A DNA stretch of 50,435 nt from Candidatus Melainabacteria bacterium (GTDB lineage Bacteria; Cyanobacteriota; Vampirovibrionia; Obscuribacterales; Obscuribacteraceae), in the NCBI GenBank assembly GCA_027451745.1, contig DAIDIP010000004.1, forward strand, positions 89,275 through 139,709. The letters run 5' to 3'. Position 1 is the stretch's first letter; each line of letters begins with the position of its first letter. This document shows, in pieces, positions 1 to 50,435 of the stretch. The translations under genes and the position numbers were made by a program. The notes under the pieces were generated by a model. The model did no database searches and was not told where the DNA came from. It saw only the letters and a list, made by a program, of their open reading frames with translations.

Positions 1-120
1 CAAGCTCAGGAACAAGCTCAGGAACAAGTTCAGGAACAAGTTCAGGAACAAGCTCAGGAACAAGCTCAGGAACAAGCTCAGGAACAAGCTCAGGAACAAG
101 TTCAGGAACAAGCTCAGGCA
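1..120 (+). repeat. 12-bp tandem repeat, ten units
   Basis: The unit CAAGCTCAGGAA is repeated ten times without interruption, with a C/T variant at position 5 in three copies and a GCA end in the last. It lies inside a reading frame, so copy-number change would lengthen or shorten the protein by four residues without a frameshift. The array may extend beyond the left edge. Confidence 0.95.
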
Positions 121-144
121 AGTATTCCAAAAGCATATAAGTAG
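1..144 (+). CDS. C-terminal end of a Gln/Glu-rich repeat protein (partial)
   Basis: An open frame enters from the left edge and ends at TAG 142-144. It encodes ten four-residue units of the form Q-A/V-Q-E followed by a short tail (ASIPKAYK). The repeat is in register with the reading frame (12 bp = 4 codons), and unit-to-unit changes are almost all GCT/GTT, that is Ala/Val, which supports it being coding. The composition predicts a polar, extended or helical, low-complexity tail. The start and any folded domain lie outside the window, so no function can be given. The opposite strand of the repeat is not a convincing gene. Confidence 0.6.
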   Translation, partial: QAQEQAQEQVQEQVQEQAQEQAQEQAQEQAQEQVQEQAQASIPKAYK

Positions 145-179
145 ATCATGTTTTTGATACGAACCAAGACCATAACATA

Positions 180-929
180 TTAGTCGCCACCGAAACGACG
201 CTCACGCTGTTTGAACTCAGCAATGGCTGTGTCAAAACATTCGGGTGTAAATTCAGGCCATAGCACTGGTGTGACATAAAATTCTGCATAAGCTGCTTGC
301 CAAAGCAAATAGTTTGATAATCGCATTTCACCGCCTGTACGGATAAGCAGTTCCGGATCAGGTAAACCTTTGGTATATAAATGCTGCTCTATCAAATCAT
401 CAGTAATATCATCAATACTGATTGCACCAGACTTGATACCACATGCTATTGTTTTTGTTGCCTCGGTAATCTCCAAGCGTGAGCCGTAATTTATGGCCAC
501 TTGCAACGAAAGCCCTTTATTGCTAACTGTACGTGTCATTGCTTCTTCAAAAGACTTCTTTAGGTTAGCTGGCATCCTGTCTAATTGTCCTAAAAAAGAT
601 AATTTCACACGACTCTCATGCAGTTCTAACAGCTCTTCTTTGAGTACCGAAGCAAATAATTCAAATAAATAATCAACTTCTTCCTGACTGCGTTGCCAAT
701 TTTCACTTGAGAAAGCATATACAGTCAAATACTTCAGTCCTAGTTTGCCAACATGCTTGACTAAACGCTTCAGGCTTTTTACCCCTTCGCGGTGTCCCAT
801 TAAGTGTGGCAATTTGCGCAAACCTGCCCAGCGGCGATTGCCATCCATTATTATTGCGACATGTTGCAAGGGCAAAGTATTGTTGCCTTGCACTGCTGTT
901 AGTTGATCAAGACTTTTCTTCACTTTCAA
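180..929 (-). CDS. uppS: Isoprenyl transferase (undecaprenyl diphosphate synthase type)
   Basis: A cis-prenyltransferase that condenses isopentenyl diphosphate onto an allylic diphosphate to make the C55 lipid carrier precursor for cell-wall synthesis. The 249-residue length is normal for the family. The P-loop-like motif HVAIIMDGNRRWA sits at residues 23-35, with catalytic Asp29. The region FSSENW follows in the first third, and the C-terminal signature RTGGEMRLSNYLLWQ is present (Gly replaces the common Ser after RT, a frequent variant). The start is uncertain: TTG 929 or GTG 923, with only a weak purine-rich stretch upstream and no in-frame ATG nearby. It is divergent from the YqeG-like gene across about 105 bp. 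Confidence 0.95.
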   Translation of the reverse strand: MKVKKSLDQLTAVQGNNTLPLQHVAIIMDGNRRWAGLRKLPHLMGHREGVKSLKRLVKHVGKLGLKYLTVYAFSSENWQRSQEEVDYLFELFASVLKEELLELHESRVKLSFLGQLDRMPANLKKSFEEAMTRTVSNKGLSLQVAINYGSRLEITEATKTIACGIKSGAISIDDITDDLIEQHLYTKGLPDPELLIRTGGEMRLSNYLLWQAAYAEFYVTPVLWPEFTPECFDTAIAEFKQRERRFGGD

Positions 930-1034
930 TTTAGCTTTCTTTGACTTCCCGGGGCTTGAATATTCTGTCTAATTTCCTTATTTTGATCAAGAATAATACT
1001 ATTCTCTATTTCAAATTTATTTGGAAACTAAATT

Positions 1035-1520
1035 ATGTGTTTTTTGCAACCCACCTACATATACCATAGTGACATAACAACTGTTAATCTAAATCAGTTA
1101 AAAGATGATGGCATTAAGGGGATCATTCTTGACTTGGACAGTACTTTAATGGCTCCCCGCAGCGGATTCATTGACGAGCGTGTGCGTAATTGGCTTATCC
1201 AGGCAGAAGAACAATTCACATTAGCGGTTGTAACAAATAACAAAAACGAAAAATATATTGAAAATGCTGCCAATTGTTTACCCATGCCTGTCATAGGACG
1301 CGCTGCTAAACCAAGCAGAAAAGCATTATATGACGTCCTTGACAAATTAAAATTGACTCCAGAAGAGGCAGTTCTAATTGGCGACAGACCGCTTACTGAT
1401 ATTTTGGCTGGTAAACGTGTTGGTATGAAAACTTGTTTGGTGAGTCCACTTGCTACAATGCGTGAGCATCCATTCATTATTTACTTAAGAAAACTTGAAA
1501 GGCTAGTAGTTAAATTTTAA
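1035..1520 (+). CDS. YqeG family HAD-IIIA-type phosphatase
   Basis: A 161-residue haloacid-dehalogenase superfamily protein. The catalytic motif I is DLDSTL at residues 33-38 (Asp33 nucleophile, Asp35 acid/base), motif II lies in the VVTNN segment, and motif III/IV is the lysine followed by GDRPLTDI near residue 120. Length and motif spacing match YqeG proteins of Firmicutes and Cyanobacteria, which are annotated as phosphatases of unknown physiological substrate. ATG 1035 is the only convincing start. Its stop overlaps by four bases the end of the convergent TPR fragment. Confidence 0.88.
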   Translation: MCFLQPTYIYHSDITTVNLNQLKDDGIKGIILDLDSTLMAPRSGFIDERVRNWLIQAEEQFTLAVVTNNKNEKYIENAANCLPMPVIGRAAKPSRKALYDVLDKLKLTPEEAVLIGDRPLTDILAGKRVGMKTCLVSPLATMREHPFIIYLRKLERLVVKF

Positions 1521-1933
1521 GCGTTATGAAAATTGTATAGCACCATATATGGTACTGTGACGCCTTGCCATGGCCCTATTCTTGGCGCTCTACTTGGGGG
1601 CATCCTCAATTTCACTGAGAAAGAGAGACCCTGAGAAAAGGAATCAGAGAAAGAGAAAACCGCATTTGTATCATCGTAAGCCAGTTTGAGATACTCAATC
1701 TCTTGAGTGGGTGCCCAAAGGGCAAGATAGCAATCGGCCCTGGCCCCATAGGCGGTGATGTTTGTCGGCTCGTGCTCAATGATCGTTGTGAGGTAGCTGG
1801 CAGCCTGTGCCCATTGCTGTTGCTGGAAATGCAACTGAGCCAACTGACGCTCCATCCAAAGCAGAGCGACCGGCATCGAATTGCTGGACATGGTAGGCTT
1901 CTGCTTGGAACATGTGAATGTACTTTCCTGCAA
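1517..1933 (-). pseudogene. TPR-protein fragment with an unrelated C-terminal tail
   Basis: The middle of this 138-residue frame (about residues 15-90) has the amphipathic helix pattern of tetratricopeptide repeats, with the typical W-x-A-A-x-x-Y and N-x-x-A-Y-x-x-R-A-x-x-Y/C spacing. After about residue 93 the sequence becomes low-complexity and basic, unlike a TPR, as expected if the gene was cut and now reads into unrelated DNA. Codon use and base composition are richer in G+C than in neighbouring genes. It could be a short intact gene, with the start at the second or third Met (around residue 15-20), but a decayed, possibly acquired TPR gene is more likely. Confidence 0.45.
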
Positions 1934-2301
1934 GCAACGCTTACAAAGTATTGCTAATCACTAACCTGAGCCTTAGTAAAATCCGTGCTGCCGAAAAGGC
2001 GAGCTGAGTGAATTGGATAATACTAGGGGCTGGGCTGTTGTGATTCTCCGGGTTTTGGAGGCAGGAATTGATACTCTTAATTTGGCAAATTGCAGGTAGT
2101 GCAATCAAGATCTGTGTACTAAAAATACAAGTAATACCCAAAAGGTTGTACACAGGGCATTTTCAGTCCTGTGACACTCAAAAATATTATTTGCCAGTGT
2201 TTAAAGAAAGCCTTTTTACAGCTCTATATGTCACATTAAATTGAGATGTTGTATATAGCCGGACTAGCGCTAGCGTTATCAAATAACAATCTGATATTGG
2301 C
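1934..2301. other. Intergenic, no gene seen
   Basis: About 370 bp between two minus-strand genes. Short frames here lack a ribosome binding site and recognisable content. The only structure noted is the perfect palindrome at 2264-2273, listed separately. Confidence 0.6.
2264..2273. repeat. Intergenic GCGCTA palindrome
   Basis: CTAGCGCTAG is a perfect 10-bp palindrome, followed by another AGCG. It belongs to a set of GCGCTA-containing elements found mostly between genes in this window (20423-20432, 24846-24865, 35340-35357, 50335-50349). Confidence 0.5.
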
Positions 2302-3051
2302 TTAATCGAGATAATTTGCTATCCAAGCATTGAAATCTTGGCCACGTGCGTCCATAAAATTATGTCCACCCCATTCAAAAGTTTTGAGAGTTGAACCAGG
2401 TATTTTTTTGTGAAAATGGTGTGTGTGCCAATAAAGAGCAATTGGATCAAAGCGTCCACAAGCAAGATGTATAGGACAACTTACTTCCGGCAATTTATTT
2501 AAAAGATCAAGCTCGGAAAAATTGCTAACAATTTCTTTTAAAGTGAAAGCCGGCATTTCAACCAGTGTTTGTTCGCGCCAACCCAAATAGCGTTTAAAAT
2601 GACTATCTTTTAGAGCTTGCATAGGACCATTGATAAATACTTCAAATGCTTTGCTTATTGGCTTTAAAACCCGACCCGGCAAACAAGCAGCAAAAATACC
2701 TTTTACAAGCTCTGGATGTTTTTGCGCAATATCTATTGAAATGATTGATCCTAATGAATGTCCAATAAAATAAGCGGGAAAATGAATATTGCCACTATGC
2801 AAAGTTTGCAATATATCTTGTCTGTGAACTTCTAAATCGGTTTTTTCATAAGGCTCATGGCTTTGCCCATGCCCGCGCAAATCGATTACAGTGCATGCGT
2901 GTCCAATGCTGCTAAAATACAAAACCTGATTTTTCCACATACGTGCATTCGATCCAGTACCATGTAAAAAAATAAGATCGCTCTTTCGATTTCTGTAATT
3001 GCCGGGCCTAAGACCATGTCCTGGCAGTATTGTTTCTGACCAAAGTTTCAT
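2302..3051 (-). CDS. Alpha/beta hydrolase
   Basis: A 249-residue alpha/beta-hydrolase fold protein. The oxyanion-hole motif LHGTG is at residues 29-33, DLRGHGQS at 57-64, and the nucleophile elbow GHSLG at 97-101 (Ser99). The acid Asp sits in the GRFDP segment, and the catalytic His in GGHNF close to the C terminus. No signal peptide is visible, so a cytosolic esterase, lipase or similar hydrolase is expected; the substrate cannot be told. It is 66 bp downstream of the glycosyltransferase on the same strand, so the two may be co-transcribed. Confidence 0.88.
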   Translation of the reverse strand: MKLWSETILPGHGLRPGNYRNRKSDLIFLHGTGSNARMWKNQVLYFSSIGHACTVIDLRGHGQSHEPYEKTDLEVHRQDILQTLHSGNIHFPAYFIGHSLGSIISIDIAQKHPELVKGIFAACLPGRVLKPISKAFEVFINGPMQALKDSHFKRYLGWREQTLVEMPAFTLKEIVSNFSELDLLNKLPEVSCPIHLACGRFDPIALYWHTHHFHKKIPGSTLKTFEWGGHNFMDARGQDFNAWIANYLD

Positions 3052-3117
3052 ACTTATACTTCACTGGCTGATACATTGGATAAATACGATATTCTTAGCG
3101 GCAACATTATTCTATCC

Positions 3118-4344
3118 CTAAATACTTGCTCGTTGCATTTTGAACTGATTTATCTTGCTATTATTGTAATCAATATGGCTGAGTATTATTTTGGCAATGT
3201 CATAAACCGCATCCACCCTGTCAAGACTCTGGTAAGAAGGTAGTTCGCGGATTGGGTTGCCATTTCTAAGTTCAGCGCCCTCAACTATTTGTACTATATC
3301 TTCTGGTTTTTTTACGATCTGTGCCAAATGCACTTCTTTACTTGCTTCAAGCAAAATATCTATAGTGCCGGCTTCTTGAGGCATAGGCTCAGTAATTATA
3401 TCTATGGCCATAGGTAATCTTCTGGCAATAGCTTCAAATGTTGTTAGTCCACCTGCTTTAGTTACCATAAGATCAACAGCATTCATTAACTCAGACATAT
3501 TGTCGTGAAATGGCAAAACTCTGGTTGGTACTTTGTTATTTGATGATTGCTCCAAAACCTTTTTATACAGTTTGTGATGATTACCACAAAGAAAAATCAC
3601 TTGGATCTTTTTCTTCACTTGATTCAAAGCTCTGTAAATGTCCCGCATATTGCCACCACCAGCCCAGCCGGCGTTTATACATAGAGTGAAAGTTTTTGGA
3701 TCTAGATTTAAATGTCTAAGAAATTTTTCTCTGTCAGAACTGGGTGGTTGAAGAAAATCAGGATGAACAGGCATTCCCACAATCTCAATTTTATTTTCTG
3801 GGACACCCCAAGACAATAATTTATTTTTTGCCGCTTCGTTAGGCACTATAGTGAGATCAGCTTCTGGACATGCCCAACCTTGCCATAATTTTTCATTAGG
3901 GTCTGTAACTACGATAATTAGACGAGTTGTTGTAAAGCCAAATTCTTTTAGCGCCCGAGCAAGGTAATGATTGCTCATTGGATGAATCGAAACTATTAAG
4001 TCTGGATGTATTTTATTGAAAAGCTTTTGCAAATAGGACTTTACTAAGCGATAACCTATTTCAGAATTATTAGGCCGAAATTGGTTAACGAAACTGTAGT
4101 AATACTTCATGCACGCTTGATTATGGCGTAGCAAAAAATTGTAGAGTTCAACAAAAACCTGATTAATAAAATGACTTCTTTCGATTATATTTTCAGAAAT
4201 AATTTTCAATTGACCAGGGTGTTTTTCTTTAAATGCTGACTCAGCAATGATAGACTGAATTCCAGCTTGAACAGCTTCAGCAGCGCTACGGTGTCCACCG
4301 CCCGTGTCTGAGAAAAAAAGGCATATTGTAGTAGAAGTTGACAT
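3118..4344 (-). CDS. MGDG synthase / diacylglycerol glucosyltransferase-like GT28 glycosyltransferase
   Basis: 408 residues. The N terminus carries FFSDTGGGHRSAA (residues 10-22), the glycine-rich opening of the MGDG-synthase/UgtP N-terminal domain, and the C-terminal half has the GT-B nucleotide-sugar pocket (AGGLTTFEA, then PMPQEAGT). Family members transfer glucose or galactose from UDP-sugars to diacylglycerol at the inner membrane face; MurG is the more distant relative. The donor and acceptor cannot be settled from sequence. Nearby alpha/beta hydrolases on both sides suggest a lipid-metabolism neighbourhood, which is an inference from position only. ATG 4344 faces the divergent hydrolase gene across 40 bp. 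Confidence 0.85.
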   Translation of the reverse strand: MSTSTTICLFFSDTGGGHRSAAEAVQAGIQSIIAESAFKEKHPGQLKIISENIIERSHFINQVFVELYNFLLRHNQACMKYYYSFVNQFRPNNSEIGYRLVKSYLQKLFNKIHPDLIVSIHPMSNHYLARALKEFGFTTTRLIIVVTDPNEKLWQGWACPEADLTIVPNEAAKNKLLSWGVPENKIEIVGMPVHPDFLQPPSSDREKFLRHLNLDPKTFTLCINAGWAGGGNMRDIYRALNQVKKKIQVIFLCGNHHKLYKKVLEQSSNNKVPTRVLPFHDNMSELMNAVDLMVTKAGGLTTFEAIARRLPMAIDIITEPMPQEAGTIDILLEASKEVHLAQIVKKPEDIVQIVEGAELRNGNPIRELPSYQSLDRVDAVYDIAKIILSHIDYNNSKINQFKMQRASI

Positions 4345-4384
4345 CAGTTCTTATTGGTTCCCTTGACTATTATATTCGCCATCA

Positions 4385-5767
4385 ATGTTTTACCGCCCAA
4401 AATTTTTAACTGTTGCCTTTAACTATTTCCTATTATTGGCTGCACTTTTTAATCTAGTTTGTCAGGCTGCTTTAGCTGCTCCAGATATCGAGAATATAGT
4501 TATTGCTCGTGCATCAGCCCATCATGACGCCGATTCTTCTTTTTCACTTTTGCCAAAAGGCAAATTTTATAAACATAAGCCATTAGACGTGGCAATTTAT
4601 CAATATGATGACACGGCTCTTGCCAAGCGCACACCGTTGCTAATTGTTCATGGTTTAAGGGCAGAATATTATCCATGTTTTCGTTGGGAAAAATTGATTA
4701 GAAGACTAAATTCAAATAAAGAATTCGCCAGCAAATTCAAAATTTATTTAGCCCGTTATGATAGCACAGCCCCACTTGACAAAACAGTGCCTCAAATGCA
4801 ACAAAAAATTGCCGAGTTCTATCAATTGGTGGGCTCAAAGCAAATAGTTGCTTTGGCCTTAAGCATGGGCGGCAACGTCCTTTATGAGTCTATGCTTGAT
4901 CCGCAAATAAATGACAAGATAAAGCTGCTTATGGCTATGGGCACACCCTTTCATGGATCGCCTCTATTTTCTGCTGACTGGCTTAAATACGGCATTTATA
5001 AAAATCTCTCATTCCCCTGGACACGCATTGATCATTCAATTGCGTATAAGCTCTACTTCTCGCGCAATCCAAATCTTCTTCAAGATCTGCGTTGGGACAA
5101 TTGTGATGGTGCAATTCCAAATGTAGGTCACTTTGCTTCCAGATTACCGCTTGGCCCAAAAGGTAATCTCATTCCTGCGCGATCAGTAAACCCACGCATG
5201 GTGGCAATTAATCAAAAGAATTTTGATAAGAACAAGCTTATTACTTATAGCGGTTATCAGCTCAATCCTTATCAATTGCCAGAGACTAAACGCATTATTG
5301 AAAACACTTTTTTGGGTCCCTACACAATGTTCACCATTGCTTTACCAGCTTATTTGGCTAGAGAACATCCAGTTCTAAAAATGCTTAATAGAGTTATCTC
5401 GACTGTACCAACCACTGAATCTGCCAGCAAAAGAGCCCAAACAAATTTTGTTTATGTTCTCAATGATGGCATTACTCCAGTAATTAGTTCCCTCTTTCTT
5501 GCTGATCCTCGTTGTGCTACCCATGGTTTATCTCGTGAAGTCGATCTGATCAAAATAAGACCATATGTAGATGTGCATACAGCGAGAATTTTTCGCAATA
5601 TAGATCATCTTACTTATATTGACGGCTCAAGACCAGGAGTTGCTCCCAATACGATGCGCGATGAACTAAATCCAGGTGCTGGTAATCGCGACATCTTCAA
5701 TTGGATATTATTTGATCTTGACTGTGTTACCGCCGAAAAAGAAACATTGCAGAGCAAAGACACATAA
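4385..5767 (+). CDS. Secreted alpha/beta hydrolase (lipase-like)
   Basis: 460 residues beginning with a clear signal peptide (hydrophobic stretch about residues 10-31, cleavage near AALA/APD). The mature part has an oxyanion-hole segment LLIVHGL near residue 90 and a nucleophile elbow ALSMGGN near residue 160, followed by GTPFHGSPLF, as in PGAP1-like and triacylglycerol lipase families. A plausible catalytic His is in the NIDHLTYIDG segment near residue 415. Export suggests action on lipids or esters in the periplasm or outside the cell. The substrate is unknown. Confidence 0.75.
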   Translation: MFYRPKFLTVAFNYFLLLAALFNLVCQAALAAPDIENIVIARASAHHDADSSFSLLPKGKFYKHKPLDVAIYQYDDTALAKRTPLLIVHGLRAEYYPCFRWEKLIRRLNSNKEFASKFKIYLARYDSTAPLDKTVPQMQQKIAEFYQLVGSKQIVALALSMGGNVLYESMLDPQINDKIKLLMAMGTPFHGSPLFSADWLKYGIYKNLSFPWTRIDHSIAYKLYFSRNPNLLQDLRWDNCDGAIPNVGHFASRLPLGPKGNLIPARSVNPRMVAINQKNFDKNKLITYSGYQLNPYQLPETKRIIENTFLGPYTMFTIALPAYLAREHPVLKMLNRVISTVPTTESASKRAQTNFVYVLNDGITPVISSLFLADPRCATHGLSREVDLIKIRPYVDVHTARIFRNIDHLTYIDGSRPGVAPNTMRDELNPGAGNRDIFNWILFDLDCVTAEKETLQSKDT

Positions 5768-5883
5768 TTAAGACAACTTAACCACGATTGCTAGACTCTT
5801 AATATTCATCCTCACATACCTCGCTTATACTAGGTACATAAATTCTTAAGCTTCCTTTCAGTCAACTAGTATCCCCTAGCACA

Positions 5884-5917
5884 GGCCCGAAAGGCTGACA
5901 GTACCTCGCATGGAGGT
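5884..5917 (+). promoter_or_regulatory. Leader with hairpins; second one masks the Shine-Dalgarno
   Basis: Two small hairpins precede the start at 5925. The first is GGCC (5884-5887)/GGCT (5893-5896) around a CGAAA loop. The second pairs ACCTC (5903-5907) with GAGGT (5913-5917), which is the Shine-Dalgarno itself, with a five-base loop. When folded this would block ribosome access. No known riboswitch class was recognised. The stems are short, so the effect is a hypothesis. Confidence 0.4.
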
Positions 5918-5924
5918 GTTATAT

Positions 5925-6185
5925 ATGCGCGTTGAATTGATTTATCACCCAGGATGCCTTTTGTACAAGTCCATACATAAAGTTTTGGAAGACGTTATTG
6001 CCGAAGAGCGTTTGCCAATTCCAGTAGAAATGGTTGAAGACAAAGTCCATGCTAATTCGCCCAGCATTCGCATTGACGGACATACAATCTTTAAAGTTAA
6101 GTCAGGACAGGGCTTTGAGCACTTAAGAGAGATTCTTCATAAAAAGTGGACTGAATTGAACAATTTCAGAAGAAATTTTTCCTGA
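5925..6185 (+). CDS. Small thioredoxin/glutaredoxin-fold-like protein
   Basis: An 86-residue protein. It opens with a beta strand and a turn of the type Y-H-P-G-C-L-L-Y, which resembles the redox-active turn of thioredoxin-like proteins, and has SPSIRIDG (the cis-Pro/strand region) later. The usual second cysteine (CxxC) is absent: the residue is Tyr. If it is a thioredoxin-fold protein it is therefore monothiol or non-redox. The start is ATG 5925, not the in-frame ATG 5910, because GGAGGT (5912-5917) lies seven bases upstream of 5925 and overlaps the earlier ATG. Confidence 0.65.
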   Translation: MRVELIYHPGCLLYKSIHKVLEDVIAEERLPIPVEMVEDKVHANSPSIRIDGHTIFKVKSGQGFEHLREILHKKWTELNNFRRNFS

Positions 6186-6198
6186 GCCGGATTCTTCG

Positions 6199-9100
6199 CT
6201 AAAACTCGTATAGTATGCCGTGTTGAGCAAAATAAATTGCTAATTTGCACTTTGTTTTTGTAAGTTGCAAAAAGTCTTCGCCATATTTTTGTAATTGTTT
6301 GCGATGAGATGAAGCTTGTTGGTCTATGTTTTCTGCACTAAATCTATCTGTTTTATAGTCAACCAAATACCAGGTGTCATCAGCTGTTTCAAGCAATAAA
6401 TCCGGACGGTTAGAATACAATTGTTCTGTACTTCTATTCATGTAGTACATCCATTCATGACTGATTGTTTTTGCATTCGCTAACAATTTCTGCAAAGAAC
6501 TGTGTGCATACAATGAAAGTAATTTTTTGCCTTCTTCCAGCAAAACTTGTTTGGTTGATGGGTGAACAACTTCTTCTTCAAATTGTTCAATTAGGATATT
6601 CAGTTCACTATCAGTTAAAGAACTTCTTTCTTTTGGCAAATATTCCATAAGTTTATGGAAAAATTTGCCTACTAATTCTGGGCTTGCTTCACTGTGTGTA
6701 CGTGATGGTGTTATGCGCCGACTAATCGATATTGCTGGTTCAGATAAAAGTTGACTGCCTAAATGAGAGTGAATGGGCTCAAGCAAAGACAAGTCTGTCA
6801 ATGCTACTTGAGCTGCCTCATCTTCTTTATTCTTGCTAGACCCGTTCTTCTCTTGTAATAGTGAATCTATGTCGTAATTTGTCACACTCGCATGCTGAGC
6901 ACCATTATCTAAAAGCAAAGGACGCAGCCAACTAGCAGCAGAATGCTTTCTATCACTACCTTCTGGCAAAAATAATCCCAGATAATCGCGTGCCCTTGTC
7001 ATAGCCACATATAACAAACGCTTTTTCTCTGCTACATCCATATCATCATCAAGAGCTTTACCTAACAGAAATGGCAAAGGCAAACCTTCTTCTTTTTCTT
7101 GCTCAGTACGACTAGTATTTAAAACTATGCCAAACTGCTGATGAAAAAGTAATTTTGATTTGTTGGAATTTATAGAGACTGACAAAGCAGGTAATGCAAC
7201 AGCTGGAAATTCTAATCCTTTTGCTGCGTGTATTGTCATTAATTTTACTGCTTGTTGACTTTCAATGGTGGCATTTGTTTGCTCCACTGATAATTGGCGA
7301 GACAATTCTAAGCGTTGTGCAAATTCAGCAGCATTCAAATTGTCTTGTGCTAAAACATAAAACTTCCAAACATTTTTATATCGTTGTTTCCCCTCGGGCA
7401 AAGTTAAAACGACCAAGTCATAATTGGTTTCACGAATGATTTTGTAGACCAACTCGCTTAGGCTGAACAAAGAAACATCATTCAAAAGCCGTTTCAAAAT
7501 AATAATTGTTTGTGCAACAGCTTGATACCCGTCTTCTTTTTTTAGAGAAGAGATTTCGTCTGCATGCAGCATTGCTTGCCAGAGTGTACGATTTGGCACC
7601 GAGGACAGATTATGAATAAGATCGTCGCACAGACCAAACATTGGTGAACGAAGTACAGCCAGTAAAGCATGACTATCGCTAGGGTTACTTAAAAAGCGAA
7701 GCATATTTTCCAGATCGTAGATTTCCTGACGCTCTAAAAAATTTCTTCCCCCAGAAGTAACATAAGGTATTCCCATTTCACTTAAAGCAGCTTCAAACAT
7801 TTGCAAATCGCTATTGCGCGAAGTCAAAATAGCAAAATCACCATAGCTAATCGACTTTTCTTTACCGCTTTTATCGGCTATTTTTGCTCCAGCTTTTACT
7901 TTGTCTGTAATCCATTTAGCTACTGCCTTGCCTTCAACAGGCATATTTTCTTCAGATGGTAATTGAATCACTTCAACATTGGGTTGAGACTTCTCTTTCT
8001 CGATTTCAGAGACCTGTACTGTATTTCTTTGTGTTTTAAGAGCTCGATATTTTGCCCTGTAATCGACATGAGCTAATTGTTCAGGCAGTAGAACAGAAAA
8101 AATTGAATTGACAAAATTGACTATATTTTCATGGCTTCTAAATGAATGTTCAAAAGAAATAACAGCATCACTCTTTCTTTGCCAAGCATTAAAAGTAGAT
8201 ACATCTGCTCCTTGAAATTTATAAATGGACTGTTTATCGTCTCCAATCAAAAACAGCGTAGTATCGGGTCCGGCAAGCAAAGAAATTATTTCTGCCTGAA
8301 TGGGATTAGTATCTTGAAATTCATCAACCAAGATATGTCTCAATACTTTGTTGTAGTGTTTGCGTATAGGAGAATCAGGTTCTTTTAGTATTGTGCTAAC
8401 TTTGGCAATTAAATCGTCAAAGTCTAATTTGCCTAGCTCCAATTTTTTTGCTGCATAGATATTTTGGGCTAATTTGGTTGAAGATAATAGATCTTTCCAG
8501 AGCAGCCAATATTGATCATTGTCATTGCGTTCATCAAGGGCAATCTTTACTGGTAATCCAATACCTTTTTTGTTTGCTTGGCTATAATCTTTGCTCTTTT
8601 CGATTAATATTTTTATTGCTGCTCGCATAGCTTTAGCTTCATCACTATTGCCACCATTAGTTCGCAATGGACCTATAGTTTGTATGCTTAGCAAAATCTG
8701 CCAAGCTGATTGTATTTTATTCGTTTGAAAGTAAATATCGTGCTCATGCGAAAACGAATCAAAAAATTCTTGCAAATTTGTAAAACTCGCAATTGCTTCT
8801 TGTCGCATTTGCTCTAATTTGTCAGCACCTGCTCCTACCGGCCCTCTATTTAAGTGGCTTATTGACTCTTGCCACTCCTTATCTAAAACAAGATCAAATA
8901 AAAGCTGTTTTTGTGTTTGCAATAAGAGAGATGCCAAATGCTCTTTCAGTTTATCTAACGATAGCCTTTCCATTTCTGCTATTAGTTTTGCAAATTGCAA
9001 ATGATTTTTGAGCGCAATGTGCAAAAATTCTCCTATTGCATCCAAGGAAAAATGTTCTAATAGATTTTTGCCGGTGCCTTCTGAGGCAATAATCTGTCTG

Positions 9101-9543
9101 AATGTTTCGTCTATAGACTCTTGCATTATTTGTGCTCTTTCTATTTCATCAAGCACTTCTATTTTTGGATCAATTCCTATTTCTACCGTGAATGTGCGCA
9201 AAATCGACTGGCACAAAGAATGAATAGTATCTATAAAAGCCGAATCCATATCAGCTAAGCATTGATGCCATCTAAATTGCTCTTGATGCCCATTTGCTTT
9301 TGCTTCTTCATACAGCTCTTTTAGACGTGCTTTGATGCGGGTGCGCATTTCTTTAGCCGCTTTGCGCGTATAAGTAACCGCTAATAAATTATGAACACCA
9401 AGCTCAGGCTGTTTTTGTAATATCTCTACAAAACGTCTGACTAAAACAAGCGTTTTGCCTGAACCTGCTCCAGCGGCAACAAGCATACTTTTATCTATGC
9501 TTTCAATTGCTTCCTTTTGTGTCTTAGTTAATTCAATTTTCAT
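6199..9543 (-). CDS. addA: AddA-type ATP-dependent helicase/nuclease subunit
   Basis: A UvrD/Rep-superfamily 1A helicase of 1114 residues with a C-terminal PD-(D/E)XK nuclease domain. Walker A is AAGAGSGKT at residues 23-31. The motif II segment is VDEFQDTN and the later GDDKQSIYKFQGAD and VKLMTIHAAKGLEF motifs are intact, as is YVAMTRAR. The C-terminal nuclease shows RPDLLLE and DYKTD. With AddB it processes double-strand breaks and loads RecA at Chi-like sites. It starts at ATG 9543, directly abutting the addB stop (9544), so the two are translationally linked in one operon (addB first). Confidence 0.93.
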   Translation of the reverse strand: MKIELTKTQKEAIESIDKSMLVAAGAGSGKTLVLVRRFVEILQKQPELGVHNLLAVTYTRKAAKEMRTRIKARLKELYEEAKANGHQEQFRWHQCLADMDSAFIDTIHSLCQSILRTFTVEIGIDPKIEVLDEIERAQIMQESIDETFRQIIASEGTGKNLLEHFSLDAIGEFLHIALKNHLQFAKLIAEMERLSLDKLKEHLASLLLQTQKQLLFDLVLDKEWQESISHLNRGPVGAGADKLEQMRQEAIASFTNLQEFFDSFSHEHDIYFQTNKIQSAWQILLSIQTIGPLRTNGGNSDEAKAMRAAIKILIEKSKDYSQANKKGIGLPVKIALDERNDNDQYWLLWKDLLSSTKLAQNIYAAKKLELGKLDFDDLIAKVSTILKEPDSPIRKHYNKVLRHILVDEFQDTNPIQAEIISLLAGPDTTLFLIGDDKQSIYKFQGADVSTFNAWQRKSDAVISFEHSFRSHENIVNFVNSIFSVLLPEQLAHVDYRAKYRALKTQRNTVQVSEIEKEKSQPNVEVIQLPSEENMPVEGKAVAKWITDKVKAGAKIADKSGKEKSISYGDFAILTSRNSDLQMFEAALSEMGIPYVTSGGRNFLERQEIYDLENMLRFLSNPSDSHALLAVLRSPMFGLCDDLIHNLSSVPNRTLWQAMLHADEISSLKKEDGYQAVAQTIIILKRLLNDVSLFSLSELVYKIIRETNYDLVVLTLPEGKQRYKNVWKFYVLAQDNLNAAEFAQRLELSRQLSVEQTNATIESQQAVKLMTIHAAKGLEFPAVALPALSVSINSNKSKLLFHQQFGIVLNTSRTEQEKEEGLPLPFLLGKALDDDMDVAEKKRLLYVAMTRARDYLGLFLPEGSDRKHSAASWLRPLLLDNGAQHASVTNYDIDSLLQEKNGSSKNKEDEAAQVALTDLSLLEPIHSHLGSQLLSEPAISISRRITPSRTHSEASPELVGKFFHKLMEYLPKERSSLTDSELNILIEQFEEEVVHPSTKQVLLEEGKKLLSLYAHSSLQKLLANAKTISHEWMYYMNRSTEQLYSNRPDLLLETADDTWYLVDYKTDRFSAENIDQQASSHRKQLQKYGEDFLQLTKTKCKLAIYFAQHGILYEF

Positions 9544-10335
9544 TCATGATGAAGGCAAATTTTCGCCAAACAAAATATACCAATTTTTCTGCGCCGCCTG
9601 TTTTAGAGAAGGCTCTTTTAAAAAACTATGAGTAGTAGCAAGCAATTGTTTTATTAGGTGATCTTTGTCTAGCTGTAGTTTGATTGCTCGCAAATCATCT
9701 AGATCTTTTGTTCTCTCACTAAAAAGTTTACCTAAAAAAATATCGTATACATCAGCTGTGTAGACCTCAAGTGCACCAAAACGTCCCAGGTAATGGAGGC
9801 GATCTTTCCATCCAGTTGGCAAATAATGTGATTGAAAATGAGTTAGCAAAAGATGATAACGCTTCTGCAGATCTTCTAATAATTTATTTTGTGAGCGAAT
9901 AGAAGCGGGCACTTCGTCTACAATGTCTAGATCTATTGTGGCACGTGATAAATAGCCAGTGAGAATTAAAGCAATAGAGCCACCAACCTCAAGAGTTACA
10001 GGTTCTTTTATATTGCTTCCTAAATCACGCAAAAATTCTTTTACTGTTTCTGGTTTGGTTTTATCCATCAAATGTTCCTGCAATAAGGGAAAGCCAGGTT
10101 CGCCCAAATCTTCATGCTGAATGGCTTCAATTTTTGCTCTAACAGAACTTGCGCTTAGCCACTCTTTAAGACGTTTCGGGCCCCAGTAGTGTTCTAGAGC
10201 TTTTGTGCTATCACGAATCAAAAGCCGCGTGCGAAAGTCTGGGCTGCCGTTATCTAATTCTTGCTCAATCGCTTGAGATAAAGCCCCTGGATCAACTTCC
10301 GGTTTTCCCCAAATTAATTCCCAGAGTTCTGACAT
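9544..10335 (-). other. Extra C-terminal domain of AddB: nucleotidyltransferase-like (DUF6036/AbiEii-like)
   Basis: Residues 1069-1331 of the addB frame. An opening segment with SPDFRTRLLIRDS and a DLGEPGFP motif precedes VGGSIALILTGYLSRATIDL, which has the G-G-S and D-x-D arrangement of MNT-fold nucleotidyltransferases of the DUF6036/AbiEii type. No stop separates it from AddB. An internal ATG at 10335 has AAAGGG seven bases upstream, so the domain could also be made as a free 263-residue protein. Similar stand-alone proteins are what I would expect in other genomes. The role in break repair or defence is unknown. Confidence 0.6.
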
Positions 10336-13300
10336 TGTACTGCCCTTTGAGTTTTGTTTAAATTCTATCACACTACCATTCCAGTTTTTCGTCGCCCTAT
10401 TGGAAAATTCTGAATTTGGAAATTCTTTGATACGACAAACCCGTTGATGAACGCAGGTAGTGCAAACTTTGTCATTGCTTGGCCGAATTGAAAAATCACC
10501 TTTTTCTATCTGGTCCACAAAAGCAAATATTTTTTCTTTCAAGATGCTCAGATCATTTTGTACATCACTTTCTTCTTGCCTTTTGCCAGACAACAATTTG
10601 CCTGTTCCTATGCTGACATACTGGTAATTACTTGTTTTTACTCCAGGAATAATTGATTTTTCTATAGCTAGAGCATAAAGCGGCAATTGCAAATTTCTGC
10701 CACTTTCAAAATCATCTCGACTAATATATGTTGAGCCAGATTTATAATCGACAACACGCACACGTCTCCCGGCGCTATCTGTTTTTATATCAATACGATC
10801 GATTTTGCCGCGTATTTTTATTTCTTTTCCATTTTGCTGCAAAACTAAAGGTGGATATTGCTCGTCTGGACCAAAAGCAGCTTCCACTAAAAATGGCTCG
10901 TATTGACCATCTTCAACTAAGAAACGCTCATACTCAATGGCAAAAAAGTTTTGCAAACGAAAAACCAGCTCATTTTTTTGTTGTGGCCAAAATTCGTCTG
11001 GTCTAAACCAGTTTTGTTCTTCTAACCAAGTCAAAGCCTCTTCTATTGCTTTATTGAAATGTACATCAAGCACGCTCTTTTCTGCTGTCATAGACAATTT
11101 ATTGCTTATAACAGTTTTGAAAAACAATTCTAAAGCTTTATGATAAAAAGTACCTCTGTCTTGTATTGATAAGCCAGCTAGCGGTTCTTCATGCGGTGTA
11201 ATTTTTAGCATACGATTAAGCCAGAAATTAAAAGGACATTTACCATAATCATTTAGATAGCTAGCATTCCAATAACTTGGCAAATTTATTTTTACTGTTG
11301 TAGCTGCCACATGATCTACTAAATAACCATTTACAGGCGTATCTTTTAGTTGCTTTGAACGTATACGAGCGAAACCAAGCTTCTCTTGCAATTGTTCCAT
11401 AAAACTTGCCAATGAAGGCTCTACAGACGCGCTTACTGTTGTGCCGTTATTTCCTTGCCAAAAATTATACAAAAGAACGTTGCGCATAGAGTTGAATACA
11501 ATTTCTGGCTCAGCAAACGACATTGCTTCATATTGTTTGTCGTCTGTCATTATATTTAAACCACTCAAGAAAAATGAAGGCAAGAATTCATTTTTGCTTG
11601 AGGCTATATCTACTAAAGGATAAGACAAAATAATTTTATTGCTTGCTCTATTTATTAGAGAAGCAAACAAAGCATATTCAAATCCTGACTCCATGCGTGG
11701 ATTGTAAATAGACACATTTATTTCTCGCCATTGTTCTATTTCTTGCGCGGTAAGAAAACCATTATTGATTTTAATTGCCGGGAACTCACCTTCTAATAAT
11801 CCAGCCAAATAAATCTGTTTGTACTGTTGATTGGGTACAAGCTCAGCACTTGTTACTAATACTTTGTTTGTGTTGTCACTGGCATTGGCAAAATTAGCTC
11901 TTTCTACCAGCTCTTTCAGTCTTTCATACAAGGAGATTGTTTTATTATCTTGTTTTAGTTTTTTCCAGATTTCTTCTTCTTGAATGAGAATAGCTAACTG
12001 ACGACGAAATTGTGCTAATGCTTCTTTTTGCTTCCATATTAGAAATGGCTCACGATCATCGCCTAAACTCGATAAATCCAATACCTGATCAATTAAATCT
12101 TCTACCACACTGACATAGGCTATTGCATCGCTGCTAGCGCTTAAGTCATTGACATTATTTGCAAAAGCGAAAAGCTTATCTATTCCCTTTAGTAACTGAG
12201 GCGTTTTTTGAAGTGCTTTTTGCCATTGAGATTGCCCAGCCACAATTTTTGCTTGCAATGAAATATCATTCAACGGCTCAACATTTTCAGCACTCAGACC
12301 AAGGGCTCCCAATTTAAAATATGGACTGCGCAAACAATCAATTATTTGTCTGCGTGAAAAATCTTCGCTGGCTAAAGATAATAAATTTAGGAGAAATCGT
12401 ATTATGGGTAATGTTATTAAGGCTATTGGTTCATCCACATAATAGGCAATTTCAGCATCCTGAAAAGCTGCTTCTATTGCTGATTTATATGGTGACAAAT
12501 TACGAGCCGTAATAACTATATCTTCTGGATGCAAATTGTCTTTTATAATTGCCGCTTTTACTTTAGCGGCAATTGTTGACATTTCTGCTAACCTGTCGGT
12601 GGCTACAAAAGTTTCTATTTTTCCTTTTTGATTATCTACAGTATTAATTACACTTTTGAATTCAAATATCTTGCCCAGCAGATTTTTTATTTGCTCATAA
12701 CTGCGCCTTTTCCAGGCGTATTCTTCAAACAAACTGTCTGTTGGCTCAGCATAATCAAAGGAAATCAATAATTTCTCTGTATGTTCTGCCAAAGCCTTAA
12801 GTAAGTCTATTTGCAAAGTATTTAAACGATCGAAACCATCTACAACGATAAAATCACTGAGCCAGATTGCCTCTTTATTCTTTTTTAGAGCCTCTATTAA
12901 CTTAAATACTAATCCGTGGTGATCTAAACATTTTAATTCTTCTACAGCTTTTTCATAAGCAGCATAGATTTGCGCCAATTCTTTTCTGTGATCAATGTCG
13001 CTATTTATTTTTTGTATGCTCTTGATTATGTCGGCCGCTGTATAACCTGATCTTTGCCATTCATCTATCAAAGATAAAATTGAACTTTGAGCGCCGCTAC
13101 TTTCAATAAAAGTATTTAGCTTCTTTAATTCGTTTTGGTTGAGCAAACTTTTGCATATAGCTGCTACTAAAGGTGCTTTGGCTGCTTCTGGTAATTGTTT
13201 TGAGAATATACCAGCTCGTAATAAACTAATCTGACAAAATTGATAAAAGGTGAGAATCTTCAGTCCCCAAATGCCAACTGACCCGGATTCATTCAGTCTG

Positions 13301-13539
13301 CTTTGTGAACCCATTGCTTCGATTTTTCGATCTAGAATTTTCTTAATGCGCTTCTCTAACATTCGTCTATAGCGTTGAGAAGGAACAATGATCACTGTCT
13401 CATCATGAGCATCCACTTTCCCAGAAGAAGCAAATTTGTCTAAACAATTCTGAATGGCATGTTCAAGCAATAGCCAGCTTTTGCCGCTACGGTAAGGACC
13501 AATTAAAATTTCATGCGTGTTATTCACTGCTGGCTTCAT
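9544..13539 (-). CDS. addB: AddB-type nuclease subunit with a fused C-terminal nucleotidyltransferase-like domain
   Basis: 1331 residues. The Walker A-like GPYRSGKS is at residues 14-21, followed by a degenerate helicase core. A PD-(D/E)XK nuclease lies near residues 870-960 (GKIDRIDI, then DYKSG). One Cys in the GKCPFNFW segment (about residue 768) and C-x2-C-x5-C (about 1024-1033) match the four-Cys iron-sulfur cluster of AddB. The typical AddB ends shortly after that cluster; here about 290 more residues follow, described as a separate entry. It pairs with AddA for end resection. recA lies about 5 kb away. Confidence 0.9.
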   Translation of the reverse strand: MKPAVNNTHEILIGPYRSGKSWLLLEHAIQNCLDKFASSGKVDAHDETVIIVPSQRYRRMLEKRIKKILDRKIEAMGSQSRLNESGSVGIWGLKILTFYQFCQISLLRAGIFSKQLPEAAKAPLVAAICKSLLNQNELKKLNTFIESSGAQSSILSLIDEWQRSGYTAADIIKSIQKINSDIDHRKELAQIYAAYEKAVEELKCLDHHGLVFKLIEALKKNKEAIWLSDFIVVDGFDRLNTLQIDLLKALAEHTEKLLISFDYAEPTDSLFEEYAWKRRSYEQIKNLLGKIFEFKSVINTVDNQKGKIETFVATDRLAEMSTIAAKVKAAIIKDNLHPEDIVITARNLSPYKSAIEAAFQDAEIAYYVDEPIALITLPIIRFLLNLLSLASEDFSRRQIIDCLRSPYFKLGALGLSAENVEPLNDISLQAKIVAGQSQWQKALQKTPQLLKGIDKLFAFANNVNDLSASSDAIAYVSVVEDLIDQVLDLSSLGDDREPFLIWKQKEALAQFRRQLAILIQEEEIWKKLKQDNKTISLYERLKELVERANFANASDNTNKVLVTSAELVPNQQYKQIYLAGLLEGEFPAIKINNGFLTAQEIEQWREINVSIYNPRMESGFEYALFASLINRASNKIILSYPLVDIASSKNEFLPSFFLSGLNIMTDDKQYEAMSFAEPEIVFNSMRNVLLYNFWQGNNGTTVSASVEPSLASFMEQLQEKLGFARIRSKQLKDTPVNGYLVDHVAATTVKINLPSYWNASYLNDYGKCPFNFWLNRMLKITPHEEPLAGLSIQDRGTFYHKALELFFKTVISNKLSMTAEKSVLDVHFNKAIEEALTWLEEQNWFRPDEFWPQQKNELVFRLQNFFAIEYERFLVEDGQYEPFLVEAAFGPDEQYPPLVLQQNGKEIKIRGKIDRIDIKTDSAGRRVRVVDYKSGSTYISRDDFESGRNLQLPLYALAIEKSIIPGVKTSNYQYVSIGTGKLLSGKRQEESDVQNDLSILKEKIFAFVDQIEKGDFSIRPSNDKVCTTCVHQRVCRIKEFPNSEFSNRATKNWNGSVIEFKQNSKGSTMSELWELIWGKPEVDPGALSQAIEQELDNGSPDFRTRLLIRDSTKALEHYWGPKRLKEWLSASSVRAKIEAIQHEDLGEPGFPLLQEHLMDKTKPETVKEFLRDLGSNIKEPVTLEVGGSIALILTGYLSRATIDLDIVDEVPASIRSQNKLLEDLQKRYHLLLTHFQSHYLPTGWKDRLHYLGRFGALEVYTADVYDIFLGKLFSERTKDLDDLRAIKLQLDKDHLIKQLLATTHSFLKEPSLKQAAQKNWYILFGENLPSS

Positions 13540-13587
13540 TTTCTCGATTTTGTAGTTTTCAGCGATATAGCAAAATCCTGAAATATT

Positions 13588-13650
13588 TGTGCTCGTCGAG
13601 ACTCGAACTCAATACCTTCGGCTTCGGAGACCAATCCAGCACTTTAACTG
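13588..13650 (-). pseudogene. Decayed tRNA-Arg-like sequence (3' half)
   Basis: On the minus strand the anticodon arm with loop CTCCGAA, a variable region, a paired T-arm (TTGAG/CTCGA around TTCGAGT) and a 3' acceptor strand CGAGCAC can be read, but the D-arm is degraded and no matching 5' acceptor strand is present. It shares the 19 bp ACCTTCGGCTTCGGAGACC (13614-13632) with the intact tRNA-Arg at 16881-16899, in the same orientation. It may be a relic or an att-site remnant of the element between the two. Confidence 0.6.
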
Positions 13651-13785
13651 AATTTACTAGACCTTAATAGAACTTGCATGGTGCTTGAATTTGGTTGTTT
13701 TGTTAACTCCGTTAATATCAGTAAATTAGCATTTAATCTGTACCAAATATGCACCAGATTTTTTGCCTGTTTTAAAGCGGCTTGC

Positions 13786-13941
13786 CTAAGCATGTTTTTG
13801 TTTCAATGAACGCTGCCATGTCTTGCACAATTGCCGCAAAGTCATTTCTTCTGCCAATAGCTCATTTGCTCTCGCTTTAATTTTTCTACGTCTTTCTGGC
13901 GAAAGTTTTTTCAAAAAATCATCGTGCTTTATCATTGTCAT
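13786..13941 (-). pseudogene. Truncated XRE-type antitoxin (N-terminal arm only)
   Basis: A 51-residue frame starting at ATG 13941, overlapping the TAA of the preceding antitoxin (TAATG). It contains LSPERRRKIKARANELLAEE and then MTLRQL, the conserved helical arm found before the helix-turn-helix in many XRE antitoxins paired with RelE/HigB toxins. The frame stops where the DNA-binding domain should begin, so it cannot bind DNA in the usual way. It might still bind a toxin through the arm. Confidence 0.6.
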
Positions 13942-14234
13942 TATCTGGCGTGCCTGGTAACTAACTTGATTTGCAATTTGCAGCCCAATGCTGCCGCATA
14001 TTTTTGCAAAGTCCTGACAGAGGGAGAATGATTGCTATCTGGTGATTCAATGCGGCAAATAGCTGGTGCTTTAGTGCCCATCTTTTTTGCTACATCGGCT
14101 TGAGAAAATCCTGCTTTTATACGAACCCTGAGTAGTTCTTCGATAATTGCGTATTCGTCCTCAAGTTTGTCGTACTCAGCCCTAATGACCGAGTTGGAAA
14201 GTAATTTCTTTTCCATTTGTTCATGACTAAGCAT
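13941..14234 (-). CDS. XRE-family antitoxin (HigA-like)
   Basis: 97-98 residues. A helical N-terminal half is followed by a helix-turn-helix (GFSQADVAKKMGTKAPAI, about residues 47-64) and a short C-terminal strand. ATG 14234 is chosen over the longer frame because AAGGAGG lies just upstream, inside the toxin gene. The gene overlaps the toxin stop (TAG 14227-14229) by eight bases, giving the toxin-first order typical of higBA. The protein is expected to neutralise the upstream toxin and repress the operon. Confidence 0.85.
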   Translation of the reverse strand: MLSHEQMEKKLLSNSVIRAEYDKLEDEYAIIEELLRVRIKAGFSQADVAKKMGTKAPAICRIESPDSNHSPSVRTLQKYAAALGCKLQIKLVTRHAR

Positions 14235-15018
14235 TTTGAACCTCCTTGAGTCTACGATAAGCAATTTCTAGTTCTTTACTGGGTGTCTTATCGGTTTTCT
14301 TGGTGAAATGATGAAGGATTATTATTTGTCTGTTTACCTTGGTGCAGTAAAAAACTCTGCCTATACCTTCTGCCGCCTTGAGTCTTAATTCAAAAAGTCC
14401 CTGTCCCATGGCGCGTGTTCGTGGCATACCTAAATCAGAACCATACTGGCGCATTAGTTTTGTGAGCCTCAAGTAATGGGCTAATAAACCTGGGCTCCAA
14501 GACATAATGTCTTTTGCACCCGTTCGTTGAAATAGATGATTTGCCATTCCACTACTACAAATTAACATATTTGTTAATTTGGTGCAAGTAGTGATACTGT
14601 ATTTGCTTCCATAGCGGCTGTACGGATTGTTTATGCTTATGGCACTGTATTTACTGCCGTACTTGCCATATGGATTACTGACACTCTGCGCGTCGTATTG
14701 ATTCGCATTGTAGCGTCCCAGGTAAGTGCCATTAGCTGCTCTTACTACAGGTGACCTGGCACTTGCATAACGATTCCTCACGCCTTGGTAGCTGTAAGCA
14801 CTTCCATAAGTCCCGTATGGATTATTTATGCTGGTAGGAGAGAATCGACTACCATATCTTCCATATGGATTAGCCACACTGTTTGGGTCAAAGCGATTAT
14901 TATTGAGATTGCCGAGATATTGTCCATTAGCACTATAAAGTTGGGGCGAACCATACTGTGCTAGAGCCGGCAGTGACAAATTCATGCAGCACAGGGCAAT
15001 GTATACCTTGTAATTCAT
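14227..15018 (-). CDS. Secreted YGS-repeat protein fused to a RelE/HigB-type toxin
   Basis: 263 residues in one frame. Residues 1-20 form a signal peptide (cleavage near LAQ/YGS). Residues about 22-145 hold repeats of the type SINNPYGRYGSKYS together with YLGxxNxNxxD units, as in small secreted or surface proteins. From about residue 160 the sequence is a RelE/HigB (phage Gp49-like) toxin: YGSDLGMP, then LFELRLKAAEGIGRVFY, then ILHHFTKKTDKTP, then a C-terminal EIAYRRLKEVQ. The usual first strand of the toxin is missing or replaced at the junction. Either the fusion is real, or the toxin starts internally at one of three Met codons near residues 149-170, none with a strong ribosome binding site. 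Confidence 0.7.
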   Translation of the reverse strand: MNYKVYIALCCMNLSLPALAQYGSPQLYSANGQYLGNLNNNRFDPNSVANPYGRYGSRFSPTSINNPYGTYGSAYSYQGVRNRYASARSPVVRAANGTYLGRYNANQYDAQSVSNPYGKYGSKYSAISINNPYSRYGSKYSITTCTKLTNMLICSSGMANHLFQRTGAKDIMSWSPGLLAHYLRLTKLMRQYGSDLGMPRTRAMGQGLFELRLKAAEGIGRVFYCTKVNRQIIILHHFTKKTDKTPSKELEIAYRRLKEVQNA

Positions 15019-15200
15019 AATTTTTTCTCCGTTGCAATTCGGTCGACGGCTTGAAAAACCACGCTTTGCTTGACAATTGCACTCACTGCAGAACGTATAA
15101 AAAGTAAACCACAGAAATAAGTACCCAGCCTATAGTTTGGCTATATTTTATAGGAAATACCGTTTGCCTGTTATCCGGTCTAGGCTGGAAAGTCTACTTC

Positions 15201-15422
15201 ATGGATACAGGAAAAAAAGCAATAAGAAAATTTGGAAAGCGATTACAGTACTTGCGTAAAAATATGCGCTGGTCGCAGCAGGAATTGTCCGCTAGACTTG
15301 ACGTTGAGCAGTCTTATGTCAGCGATGTAGAAAGAGGAATTTTTGGGCCATCCTTCGCACGCTTGGCAAAAATAGCCGAAGTATTTGACCTAACTATTTC
15401 CGATTTGTGCGACGGCGTCTAA
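15201..15422 (+). CDS. Small XRE-family transcriptional regulator
   Basis: 73 residues, essentially one helix-turn-helix domain: RLQYLRKNMRWSQQELSARL, then EQSYVSDVERG, then LAKIAEVFDLTISDL. It resembles stand-alone regulators of restriction-modification or mobile-element genes (C-protein-like), and cyanobacterial short XRE proteins. It is divergent from the toxin fusion gene over about 180 bp, so it may control that promoter. No partner gene follows it on the plus strand. Confidence 0.85.
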   Translation: MDTGKKAIRKFGKRLQYLRKNMRWSQQELSARLDVEQSYVSDVERGIFGPSFARLAKIAEVFDLTISDLCDGV

Positions 15423-15889
15423 ATTTTGCTAAAACTGCCAATGAATACTCTGCCCATTGGATTTGTCAACCGATGTATCATAACTTGCTCAATTTTGAAA
15501 ATTAAATAGCCCCTATGCGTCTTTTTTTCGACGATTTGACCGGCCAAACCGCCAAAAAACTGGGTTTTGCTTTGTTTAACCTTATATATGTAATTTGGGT
15601 GGTACCGTACAATCGGTGTTTCGGGTCTTTTTTATCGCATTTGCTGCGCAGCTGACCTGCTGCCAAGTGACGCAGTTTTCGCCTACCACAACGCCTTGAC
15701 AAGAGACATCCATTGGCAATGCTCGCGGTATAGATACTAGCGCCACCACATATGGTACTTACGGGCTAAGAACGAACTAAAATTGCATATGGTTACAGAC
15801 ACAGCCGACCGGAGGACGGACCATGACGCCGGGGGCTCTCCCTCTGGGGGGGGGGTGGTTGTAGAGCAGGAAGTCGGCTGACTCATTAC
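15423..15889. other. Non-coding stretch with a G10 run inside an inverted repeat
   Basis: No convincing gene in about 470 bp. The right part is GC-rich. CAGCCGAC (15802-15809) and GTCGGCTG (15873-15880) form an 8-bp stem enclosing a GGAGGA box, an ATG at 15823 and a run of ten G (15846-15855). The tiny frame from that ATG ends after 13 codons. It may be a remnant of a GC-rich insertion or a structured transcript. Confidence 0.4.
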
Positions 15890-16384
15890 TTATGATTTAA
15901 GAGTCTCCAAATAATATTCATAGGCTTCTTCAATTGCCTGCCCTAGTGTTGGTATATCTTCATGTGGTAATTCATACGGCGAACCGCGCAGCTCCTTACC
16001 AGCCATAAATCTATGGCAATGATGCGTGCTTTTGTGTCCACGTCTAGGTTTTGTATCAAAATTGTCGTATCTAAAAATTTCTGATTTCTTTTTGCCGTCG
16101 TAATACAGATTATAGGTGTACTCATCTATTCGCACCAGTTGTCGACCTCTTTTATCTCTGGAGAGGCGCATTAACTGGGACACGTAGAGGCACAGCCCAC
16201 TTTGATTATCTATAAAAATCTTTCCTTTTAAAGTAACCATTGGCTGGTCGGATAAATCCCAGTCGAGGGTGTCCGACGCTACCATGGCTTTCTTATAGTA
16301 AGATTCCATGTACGAGTCATGAATTTTGATGTACTCGGCAAAAGCAATCGGCTGGTGCTTCGACTTACCCCGCCGTCCGAACAT
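15890..16384 (-). CDS. TumE-like toxin (DUF6516 family)
   Basis: 164 residues from ATG 16384. The core has a series of beta strands (DNQSGLCLYV, RQLVRIDEYTYNLYY), then IFRYDN followed about 16 residues later by HHCHRF, and a C-terminal DIPTLGQAIEEAYEYYL helix. This order (F-R-y-D-N, His-rich turn, P-T-L-x-x-A) is that of the TumE toxin family. The longer frame from 16456 would overlap the upstream gene by 92 bp; from 16384 the overlap is 20 bp. The mechanism of the family is not something I can state with certainty. Confidence 0.7.
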   Translation of the reverse strand: MFGRRGKSKHQPIAFAEYIKIHDSYMESYYKKAMVASDTLDWDLSDQPMVTLKGKIFIDNQSGLCLYVSQLMRLSRDKRGRQLVRIDEYTYNLYYDGKKKSEIFRYDNFDTKPRRGHKSTHHCHRFMAGKELRGSPYELPHEDIPTLGQAIEEAYEYYLETLKS

Positions 16385-16652
16385 TTTCTTGGTGTGCTCG
16401 TAATAACATATATTTATGCTGCCAGGTAGAAAATGGCTCATCTTGGAGCAAATCACCTGAGCACAGAAGCTTAAGCATTTTCGCAGTAGACATAGAGTGT
16501 CGTTTTTCTAACTTAGCAATTTCGGCTCGTAATTCTTTGACTCTTTTACGAGGGTCAACAGGCTTAACAGCATTATAAGCATCGAGAATTACTTTTACTT
16601 TTTGCGCAGTGCTGAGATGGCGAATGTCTGACGATTTAATTATCGTTTTCAT
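16365..16652 (-). CDS. TumA-like antitoxin
   Basis: 95 residues, helical and charged. The C-terminal part reads KRHSMSTAKMLKLLCSGDLL followed by DEPFSTWQHKYMLL, matching the pattern of short antitoxins that precede TumE-type toxins (kYGM-S-x-x-F/L, then G-x-L-x-D-x-x-F-x-x-W-x-x-x-Y). The first half has a basic region and a coiled-coil-like segment. It lies directly upstream of, and overlaps, the toxin gene, so the pair is translationally coupled. No helix-turn-helix is visible. Confidence 0.65.
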   Translation of the reverse strand: MKTIIKSSDIRHLSTAQKVKVILDAYNAVKPVDPRKRVKELRAEIAKLEKRHSMSTAKMLKLLCSGDLLQDEPFSTWQHKYMLLRAHQENVRTAG

Positions 16653-16854
16653 TGATGTCTACCTGATGATTTCTACGTTTAGCTTGAAAATAGTCTACCC
16701 CAACAATATGCCACTTGAAAATATCAATCAAGCAACTTTAACCTTCGCGTCATCGTCAAAAAGGTTACGTATAGGTTACGTGTCTACTGACAATGACTTT
16801 GACAATAAAACATCATGAAACGTGAAAGCATTGTACAGCAAGACTTTTGGAGAC

Positions 16855-16931
<77 letters not shown>

Positions 16932-16999
16932 ATTGAATTATATGGCTTTGGCTACGATTTTCCTTAGCGTAGCTTCGGCTAGACATAGCTAAGTAGTTT

Positions 17000-17290
17000 T
17001 AATGATGCTTGCGCTAACGGTGCTAGCGGTTAACAGATAATTTAATGAGCTAAAGATCTGCTCACAAAGGTCGCTCTACTGCAACTACTCAAAAGAGCAA
17101 TTTATAGATGTGGATACCAAGAGAGCATTTGGTCAACTTTAGTGTGAATAGCAGCTCTTGCCGGGGTCCCGTAGGACTTTGGCGGCGAAAACGCCAACGC
17201 CGGCTCTAAACGGTTGTGTAATTCGTCAAGAAGTGAAGGCGACTTAAATCACCGGATTATCCGGAAGCTTGAGTCGCTTTCATTTTTTTA
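17000..17290 (+). ncRNA. Candidate structured non-coding RNA (class unknown)
   Basis: Between tRNA-Arg and the crp-like gene there is no plus-strand reading frame, yet a strong plus-strand terminator sits at 17236-17288. Upstream of it, GCCGG (17160-17164) pairs with CCGGC (17200-17204), enclosing two hairpins: GTCC/GGAC with loop CGTA (17166-17177) and TTGGCG/CGCCAA (17179-17184/17092 to 17097 offset +100, that is 17192-17197). This looks like a three-way junction. The 5' end is unknown. 6S RNA is one possibility from location style, but I could not match its central bubble, and tmRNA, RNase P and SRP RNA signatures are absent. Confidence 0.45.
17236..17288 (+). terminator. Rho-independent terminator of the candidate ncRNA
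   Basis: The 13-bp stem 17236-17248/17269-17281 (two G-U pairs) is capped by the inner hairpin CCGGA/TCCGG (17252-17256/17260-17264) and followed directly by ATTTTTTTA. The T-run is on the plus strand only, so it terminates rightward transcription, for which no gene exists upstream. Confidence 0.75.
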
Positions 17291-17369
17291 TTTACTTTTT
17301 ATAGCACCAAATATAGTGCAAAGCATTTTTTGCTCTGTTTGGTGACGCTATTTTATACAACAATTAACC

Positions 17370-18062
17370 CTAATTGTGCCTTACCATATCTTCTAAAGCA
17401 GGCACATCGTTAATTGTGACCCGCTTAGATTCAATGTTTATCCAATGACTAGAGCGAAACTTATTGAGTATTTGTGTTACTGTCACTCGCGATGAACCCA
17501 CTAAATCAGCAATTTCTTGGTGTGTAAGTGGAAACTCTAAACGTATTCCTTTGGGTGTAACACGTCCATGATTTTCCGCTAGAGACAACAAAAGACGCGC
17601 TACGCGGCTTGGTACTTGTCTAAATACTAAATCTTCAATTCTTGCTTGTGCTTGTCTTAAGCGCCCACCAATCAGTTGAATTAAGCGAATGCCAAATTCA
17701 GGATTTTCTTTGATTAAACGCTGAAACGCATCCCGGCTAATTTGATAAATCCTTGAATCTTCTAAAGTTTCAGCATAACTATCATGCTCACCGCTTTCCC
17801 AAGCAGCGTCACCAATTAAATCGCCTGGTCCAAGCAATGCCAAAATAACTGTTTTACCTTCTGGTGATAAACGGGTAAGACGCACTCGGCCTTCTTCAAT
17901 GAAATAAATAGCATCAGATGCTGTCCCTGGTGAAAAAAGCGTATGATGTTTAGGCAATTCAAGTTCTTCAAAAATGCCTAATAATTTGCCTAGCTCAACT
18001 GGATTGAATGATTCAAAAATTTCACTCTGCCTTAAGCTAAATAATTTTGGTGCCGATTTCAT
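17370..18062 (-). CDS. CRP/FNR family transcriptional regulator
   Basis: 230 residues: an N-terminal cyclic-nucleotide-binding-type beta barrel (about 10-130), a dimerisation helix (about 135-160) and a winged helix with LTHQEIADLVGSSRVTVTQI near residues 178-198. The cAMP-contacting Glu and Arg-Ser of E. coli CRP are not conserved at the expected place (GDLIGDAAWESGEHDSY lacks the Arg), so cAMP is unlikely to be the ligand. FNR-type cysteines are also absent. NtcA or other ligand-sensing CRP relatives are the nearest alternatives. It is divergent from recA across about 490 bp. Confidence 0.88.
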   Translation of the reverse strand: MKSAPKLFSLRQSEIFESFNPVELGKLLGIFEELELPKHHTLFSPGTASDAIYFIEEGRVRLTRLSPEGKTVILALLGPGDLIGDAAWESGEHDSYAETLEDSRIYQISRDAFQRLIKENPEFGIRLIQLIGGRLRQAQARIEDLVFRQVPSRVARLLLSLAENHGRVTPKGIRLEFPLTHQEIADLVGSSRVTVTQILNKFRSSHWINIESKRVTINDVPALEDMVRHN

Positions 18063-18548
18063 GTACCCTTTCCCCGTGCCATAAGCGCCCGCTATACCAG
18101 CCGATCCATTTTTTATTGAAAGTTTTGTCTATATACTCTGGAAAAATTGAACTTTTCCTGTCCAGTATTCGTATATAGAATGTGCGAAGCCTAGGTCAAA
18201 TATTTTTATTGAATATATTTTGGCAATCTATTCAATATATAGTCGTAGTAAGTTTTGCTTCCTTTCAATAAGAAAATGTAGTCCAGCAAACTTTTTATAC
18301 CCAGCTTTGTAGTCCCTAAACCCCTTTTCAACCGCTCAGATAAATTAAGGCGGATTTTTTATTTTGATGTGAAATTGTCTTTTAATCAAAATTTGAAGAG
18401 GCTATAATCTGGCTAGTGCTGAACGCTACGGCTTGTTGCACACTAAAAGGCCCCACCTTAGCGAAAAATTGAAAAATCTCTGGCTCTTTATTGGGGCGAG
18501 TTTTTCATTAAACCGTAATTTAGCAATGAAGGAAAAGGAGAATTAATA
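18063..18548 (+). promoter_or_regulatory. recA/crp divergent intergenic region
   Basis: AT-rich 486 bp. A good -10 candidate TATAAT lies at 18403-18408 upstream of recA; a plausible -35 is in the TTTAATC stretch around 18381-18387, with a short 15-bp spacer. A GGAG-type ribosome binding site directly precedes ATG 18549. I found no LexA box of the GAAC-N4-GTTC type, so SOS control cannot be read here. No gene is seen in the region. Confidence 0.45.
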
Positions 18549-19664
18549 ATGGCTGTTGTAACTAAAGATGCCGCTAAAGAAAAGGCAGAAAAAGGGGCTG
18601 AAAAATCTAATCAAGAAATGACAGGAAAAGCAACAAAGACTAAAAGCGAGCAAACAGCTCCAGTATCGGCTGAACGTGTAAAAGCTCTAGGGCTAGCACT
18701 CGATTCTATTAAAAAACAATATGGTGATGGCTCCATTATGCGCCTTGGCGATTCTCGTCATGGACAAATTGAAGTTGTGCCAACCGGCGCATTATCTTTA
18801 GATGTTGCGCTAGGTGTGGGCGGTTTACCGCGTGGTCGTGTGATTGAAATTTATGGACCAGAATCTTCTGGCAAGACCACATTAGCTCAGCACGTTGCTG
18901 CCCAGGTACAAAAAATGGGTGGTATTGCAGCAATTGTAGATGCAGAACATGCTATGGACCCAGAATATGCTAAAGCCCTGGGTGTAAATGTAGACGAATT
19001 GCTTATTTCGCAACCAGATACTGGCGAACAAGCTTTAGAAATTACAGAACAGTTAGTGCGTTCTGGTGCTGTTGATTTAGTTATAGTTGACTCAGTGGCA
19101 GCTCTAGTCCCTAAAGCAGAAATTGAAGGTGAAATGGGTGATAGTTTGCCTGGCTTGCAAGCTCGTTTGATGAGCCAAGCTTTGCGTAAGCTTACAGCTA
19201 TTGTTAGCAAAACAAAAACCATAATTATATTCATCAATCAACTACGTCAGAAAATTGGTGTTATGTATGGCAATCCAGAAACAACAACTGGTGGCAATGC
19301 GCTTAAATTCTATGCATCAGTGCGTCTGGATATCAGAAAGATTGAAACATTGAAAAAAGATACTGTTGAGATTGGTAATCGTGTAAAAGTAAAAGTGGTC
19401 AAAAACAAAGTAGCGCCACCTTTCCGTATTGCTGAATTTGACATTATTTATGGACAAGGTATTAATAGCGCAGGTTGCATTTTAGATATTGCTGTAGAAC
19501 GTGAAATTGTCAAAAAATCAGGTGCATGGTTCAGCTACAAAGATGAGCGCATCGGACAAGGTCGCGATACGGTCAGGCAATATTTAGAAGCTAACCCAGC
19601 CATGCTAACTGAAATTGAGCAAAGAGTAAAAGAAGAATTGAGCAAAGTTGCACCAAAGATTTAG
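18549..19664 (+). CDS. recA: Recombinase RecA
   Basis: 371 residues. Walker A is GPESSGKT at residues 103-110, Walker B is [12 protein letters not shown], the MAW/L1 region [14 protein letters not shown] is followed by [10 protein letters not shown] and L2 [18 protein letters not shown]. Compared with E. coli RecA the N terminus is longer by about 37 residues, a Lys/Glu/Ala-rich tail with no recognised fold. It forms filaments on ssDNA for recombinational repair and would accept ends processed by the AddAB enzyme encoded upstream. It is followed by its own terminator. Confidence 0.98.
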
Positions 19665-19682
19665 TTTCAAAGCTATAAGAAT

Positions 19683-19718
19683 ACAAAACCCGAGCCGTAT
19701 TGACGGGTCGGGTTTTGT
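19683..19718 (+). terminator. recA terminator
   Basis: ACAAAACCCGA (19683-19693) pairs perfectly with TCGGGTTTTGT (19708-19718), with the inner part CCGT/ACGG extending the stem. The T-rich 3' arm follows the GC core, as in an intrinsic terminator. Confidence 0.85.
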
Positions 19719-19800
19719 GTAAGTCATCATTAAACTTTTGTCGTCAACAACTCCAATTAATAACCTTGTCAATAGTACTATTTTTTGGTACCATGGTTAA

Positions 19801-20055
19801 ATGAATAAAAAGCACCGGGCGACTTTAAATAAAATATTTGCTCGACCGGTAAATAGTTCAGTCAAATGGGCGGATACTGAGTCCATGTTTATTGCATTAG
19901 GTGCTGAAGTTAGCCAAAGAGAAGGTTCACGAATTGGCGTCTTTTTATTTAACGAAGTTCGAGTATTTCACCGCCCCCACCCATCACCAAATATAGATAA
20001 GGGAGCTGTTGTGAGCATAAGAAAATGGCTAGAGAGCCATGGAGTAAAACCATGA
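19801..20055 (+). CDS. hicA: HicA-type toxin
   Basis: 84 residues with the alpha/beta layout of the HicA double-stranded-RNA-binding-like fold: SSVKWADTESMFIALGAEV, then EGSRIGVFLFNEVRVFHRPHP, then DKGAVVSIRKWLESHGV. HicA toxins cleave mRNA. The GSHH motif of the best-studied members is GSRI here, as in a known sub-branch whose active site may use the later HRPHP histidines. It precedes hicB with a four-base ATGA overlap and sits directly after the recA terminator. Confidence 0.88.
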   Translation: MNKKHRATLNKIFARPVNSSVKWADTESMFIALGAEVSQREGSRIGVFLFNEVRVFHRPHPSPNIDKGAVVSIRKWLESHGVKP

Positions 20056-20390
20056 AGAATGTAATTGAGATTGATGGACATAAGGCCGTTATTTCCTTAG
20101 ATCCAGAAATTGGCATGATCCGAGGAGAATTTTTGGGTTTAAATGGTGGTGCTGATTTTTATGCTAAAAGCGTTAATGAATTAACCGTGGAAGGGCGCAA
20201 ATCACTAAAAGTTTTTCTCAACTTATGCAAAGAAAAACACATTGAGCCATTCCGTGAATTTTCAGGACGATTCAATGTGCGACTTGATCCTGAGATGCAT
20301 GAAACAGCAGTGATAGCAGCGGCCGCCGAAAATAAAAGTCTGAATGAATGGATTGCCGATGCAATTGAAACAGCAATTCAGGCAACTTGA
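20052..20390 (+). CDS. hicB: HicB-type antitoxin
   Basis: 112 residues from ATG 20052. The N-terminal HicB fold has KAVISLDPEIGMIRGEFLGL and the conserved FYAKSVNELTVEGRKSL; the C-terminal part (FSGRFNVRLDPEMHETAVIAAAAENKSL split by the usual turn) is a ribbon-helix-helix DNA-binding domain. The ATG overlaps the hicA stop and GGAG lies seven bases upstream. It neutralises HicA and should autoregulate the operon. Confidence 0.88.
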   Translation: MKNVIEIDGHKAVISLDPEIGMIRGEFLGLNGGADFYAKSVNELTVEGRKSLKVFLNLCKEKHIEPFREFSGRFNVRLDPEMHETAVIAAAAENKSLNEWIADAIETAIQAT

Positions 20391-20422
20391 AAAGCGCTGC
20401 TTTACAATTGGCATAGATTCAG

Positions 20423-20432
20423 CTAGCGCTAA
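20423..20432. repeat. Intergenic GCGCTA palindrome
   Basis: CTAGCGCTAA contains the perfect octamer TAGCGCTA (20424-20431) between hicB and lnt. Same element type as at 2264-2273. Confidence 0.45.
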
Positions 20433-20516
20433 CTCCGATAACCTGGAACCGGAAGCAATTACAGGGGACTTCCCATAAAATATTTTTCTTTTCCTATTGT
20501 TTGTGTACTATCTGGC

Positions 20517-22025
20517 TTGTGCCTAGGTCTTTCTGCTCCTGGCATAGGTCTTTGGTTCCTGGCATGGTTTTGCTTAACGCCATTGCTATTGATCATCAGT
20601 CTTTCAACAATAAACAAAGAGCATCTTTATAAATCATGGCTCAAAGTTTTTAACTATGGTTTTTTATTTGGGCTTGCATACAATTGTGTTTATTTGCATT
20701 GGTATTTAAATCTTGCTCCACTTGATTGGCTAGGGTTTAATGCCTGGCAGGGACAATTACTTGCCATAGCAGCTTGGCTTATCGTCGCGAGTCATCAAGC
20801 TTTGCTTGTTGCTATCTTCTCTGTGCTATGTAAGCTTTTGCTCAATGTCTTATCAAAAACAAATGCTTCAAACATTTTGCAAATCTTTTTGGTGCCCCTG
20901 CTTTGGGTGATAGTCATCAATAAATTAGGCAACGCCCGTGACCTTACCGGCGTCCCTTGGAGCATGCTTGAATACACACAATACAAACAATTGCCTCTTA
21001 TTCAAATAGCAGATATTGTCGGCAGTATTGGCATCGGCTTTTTGATTGTGATGATCAATGCCTTTATTGCTCAGGTTGTTGAAGCGATGTTAATAGGGCG
21101 CAATGAAAGCAAACCAGCGTTAGATAAAAGTCTTATAAGCGCTCACGCTCCCGCACTTTCACTATGTATGTCATTTCTTGTCGCTGCGAATTTTTATGGG
21201 CATTATGTTTTAGCTTCACCTCAAACGGAGCCAAAAGAAACTGTTTCTATAGTGCAGCCAAACATCAATATAGAAATGGAGAAATCCAAAAGACAATGTA
21301 CCCTCTCGGAACTTATAACCCATCAACTACAATTGGCTAGCAAATGTCCACCAGGATTATGTGTATGGACAGAAAGTTCTTTGCCGACTCGCATAAGCGA
21401 AGATAAAGACTTACAAAGGCTGCTCATCAGCTTTGCTCAGTCAAAGAAGCTTTCGCTTATTGTAGGCACAATAGACTCAGATAACGCTGATTATTACAAT
21501 GCTGCTTGGGCGACATCTTCTTCTGGACGATCAAGCAAACAGATGTACCACAAGCGTTATTTAGTGCCCTTTGGCGAATATACGCCACAATTTGTCCGTA
21601 ATTGGCCAGATTGGATTTTGTGCCTTACCAATACACCAGCTGGCACAGGATATTCTTCCGGTAAAGAACCTGCGCTACTTAATATCAATGAAAAACTAAT
21701 AGCCCCTTTGATTTGTTTTGAAGTAATATCCCCTGAATTGGCAGCAGCAAGTGTGCGTGCTGGCGGGCAATTATTGGTAAACATAAATGATTTGGCTTGG
21801 TTTCATGAATCAATTATTGGTGAACAGATGATAGCTTGTGCTGTATTTAGAGCAATTGAAAATCGACGCTATTTTATTTTTGCTGCCAATACAGGGCCTT
21901 CGGCGGTAATATCTTCAACCGGAAAAATAAATGCCTCTATTGGCCAAGATAAAACTACTGATTTAATCGATAAATTTAATTATTTATCTAAATTGACTCT
22001 TTTTACGCGCTATTTTATGTTGTAA
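20517..22025 (+). CDS. lnt: Apolipoprotein N-acyltransferase
   Basis: 502 residues from TTG 20517. Six to seven membrane segments form the N-terminal half, followed by a nitrilase-like domain. The catalytic triad is visible: Glu286 in VWTESS, Lys346 in YHKRYLVPFGEY, Cys400 in PLICFEV. It adds the third acyl chain to lipoproteins at the periplasmic face, consistent with a diderm envelope. The start is doubtful: the conserved first helix continues upstream of 20517, and the best ribosome binding site (AGGGGA, 20463-20468) is placed for an ATA codon at 20475, giving 14 more residues. No ATG or GTG lies in frame there. Confidence 0.93.
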   Translation: MCLGLSAPGIGLWFLAWFCLTPLLLIISLSTINKEHLYKSWLKVFNYGFLFGLAYNCVYLHWYLNLAPLDWLGFNAWQGQLLAIAAWLIVASHQALLVAIFSVLCKLLLNVLSKTNASNILQIFLVPLLWVIVINKLGNARDLTGVPWSMLEYTQYKQLPLIQIADIVGSIGIGFLIVMINAFIAQVVEAMLIGRNESKPALDKSLISAHAPALSLCMSFLVAANFYGHYVLASPQTEPKETVSIVQPNINIEMEKSKRQCTLSELITHQLQLASKCPPGLCVWTESSLPTRISEDKDLQRLLISFAQSKKLSLIVGTIDSDNADYYNAAWATSSSGRSSKQMYHKRYLVPFGEYTPQFVRNWPDWILCLTNTPAGTGYSSGKEPALLNINEKLIAPLICFEVISPELAAASVRAGGQLLVNINDLAWFHESIIGEQMIACAVFRAIENRRYFIFAANTGPSAVISSTGKINASIGQDKTTDLIDKFNYLSKLTLFTRYFML

Positions 22026-22041
22026 TTGAACGGGGACATTT

Positions 22042-22755
22042 ATGGCGAAATTTAAAAAAAGTTTTTTTGTACTAGTATTGTTTTATATGGCTTGTCTGCT
22101 ACCGAGTCGGCAAACATTTTTGGCTGTTGAAGCTGCCCCTGACCTTGCTTCAGACATAGCAGTGCAGCAAACCACAATTTCTAAGACGACAGTTACTAGT
22201 ACAACTGCCACTACTAGTACAACTCAAGCTAAGACTATAAATGATATCGATAGCCAAAACGATAAATCAAAAAATATTGTCAGTACAACTTTGGAATCTG
22301 TTTTTAAAGCTGATGATGCCACCATATGGAACACTCTAGTTGATTTTCAAAAATACCCCAATATTTTTAAGCGGGTCAAATCAGTAGAAATTACTAAGCG
22401 TGAAGGCAATTTAGTTTATATAGAAAGCCAATTAAAGCCACATCTTTTTGTCAAAAAAATTGTCCAGTATATGGTTAATGATTTAAGTGCTGCACCAAAA
22501 ATGCTCAAATGGCGCATGCTTGATGGAAATTTCAAATATGTAATTGGCAAATGGGAATTGCAACAGCGCTCGCCAAATTCTTGTTTGGTTCGATACACAC
22601 TCAATGTTGATGTGGGACCAATTATTCCAGCCGCCCTTACTAATTTTGTTGTTCATCATATACAACAAGAAATTGTGGCTGATTTGCAGCATTATGTTGA
22701 GTCCGAATATGGTAAAAAGCAAAACAGTCGTAGAGTGGCCTTTTTTGCTTTTTAG
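22042..22755 (+). CDS. Secreted SRPBCC/START-like (polyketide cyclase/Coq10-like) protein
   Basis: 237 residues. An N-terminal signal peptide or anchor (about residues 8-30) and a Thr/Ser-rich linker precede an SRPBCC fold: KADDATIWNTLVDFQKYPNIFKR is broken as A-D-D-A-x-x-W and D-F-x-x-Y-P motifs, then PKMLKWRML and a long C-terminal helix. Members of the fold bind hydrophobic ligands. It lies 16 bp after lnt, so it is probably co-transcribed. The last codons lie in an AT-rich inverted repeat (22714-22724/22743-22753) that also contains the stop and may act as a weak terminator. Confidence 0.75.
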   Translation: MAKFKKSFFVLVLFYMACLLPSRQTFLAVEAAPDLASDIAVQQTTISKTTVTSTTATTSTTQAKTINDIDSQNDKSKNIVSTTLESVFKADDATIWNTLVDFQKYPNIFKRVKSVEITKREGNLVYIESQLKPHLFVKKIVQYMVNDLSAAPKMLKWRMLDGNFKYVIGKWELQQRSPNSCLVRYTLNVDVGPIIPAALTNFVVHHIQQEIVADLQHYVESEYGKKQNSRRVAFFAF

Positions 22756-22812
22756 TGCACCGCCTGCAATACCACATAAGAATGACGATTGCTGCTGACA
22801 CAAATGCTTGTT

Positions 22813-23148
22813 TTACGGCAACAGTTTTGCTGCACCAGGAAGCTCAATTTTTACTATTGATTTGCCATTTTGTTTTTCAATCGACTTAAGTGTGCCCATG
22901 GCTACTTCGCCCCAATTGTCTTTTATAGGGATCATACCTTCACCAGGTTGAGCTATTTTTATATGGTTGTCTTTCTCGTTCTTTTTACTAACGGTGCCAT
23001 CTACTTCTATAACAAGGGTAGTCAAGCCCGCATAACGTTTGACTTTATTATGTAATACGCCTTGACCAATTACATCCCAATTTTGGTTTTTAGTATTGGT
23101 ACCTTCACCCCATTCTAATAGCCGAACAGGTTTACCCAATCTAATCAT
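22813..23148 (-). CDS. Hypothetical 111-residue protein
   Basis: Not recognised. It is rich in beta-strand patterns (two repeats of the type W-x-V-I/V-x-x-G-x-L/V-x-x-V/I: NWDVIGQGVLHNKVKRY and NWGEVAMGTLKSIEK), which suggests a small duplicated beta domain. No signal peptide or membrane segment. ATG 23148 has GGGAG upstream, so it is probably a real gene, conserved perhaps only in close relatives. Confidence 0.65.
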   Translation of the reverse strand: MIRLGKPVRLLEWGEGTNTKNQNWDVIGQGVLHNKVKRYAGLTTLVIEVDGTVSKKNEKDNHIKIAQPGEGMIPIKDNWGEVAMGTLKSIEKQNGKSIVKIELPGAAKLLP

Positions 23149-23236
23149 TCTTGCTGCTCCCGTTTGTTACAGACCTCTTAGCAAGAGAAAAGCATAACAT
23201 ATTGGCAATTTTTCTTGCTGTTACTGACACAGTCTG

Positions 23237-24769
23237 TTAACGAAAACCGAAGCCAAAACCGCCGCTGCCAAAGCCAAACCCGGAGCCAAATCCACCCATA
23301 CCATAAGGCGAACCAAAAGGCGACATGCCATAATTATTGTAGCCATAAGAGCCATTGGGAGTAACGCGACCGCGCGCACCATATGTGGTGCCGGTGTTAG
23401 GGTTAATCATAGTCCCAGTGTTAGGATCTATAAGCATGCCTGTACTAGGATCTAATACATAATTGCCGCCATTCGTGGCATAACTTCCAGTCATACCGCC
23501 ACCAGAAAGCATATTGCCCAACGAGCCCATGATTCTGCTTAAATTGCTGCGTGATTTTTGTATACTCGCATTAGCATTGTTTAAATCTTCAGCGTCAGAT
23601 TTAGAACCATTAGGGTCAATTTGATATGTCTGGGCCAGCGATTGTAATTCCTGCTGTCTAATAGGTACTTTAGCCAAAAGAGTTTGCACGCGCTGTGGAA
23701 TTGGTGTTTCTACAGATGGTTTTTGTCCTGGGAAAACACTTGCTTCTAATCTATTCAATCTAGCAGGCAATGGATCTCGCTCATAACTTTTACCAAAAAT
23801 CTCATGCTCCAAAGCCGTTACTTGTTGGCTAATACCAAAACTTTTAATTGATATTCCTGGACCTGTTGTACCATTATCTGGAATATAAGCACTAGAGAAT
23901 GGGCTTCTCATCGGCTTGGTAGGAATACCATAAGATCTTTGCATGTCCTCATAAATATTTCTGTTGCTATAAGTCAAATCATCTCCACGACTAGATGGAT
24001 ATTGTTTATGAGGGAGCATGTCATCATCGTCATCTATCCAATCACTAAGACTATTTTGACGACGGGCAATGTCTATACCTGTTGCCGTTTTGAGTTTGTC
24101 AACTCTTTCACTCAAATCATCAGATGTAGATTCAGAACCTAAGGCTTTTTTCTCTAAACGAGAAAGCCTATTTTTAATTGGCTCGCTTGCATAATCTTTG
24201 CCGAACAATTTTGTTTCCATTGCTGTTACAGCGGGATAATTTCCTATACTAGTACTTTCATTAGCAGCATCTTCACTGGCAATTTCTTTTGCCTTGTTTT
24301 TATGATGCCTGGACTGAGCGGCTGCCATTTCATCACTTATTTTGTTAGAAGTGCCGGCTGTTGAACTTTCAGAACTCGCCGAACTTATACTGGGACTATT
24401 ATCTAAGTTAGGCACTGCTTTAACCAAAGAGGCAACACGCTGATCCGCACACCCCTTTTGGCTTTCACCAAATACAATTTTTTCTATACGATCGAGTCTG
24501 GCATCTGTATTATCCTTTGGATATCTGTGTTGAAACAGTTTAGACTCTAATTTGCCAAGCTTATCTTCTATATCACTTACTGATGCCTCAGATTGTTTGC
24601 TTGAATTGTCTGCTGCTATAGCAGTATGAGCTATAGAGAATACGATTAGGTTGAAACAAATTCCCAGACCTAAAAACCAGAAATTTCTTCCGACCAAATT
24701 GCCGTTTATTTTGTTATATATGCTTAGCGTGTACATTTTTGGCACGCAGTATTGGGAAGTTAACGCCAC
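23237..24769 (-). CDS. Secreted protein with three E-x-x-LFG-x-x-Y repeats and Gly-rich tail
   Basis: 510 residues with a signal peptide (hydrophobic segment about 31-48, cleavage near AIAA). Three copies of a roughly 30-residue motif occur (near residues 72, 186 and 327): Glu, two residues, LF or IFG, Tyr, then R-L-x-R-L/I-E, then V/A-F/L-G. Between them are long Ser/Asn-rich disordered linkers. The end has GTMINPNTGTT-like Asn-Thr-Gly repeats and a Gly/Phe-rich tail. Function unknown; probably a periplasmic or surface protein of a lineage-specific family. A start at an internal Met (residue 12) is also possible. Confidence 0.7.
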   Translation of the reverse strand: MALTSQYCVPKMYTLSIYNKINGNLVGRNFWFLGLGICFNLIVFSIAHTAIAADNSSKQSEASVSDIEDKLGKLESKLFQHRYPKDNTDARLDRIEKIVFGESQKGCADQRVASLVKAVPNLDNSPSISSASSESSTAGTSNKISDEMAAAQSRHHKNKAKEIASEDAANESTSIGNYPAVTAMETKLFGKDYASEPIKNRLSRLEKKALGSESTSDDLSERVDKLKTATGIDIARRQNSLSDWIDDDDDMLPHKQYPSSRGDDLTYSNRNIYEDMQRSYGIPTKPMRSPFSSAYIPDNGTTGPGISIKSFGISQQVTALEHEIFGKSYERDPLPARLNRLEASVFPGQKPSVETPIPQRVQTLLAKVPIRQQELQSLAQTYQIDPNGSKSDAEDLNNANASIQKSRSNLSRIMGSLGNMLSGGGMTGSYATNGGNYVLDPSTGMLIDPNTGTMINPNTGTTYGARGRVTPNGSYGYNNYGMSPFGSPYGMGGFGSGFGFGSGGFGFGFR

Positions 24770-24845
24770 AGGCTGACACTTATCTTATACTATTATGCCT
24801 CTTTGAAAATAAATGCGAAAAGAGAAAAAATGAGATAACTCACAG

Positions 24846-24865
24846 GTTAGCGCAGCTGCGCTAAC
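24846..24865. repeat. 20-bp perfect intergenic palindrome
   Basis: GTTAGCGCAGCTGCGCTAAC is a perfect palindrome built from two GCGCTAA arms. It is the longest member of the intergenic GCGCTA set and lies near the left border of the first GC-rich block. Confidence 0.7.
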
Positions 24866-25108
24866 TCTCCACCTGGACTTTAATCTTATTACTAACCTTA
24901 TAAATCTCACATTGGTAACATTGAAAGCATGAACCGTACTACAAGCCCATCTTGAGGTCTTAAGGTGCTCTTGACTTTCTGGTGTTTAAAATGACAGTGT
25001 GAAAGTAAGTTTTTACCCATTCCAACCCGGGAACGTCTGCCACCCAGTCTATTTATTATCACTAATATTCCCTTCCTTCGATTTGAGCCAAGTGCCCGGG
25101 AGTTCGCA

Positions 25109-25222
25109 ATGAGTGCGCCTACGATTTCGGTTTTCGGCATGGGCGGTTCAATCATGGGCACTGATGCTGGGCGCACGACGCCCGATGCCCGATGCGCCCA
25201 AGCTCCGCCGGCAACACCATAA
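25109..25222 (+). CDS. Small leader ORF in GC-rich block A
   Basis: 37 codons, ATG 25109 to TAA 25222, with GGGAG at 25097-25101 six to seven bases upstream. The product (MSAPTISVFGMGGSIMG at the start) has no known domain. It stands in the long leader of the M3-like peptidase gene and could be a small protein or a regulatory leader peptide. Confidence 0.35.
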   Translation: MSAPTISVFGMGGSIMGTDAGRTTPDARCAQAPPATP

Positions 25223-25282
25223 TCGAGACTGGACAATATCTCGTTGCGGCAGGATTGCACGAGACCGCGCGAGTAATCATCC

Positions 25283-25331
25283 TGGTCTCTTCCCCCTATC
25301 TCTTGGGCGGAGAGAAAGCCCAAGAAGACCA
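25283..25331 (+). promoter_or_regulatory. Two-part leader hairpin, block A
   Basis: TTGGGC (25303-25308)/GCCCAA (25318-25323) forms an inner hairpin, and TGGTCT (25283-25288)/AGACCA (25326-25331) closes around it. Part of the structured leader of the peptidase gene. Confidence 0.45.
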
Positions 25332-25356
25332 ATAGAGTCGCCATCCATCGTGCGTA

Positions 25357-25387
25357 AGCCGACCATGCAAACAGCGCATGGTCGGCT
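25357..25387 (+). promoter_or_regulatory. Strong leader hairpin, block A
   Basis: AGCCGACCATGC (25357-25368) pairs perfectly with GCATGGTCGGCT (25376-25387) around a seven-base loop. It ends 27 bases before the ribosome binding site of the peptidase gene and is not followed by a T-run, so it is more likely an mRNA 5' structure than a terminator. Confidence 0.55.
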
Positions 25388-25428
25388 ATACGCTTACCCT
25401 CAGAAAAAATTCAGCGAGGAACCCTGCC

Positions 25429-27105
25429 ATGCCTTCACGTCAAGATTGTCCAGACCAAAGCAAATGGGACGCCGGTATCGAGAGGGTCTACCCTCTTGAG
25501 GAGCGTCGGCGCGATCGAGAACGCGTTCCCCAGTACGCCAATTTGTTGCGGCGATACACGCTTGCTGCGCTTCCCCACGAAGCAGTGGAAGCGGATCTTG
25601 CCCGGGTCATTGAGGTCTTGCATTGCGGGCGCAAGGAGATGAGCGATCTCATCGATTACGTGGTTCTTTTGACCAGTTGCAACACAACCGAACCGATGCT
25701 CCTCGACCTTGAAGCACGTACCCTGCGACTCCTCGATGACTGGATGGACGCTGAACAGTGCATCAGGGCTTTTCTTACCAGCGTCGACCTGTCCATGCGC
25801 AGTCGTTTACTGGGCAGCGAGGGCACATTTGTGCCGCTCACCAATGTCAAGGGTATCAACCCAATAGCGCCTCACGTCACTCATGTGGGACAGTTGCAAA
25901 CCCAAATCGCCGCCAGGGTTGGCGAACTGATTCGTCCTCTGTCAGGACAGCACCGCGACTATCAGGCGTCACAGCTACTGATCGGCGGCTATCAGCATCA
26001 CCAGGGCTACTTCGTAGACACTTTTCGCGCAATCGCAACTCAGGAGGTGGCGCGAGCAAAGCTAGCAGGACTGACCTATCTCCAGTACCTCACACAACAC
26101 GATGGCGTGCCAAACGACTTGCCAGTCCGTTGGAACAAGGTCGTGCGTCAGCATCTGCCAATCTTCAGGCGCTTCCTCGCATGGCTGATGCGGAAGCAGC
26201 AATACCAGTCACTGCCTATCACTGCTTTGGTCACAGAGCCAATGCACCATGGCGTTAGTGCCTCTTTCCTTCACACATTCGAGGAGGTTCTCAAAGCAAG
26301 CGCTCCCCTTGGTCCTGACTACCAGGCGGCCATTCAAGAAATGCGCGACCAACACCGACTCGATTACTGCCCGTACGGAGTGCGACAACAAGGCTCTTAC
26401 GTTTGCTTCCTGCGTGGCAAACCATTCGCCTTCTTCAACCTCATTGGGTCCCATTACGGAAAGGCCGCGGTGGCGCATGAGCTTGCTCATGCAGCACACC
26501 TCATTCTTTCAGATCGGGGCAGACCCTTCGAGGAATTCGGCGTTTTAGCCGCGGAGGTCGTGGCGCTGGTTGGCGAGCAGCTCTACTTTGAACGCAGCCT
26601 CAGGACTGCGGGGGAGGGAGAAGCAAAAACGAACCTCTTGATGGATGAAATGTGGACCACCATCATCCGCGTTTTCATGCCGTCGATGTGGTCGGAGTTC
26701 GAGCTTTCGGCCTACGAACATCTCGAATCCGGTGGCAGTCTCAAGTCGGAATGGCTCTGCAACAGGCTTGCAACTCTTTTGCAAGAGTATTGCGGCCCCA
26801 TTCCGATTGCTAACTTTGTCAACGTCGGAGTTCTTTGGCCAATTCACTTCATCCTTTTCTTCCAACCCCAGCGACACTGGCTGTACGGTCCAGCCCACGC
26901 CCTGGGCATCGATTTGTACGAGACTCTGACTGGGGGCGACGATTCGGCAGTCACACAGTATATCGAATTCTTGCGTCGCTCGGACAATTTCACAAGTAGC
27001 GAGGGACTGCTCTGCGCTGGCGTCGATCTCAATTCTGATCAGCACCTCCATGCTGCCTTTCGGCGCATGGAGGTGCTCATGAACGAGATCGAGCAGTCCA
27101 GTTGA
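25429..27105 (+). CDS. M3-like metallopeptidase (oligoendopeptidase F-related)
   Basis: 558 residues from ATG 25429, with CGAGGA eight bases upstream. A zinc site VAHELAHAAH (HExxH) is followed about 25 residues later by LAAEVVAL, the Glu-containing third-ligand motif arranged as in the M3/PepF family. The rest is helical, as in those peptidases, but sequence similarity elsewhere looks low. No signal peptide. The gene is strongly GC-richer than its neighbours (for example 38 of 60 bases at 26521-26580 versus 20 of 60 at 22321-22380 in the SRPBCC gene), which points to acquisition. Substrates unknown. Confidence 0.65.
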   Translation: MPSRQDCPDQSKWDAGIERVYPLEERRRDRERVPQYANLLRRYTLAALPHEAVEADLARVIEVLHCGRKEMSDLIDYVVLLTSCNTTEPMLLDLEARTLRLLDDWMDAEQCIRAFLTSVDLSMRSRLLGSEGTFVPLTNVKGINPIAPHVTHVGQLQTQIAARVGELIRPLSGQHRDYQASQLLIGGYQHHQGYFVDTFRAIATQEVARAKLAGLTYLQYLTQHDGVPNDLPVRWNKVVRQHLPIFRRFLAWLMRKQQYQSLPITALVTEPMHHGVSASFLHTFEEVLKASAPLGPDYQAAIQEMRDQHRLDYCPYGVRQQGSYVCFLRGKPFAFFNLIGSHYGKAAVAHELAHAAHLILSDRGRPFEEFGVLAAEVVALVGEQLYFERSLRTAGEGEAKTNLLMDEMWTTIIRVFMPSMWSEFELSAYEHLESGGSLKSEWLCNRLATLLQEYCGPIPIANFVNVGVLWPIHFILFFQPQRHWLYGPAHALGIDLYETLTGGDDSAVTQYIEFLRRSDNFTSSEGLLCAGVDLNSDQHLHAAFRRMEVLMNEIEQSS

Positions 27106-27129
27106 AGTCCCATCATGGAGTCCACGCAA

Positions 27130-27174
27130 GTGAAAGGTCCAAGGATGACACCAGTCGTCCTTGGACCTTTCCAC
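27130..27174 (+). terminator. Terminal inverted repeat of GC-rich block A
   Basis: The arm 27130-27145 pairs with 27158-27174 (16 bp with a single bulged base) around a 12-base loop and is followed by TTTTTA. The T-run also supplies the TAA stop (27178-27180) of the convergent SMR-like gene, so the block ends exactly against host coding sequence. Confidence 0.9.
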
Positions 27175-27177
27175 TTT

Positions 27178-27612
27178 TTATACGCTTATTTTTTCTTTTT
27201 CAGTACTTGCCAGCATTATTCCTACTGTAACCAAAAGAATACCAAGCCACTCTATTGGCTGAATATTGTTATTGAACAATAGCATTGCTGCCAAAGAAGT
27301 TAGAGGATAAGCCAGACTTGATATGCAACAAGCAAAAGTCAATTGTACGTATTTCAATACATTCCGCCAAACAATAAATTGTGCGACAGTCAATGTAAAA
27401 CTAAACCATGTCCACGGTTGTAACAATAGTTGTGAGTAAAAGCTCAGCTCTTTACCCAATATTTGTCCACAATCTTGTGTGGCTAATTTTTCAGCAATGA
27501 GCACCGCTACGTCAATTATTATTGACATAGCAAAGAGAAGTACAAGATAAGGCTTGCTTTTTACAATCTCGATAATATTTTTGATTTTTTTGTTATTTAT
27601 ATGAGTATTCAT
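27178..27612 (-). CDS. SMR/EamA-like small membrane transporter subunit
   Basis: 144 residues from ATG 27612 (AGGAAG upstream; a longer GTG start at 27648 is possible). Four hydrophobic helices, a conserved W-F-S-F/A-L-T-V segment and GILLVTVGIML at the end match half-size drug/metabolite-superfamily proteins such as ArnE/ArnF or SMR exporters. It follows a second such gene at a gap of about 40 bp, and paired SMR genes commonly encode heterodimers, for example lipid-linked sugar flippases. The substrate is unknown. Confidence 0.75.
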   Translation of the reverse strand: MNTHINNKKIKNIIEIVKSKPYLVLLFAMSIIIDVAVLIAEKLATQDCGQILGKELSFYSQLLLQPWTWFSFTLTVAQFIVWRNVLKYVQLTFACCISSLAYPLTSLAAMLLFNNNIQPIEWLGILLVTVGIMLASTEKEKISV

Positions 27613-27654
27613 AAACACTTTCTTCCTAGCAATTCTTCTAATAAACACTTTTTA

Positions 27655-27999
27655 TTAGAGCCCGGTACTAGTTATTAAAGTTAGTCCAATCACTATAGCT
27701 AGAATGCCTACCCATCCGCGTATGCTCATATGTTCTTTAAAAAGATACTTGCTAGCAAGCGCAATAGTTATATATGTTGCCCCTAAAGATGGCACAGCTT
27801 TATTCAGCGGTACTAAGGCTATAACAAAAAACCATGTAATTATTTGCACCACATGTAATACTATGCCGCCAATCATAAAATGATGGCGAAATTCATCGTA
27901 TTTGGTAGACGCTTTGAACATGAGCTGTTCTAGCGTCTCTACCAATACAGTGGTAGAGATAGCAGTAAAAATAATTGCATTCATAACTAAACAGATCAC
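27655..27999 (-). CDS. SMR/EamA-like small membrane transporter subunit
   Basis: 114 residues, four predicted membrane helices, with VPLNKAVPSLGATYITIAL and GWVGILAIVIGLTLI patterns typical of ArnE-like or SMR proteins. First gene of a two-gene set with the similar downstream subunit. The pair probably forms an antiparallel heterodimer in the inner membrane (inference from family). Confidence 0.78.
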   Translation of the reverse strand: MICLVMNAIIFTAISTTVLVETLEQLMFKASTKYDEFRHHFMIGGIVLHVVQIITWFFVIALVPLNKAVPSLGATYITIALASKYLFKEHMSIRGWVGILAIVIGLTLITSTGL

Positions 28000-28433
28000 A
28001 AGATCTGTGATTTAGATAACTGTAAAATAAGCTCTATTGATAAATGGCGCTAAGGCACATTGGCACGCAGACTGCACTTAAGCAAGCGATTAATAAATGC
28101 GCTTGCCAACATCATTTGATATTGATTTAAATGGCTCAAATTAAACATGACTTAATACCAGATTTAGTGCATCTGTCTATATGTAAAGCATAACAAGACT
28201 AATAGTCAAAGACAACACATAAAAGCCAGTAAAATCCGAATTAATGCAAAATTTCTATAAATAAAAGAGATACATTAATTGTCTTCCTGATAATAAAGTT
28301 AAAATGCCCATAACATTATTCGAAGAAATTAGCTAAAATTTTCACTTCAATCATTTTTATGACATTATCTTATGGCTCAATGAACAGGATTTCTCATAAG
28401 CACTTTATGGCTAGATTTATAAAAGGTCCTATT
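28000..28433. other. Intergenic, AT-rich, no gene seen
   Basis: Divergent promoter region of about 430 bp between the SMR-like genes (minus) and the TPR gene (plus). Apart from one GCGCTAA at about 28047, no repeats, tRNA or strong hairpins were recognised. Confidence 0.5.
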
Positions 28434-30683
28434 ATGAAACACTTGCTTGCTATATATACTCTCTGCGCCACTTTGGCTTTAACAGTGCCTGTAACAGTAA
28501 GTGCTAAGAATAAAGGCGAAAACGATAATCAACTACCTAAAGCGGCCCTGGAGCAATATAACCAAGCTGTTTCCTTCTTTAAAGCTGGAAATTTGCAGCA
28601 GGCTTTGAATTGTTTTAGATCGGTGGTATTGACCGCACCAAATGATCCTTTAGGGCATCTTGGACTTGCTGCAGTACTTAGTCAACATGGTGATATTGAT
28701 GATGCTATTGCTGAATATAGACGGGCAATTTTAATAAGACCTTATGATGCTTTTGCCTGCGAAAGTCTGGGTACTTTATTGCAAACCCAGGGACAAATTG
28801 ATGAGGCTATCAATGAATACAGACAAGCAATTCAATTGCGGCCAGACGTTCCGCTCATGCGTTTAAATTTGGGTATTGCCTTACGTGCAGCCGGAAAACA
28901 AAGTCAGGCAATAGATGAATTGTCTAGAGTCATTATGGCTTATCCAGAACAATTAAGAGCCCGTTCTCAATTGGCTGCTGCTCTGCAGGACAAAAAAGAT
29001 TATCAACAAGCTTGTCAACAGTACGAAATTGTAGCCGCTAAGCAGCCAGATAATTTTTCTATTCGATTTAATTTGGGCAATTGTTTATATGCGCTAAAAA
29101 ACTATAACGAGGCTATTAATGCTTTTGAAAAGGCATTAACCATTGATGATCGTGTGCCTGACGCTTATATAATGCTCGCATCTAGCCAAGCAATGACAAA
29201 TGATTATCCTAACGCTATTAAAAATGTCAAAAAAGCTATTGCTCTAAAAGACAATGTTAGCGATTGGTATGGACAATTAGGCGACTTATGCATGAAAAAT
29301 AAGCAAAATGATTTGGCAATCAATGCTTATCGTCAAGCAAGCAGTCTAAATCCCCGTGATCTTACAAGCAATTATAATTTAGGTTATTTGCTTTTATCTT
29401 CGTCTGATTTGCCAGGAGCCGAATCGGCTTTTCATCAGGTTTTAAATATAAATCCACAATACAGCAATGCTCACTATAATTTGGGCATTATAAAAAGCCA
29501 ACAAGGTGATTTAGATAAAGCAGAAGGTGAATTTAAGTCTGTATTAGATCAAAATCCACATGATGCACAAGCCCTAATTAGTCTTGGTCGCACATATTTG
29601 CGCAAAGATAATTTGCCAATGGCCGCAAATTATTATCGTCAAGGTTTAAGTATAGAACCAACTGACGCTAGTGCCTTCAATGAATTAGGCAATATTTTGC
29701 TTAAACTAAACGATTTAATTGGTGCTCGTGCTGCTCTTGAATCAGCTTATAATCTTAATCCTAATAGTCGCAATATTGCTTTTAGTATGGCCGCTTTGAA
29801 TGAATCAGAAGGTAAGCCAGCCAAAGCAGAAACTATTTTGCGCCAATTGGCCGCTCAAAATCCACAAGATGTGGACATACTCAATAAACTTGCCGACAAT
29901 TTGCAAGGACAGGGCAAAGCCCCGCAAGCAGTTGAAATATATCAGCGTATTGTGCAATTGAATCCAAGGTCAGCCACTGCTTATAATGACTTAGGACTAG
30001 CTTTGCAAAAAGCCCAAGATAATGGCGGAGCTATCACTCAATTTAAAAAGGCTTTAGAAGTAGATCCATCACTTAGCGAAGCACAAATAAATTTGGGTAA
30101 TAGTTTTCTTGCTAACAAAAACTATAAAGATGCTGCAGCCTCTTATAGCCAGGCTATTGCTAGTAAGCCAGATGATTTTCTTGCTCACTATAATCTAGGT
30201 TTAGCACTTAGCGCCCAGAATGAATTAGATAAAGCTATTGAAGAATATAAGACTGCATTGCGTCTTTCTCCGCAATACTCCGTTGTCCATTATGCTTTAG
30301 GACTTGCTTATGTAAATCAAAATCGCAATCAAGACGCTCAAACTGAATTAGAAAGTTATATTGCTTCAGAGCCAAATGGTCCTTATGCAAGTCAAGCCCG
30401 TGCAAACTTAGATAAAATCAAAAATACTGTGGCTGCTGTTTCAACGACTGTCAATGATCAGAACGGTCCGGAACAGAATAAAACAAATGCAGCACCTCCC
30501 ATCCAAACGCCACAAAATAATTTGTTAAATAAAGAAACACCACCCCAATCATCTCCTGTACCTATTCAAGAATCGAGCCAATCTGCTGCCCAATCCCCCG
30601 CACCTAATAGCGACATTGCTCCCAAAGAAAATCTTCAATATCCAGCTGATGAAAAGCTTGATACTCCCAACATCAATGACTAA
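28434..30683 (+). CDS. Secreted or anchored TPR-repeat protein
   Basis: 749 residues from ATG 28434 (AAAGG seven bases upstream; in-frame ATGs from 28359 lack a site). A signal peptide (about residues 1-20, cleavage near VSA/KNK) precedes roughly 17 tandem tetratricopeptide repeats with the A-x-x-x-Y/F-x-x-A-I/L and L-N/R-P pattern, up to about residue 640. The C terminus is a Pro/Gln/Asn-rich disordered tail. TPR arrays are protein-interaction scaffolds; location periplasmic or outer surface. It lies 20 bp upstream of the MBL-fold gene. Confidence 0.9.
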   Translation: MKHLLAIYTLCATLALTVPVTVSAKNKGENDNQLPKAALEQYNQAVSFFKAGNLQQALNCFRSVVLTAPNDPLGHLGLAAVLSQHGDIDDAIAEYRRAILIRPYDAFACESLGTLLQTQGQIDEAINEYRQAIQLRPDVPLMRLNLGIALRAAGKQSQAIDELSRVIMAYPEQLRARSQLAAALQDKKDYQQACQQYEIVAAKQPDNFSIRFNLGNCLYALKNYNEAINAFEKALTIDDRVPDAYIMLASSQAMTNDYPNAIKNVKKAIALKDNVSDWYGQLGDLCMKNKQNDLAINAYRQASSLNPRDLTSNYNLGYLLLSSSDLPGAESAFHQVLNINPQYSNAHYNLGIIKSQQGDLDKAEGEFKSVLDQNPHDAQALISLGRTYLRKDNLPMAANYYRQGLSIEPTDASAFNELGNILLKLNDLIGARAALESAYNLNPNSRNIAFSMAALNESEGKPAKAETILRQLAAQNPQDVDILNKLADNLQGQGKAPQAVEIYQRIVQLNPRSATAYNDLGLALQKAQDNGGAITQFKKALEVDPSLSEAQINLGNSFLANKNYKDAAASYSQAIASKPDDFLAHYNLGLALSAQNELDKAIEEYKTALRLSPQYSVVHYALGLAYVNQNRNQDAQTELESYIASEPNGPYASQARANLDKIKNTVAAVSTTVNDQNGPEQNKTNAAPPIQTPQNNLLNKETPPQSSPVPIQESSQSAAQSPAPNSDIAPKENLQYPADEKLDTPNIND

Positions 30684-30703
30684 ATAACGCGTTATATAGA
30701 TTA

Positions 30704-31693
30704 ATGAACAATTTGCGTCTGCCAGAATTCAATTACACAAAGGGTTTGCATGACATTGGTCATGGTTCATATGCTTGGTTGCAACCGGATGGTTCCTGGG
30801 GTTGGAGCAATGCCGGACTTATTACCGATGGCAAAGAATCTTTTTTAGTTGATACTCTCTACGATTTAGCTTTAACAGCCGATATGCTCAATGCAATGAA
30901 AGCAGCAGCGCCAAATGCTGCTACTCAGATCAATACCATGGTAAACACTCATTCAAACGGTGATCATTGCAATGGCAATATATTAGTTGAAAATGCAGAA
31001 ATTATTGCTTCAAAAAACACAGCCGCTTCAATGGTCTATGAAAATCCAGCTATGATGCTTAATTTTTTGGCTGAAGCACCGAAGATGGGTGAATTAGGCA
31101 AATGGTTTTTAGATAGATTTGGCAAATTTCAATTTGCTGGCATTGAACGCAAAATGCCCACTACATTGTTTGAAGGCAAATTAGAAAGAAAAGTAGGCAA
31201 TAAAACTATTGAGCTTATAGAAGTAGGTCCAGCCCACACAGCTGGCGATACTATTGTTCACTTGCCTGACCAAGGAGTGGTCTTCACTGGCGATATTTTA
31301 TTTGTTGAAGGACACCCACTTATGTGGGCGGGTCCAGTAAAAAATTGGCTTAAGGCATGTGATCTAATTGTTAGTCTCAAACCAAAAATTGTTGTTCCTG
31401 GTCATGGTCCAATTACCGGCATTAATGGCGTATTTGCTATAAAAGAATATTTTGAATTTGTTTTCAGTGAAGCCCGCAAACATTTTGATTCCGGCAAAGA
31501 AATTTTGCCTGCTGCTGCCGAAATGCTCAAAAGCAAATATGCCCAATGGGGCGATAGCGAGCGTATGGCTGCTAATGTAGCTATGATGTATCGTGAATTT
31601 AAAGGTGATACCAATCCACCTAACATGATTGAATTACTTGGACTAATGGCCAGTTGTACTAATATGATGGCTCGTTCGCCAATTAATAGTTAA
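30704..31693 (+). CDS. MBL-fold metallo-hydrolase
   Basis: 329 residues. The metal-binding signature appears as THSNGDHCNGN near residue 87-97 (H-x-x-x-D-H rather than the strict HxHxDH, with Asn-Gly in the middle), then GPAHTAGDTIVHLP, TGDILF and PGHGPITG. These are the ordered motifs of the metallo-beta-lactamase fold. The first His of HxHxDH is replaced by Ser in position, so metal content may differ from glyoxalase II. No signal peptide. The substrate cannot be told. Probably co-transcribed with the TPR gene. Confidence 0.83.
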   Translation: MNNLRLPEFNYTKGLHDIGHGSYAWLQPDGSWGWSNAGLITDGKESFLVDTLYDLALTADMLNAMKAAAPNAATQINTMVNTHSNGDHCNGNILVENAEIIASKNTAASMVYENPAMMLNFLAEAPKMGELGKWFLDRFGKFQFAGIERKMPTTLFEGKLERKVGNKTIELIEVGPAHTAGDTIVHLPDQGVVFTGDILFVEGHPLMWAGPVKNWLKACDLIVSLKPKIVVPGHGPITGINGVFAIKEYFEFVFSEARKHFDSGKEILPAAAEMLKSKYAQWGDSERMAANVAMMYREFKGDTNPPNMIELLGLMASCTNMMARSPINS

Positions 31694-31705
31694 CACAGCC
31701 ATATG

Positions 31706-34700
31706 TCAAATAATGGCCGATGATTTACGCACTGAGCAAATTTTTAAATATATAAGATAAAAGAACGGCAGGAGAGTGAGCAGGCAAAGCACACATATAT
31801 CAATTGGAAAAACCGACCAGGCGCATTCAATAAAGTCTGCTAGAGTATTAGTCATTTGTGTAAGGTAGAGCCAAAGCAAAAAGCCCAGTATATTTCGCAT
31901 TGCTCCCTTACGCAAGAAATACCAGTACAGCAAAGAACCGATAATACCAAAGAGTGCCGAAGACAATATTTCTTGCCAATAAACTACAGTGCTAGTAAAA
32001 ACCGTGCTTACTGAAGTAATGGCTGTAGTAATAAAAATGAAGAGAAAAATCTGCCACTCTTTTCTTATGCCAAACTTAGCAATTACGCCAATAAAAATAC
32101 TCAAAAATATAATAACAGCATAAAAAATCGCTACAGTTGAACTTAATTCAGATATTGTGGGGCTGAAATTATTTAAGGCTAAATGAATGGGATAAGTAGA
32201 GTTATTAAATTGTGCGGCATGCCTATAAGTAGTGCTAATAGTCAATCGTGCTAATGAATATACATGACTGAATAAGTCGTATGCCCCAGCAATTAAAATT
32301 GCATCAAGCCAGTAATTATACTGAACGGCAGGGCTTAATCGATTGAGCCAGGGAGTCAAACTTTTTACAGCATAGGCGACTCTTTCCTTTAATCCAAGCT
32401 CTTTAATTGCAGCCACAGTCAACACTAGACAAAAGAACATAAACGCGCCACTAAGCAATACTAGTAATAAGCCTCCGGCCATCAACATCGCGGTATAGAT
32501 TGGCACTGGTATGGTGGTGTTATACGAATAAATACTTGTCGGGATATAATTCAAAGCGGTTATGATTGTTACAGTAATGAATACTAGCCCAGGCCAAATT
32601 GCTGGTTTCCAGCGTACAGTTCTGGCTAAAAACAAAGACACCGTCCACCAAATAAAGGCAATAAAACTGGCAAGAGAAACGAGTCCAGTGGCAATTAGTG
32701 CCAGGGCTTTTGGCAGAGTTATTTTTACCTTATCCCAATGCCATTCATCAGGTATTTGCCAGCGATGTCCTTGGAAAGATGGAATATCACCAACTATTTC
32801 TATTGAAACAATTGAGTCTGCATCTCCAACCCTATATTTAGGACTCTTGAATTGAAAATAATAATCTGTCCTATGCGATCGATTTTTTACTTCTACATCA
32901 CTAAATATTAGGGGTTCATAGAGTGGACGATATTGATGCAAATAATCTTCGGCAATTTTTCTTGCTTCAGCTTCGCTCAGTCTAGCTCCGGGGGCATCTT
33001 CATCCTTGGTGATTGTTTGCGAAAGAATCTTGCCGTCTTTATCTAAAGCAAGCACATATTCTTCAGAACAAGCTGGTTTAAAAAAACGAACCGCCCATAA
33101 GTGAGGATTCTCTATTTCGTGGGCAATAGCATCGGTTCTTTCAAAGCCAACTTTTTCGAGTATATATTGATATTCGTCTTTATGACCTGAAATACCACTG
33201 CTGCATTCGCATGCAGCAGTGTAGCCTGTTAAATCAAAATGATTTTTATTCATATAATCCCAAGAAGTTTTTATTACCTCTTTGGCAGTTGACTTAAGAG
33301 GACTATTTTCTTGATAAATTTCACAGCGTGGTTCTTTCCAAAGCAATAACACTATGAAGGATATGCAAATTAGCCCAAGCAAGCCTAAACGTGTGGAGTT
33401 GACTAAGGGTTGGTATACATAATCAGAACTTCCGACTTCCTCATCAGTCACAATAGATTTTCCTGGCTGTTCTAAAGTTTCTTCTACTTTAGTTATTGCC
33501 TTCAGCAAAGGTTCACTTTGATGTTCTATAAAATCTATTGCGTCAGGCTTATGTTCACTAACCTTCTGCATAGCTGATGGGCTTACTTCAATCTGCCCTT
33601 TTTTCTTTTGCTGCCAAAGACCAAAAATAGCTAGCCCCAACAATGGTAATAACGGAATAAAGGGGGATAATCTAAGATTAAGTATCTGTGCAGAAAATAG
33701 TGGAACACTATCACAAAAAACATCAAATAGATAATGCGACACTAAGCATGGCAAAAGACCGAATCTTCGTAAAATACAACCCCAAAAAATTCCTTCTATT
33801 GTTAGCTCTACCCCTCTAGCATAGGCAGGTTGTTGCGGATAACCACTATGCATAAAACCCCAAGCCATGGCTTGCAAAACATTAGCTATCCAAAAATTTT
33901 TCAAAAGTCTCTGGCCAAAACCGAGCATTATCACACGATATAAAAGCTCTTCTGCGCCCGAGGCAAATACTCCTAGTGTAAAAGCGCTAAACCACGGTTG
34001 TATTGCTGTTAGTATTTGATACTTATCAATACCTAAAGGACACCAGAAATGAAATTTTTGCCCAAGAGCGTAATAAAGTATTTGATAACCTATTGATATG
34101 CCAAATGCACCATAGCCAATTATCAATCCGGTAGTTACATAATTATTTCGCAAAGCAGAACCGGTAAACCATTTTTGCCAAGGCAAATGCTCAGGAAATG
34201 CTAAACGATAAACCTTCTCTGCTGCTCCAACTATGAGAGCAATGCCCATAAAGCTCAAAGGCAAGGACATGAACATACCAAAAGCTGTCATGGTCAAAAA
34301 TGCAGCATAAGATTTATGAGAGTCATAAGCACTTAGTGCAGATTCAATATCATTGAGTCCTTCAAGAAAGCACACAAGAGTAAGAATGCCCGCGCACAAA
34401 AGAACGAAACGCCAACGTATCTGGCGATTGGCAATGCTTTGAAAAAATATAAATACTGCTGCAATATGAAGTAAAGAATAGAAAACCGTTGCTATAGTTT
34501 GCAGCAAATTATTATAGGAGCGAATAGTTTCGTATTTGCGATCCCAGCTCTCTGGCAGTTTCAGAAATTTATAATAGCCAGACAAAATATTGCCACAAAA
34601 GCTAGCTGAGGCTCTTAACTTTGCTCCTTTATAGTCTGTTTTCTGGTTTTCCCAGGTGAAATCATAGTCATTGCGATGCAATTGCTTATCTACACTGTCT

Positions 34701-35227
34701 TCAACAAGCTTGCAATCTGATTTGGTCCAACCTGTTTGTTTTAAAACAAAATCAAACGCCTTTGCTTTAGCTTCATCATGCTGAATATCTGGTATTGCCC
34801 GATCATTGGGAAAATAGTGATCAAAATAATACAACTCACCTGTTGGGCTCATTGTCATTCGCATACCTTCTTGATCAAATTCTTGTTTAAATGAGCAGTC
34901 CCAATAAAACACTGGAATTTCATTTTGCATTAAATCATTGGCTTTAGCATTGCCAAGTTCATACTCAAGAAATGTTTTGACATCATCATCACAATTAAAT
35001 GTGATCGACTTGATTATTTTTTGTTTTTGATAGCCAAGCTGTTTTATCCATATTTCAGTTAATTTCAAAATATCTGACTTTGGCACACTAAGATTTATGG
35101 CTGCAGAAGGAAAAACAGCTTTATGCATTGTGGCAAAAACTATCAAGCCACATATTCCTAGCAATAGAAATACTGCTAAAACAATCCTATTGTTAGCTTT
35201 CTTACCTTTTGCCGTTTTCTCGGTCAT
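31706..35227 (-). CDS. Very large CPBP-family intramembrane metalloprotease with duplicated architecture
   Basis: 1173 residues. The CPBP (CAAX protease/Abi) core lies near residues 370-540: AEELLYR (EExxxR), FMHSG (FxxxH) and SHYLFD (HxxxD) are intact. Before it lie one TM helix, an extracytoplasmic domain (about 40-235) and TM helices. After residue about 620 the extracytoplasmic domain and a TM bundle occur a second time, without the protease motifs. The paired domains share the pattern of a W-x-K/R-S/D segment, R-x-D-Y-x-F-x-W/F, and P-D/E-x-W. An internal duplication with loss of the second active site is the simplest reading. Substrate unknown. Confidence 0.85.
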   Translation of the reverse strand: MTEKTAKGKKANNRIVLAVFLLLGICGLIVFATMHKAVFPSAAINLSVPKSDILKLTEIWIKQLGYQKQKIIKSITFNCDDDVKTFLEYELGNAKANDLMQNEIPVFYWDCSFKQEFDQEGMRMTMSPTGELYYFDHYFPNDRAIPDIQHDEAKAKAFDFVLKQTGWTKSDCKLVEDSVDKQLHRNDYDFTWENQKTDYKGAKLRASASFCGNILSGYYKFLKLPESWDRKYETIRSYNNLLQTIATVFYSLLHIAAVFIFFQSIANRQIRWRFVLLCAGILTLVCFLEGLNDIESALSAYDSHKSYAAFLTMTAFGMFMSLPLSFMGIALIVGAAEKVYRLAFPEHLPWQKWFTGSALRNNYVTTGLIIGYGAFGISIGYQILYYALGQKFHFWCPLGIDKYQILTAIQPWFSAFTLGVFASGAEELLYRVIMLGFGQRLLKNFWIANVLQAMAWGFMHSGYPQQPAYARGVELTIEGIFWGCILRRFGLLPCLVSHYLFDVFCDSVPLFSAQILNLRLSPFIPLLPLLGLAIFGLWQQKKKGQIEVSPSAMQKVSEHKPDAIDFIEHQSEPLLKAITKVEETLEQPGKSIVTDEEVGSSDYVYQPLVNSTRLGLLGLICISFIVLLLWKEPRCEIYQENSPLKSTAKEVIKTSWDYMNKNHFDLTGYTAACECSSGISGHKDEYQYILEKVGFERTDAIAHEIENPHLWAVRFFKPACSEEYVLALDKDGKILSQTITKDEDAPGARLSEAEARKIAEDYLHQYRPLYEPLIFSDVEVKNRSHRTDYYFQFKSPKYRVGDADSIVSIEIVGDIPSFQGHRWQIPDEWHWDKVKITLPKALALIATGLVSLASFIAFIWWTVSLFLARTVRWKPAIWPGLVFITVTIITALNYIPTSIYSYNTTIPVPIYTAMLMAGGLLLVLLSGAFMFFCLVLTVAAIKELGLKERVAYAVKSLTPWLNRLSPAVQYNYWLDAILIAGAYDLFSHVYSLARLTISTTYRHAAQFNNSTYPIHLALNNFSPTISELSSTVAIFYAVIIFLSIFIGVIAKFGIRKEWQIFLFIFITTAITSVSTVFTSTVVYWQEILSSALFGIIGSLLYWYFLRKGAMRNILGFLLWLYLTQMTNTLADFIECAWSVFPIDICVLCLLTLLPFFYLIYLKICSVRKSSAII

Positions 35228-35747
35228 TGTTTTTGCTATTGCCGATTACTAATATCAAACGAAAAATTCTGATTTTATGTGCCGCTTAGGGCTTAGTAGA
35301 ATCTTCCCATAGGTTACCACTATTTAATAAATTATGCCGCTGCGCTAGCTGCGCTAGGTTCAATCTTTGATATTTAATTTGTTTACTGTAAGAAGTAAAT
35401 CGAAAATTGTTTTTTGTTCTTTCTTTAAAAATAGACTTGTAGACTATTTCAAGCAAAGGTAAATGCATGTCGTAAGAGTAGCTATTAACGACGCTTAACT
35501 TCATGCCCATTCATGCACACTTGCCTTTATATTCGCAATAATGACAAAGTCAATTATTCCCGCAGATTCATCCTGGTTTTTCTCAACAATATTTCGTCTT
35601 TCACGCCTGACAATACTTCGTTAATCTGCTGCTGAGCAGATCAACGAAGACGCCGTACTCACTTAGACTTGCGACCGATAACCGATCGCAAGTCTTAATC
35701 GCCACCGCACGCCTCAGGAGCGCTTTATAGCGCATGGAGGAACGATG
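35228..35747 (+). promoter_or_regulatory. Border of GC-rich block B with three leader hairpins
   Basis: The left part is AT-rich host-like DNA without a gene. From about 35600 there are three hairpins: 35616-35630/35635-35649 (14 pairs, one mismatch, GCTG loop), AGACTTGCGA 35665-35674/TCGCAAGTCT 35686-35695, and GCGCT 35720-35724/AGCGC 35729-35733. GGAGG at 35736-35740 follows immediately. None has a T-run, so they probably structure the 5' end of the block B mRNA. Confidence 0.55.
35340..35357. repeat. Intergenic GCGCTAG direct repeat
   Basis: CTGCGCTAG occurs twice head to tail (35340-35348 and 35349-35357). Same sequence family as the palindromes at 2264, 20423, 24846 and 50335. Confidence 0.5.
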
Positions 35748-35972
35748 ATGGAGGTTTTTTTTGCTGAAGCAGCTCTGGAACAATCGCCTAATTCGGTTTG
35801 GGCGATCATTATTGTGATTGGCTCGGCCATTGTAATCGGCTGCCATACGTTGTTAAAAGAGGCAAGTCGGGCAGCTTCAGAAGTGGACGGACGATGTTCA
35901 TCTTGCAATGCCCGACTTAACCGACGCTACCCTGCTCACTGCCCAAAATGTGGGGCACCGAATTTTTCCTGA
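35748..35972 (+). CDS. Small membrane protein with C-terminal zinc ribbon (block B)
   Basis: 74 residues from ATG 35748 (GGAGG seven bases upstream; ATG 35745 is too close). One membrane helix (about residues 17-36) is followed by a basic linker and a C-x2-C-N-A-R-L then C-P-K-C-G zinc-ribbon pair. Not recognised as a named family. First gene of the block B operon; codon use is GC-rich compared with the host genes on either side. Confidence 0.6.
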   Translation: MEVFFAEAALEQSPNSVWAIIIVIGSAIVIGCHTLLKEASRAASEVDGRCSSCNARLNRRYPAHCPKCGAPNFS

Positions 35973-36004
35973 ACCTCACAACACAACTCACACAGGAGAT
36001 CGTG

Positions 36005-36238
36005 ATGGAGCAACTACAACTCCTTGCCTCCAAGCCAGATGGCATTAGTTTGATGCTCATCCTCGGCTCGGGCATGCTCATCTTGGGCTATGCCCTGTAC
36101 CTGGGAGCGAAGCACCGACGGTTGCATTACTGCGTTGGCAAGCCATGCAGGACACAACCGCCTATTCGACTTATCCTCGGCCGCAACAAAGTCTGTCTCG
36201 GATGTCCTCACAAACAGGCGGAAAGTGCTGAAGCCTAG
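36005..36238 (+). CDS. Small one-helix membrane protein with Cys pairs (block B)
   Basis: 77 residues from ATG 36005, with AGGAGA upstream. One hydrophobic helix (about residues 14-31) and then a basic region with C-V-G-K-P-C and C-L-G-C, which could hold a metal ion. No family recognised. It follows the previous small gene by 32 bp. Confidence 0.55.
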   Translation: MEQLQLLASKPDGISLMLILGSGMLILGYALYLGAKHRRLHYCVGKPCRTQPPIRLILGRNKVCLGCPHKQAESAEA

Positions 36239-36307
36239 TGAGTCCTAAGCAAACAAGGAGATCACAAAGTTCCAGCACTTATACACAACTTGAGAGAAGG
36301 AGACAAT

Positions 36308-36418
36308 ATGTCTATTCTTGCCAGCATCATGCTAGGACTGCCGCCTTGGCTAATTATAGCCAACATCTCGGTTGCCTGCATTTGGCTAGCTGGCGAATGG
36401 TATTTCCAGCACGACTGA
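36308..36418 (+). CDS. 36-residue membrane peptide (block B)
   Basis: ATG 36308 to TGA 36418, with GAAGGAG five bases upstream. Most of the peptide is one hydrophobic helix (from MSILASIM to about residue 28) ending in EWYFQHD. Small single-helix peptides of this kind are often subunits or regulators of membrane complexes, but no function can be inferred. Confidence 0.5.
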   Translation: MSILASIMLGLPPWLIIANISVACIWLAGEWYFQHD

Positions 36419-36460
36419 TACTACTGATGGCAGCCGTGTTATTGACACGGCCAAGACTGC

Positions 36461-36541
36461 ATGAAAGGCTACCTCCATTTTCAATGGAAAGCCTACCGCG
36501 ACGGACCAGAATGTCCTGTCTGCGGCAAACAAAAAGACTGA
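36461..36541 (+). CDS. 26-residue Cys-pair microprotein (block B)
   Basis: ATG 36461 to TGA 36541. The peptide ends in GPECPVCGKQKD, a half zinc ribbon like that in the first gene of the block. It has only a weak ribosome binding site, so it may be translated by coupling or may not be real. The hairpin at 36542-36576 begins right after its stop. Confidence 0.35.
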   Translation: MKGYLHFQWKAYRDGPECPVCGKQKD

Positions 36542-36576
36542 GTCACCCCTCGGACACAAGACGCCCGAGGGGTGAC
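36542..36576 (+). terminator. 12-bp perfect hairpin inside block B
   Basis: GTCACCCCTCGG (36542-36553) pairs perfectly with CCGAGGGGTGAC (36565-36576) around an 11-base loop. No T-run follows, so it is an mRNA-protecting or processing structure, or a partial terminator, separating the microprotein genes from the last gene. Confidence 0.55.
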
Positions 36577-36624
36577 GATGATAATACCAAATTCTCTTCC
36601 CTCGAATTGCATCGGAGACGGGTC

Positions 36625-37062
36625 ATGATTCTCAGCCATGGGGTCATCGTCGGCTTCATTTACCCCCCAGGTTCTCTGCTTGCTCTTGGTGCTGGGCTCG
36701 CCAAATGCGGCTACATGCGCAAGCAGGATCTTTCTGACGGCTGGCGACTGGTTGGACGGGTTGACAATTCCACCCCAGAGCTGGTCGCTTTTGGGAATGT
36801 TACAACTGATCGCTTTGACTTTACCGCCGCCGTTATCGGCGATCCCACGACAGTCTTTCCCACCCCGCAACTGCATCGCAGCATGTGCGAGCGCATTATC
36901 GACGTTTTCGAGCGTCCTTTGGCCGCCGCGGCCGGACTTGAACGAGGACGAACGGAACATCTCCCGACCGAGGACGAGGACAATGACCCATTCGCTTTGA
37001 TTTTCCCGCGCTACAAGATTCTTGAAGTCGTCTTTAGTTCACGGACTCTTGTGTCCGTATAA
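36625..37062 (+). CDS. Unknown 145-residue protein (block B)
   Basis: ATG 36625, GGAG about eight bases upstream. It starts with a hydrophobic, Gly-rich stretch (MILSHGVIVGFIYPPGSLLAL) broken here as a possible single helix, then mixed alpha/beta sequence (DGWRLVGRV, ELVAFGNVTTDRFDF) and an acidic region before a hydrophobic end. No known motif. Codon use is the GC-rich type of the block. A hairpin CGGAC/GTCCG overlaps its stop region. Confidence 0.5.
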   Translation: MILSHGVIVGFIYPPGSLLALGAGLAKCGYMRKQDLSDGWRLVGRVDNSTPELVAFGNVTTDRFDFTAAVIGDPTTVFPTPQLHRSMCERIIDVFERPLAAAAGLERGRTEHLPTEDEDNDPFALIFPRYKILEVVFSSRTLVSV

Positions 37063-37115
37063 AGCGCATACGCCGACATGCCGAACCTATACGCCTATTT
37101 TTGGCATGAGCTGGG

Positions 37116-37145
37116 GACGGACGGTCTTTGATAAGACCGTCCGTC
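37116..37145. terminator. Terminal inverted repeat of GC-rich block B
   Basis: GACGGACGGTCTT (37116-37128) pairs perfectly with AAGACCGTCCGTC (37133-37145), with loop TGAT. The right arm overlaps the recG stop codon (complement of 37144-37146), so the block directly contacts, and partly encodes, the end of recG. Confidence 0.85.
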
Positions 37146-39777
37146 AGCCAGAGTGCAAAATTTCTGTTTTGAGATTGTTATTGTGCTTTTCTATTAGTTT
37201 ATGTAATTTTGGATGTTTTTCTAATTTCGGATCCTCTTTTATGATTTCAATTGCTGCCTGCCTGGCATCAGACAGAATTTTTGTATCCAATGTCAGATCA
37301 GTCAAGATTAAGTCTGGCAGCCCACTTTGTCTGAATCCCAAAAATTCTCCTGGTCCACGAATAGCCAAATCTTTTTCTGCTACCACAAAACCATCATTTG
37401 TTTGTGTGAGTATATTTAAACGATCGCGTGTAGATTGTGTTTTACTTTCAGTGACAAGAAAACAATGTGATTGGTCGCTGCCTCTCCCCACGCGTCCACG
37501 CAATTGATGTAATTGAGCTAAGCCAAATCTATCGGCGTTCTCAATTACCATAACTGAGGCATTAGGCACATCCACACCTACTTCAATAACAGTGGTAGAA
37601 ACCAAAATATCGTATTTGTGCGCCCGAAAATCATTCATCACTTCTTCTTTTTCTTCTGATTTTAATTTGCCATGCATGAGTCCAATACACAAATCTGGAA
37701 AAACTTTTTCTTTTAACTTTGCATATTCTATTGTTGCCGCCCGAGCAGATAATGTTTCTGATTCTTCAATAAGAGGAAAAACAATATAAACTTGTCTGCC
37801 GGCTTGTACTTGCTCTCTAATAAAGTTATAGAGCATTTTCTTTTCACCCGGTCCCATTAATTTAGTCAAAATAGGCTTTCTTCCGGGTGGTAATTCATCT
37901 ATTTCTGATAAGTCTAAATCGCCATGGATAGTTAAAGCCAAGGTTCTTGGAATTGGTGTGGCAGTCATAGTCAACAGCTCTGGAGAAACGCTCTTTGCTT
38001 TTAAGCGTGCTCTTTGTTTTACGCCGAATCTATGTTGTTCATCAATAATTATCAATCCAAGTTTTTTAAATTCAACATCGTCTTCTAATAAGGCATGAGT
38101 GCCAACAATTAAATTGACTATTCCTGAACCTATAGCGGACCGTATTTCTTTACGCTCGCGCGCGCCATGTTTGCCTAAAACTAAAGCAGCCACAAGTCCA
38201 AGTGGAGCAATAAATTTCTGACATTGATTATGATGTTGTTCAGCCAAAATTTCAGTGGGCGCCATCATTGCTACTTGGTAGCCATTATCAATAGCAATTA
38301 AAGCAGACAATAAAGCCACAATAGTTTTACCCGAACCAACATCACCCTGTATTAAGCGATGCATAGGCTTGCTGGAAGCAAGATCGCGAGCAATTTCTTT
38401 GCACACCCGTTCTTGGGCAGCAGTTAATTTGAATGGCAGACTTTGTCTTAGTTTTTCTACTAAAGGAGTGTTTTGCACTTCTAAAACAAGAGATTTTTCT
38501 TCTTGCTCAAAATTATGTCTTCTTTTGGCTAAGCTTAATTGCAAAGCAAATAATTCATCAAAAACAAGTCTTTCTCGGGCTTTAGTAAAATCTTCCATTG
38601 TTTCTGGGAAATGTATTTTTTCAAGCGCTTTTCTTTCTTCAATGAGATCATATTTTTCTTTTATCGCGATAGGAACAACATCTTCTATAAGGCTGCCATA
38701 TTTTTCTAAGGCATTATGAATTATCAAACGCAAATGCCTTAAACTTATGCCTTCTGTTAATGGATAAACAGGTACCAGCCTGCCAGCATTTAAAGATTTC
38801 AATTTCTCCAATTCTTCGCGTGAATAAGCACTTGCCTCATCCTCGCTGATATAACCAAGCAGTTCCAGTTCGGCATTCTTCAAAGTATAGCGATGATAAT
38901 GTTTATCGCGCTCAACAATTCCAGATGCCATAACCTGACAGCCTTTTGGATATTGGTTTTTATATCTATCAAGCAAAAACTTATTTGATTTGCCACCAAT
39001 AAATCTGGTCACAGAAATATTTCCTGTACCATCTGAAATAATAATAGTTAAAATTGAAATTTTTGTTTTAGGTGATTGAAAAGCGCTTACAGACTTAATC
39101 ACACCAATAACAGTTACTTCTTGTCCGGGCTTGAGCGAGCCTATTTTTACTTTGTCCGAAAAATCAATATGCCTGCGAGGATAATGGCGCAATAAATCTT
39201 CTACAGTATTTATACCTATATTGCCCAGCATGCTTTTGTAGCGCGGTCCAACACCTTTAACAAATTGAATATCTAGTTCGTTTGTATGTTTGCCTTCTGA
39301 ATTTGGTGGTAGCTTTTTGTCTTCATTAGTTTTGCTAAGGACTATTTTATTGTCTGTGCTTAAACTGCCTTTAACAGGCACATCTACAGACCGTTGTCCT
39401 ATTTTGTCGGCAGCATTTATAGCGGCAGTTTGAGTGTTTTCTTCCTTCGATATAGAAGTTGGCAATTTAATTTGATCCAGAAGTTGTTCCACCCGAAGCA
39501 ATATTGATATGCGACTGGCAACATCAGTAGTTGGATAAGTGCGGAACAAACCGCGAATAGTTACCCAGATTGCTTCATGGGGATAAGTTCTCGATAATTC
39601 ACTTGCAGTTTTGCGCATGAAGCCAGAAAATGTGCTGCGCTTGCCTTGAAAATCGGCATAACGAGCCTTTCTTTCCACAAGAATAGCTTTCTTCATTTGA
39701 GAAGAAAGTTTTTCAGCATCAGGTTTAGCTTTAGTTGTTGTGTAATTAGGCAAGGTTCTATCTTCGACAATAGCCAC
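37144..39777 (-). CDS. recG: ATP-dependent DNA helicase RecG
   Basis: 877 residues, longer than typical RecG (about 690) because of a 170-residue N-terminal extension that is charged and partly disordered, as is common in Cyanobacteria-related lineages. The wedge domain begins near DLLRHYPRRHIDFS (about residue 190). Helicase motifs are intact: GDVGSGKT (Walker A), DEQHRFGVKQR (motif II, DExH-type), TATPIPRT, and QLRGRVGRG. It remodels stalled replication forks and branched DNA. The last residues (HSG) come from sequence overlapping the block B terminal hairpin, so the C terminus may have been rewritten. Confidence 0.96.
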   Translation of the reverse strand: MAIVEDRTLPNYTTTKAKPDAEKLSSQMKKAILVERKARYADFQGKRSTFSGFMRKTASELSRTYPHEAIWVTIRGLFRTYPTTDVASRISILLRVEQLLDQIKLPTSISKEENTQTAAINAADKIGQRSVDVPVKGSLSTDNKIVLSKTNEDKKLPPNSEGKHTNELDIQFVKGVGPRYKSMLGNIGINTVEDLLRHYPRRHIDFSDKVKIGSLKPGQEVTVIGVIKSVSAFQSPKTKISILTIIISDGTGNISVTRFIGGKSNKFLLDRYKNQYPKGCQVMASGIVERDKHYHRYTLKNAELELLGYISEDEASAYSREELEKLKSLNAGRLVPVYPLTEGISLRHLRLIIHNALEKYGSLIEDVVPIAIKEKYDLIEERKALEKIHFPETMEDFTKARERLVFDELFALQLSLAKRRHNFEQEEKSLVLEVQNTPLVEKLRQSLPFKLTAAQERVCKEIARDLASSKPMHRLIQGDVGSGKTIVALLSALIAIDNGYQVAMMAPTEILAEQHHNQCQKFIAPLGLVAALVLGKHGARERKEIRSAIGSGIVNLIVGTHALLEDDVEFKKLGLIIIDEQHRFGVKQRARLKAKSVSPELLTMTATPIPRTLALTIHGDLDLSEIDELPPGRKPILTKLMGPGEKKMLYNFIREQVQAGRQVYIVFPLIEESETLSARAATIEYAKLKEKVFPDLCIGLMHGKLKSEEKEEVMNDFRAHKYDILVSTTVIEVGVDVPNASVMVIENADRFGLAQLHQLRGRVGRGSDQSHCFLVTESKTQSTRDRLNILTQTNDGFVVAEKDLAIRGPGEFLGFRQSGLPDLILTDLTLDTKILSDARQAAIEIIKEDPKLEKHPKLHKLIEKHNNNLKTEILHSG

Positions 39778-39855
39778 ACATTATCAGCCTAAAGAATTAG
39801 CTCCATTTTGGCTACGAAATTTGATTTAAAGATTCCACCGGACTGTAATTAATTA

Positions 39856-40434
39856 CTATTGCAATCTATTTAAGATTAGCTTACTGATCGCTTTTAGCGT
39901 AGCAAATACGCCTAAGCCTTCAGAGCTAATGGCTTCAAAACTAGGTACTGCCCGTATATTCAATTCTTTTTCTAAACGTTCGATGGGCAAAGCTGTTGCC
40001 AAATCACGTTTGTTATATTGCAAAACCCAAGGAATGTTATCAAGGGTGAGGTTGTATTCGGCTAGATTCTCAATCATATTTTGCAGAGATTCTACATTGT
40101 CTTTAGCGCGTGTGACATCTGAATCAGCGACAAATATAATGCCGTCCACACCATTGAGTATGAGCTTACGGCTAGCGTTGTATTCTACTTGTCCAGGGAC
40201 TGTATAAAGTGAAAAACGGGTTTTAAATCCCTGTACTTCGCCAAGGTCTAAAGGCAAAAAGTCAAAAAATAAAGTTCTTTCTGTTTCAGTGGCTAAACTA
40301 ATTAATTCGCCACGGGTGGTCGGAGCCAGCTGGCTGTGTATGTACTTTAAATTCGTAGTCTTGCCACCAAGGCCGGTACCGTAATAAACAATTTTGCAAT
40401 TGATTTCACGTGCTGCATAATTAACGAGTGCCAT
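39856..40434 (-). CDS. MglA-like small Ras-type GTPase
   Basis: 192 residues. G1 is [12 protein letters not shown] (residues 18-29), the switch region includes [10 protein letters not shown]4 is QYNKRDL, and there is a C-terminal helix. The pattern (GTG-x-GGKTT and T-V-P-G-Q) is that of MglA, the polarity GTPase of gliding bacteria, and similar proteins of Cyanobacteria-related groups. No MglB-type roadblock GAP is next to it. Likely role in cell polarity or type IV pilus control, by family analogy only. Confidence 0.9.
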
Positions 40435-40513
40435 TCTAGCCTTTCTTCTCCACCTAGTTATTTTGCCAATGTACTATCTCTTTTATATGCTTGCTTATGC
40501 ACCATTGGCATTT

Positions 40514-40539
40514 TTAAAAGAGCCACCACTCTCTTTTAA
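40514..40539. repeat. 9-bp perfect inverted repeat upstream of the GTPase gene
   Basis: TTAAAAGAG (40514-40522) and CTCTTTTAA (40531-40539) around an eight-base loop. It lies 80-105 bp upstream of the GTPase start and could be an operator or hairpin in its leader. Confidence 0.4.
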
Positions 40540-40576
40540 CACAGTTTTTAGATTTTGCGGGATAGTAACGCCAGAT

Positions 40577-40629
40577 TAAGTTTGCCCTCAAAAAGAGACT
40601 ACCATGAAGATGCCCGAAAGGCGAACTTA
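40577..40629 (+). promoter_or_regulatory. Candidate structured leader between the GTPase gene and rpmB
   Basis: TAAGTTTGCC (40577-40586) pairs with GGCGAACTTA (40620-40629) with one wobble. Inside lie CTC/GAG (40587-40589/40595-40597) and GCC/GGC (40612-40614/40620-40622). The GGC is shared between the outer and the inner helix, so the two folds exclude each other. It might act in the rpmB mRNA (plus) or the GTPase mRNA (minus). Confidence 0.35.
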
Positions 40630-40839
40630 TTTACTCTAAACGTATCAATTTTCGCATCCGATTTGTGTACTTTCCGCCAAATTGCTATTCGGTGCAGCTC
40701 TTTTCATGCTATTATTTCTTTTCCCGGTATATTGTCCTCTCAATCACTCTTGCTGGTGTTATATTTCAGTTGCGAGTATGGTGGATAATCTGTCGATATC
40801 TGTTGTGAATGATTAGTAAGAGCATTTAGGAAGTTTTTT

Positions 40840-41043
40840 ATGGCTAGACGTTGTGATGTATGTGGTAAAGGTCCAATAACTGGACGCAATTATTCGTTTT
40901 TGCGGTCGCACTTTAATCCGCAAAACAAAAGACGCTTTATGCCAAATTTGCAGTCTGTTAAGGCTGTAGTCAATAAAGTTGTTAAGCGTATCAAAGCTTG
41001 CACATCTTGCATAAAAGCTGGCAAGATTCATCGCGCTGCTTAG
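40840..41043 (+). CDS. rpmB: 50S ribosomal protein L28
   Basis: 67 residues with the L28 signature: [11 protein letters not shown] at the start, [11 protein letters not shown], then RFMPNLQSV, and [10 protein letters not shown] near the end. The two CxxC pairs (C5/C8 and C53/C56 approximately) make this the zinc-binding C+ form. It has its own long leader (see 40577-40629). Confidence 0.96.
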
Positions 41044-41350
41044 GATGTAAAGTCCTAGCGCGAGCTTCTGTAAATTGTAAAGCACCAATTAATATTCTCA
41101 ATTAGCCAAATTCTTACTAATCATGGCTTGTTTTGATGTTTTTTGATATTGTCAAGCATCTTGGCTAGACCTGTTTTTCGCCAAAAATCGCAATTTTTTC
41201 TTTATGAACTTATCCATACTATCTTATTGCCTTAGACCCAATGGTGATGTCAGGTTTTAAGTAACCTATCCTTTTCATCCTCAATGGAGCACAATACAAC
41301 CAGCCAAACAGTCTTTTGCGTTTTTGCTTCTTTCAACCCCCATTCACCAG
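41044..41350. other. Intergenic, left border of GC-rich block C
   Basis: About 300 bp after rpmB. Up to about 41270 it is AT-rich, with an 8-bp inverted repeat (TTAGCCAA near 41102, TTGGCTAG near 41160) that may end rpmB transcription. Composition changes to the GC-rich type around 41280. No gene recognised; a 100-codon frame from 41284 overlaps the next gene in another frame and was not accepted. Confidence 0.45.
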
Positions 41351-42007
41351 ATGGGAAATTTGAGACCGTCCTACAAGTCAGGGAGACTTGCGGTGATTTT
41401 CGAACAGCCAGCCAGAACCAGACGCAATACCTCAGCACCTTCTTTACCCGACATCCAGACACGACGATATGTGCAGCCGAGCTTGAACTTGGTTGCATCT
41501 GCTCTTCAAGCCATCTCATTGCGAGTGGCAATTACCAAACCAACCCCGGCGCACAACGCGGCGCTTCTTGCCAAGGTAATCCCTAGCATCGGAGGTCCCA
41601 TCGGCGCCCATGCTATACTTCTGGGCGCCCGCGACAGCCCAAGAGAAGAGTCGGCAAGCCAGTTCTCCTACATCTGGCTGCATCTCATGTGTCTCAGTGC
41701 AGAGATCTGCCGGAGTTCCTTTGATGACCATGAAGCTGAAACGCTTGGGCGGGCATTTCAAATGCTTGCTGAAAGTATCAGCAAGAACTGTCGATCCAAG
41801 GCTTGCGAGGCTGTTCGCCTGCTCTTGCTCACCCTCGACTCAAACAACCCAGAACTAGAAGAAGCTCTCGCCGGGTCCAACAGCGGGCAACCGTCGGACT
41901 ACAAAGCTGGCAATGGATTACGCACCTTCTGCCGGCTGAGCCGCCATACGATCATCATTCATGGTCGGATTGCGGCTATGCAACAATTCCTCCCCGAACA
42001 GGCTTAA
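41351..42007 (+). CDS. Unknown protein (block C, first gene)
   Basis: About 218 residues; the start is uncertain (ATG 41351, alternative ATG 41324; neither has a good ribosome binding site). The second half (from about LMCLSAEICRSSFDDHEAET) is helical and looks like a genuine folded domain; the first third is basic and may not be translated. No family recognised. Followed by a short hairpin and a second gene. Confidence 0.5.
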   Translation: MGNLRPSYKSGRLAVIFEQPARTRRNTSAPSLPDIQTRRYVQPSLNLVASALQAISLRVAITKPTPAHNAALLAKVIPSIGGPIGAHAILLGARDSPREESASQFSYIWLHLMCLSAEICRSSFDDHEAETLGRAFQMLAESISKNCRSKACEAVRLLLLTLDSNNPELEEALAGSNSGQPSDYKAGNGLRTFCRLSRHTIIIHGRIAAMQQFLPEQA

Positions 42008-42015
42008 CAAATTCG

Positions 42016-42035
42016 TTCACCCAGCGGAGGGTGAA
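42016..42035 (+). promoter_or_regulatory. Small hairpin between the two block C genes
   Basis: TTCACCC (42016-42022) pairs with GGGTGAA (42029-42035) around six bases, just after the first stop and about 40 bp before the next start. Same placement of intergenic hairpins as in blocks A and B. Confidence 0.45.
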
Positions 42036-42076
42036 TCTGGCTCAATGCTGCCCATGACTCGAGACAGGGGGACAAG

Positions 42077-42493
42077 ATGCCTGAACAACGATGGGTAACT
42101 GTTCGTGAATACAGCAATGACTGGGGACGATACGAATCTGTTCCTCAGAACATGATCAGGGCGATCCTGAATCTGCCAGATGCCCAGCTTACAACCGATA
42201 GCGAGGGCGTCGATCGAGTCAGGACGTCCATGCACCACCGCCCGATGGGATGGTTCCTTCGGACGGCGGCAGACAACGACTTCGATATGGCCATTCTTCA
42301 CACCATCACTGCAGAAAGAATTCGGCGTGGGTTGGAAGATTCAGACGACGAACTCCGCGCGGCCCAGGAGACTGCTATGGCACGGGTCGGGCACCCCAAC
42401 GTCGAAATCCTCTACTCAAACCGAGAGTGGCTCAGGGTAATCACTGAGCAGCTTCTTGCATCCCGCGTCAAGCCTAAGCAGACGGCAGGTTGA
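42077..42493 (+). CDS. Unknown 138-residue protein (block C, second gene)
   Basis: ATG 42077 with AGGGGGAC upstream. The protein is acidic and helical (ESVPQNMIRAILNLPDAQL, then ITAERIRRGLEDSDDELRAAQE split by turns) with no motif I recognise, no signal peptide and no membrane helix. GC-rich codon use. Ends 32 bp before the block's terminal inverted repeat. Confidence 0.6.
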   Translation: MPEQRWVTVREYSNDWGRYESVPQNMIRAILNLPDAQLTTDSEGVDRVRTSMHHRPMGWFLRTAADNDFDMAILHTITAERIRRGLEDSDDELRAAQETAMARVGHPNVEILYSNREWLRVITEQLLASRVKPKQTAG

Positions 42494-42524
42494 GTCCTTG
42501 ACGAGCCGATGATCGTGATGCTGG

Positions 42525-42561
42525 TAATAGACGGACCGGAATTATTCCGGTCCGTCTATTA
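42525..42561 (+). terminator. Terminal inverted repeat of GC-rich block C
   Basis: An 18-bp perfect palindrome with one unpaired central base: arm 42525-42542, centre 42543, arm 42544-42561. GACTTTTA follows, which is a weak T-run. Hairpin of the same kind, but not the same sequence, as at the ends of blocks A, B and D. Confidence 0.9.
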
Positions 42562-42672
42562 GACTTTTACTCTCCTTTGATCTTTTTACTGTTAAGCAAT
42601 AATGGTGATGCTTCAAGTATTCTCGTGATTATTATCTGCACCAAATGTAGTGACATATTTTAATTCTTCTTT

Positions 42673-43548
42673 CTAATCACTGCGTGCTAAGTCAAGTAAT
42701 CTTTCTTTGCCCACATAATAGTGTTCATTACAAAAATGACAGCGTCCCTCAGCTTTTCCCTCTTGTTCTGCCATAGATACAAGATCATCTTTGCCCAGCA
42801 CTTTCAAAGCTTCAAAAAACCTATCATTGGAACATTTACACTTGAACGAAACCGGATGCACCGCTGTGACTGTTTGCAAGGTAAATCCATCTAGTATACG
42901 ACCTAGAATTTGCTCCAAACTCAGTCCGCGCCGCATAAGAAAAGTAAAAGTACCAAAGGTACCAATATTATTTTCTATTCTGCAAATCGTTTCTTCAGTG
43001 TGATCTGGCAACAATTGCACAATGAGACCACCGGCCGCCTCCACGCCAGCAGAAGTGAGATGAGTTCCAACTACTACCACTGAGCCTGTTTGATCCGAAT
43101 TGACCAAATATTGATTTATATCTTCGCCAATTTCACCTGTGGCTAATTCTACTGTTGAGGTATGAGATAGACCAAAACCTTGATCGATGGTTACATGTAA
43201 ATAGCCAGTGTGCCCCACTGCACTACCAACATCAAAGTTGCCCAGACTGTTTAATGGCAATTCAACTTGCGGATTGTCAACAAAGCCACGCACAGTACCT
43301 TCCGGTGAAGCATCAACTAATATTTTGCCTAATGGACCATTGCCTTGAAACTTGAGCGCCACCTGACCACGACGAGCGAGCATGGGGGCTAGCAACACAC
43401 CACCAGTTAAAGCCCTTCCTAAAGCAGCAGTAGCAGTAAAAGATAATTGATGCTTTTCTCTGGCATCAGCAACTAGACACGTAGTGGAGGCGATCACTGC
43501 TCTAATTGAGCCGTCGGTGGATATTGCTTTTAGTATGCCATCTTCCAT
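42673..43548 (-). CDS. hslO: Hsp33 redox-regulated chaperone
   Basis: 291 residues from ATG 43548 (a TTG start at 43575 would add nine residues). The N-terminal domain begins DGILKAISTDGSIRAV, and the conserved central GNGPLGKILVDASPEG and QTVTAVHP segments are present. The C-terminal zinc site is KCKCSNDRF (CxC) and CHFCNEHY (CxxC). Zinc release on oxidation unfolds the linker and activates the holdase. Cytosolic. No partner genes nearby. Confidence 0.95.
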   Translation of the reverse strand: MEDGILKAISTDGSIRAVIASTTCLVADAREKHQLSFTATAALGRALTGGVLLAPMLARRGQVALKFQGNGPLGKILVDASPEGTVRGFVDNPQVELPLNSLGNFDVGSAVGHTGYLHVTIDQGFGLSHTSTVELATGEIGEDINQYLVNSDQTGSVVVVGTHLTSAGVEAAGGLIVQLLPDHTEETICRIENNIGTFGTFTFLMRRGLSLEQILGRILDGFTLQTVTAVHPVSFKCKCSNDRFFEALKVLGKDDLVSMAEQEGKAEGRCHFCNEHYYVGKERLLDLARSD

Positions 43549-43839
43549 ATTAAGAATATTATAGCCCTTAAACAATCAGTCTGGGCCGCATTTTTAATCA
43601 TGCCAGTGAAATGTCTTCTATGTTCAAATCTGCCAGGATTAAGCGATAAATTGTGCCTTTGCGTCAGCAACAATAATTTCATTCTTTCTTGGTTTGCGCC
43701 AGGAATAGATTGGGATCACCTTTGTTGGCATTACATTACTAATACTTGGTGCATGGGTTGTGTATTCGCTTTGGTTATATTTAAAAGATAAAGGGCAATT
43801 TAGGTTGATGCCTTGCCCGATTGGCAAAGAATTATGCAA

Positions 43840-44742
43840 TCAACCAGAAATCTTTCCTATCATCACTCTACAAACATTAGGATGTTTAGGACTATCCTTA
43901 GTGCCAGCCCCGTAGCCAATACTTTCTACTTGATCAAAACGCGGCAAAACACCCCAGCTTGAAGATAACTCAGCTAATATTGCTACGCCTGTTGGTGTCA
44001 AACATTCATAATCTATTTCATAGTCTAATGTTGGTGCTTTTATTTTAGCCAACATCAAAGCCACCGCTGGTGCTGGAACTGGAAAATAACCAGAAGCAGT
44101 AAGTACATGCCCGCGTCCAATAGGCACAGCTGAAACATAACTCTTTTCTATGCCTAACAGTTCATAGCCAATCGAAAAACCAATAATGTCTATTATTGTA
44201 TCTATTGCACCAACCTCGTGAAAATAAATAGCCTCCGGCGCCATGCCGTGTACAGGGCCTTCGCAACTAGCAAGTCTTTCAATAACTCGATTAGAAAAGT
44301 CTTTGGCAAATTGCGAAATTTTTGAGTTTTTTATCACTGCCTGCACATCTGCCATTGCCACAGCCAACCCTGGTCCATGCTCATGATCATGATGATGCTC
44401 ATTATCTATGTGCTCGTGACTGTGTTTACTCCCGTGCGTATGTTCATGCAAATGTCCATGTTCGTGTCCGTGCCCATGACTAGGAGAAAAACCACTATGA
44501 GTGTGCAACAAAGCAGGTCTAAATTCCGCCGGTGCATTTTCACTCACAATAACATCAAATTTTTTTGCAGCTAATGTTCTTCTTTGTACTTGTTTGATTT
44601 CAATTTTATAGCTGTCAGGTGATAAAACTATCTTTGCAATTTCGCTTAACCATCTTTTTTTATCCAGACCAGCGTCAATTAATGCCCCCACAAGCATGTC
44701 ACCCGCGGCGCCAAATTGACAATCGAAATATGCTGCTTTCAT
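43840..44742 (-). CDS. larC: LarC-like nickel-insertion protein, N-terminal half (LarC1 region)
   Basis: 300 residues. The start MKAAYFDCQFGAAGDMLVGAL and the segments FHEVGAIDTIIDI and PTGVAILAEL are the LarC/DUF111 signatures. Residues about 84-126 form a very His-rich insertion (many H-x-H), a probable nickel store. Known LarC ends in a second domain (LarC2), often reached by ribosomal frameshifting; here the frame stops after HPNVCRVMIGKISG and I could not find LarC2 sequence in the downstream frames. So either it is a LarC1-only protein or a truncated gene. No larB or larE is in the window. Confidence 0.82.
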   Translation of the reverse strand: MKAAYFDCQFGAAGDMLVGALIDAGLDKKRWLSEIAKIVLSPDSYKIEIKQVQRRTLAAKKFDVIVSENAPAEFRPALLHTHSGFSPSHGHGHEHGHLHEHTHGSKHSHEHIDNEHHHDHEHGPGLAVAMADVQAVIKNSKISQFAKDFSNRVIERLASCEGPVHGMAPEAIYFHEVGAIDTIIDIIGFSIGYELLGIEKSYVSAVPIGRGHVLTASGYFPVPAPAVALMLAKIKAPTLDYEIDYECLTPTGVAILAELSSSWGVLPRFDQVESIGYGAGTKDSPKHPNVCRVMIGKISG

Positions 44743-44906
44743 TTATTTACCTGTTATGTCAATGTCACATAATAGAAGTCATTATATCCATATATTGAAT
44801 GGGCTTCTATAATTGTCATCATAGTAAACAGCAACCTGACTTCTCCGCGCAAAATGATTGCTGCATGAGTAAGTTAAACCAATCATAGATAATCATCAAA
44901 ATAATT

Positions 44907-45251
44907 ATGGCTCTACGTGGCGAAACAAAAGAAGTTTTAAAAAAACGATTGGCACGTGCCATTGGACATTTAAATGCTGTCCATAAAATGGTTGATGATG
45001 AAAAATATTGCATTGATGTGCTCAATCAATTAAAAGCTGTGCAATCTGCTTTAGATAAAACAGCTCAACTTATGCTCAAACAACATTTAGAAACTTGTGT
45101 CGTTGAAGCAGTAAAAGCAGATGATTCGACTCGTGTCATGGATGAATTATGGCAGCTTTTGCGCAAAGGTTCAGATTATAACGATGAACAGAATGTTTTA
45201 TTGCCAGTAAAAAATAAAATAGAAGAAAATAAAAAGAATTGCTGCAGCTAA
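44907..45251 (+). CDS. CsoR/RcnR/FrmR family metal-sensing repressor
   Basis: 114 residues, all helical, DUF156 family. Metal ligands Cys35, His60 and Cys64 occupy the CsoR positions (C-H-C), consistent with Cu(I) or Ni(II) sensing as in CsoR or InrS. The C terminus adds an unusual CC pair (KKNCCS). It is divergent from the larC-like gene across 164 bp, which makes nickel control of that gene plausible (inference from position). Start ATG 44907. Confidence 0.85.
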   Translation: MALRGETKEVLKKRLARAIGHLNAVHKMVDDEKYCIDVLNQLKAVQSALDKTAQLMLKQHLETCVVEAVKADDSTRVMDELWQLLRKGSDYNDEQNVLLPVKNKIEENKKNCCS

Positions 45252-45282
45252 ATATATTTGCAAAAGCTTTGCCAATGACCAG

Positions 45283-45717
45283 CTAATGTTTTGTCTCTAT
45301 AGCCTTAATGCGCCCTTCATGATCATCTAGCGTATTTTCTATATTGAAGGAATAGGACGAAAATCCAGCCAGTATATCTTGCAGTAATTGATCAAAGCGT
45401 TGATTGATAACATCGAAACGTTGATCTATAGCATCGAAACGTTGATCTATAGCATTGAAGCGTTGATCTATAGCATTGAAGCGTTGATCTATAGCATTGA
45501 AACGTTGGTCGACAATATCAAAACGTTGATCAACTTGGCGAAAATTATAAGCAGTTTCTTTTTTATGAGCATCGAGATTACGTATTACATTATCAACTCT
45601 TTCATTCACATTAATATCTAAGTTGCCTACTTTAGTTTCAAGATTGTCAATGCGAAGCGACATCTCATTAAACGAACTGCGCATTTCTGTTTGTAATGTT
45701 TTCAATGTCAAATTCAT
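45283..45717 (-). CDS. Coiled-coil protein with 7-residue repeats
   Basis: 144 residues. After a helical N terminus (residues 1-60) there are about seven consecutive heptads of the form DQRFNAI (residues about 63-110), then a short tail. The heptad gives a long parallel coiled coil. The DNA is a matching 21-bp tandem repeat. Function unknown; similar repeat proteins are found as phage-related or structural proteins. It follows the CsoR-like gene in convergent orientation. Confidence 0.7.
   Translation of the reverse strand: MNLTLKTLQTEMRSSFNEMSLRIDNLETKVGNLDINVNERVDNVIRNLDAHKKETAYNFRQVDQRFDIVDQRFNAIDQRFNAIDQRFNAIDQRFDAIDQRFDVINQRFDQLLQDILAGFSSYSFNIENTLDDHEGRIKAIETKH
45395..45541 (-). repeat. 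21-bp in-frame tandem repeat, about seven units
   Basis: Consecutive 21-bp units (7 codons) encoding DQRF-type heptads; the three central units are nearly identical in DNA, showing recent amplification. Outer units have diverged. Copy-number change would keep the frame. Confidence 0.9.
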
Positions 45718-45983
45718 ATAAATAACCTCTTCGTCGTATCTATTTCTTTATGTCGATATCAGCAAGATGCACTCAGATATATAGACGAAAAAAGAAAGAA
45801 AAAGTTCAATTGATCATTATATCAAGAAACTCTTTTACTGTGGATAAAAGCGCCGTGAACTCAGATACCGAGCTGTCTGCGGGCATGCTGGCGCATCCAT
45901 GTCTTACCAAAGCAACAACATCAAAATAAAAAGCATCTTAAAATCAATATGAAATTAGCCAATCAAAGGCAGGACACACAAGG

Positions 45984-46769
45984 CTATCGCAATATTTTTG
46001 CTCTAATGGACTTGTCGAGCATACTAACAGTGTTGTTGTTGGTAGATGCTAATTGATGACTGGATTGCCACAATTGCAAAAATTCACCACTAGCTCTGTC
46101 GCCAATCAATGCTGCTAATTGTTTGTGCATATCGGGGCATTTTGCTTCTGAGTATTCTAGATGATGCAAAATTTCTTCAATCTCACTTTTAATAGCCAAT
46201 TGTCTGGCTTTCATTTTTTTGCCATATTTATGGCCAAAATAAATCCTTGTGCCAAAGGTCAATAAAGTTGCGCTGCCTAAAGATAAACCAATAATGCCAG
46301 GCGCATAACTGTCTAAATGTCCTGTAGCAGGATTCAATGTGCCAATAGCTGTTATGCCCTGCGCTATGGTGCCACCACTTATAGCAAGCAAACCAGCCAT
46401 AGTTGCCACATTGGTTATGCCTAACCTTTTTGCTAGTTTTTCGATTTCTTTATCGCGTTGATAAGCCATTTCTAGAATAAGATTGCCCCAAATACTATCT
46501 GTAAGCAATGATTTATCTCTACGTTTAATAGTGCTTTCTTCTGCTGCTACAACCGAGGTTAATTCGCAACCGCAAGTGCCACAAGCCAATAAAGTTTCCT
46601 TATCAATTTGAGCAGAGGTTCTTAAGGCAGTTTGTGTAGCTTTATTTGTTGTTTCCAATATCTGGTCGGCTGAAATATTGACCTCAGCATACGCTGGCAA
46701 CTGAGAAAAAATAATGGAACAAGTGGCAATACTTGCCACAATTCGTGAAATAGATTGTGTGAACAACAT
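45984..46769 (-). CDS. Hypothetical secreted or membrane protein
   Basis: 261 residues. A signal peptide (about residues 8-28, cleavage near AYA/EVN), a CGTCGC motif near residue 63-68, two hydrophobic helices (about 122-165) separated by a short loop, and a charged C-terminal helix bundle. Not recognised. It lies about 100 bp downstream of prmC on the same strand, after an AT-rich gap. Confidence 0.65.
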   Translation of the reverse strand: MLFTQSISRIVASIATCSIIFSQLPAYAEVNISADQILETTNKATQTALRTSAQIDKETLLACGTCGCELTSVVAAEESTIKRRDKSLLTDSIWGNLILEMAYQRDKEIEKLAKRLGITNVATMAGLLAISGGTIAQGITAIGTLNPATGHLDSYAPGIIGLSLGSATLLTFGTRIYFGHKYGKKMKARQLAIKSEIEEILHHLEYSEAKCPDMHKQLAALIGDRASGEFLQLWQSSHQLASTNNNTVSMLDKSIRAKILR

Positions 46770-46875
46770 GGTTGCATAAACTCCTGCTCTCTCCGGGGAG
46801 ACAAATTTTATAGCTGCGCCTTACGAGCTAATTACTATGTTAGACAGTATAAAAAGATAAAAGAGTGTTTTTAAG

Positions 46876-47928
46876 CTAACCCTGGGGTGGGGATACTGAT
46901 TGTGGTGGATTAGCTGTAATGACGCGCGGCAAGCCGTTTATGTCCTTTTTGATTTCTAAATTCTGCCAATGCTTTTCTTTAAATATAGTCAATACTTGTT
47001 CTTCTTGATTATCACCAATTTCAAAGGCTGCAAACAATTGTTTCTTTTGTGGATCACTAAAATGTTCCGGCAACTTCTTAGCAAAATCTCTGTAGAAATC
47101 CAGACCGTCTTTGCCAGCAAACAATGCTTCTTTTGGTTCATAACGAAGCTCTGGTTGCAATTCTTTTTTTGTAGCAACCATATGTTTGAAATTACCAAAC
47201 GGATCTAATTTACCTGGCTCTGCTATTGGATAAAGTCCTGGCGGTGCCAAGTCTATAGGAATATAAGGTGGATTAGAAACAATCACATCAAAATTGTTTG
47301 GCAATGTTTTTTTCCAGTCCCCGTGAACTACTGTAAGCCGCTCATGAACACCATGCTTACGTGCATTGCCCAGAGTAATGGCAATTGCTGCTTCTGAAAT
47401 ATCACAACCCCAAACTTTGCAATTAGGCAAACGCTTAAGCAAACTAATAGCGATAATGCCACTTCCTACACCTATTTCAGCAATATTCAAAGCTGGTATA
47501 TCGTTGCCTTTGTCGCTGCTACCCGCATTGCTATCTTTAGTGGCGCCAGTTTTTGTAAGGTTTTCTGCCCATTCTACAACTGCTTCTATTAATGCTTCTG
47601 TATCAACACGCGGGATCAAAACTCCCGGAATTATTCTATAACTAAGTCCAGCAAATTCGATTTCGCCAAGACTATAAGCGAGTGGTCTGCGTTCTCGCCT
47701 GTGACTTATTATGCGTCTTATTTCTTCTAGCCATAGCGGATTGAATTCGGTAATATCACTTACTAGTTGTTGAGCCTGTTTGAGTCCTGTCACTTGCGCA
47801 AGAATAAGCCTGGCTTCTGCCCATGATTCACTCTCTTCCAACCCAGTCTCTTTAAGCTGCCAATAAATTTCTCGGCATTGACGCTCAAAAATATTTTCAT
47901 TAAATCTGCCGGGATCGTCTTCAGTCAT
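46876..47928 (-). CDS. prmC: Peptide chain release factor N5-glutamine methyltransferase
   Basis: 350 residues, longer than the usual 280-290 because of an insertion in the SAM domain (near AGSSDKGNDIP) and C-terminal part. SAM-binding IGVGSGIIAISL and the substrate motif NPPYIP (about residue 218) are intact. It methylates the Gln of the GGQ motif in RF1, whose gene prfA lies 33 bp upstream in the same operon. Start ATG 47928. Confidence 0.95.
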   Translation of the reverse strand: MTEDDPGRFNENIFERQCREIYWQLKETGLEESESWAEARLILAQVTGLKQAQQLVSDITEFNPLWLEEIRRIISHRRERRPLAYSLGEIEFAGLSYRIIPGVLIPRVDTEALIEAVVEWAENLTKTGATKDSNAGSSDKGNDIPALNIAEIGVGSGIIAISLLKRLPNCKVWGCDISEAAIAITLGNARKHGVHERLTVVHGDWKKTLPNNFDVIVSNPPYIPIDLAPPGLYPIAEPGKLDPFGNFKHMVATKKELQPELRYEPKEALFAGKDGLDFYRDFAKKLPEHFSDPQKKQLFAAFEIGDNQEEQVLTIFKEKHWQNLEIKKDINGLPRVITANPPQSVSPPQG

Positions 47929-47961
47929 TGAACTTCCAATTAACGGTTACGTGTATAGAAG

Positions 47962-49050
47962 TTAGGCGGTGGTTTGTTCGTTGAGTCTGCGCTCGTTCTC
48001 CGCAAGAATACTTGCTTCTATCAGTTTGTCTAGATCGCCTTCCAAGGTTGGCTGCAAAGGAAAATTCATATTCAATCTGTGATCTGTCACTCTATTGTCT
48101 TTGAAATTATAAGTGCGAATTTTTTCTGATCTATCGCCTGTACCAACTTGTGAGCGTCTTTCATCGTAAATCGCTTTTTGTCTTGCTTGCATTTCAATGT
48201 CGTATAGTTTGGCACGCAAGATTTGTTTGGCGCGTTCTTTATTCTGTAATTGACTGCGTTCTTCTGAACACGCTACAGCAATACCAGAGGGCTTGTGTAC
48301 TATCCGTACTGCAGTTTCTACCTTATTAACATTTTGACCGCCGGCGCCGCCAGAACGCATGGTTGTAATTTCTAAGTCTTTATCCAGCAATTGAACATCG
48401 ACTTCATCTACTTCTGGCATTACTGCTACAGTGGCTAAAGATGTATGTACACGTCCTTGTGCTTCAGTAGCTGGTACACGCTGCACACGATGACCACCAG
48501 ATTCATATTTGAATCTGCTATAAGCACCATCACCTTTCATACCCAAAATTACTTCTTTATAGCCACCAACTTCCCCAGGGCTTGAGCTCATTATTTGTGT
48601 GGCCCAGCCATATTTATCGGCATAGCGCAAATACATGCGCAATAAGTCGCCTGCAAAAAGAGAAGCTTCATCTCCACCGGCAGCAGCTCTTATTTCTACC
48701 ATAATGTCTTTGTCGTCATTAGGATCTTTTGGCAGAAGCATTACTTTTAGTTGCTCGGCTAATTGATCGTTTTTCTTTTGTAATCCACTTAATTCTTCTT
48801 CTGCTAGCTCTCTTATTTCTTTGTCTGTTTCTTCGCGCAACATTTTTTGCGTGCCCGCAATTTGTTCTTGTGTTTGTTGCCAATCATGGTAAACATCTAC
48901 AGTTTGCTCAAGTCCATGGTGTGTCTTGGCTAACTTGCGAAAATTGTTTTGATCAGCAAGGATTTCAGACTGTGACAATTTTTCAGAGAGCTCATTATAA
49001 TGGCGCTCTATTTCATCAAGCTTTTCTTTGTAGCGATCTATTGAAGTCAT
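47962..49050 (-). CDS. prfA: Peptide chain release factor 1
   Basis: 362 residues. The GGQ peptidyl-hydrolysis motif ([12 protein letters not shown]) is near residue 236, and the anticodon-recognition PAT tripeptide of RF1 is in [14 protein letters not shown] near 190. Domain 1 is the usual N-terminal helical bundle. It reads UAA/UAG stops. Operon prfA-prmC, as in many bacteria. Start ATG 49050, without an obvious strong Shine-Dalgarno. Confidence 0.97.
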
Positions 49051-49087
49051 AATTAAGTTGTGAAGTTAGTGCGAACTATAAGCTAAT

Positions 49088-49178
49088 TGGCGGAGAGGGA
49101 GGGATTCGAACCCTCGCTGCGCTTTTGGCGCAGACAGTCTTTCCAGGACTGCACGTTAGACCACTCCGACACCTCTCC
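49088..49178 (-). tRNA. tRNA-Ser (anticodon GGA)
   Basis: On the minus strand GGAGAGG pairs with CCTCTCC; anticodon loop CTGGAAA carries GGA; a long variable arm (CTGCGCC/GGCGCAG region) marks a class II tRNA; T-arm GAGGG/CCCTC surrounds TTCGAAT. Discriminator G is followed by an encoded CCA (complement of 49088-49090). Confidence 0.95.
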
Positions 49179-49382
49179 ACATCGTTGCCTAAAATGATTT
49201 GCTTGAAATTCAAGCCTCATGTCAGGAGCAGAAAAAGAATTATAGCGAAATATCCAGACAATTGTCTTTTTGATTACGTATATTGGCGAATTACATCCTG
49301 CTCAATAAATATAAGTAATCTATACAAACTCAAAAATAAAAGAAAAACAAAAGAAGGGTGGAAATAAAAAATCACATGAAAC

Positions 49383-49428
49383 TAATCTGATAAGTCCAGA
49401 CCAAATTTAGTCTGGACTTATCAGATTA
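49383..49428. terminator. Terminal inverted repeat of GC-rich block D
   Basis: A perfect 19-bp stem (49383-49401/49410-49428) with an eight-base loop. On the minus strand it lies 3' of the small membrane-protein gene. It is the longest of the four block-end hairpins. Confidence 0.85.
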
Positions 49429-49611
49429 TGACACTGCAAAGTAATTGTGTTGCTGGTACTGATAATTGATCTCATTCAATTGCATTAAATTGTCTTGTGC
49501 AGAAATGAAAGCTGGACGGCCCCATGCCAACCAGCCCGGTCGACCAACGACCTAATTTGCCCGCCTTTCATAAATAGAAGTGAGTCTTCGTGCTTTTCTG
49601 ATGTCTCGAAC

Positions 49612-49950
49612 TCAATGTCTGTGGAGCGACCACCATGTCCATGTGATGCTGAGGAGGGTGCACCGCAGGACCATGGTGGCTTCCATTTGCCAGTCATAGT
49701 AAGTCAGCAGGGAGCAGGTGATGAATGCCTCCTCAAGGAAGGTCGCCACCGCCACGCAGGACATCAGCAACCATTGCCAAATCACCGAGCGCGTACTTGT
49801 CTCCCAGTGATTCTGTCGCCATTCAGACCCGAACAGCCCGGAGTGATGTCCCCATTTCCTGAGGCTCACACTCATTACGATTGATGCGCCCAAGTTGGGC
49901 AGCAAGATTCCCGCCAGTCCGCTGACTACGACCCAGAATCGCCAATCCAT
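49612..49950 (-). CDS. Small multi-pass membrane protein (block D)
   Basis: 112 residues from ATG 49950, with AGGAGA nine bases upstream. Three to four hydrophobic helices are visible: from FWVVVSGLAGILLPNLGA, from VIWQWLLMSCVAVATFL, and near the C-terminal TLLSITWTWWSL. It is Trp-rich. No family recognised. A longer frame to 50085 lacks a ribosome binding site. Codon use is GC-rich as in blocks A-C, and the block again ends 3' with the inverted repeat at 49383-49428. Confidence 0.6.
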   Translation of the reverse strand: MDWRFWVVVSGLAGILLPNLGASIVMSVSLRKWGHHSGLFGSEWRQNHWETSTRSVIWQWLLMSCVAVATFLEEAFITCSLLTYYDWQMEATMVLRCTLLSITWTWWSLHRH

Positions 49951-50435
49951 CGTTTTTCTCCTGTGCTGGAGATGACTTGAAGCGCTAGAGGCTCCTCCAT
50001 GTCGAATCTCAGAAACCAAGCTTATTTCTACCTCGTCTGAATAATTGAGAACACCTTCGTTTACCAATGAAAGATTTCCTGCCACGTCCAGTGGTAGTTA
50101 TGAGAATCTTGCTAGAGGTAAATTAAAGCGAAAAGGTATCCTGAGAGGTTGAAGAAAAAAGCTTAGTAGAGCGTGACATTTCTCTATGGACTAATGCAAT
50201 ACCTCAAGGCGCATATCTATATGCTAGCGAATGATTACCTGACAACTTCCTACAGAGCCTACTAGCCCTGTGTCTTGTTGCGCATTAAGCAAATATCATG
50301 GACTAAATAGCCATTAAATGATTTGTTTGCATTCGCGCTAATTGCGCTAGGCGTACGAACATACCTATCGCGTTAGAGCAGGATAGCTGATTGGAATGGC
50401 GTATACACAGGCTTTTATGAGACTTTGATAAAGTC
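49951..50435. other. Right flank, no gene seen
   Basis: About 140 bp of leader to the block D gene, including a purine-rich leader (GAGGAGCCTC), followed from about 50090 by AT-rich DNA without frames of interest. The only element noted is the repeat at 50335-50349. Confidence 0.45.
50335..50349. repeat. Intergenic GCGCTA repeat
   Basis: GCGCTA occurs twice with a three-base gap (50335-50340 and 50344-50349). Same family as 2264, 20423, 24846 and 35340. Confidence 0.45.

Follow-up and report, generated by a model that had tools for sequence, protein, structure and literature searches.

PmrA-controlled effector genes of Legionella are an example of a scattered effector regulon. Phage morons are autonomous genes of unlike composition that lie between unrelated genes, each with its own promoter-like region and terminator. 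Integron gene cassettes carry small payloads of diverse origin, mostly orphans, tied to a common cis element, and genomic islets are small, lineage-specific insertions of unlike GC content between conserved genes. The units described here, of which the locus termed Block B is one, resemble each of the last three in the respects just named, their own promoter and terminator being putative.

Block B lies in the window, the whole stretch of 50,435 nucleotides that was analysed, in contig C4 of a fragmented 3.0-Mb MAG of Candidatus Obscuribacterales with 38% GC (G000). The MglA-type GTPase gene of G000, a little-known relative of the cyanobacteria that does not photosynthesise, has its best matches in Candidatus Obscuribacterales / Melainabacteria MAGs. 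Two-state segmentation separates four GC-rich segments in the window. Among them is the islet body of Block B (35626–37156, unstranded), with 52.7% GC in a 38% GC neighbourhood. Its neighbours are a gene with a YcdB domain and recG; no phage-like neighbours were seen. The preliminary description took the locus for an operon-like series of short genes with their own hairpins, and this is supported. It missed what defines Block B, namely that it belongs to a group of GC-rich islets which have an upstream element in common, and its overall interpretation is partly supported. Block B is probably an autonomous transcription unit, extending from about 35.34 to 37.15 kb, within a genus-specific class of such islets.

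Motif discovery on the DNA upstream of the islets gave two elements. Element E, 44 bp long, combines a dyad with a TTTAAT box at fixed spacing, and box M2 is a promoter-like sequence of 42 bp (TTGnnTT-N13-AATGnCA...). E is located 200–350 bp upstream of the GC edge of the islets and 300–450 bp upstream of the start codons, and M2 follows E by 70–155 bp. In Block B, E (35336–35379, +; PWM score 29.7 bits) forms the 5' end of the unit as a tandem TGCGCTAGC-TGCGCTAGG variant of the dyad with the TTTAAT box. It is also the top genome match of the covariance model R1, at 38.8 bits, the same sequence being in the training set of the model. M2 (35519–35560, +; 24.1 bits) lies 139 bp after E.

Because both motifs were discovered on the same islets, figures for their sensitivity are circular, and the weight belongs to the specificity, control, reversed-sequence and cross-species tests. 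The de novo motif likelihood is 394 for E, compared with 139–150 for equal-sized control sets of ordinary upstream regions, and 256 for M2, compared with 136–144. Among 144 ordinary host upstream regions, none reaches at least 12 bits for E and one does for M2. Of 30 islets, 28 have the sequence TAGCGC/GCGCTA in their 5' spacer, compared with 15% of 118 control gaps (intergenic, on islet-free contigs); its density is 3.75 per kb in the former and 0.42 per kb in the latter. Within the window, the only places where E goes with a high-scoring M2 are the four islets (A, B, C and D) and one further islet, apparently decaying, near 2.2 kb. Matrices built from G000 alone, applied to 435 kb of the sibling genome G010, returned six E/M2 composites, five of them at islets, and the reversed control returned none. 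Loci of other Obscuribacterales, 281 kb in all, had no composite; the single match there (L100) is G000 itself. The covariance model of E matches 28 sites in G000 and 17 in G010. Outside the genus it has no match in 22 of 23 genomes; the remaining genome has one borderline match (E-value 0.31), followed by DNA of 32% GC. Of the 11 evaluable matches in DNA not used for training, eight precede a stretch of at least 52% GC, and a few matches of E have no GC-rich gene.

RNA-type covariation of the E dyad is weak (57.7% of cells are paired, and 15 of 500 shuffles attain the covariation score), and the element is therefore read as a DNA dyad. Helical phasing of the E–M2 spacing gives p values of about 0.02–0.11 depending on the period tried, uncorrected, and phasing is not claimed here. 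M2 reads as neither a standard sigma-70 nor a sigma-54 promoter: its consensus differs from TTGACA-17-TATAAT, and a sigma-70 consensus scan of Block B found five sites, compared with 2.4 expected, none coinciding with M2.

About 30 GC-rich islets were counted in the 2.06 Mb (69%) of G000 that was segmented, a number that depends on the GC threshold. They are concentrated on contigs C4, C10, C21, C27, C28 and C29, with none on C2, C3, C5, C6, C8, C11–C13 and others. Apparent islands elsewhere, such as contig C1, at 48% GC, and repeat-rich stretches of C7 and C9, were left out because they have neither the hairpins nor the element. A search for a link between this clustering and the terminus yielded no convincing dif site. 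The islets are intergenic and occur in every orientation relative to the host genes on either side. Shine-Dalgarno (SD) sequences precede 55–66% of islet ORFs, compared with 23–26% of host ORFs, and hairpins of at least 12 bp on C4 number 10 in 8.5 kb of islets and 2 in the 131 kb outside. Most islets end in a long terminal hairpin followed by a T/CT-rich run; the 3' hairpins are unrelated in sequence, and only the T/CT-rich tail is common to them. On contig C3, the ends of a repeated IS element (about 8.5–10.2 kb; L239) coincide with many contig ends, which accounts for part of the assembly breaks. A match of E at C3:8701 lies next to a repeated IS element, at its left end, and this adjacency is probably fortuitous.

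The genus sample comprises two species, G000 and its sibling G010 (record JABDBL010000012). In other Obscuribacterales loci with both rpmB and hsp33, these genes are mostly separated by 35–250 bp without an islet; the exceptions are two loci with another GTPase gene between them and one with a larger gap. In G000 and G010 the same site holds GC-rich islets of different content in the same orientation, and homology between the two (islet C of the window and its G010 counterpart) is not significant. An islet also lies beside recG in both species. Block B runs toward recG, and the G010 islet starts beside recG and runs away from it; given their opposite orientation, the two are independent units.

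These sites raise the question whether the islets are the cargo of an unrecognised mobile element, with E as a recombination end and payloads inserted beside it by an enzyme coded elsewhere. We consider this unlikely. It would account for the conservation of E and for its constant orientation with respect to payloads that are not homologous, and it fits the existence of relatives with islet-free sites, the fact that the two recG islets face opposite ways and the clustering in part of the genome. However, the islets have no conserved 3' end beyond the T/CT-rich tail, E stands 200–350 bp outside the GC-rich body, and none of the 45 islet proteins is an integrase or transposase. The covariation of the E dyad is too low for an attC-like folded site. 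Block B has no long flanking direct repeat (minimum 10 nt; very short duplications may exist). On this ground, and because no right end is shared among islets, IS elements, MITEs and transposons were rejected as candidates.

The 45 islet proteins have no similarity to one another. A minority match known domains, including deaminases (among them cytidine deaminase), CsrA, RsgA, glycosyltransferase, EamA and LRR; further islets contain PP2C-like and trypsin-like domains, and several proteins have apparent signal peptides. Islet A (24843–27171, +), which has E, M2 and a strong terminator, encodes a divergent M3/PepF-like peptidase (HELAH) of 558–575 residues. This protein is about 25% identical to proteins of 27 other genomes of the family, and it also has a plasmid PepF match. 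One islet gene (L218:7260–8294, −) encodes an apparent signal peptide and, by eye, an endonuclease/exonuclease/phosphatase-like order of motifs, with no Pfam match. A secreted-protein family across islets, plausible by eye, was not statistically significant. A small Gly/Ser/Ala-rich ORF with two cysteines (MLRIDRRFVPSYGGGGGSGACSSG...) at L013:1016–1186 (G000 C4, about 21016–21186), within islet C4:19606–21246, looks like a modified-peptide precursor.

Two stretches of the window extend the range of forms. At 17005–17310 (+), E is followed by a unit of ~250 nt without a notable ORF. Its hairpins are GC-rich, its end resembles a terminator (GGCGACTTAAA...TTGAGTCGCTTTCATTTTTTT), and it may be an islet in small-RNA form. 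At about 1517–2276 (−), a stretch of 47% GC comes after E and M2; it contains a TPR-like ORF, has no clear terminator and looks like a decaying islet below the GC threshold.

The mixture of payloads bears on a second explanation, in which the islets would be a scattered effector-type regulon whose products, lineage-specific and in part eukaryote-like, would be expressed together to interact with a host or prey. This explanation is unlikely. The payloads with LRR, PP2C-like, trypsin-like and deaminase domains and the apparent signal peptides speak for it. Against it, other payloads look metabolic or like housekeeping genes (cytidine deaminase, RsgA, EamA, CsrA, glycosyltransferase), and Block B itself has no domain of the effector type.

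The five ORFs of Block B (74, 77, 36, 26 and 145 codons) are present where the preliminary description placed them. The 74-aa ORF (35748–35972, +) has a GGAGG SD and encodes one TM segment and a zinc-ribbon-like CxxC-N11-CxxC motif (CSSC/CPKC). Its Pfam zinc-ribbon matches score below the family cut-offs (DZR_2, 17.2 compared with a gathering threshold of 27 bits). The 77-aa ORF (36005–36238, +) has an AGGAG SD, one TM segment and four cysteines (Cx4C/CLGC). The 36-aa hydrophobic ORF (36308–36418, +) is a coding candidate with an AAGGAG SD, and the 26-aa ORF (36461–36541, +), which contains CPVC and has no SD, is doubtful. The 145-aa orphan ORF (36625–37062, +) is preceded by a weaker GGAG. 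Thus, of the four ribosome binding sites initially called clear, three hold, before the 74-, 77- and 36-codon ORFs. The cysteine pairs are found as claimed in three of the first four ORFs (74, 77 and 26). Hydropathy places a membrane helix in two of the three proteins said to have one, the 74- and 77-mers; the segment in the 36-mer was read from the sequence.

A codon model trained on islets strongly favours coding for the 145-aa ORF, whose score was reached by 0 of 4000 random sequences, and gives good support to the 77-aa ORF (p 0.002). The scores of the 36- and 74-aa ORFs are inconclusive, not being separable from chance, and the weak score of the 26-aa ORF is beaten by another frame. Two of the five ORFs (77 and 145 aa) are thus well supported as coding by these predictions, and the other three rest on SD and motif logic.

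Four hairpins accompany the ORFs. Two long leader hairpins are located at 35616–35649 (+; 15-bp arms, one mismatch) and 35665–35695 (+; 13-bp arms, one mismatch); the third leader hairpin of the original account is a short GCGC/GCGC stem beside the first start codon. The 12-bp perfect hairpin before the last gene and the 13-bp perfect hairpin at the end of the block were both recovered. The former, between the 26- and 145-codon ORFs (36542–36576, +), has a terminator score on the minus strand only. The latter (37116–37145, +) abuts the recG stop codon and lacks the T-run that follows most islet terminators. Hairpins of this strength do not occur in the shuffled block sequence.

Searches of genome contigs, IMG/VR, phages, plasmids, Pfam and PHROGs gave no significant homology for the Block B proteins. 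Specifically, the three longest (74, 77 and 145 aa) have no relatives in 49 genomes of the same family, and none was found for the 77-aa protein. For the 145-aa protein, close peptide patterns gave no relatives in 84,980 genomes, nor were there any in IMG/VR or phages, and AlphaFold returned no usable structure for it (pLDDT 34). Apart from the zinc-ribbon scores, the proteins have no family-level match in Pfam or PHROGs. Conservation among homologues is inapplicable as a test of the small frames, since the three proteins searched gave no homologues. Block B most likely yields a pair of TM/Cys-rich microproteins and the 145-aa orphan; that they act at the membrane, perhaps binding metal, would be a guess.

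The preliminary description read Block B as a stand-alone small membrane or metal-binding complex. The TM segments and cysteine motifs of the 74- and 77-aa ORFs and the adjacency of the genes are in keeping with this reading. It is nevertheless rather unlikely, as many units with unrelated contents have the same control region, the zinc-ribbon scores fall under the cut-off and doubt attaches to two of the five ORFs.

A derivation from prophage, as morons or remnants, is very unlikely. The units are self-contained and of foreign composition, and the islet-A peptidase matches phrog_27765, a phage family of unknown function (E-value 1.8e-16). But phage genes are absent around the islets, whose flanks are housekeeping genes; proteins P0001, P0003 and P0004 had no viral-contig or phage match in the searches run; and the exact core pattern of E occurs in none of the viral contigs. 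An assembly or binning artefact, suggested by the abrupt GC shift within a MAG, is highly improbable, as two separate MAGs have the same architecture and common cis elements with consistent intergenic placement.

We suggest that the islets are likely to be accessory transcription units of recent acquisition, governed by one dedicated control that is specific to the genus. The order within an islet would be the dyad E, box M2 ~70–155 bp on, a leader, one or a few GC-rich genes preceded by SD sequences and, in most cases, a strong intrinsic terminator. A dedicated regulator would bind E, and M2 would serve as core promoter; the islets would therefore form one regulon. Such a regulon may insulate and co-express recently acquired lineage-specific genes, and the TM/Cys microproteins of Block B may be a small membrane-associated accessory set inside it. 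Counting against this reading, E is far upstream for a simple operator, M2 is non-canonical, the last hairpin of Block B has no T-run and a few matches of E stand without a GC-rich gene. More tentatively, the islets could be the product of a genus-confined gene-acquisition system, a possibility that we regard with some doubt. Foreign GC-rich genes would be installed intergenically behind E and M2, insulated by terminators, in a growing orphan regulon, with E possibly serving also as an insertion landmark.

Newly gained genes are generally silent or poorly regulated on arrival. Here, one genus has dozens of unrelated genes, apparently imported, that carry a common control module and are strongly insulated, and they permit a direct test of how a bacterium puts foreign orphan genes under common control. 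E also provides a one-line search for such units, including the short, apparently non-coding one that composition alone misses.

The comparison with described systems can now be completed. Integron cassettes differ from the islets, which form no array, have no attC-type conserved 3' site and carry E far upstream without the covariation of a folded site. In scattered effector regulons such as the PmrA-controlled genes of Legionella (cf. PMC12239595), many dispersed, laterally acquired genes have one regulatory element. The islets also have a common regulatory element at dispersed genes, at the level of sequence; unlike in Legionella, it is the long E–M2 composite. Phage morons are found in prophages, whereas Block B and the other islets lie outside them and all units have one genus-specific, two-part upstream element. 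Ordinary genomic islets likewise lack an upstream control element common to unrelated contents, which is what E and M2 give to the islets described here.
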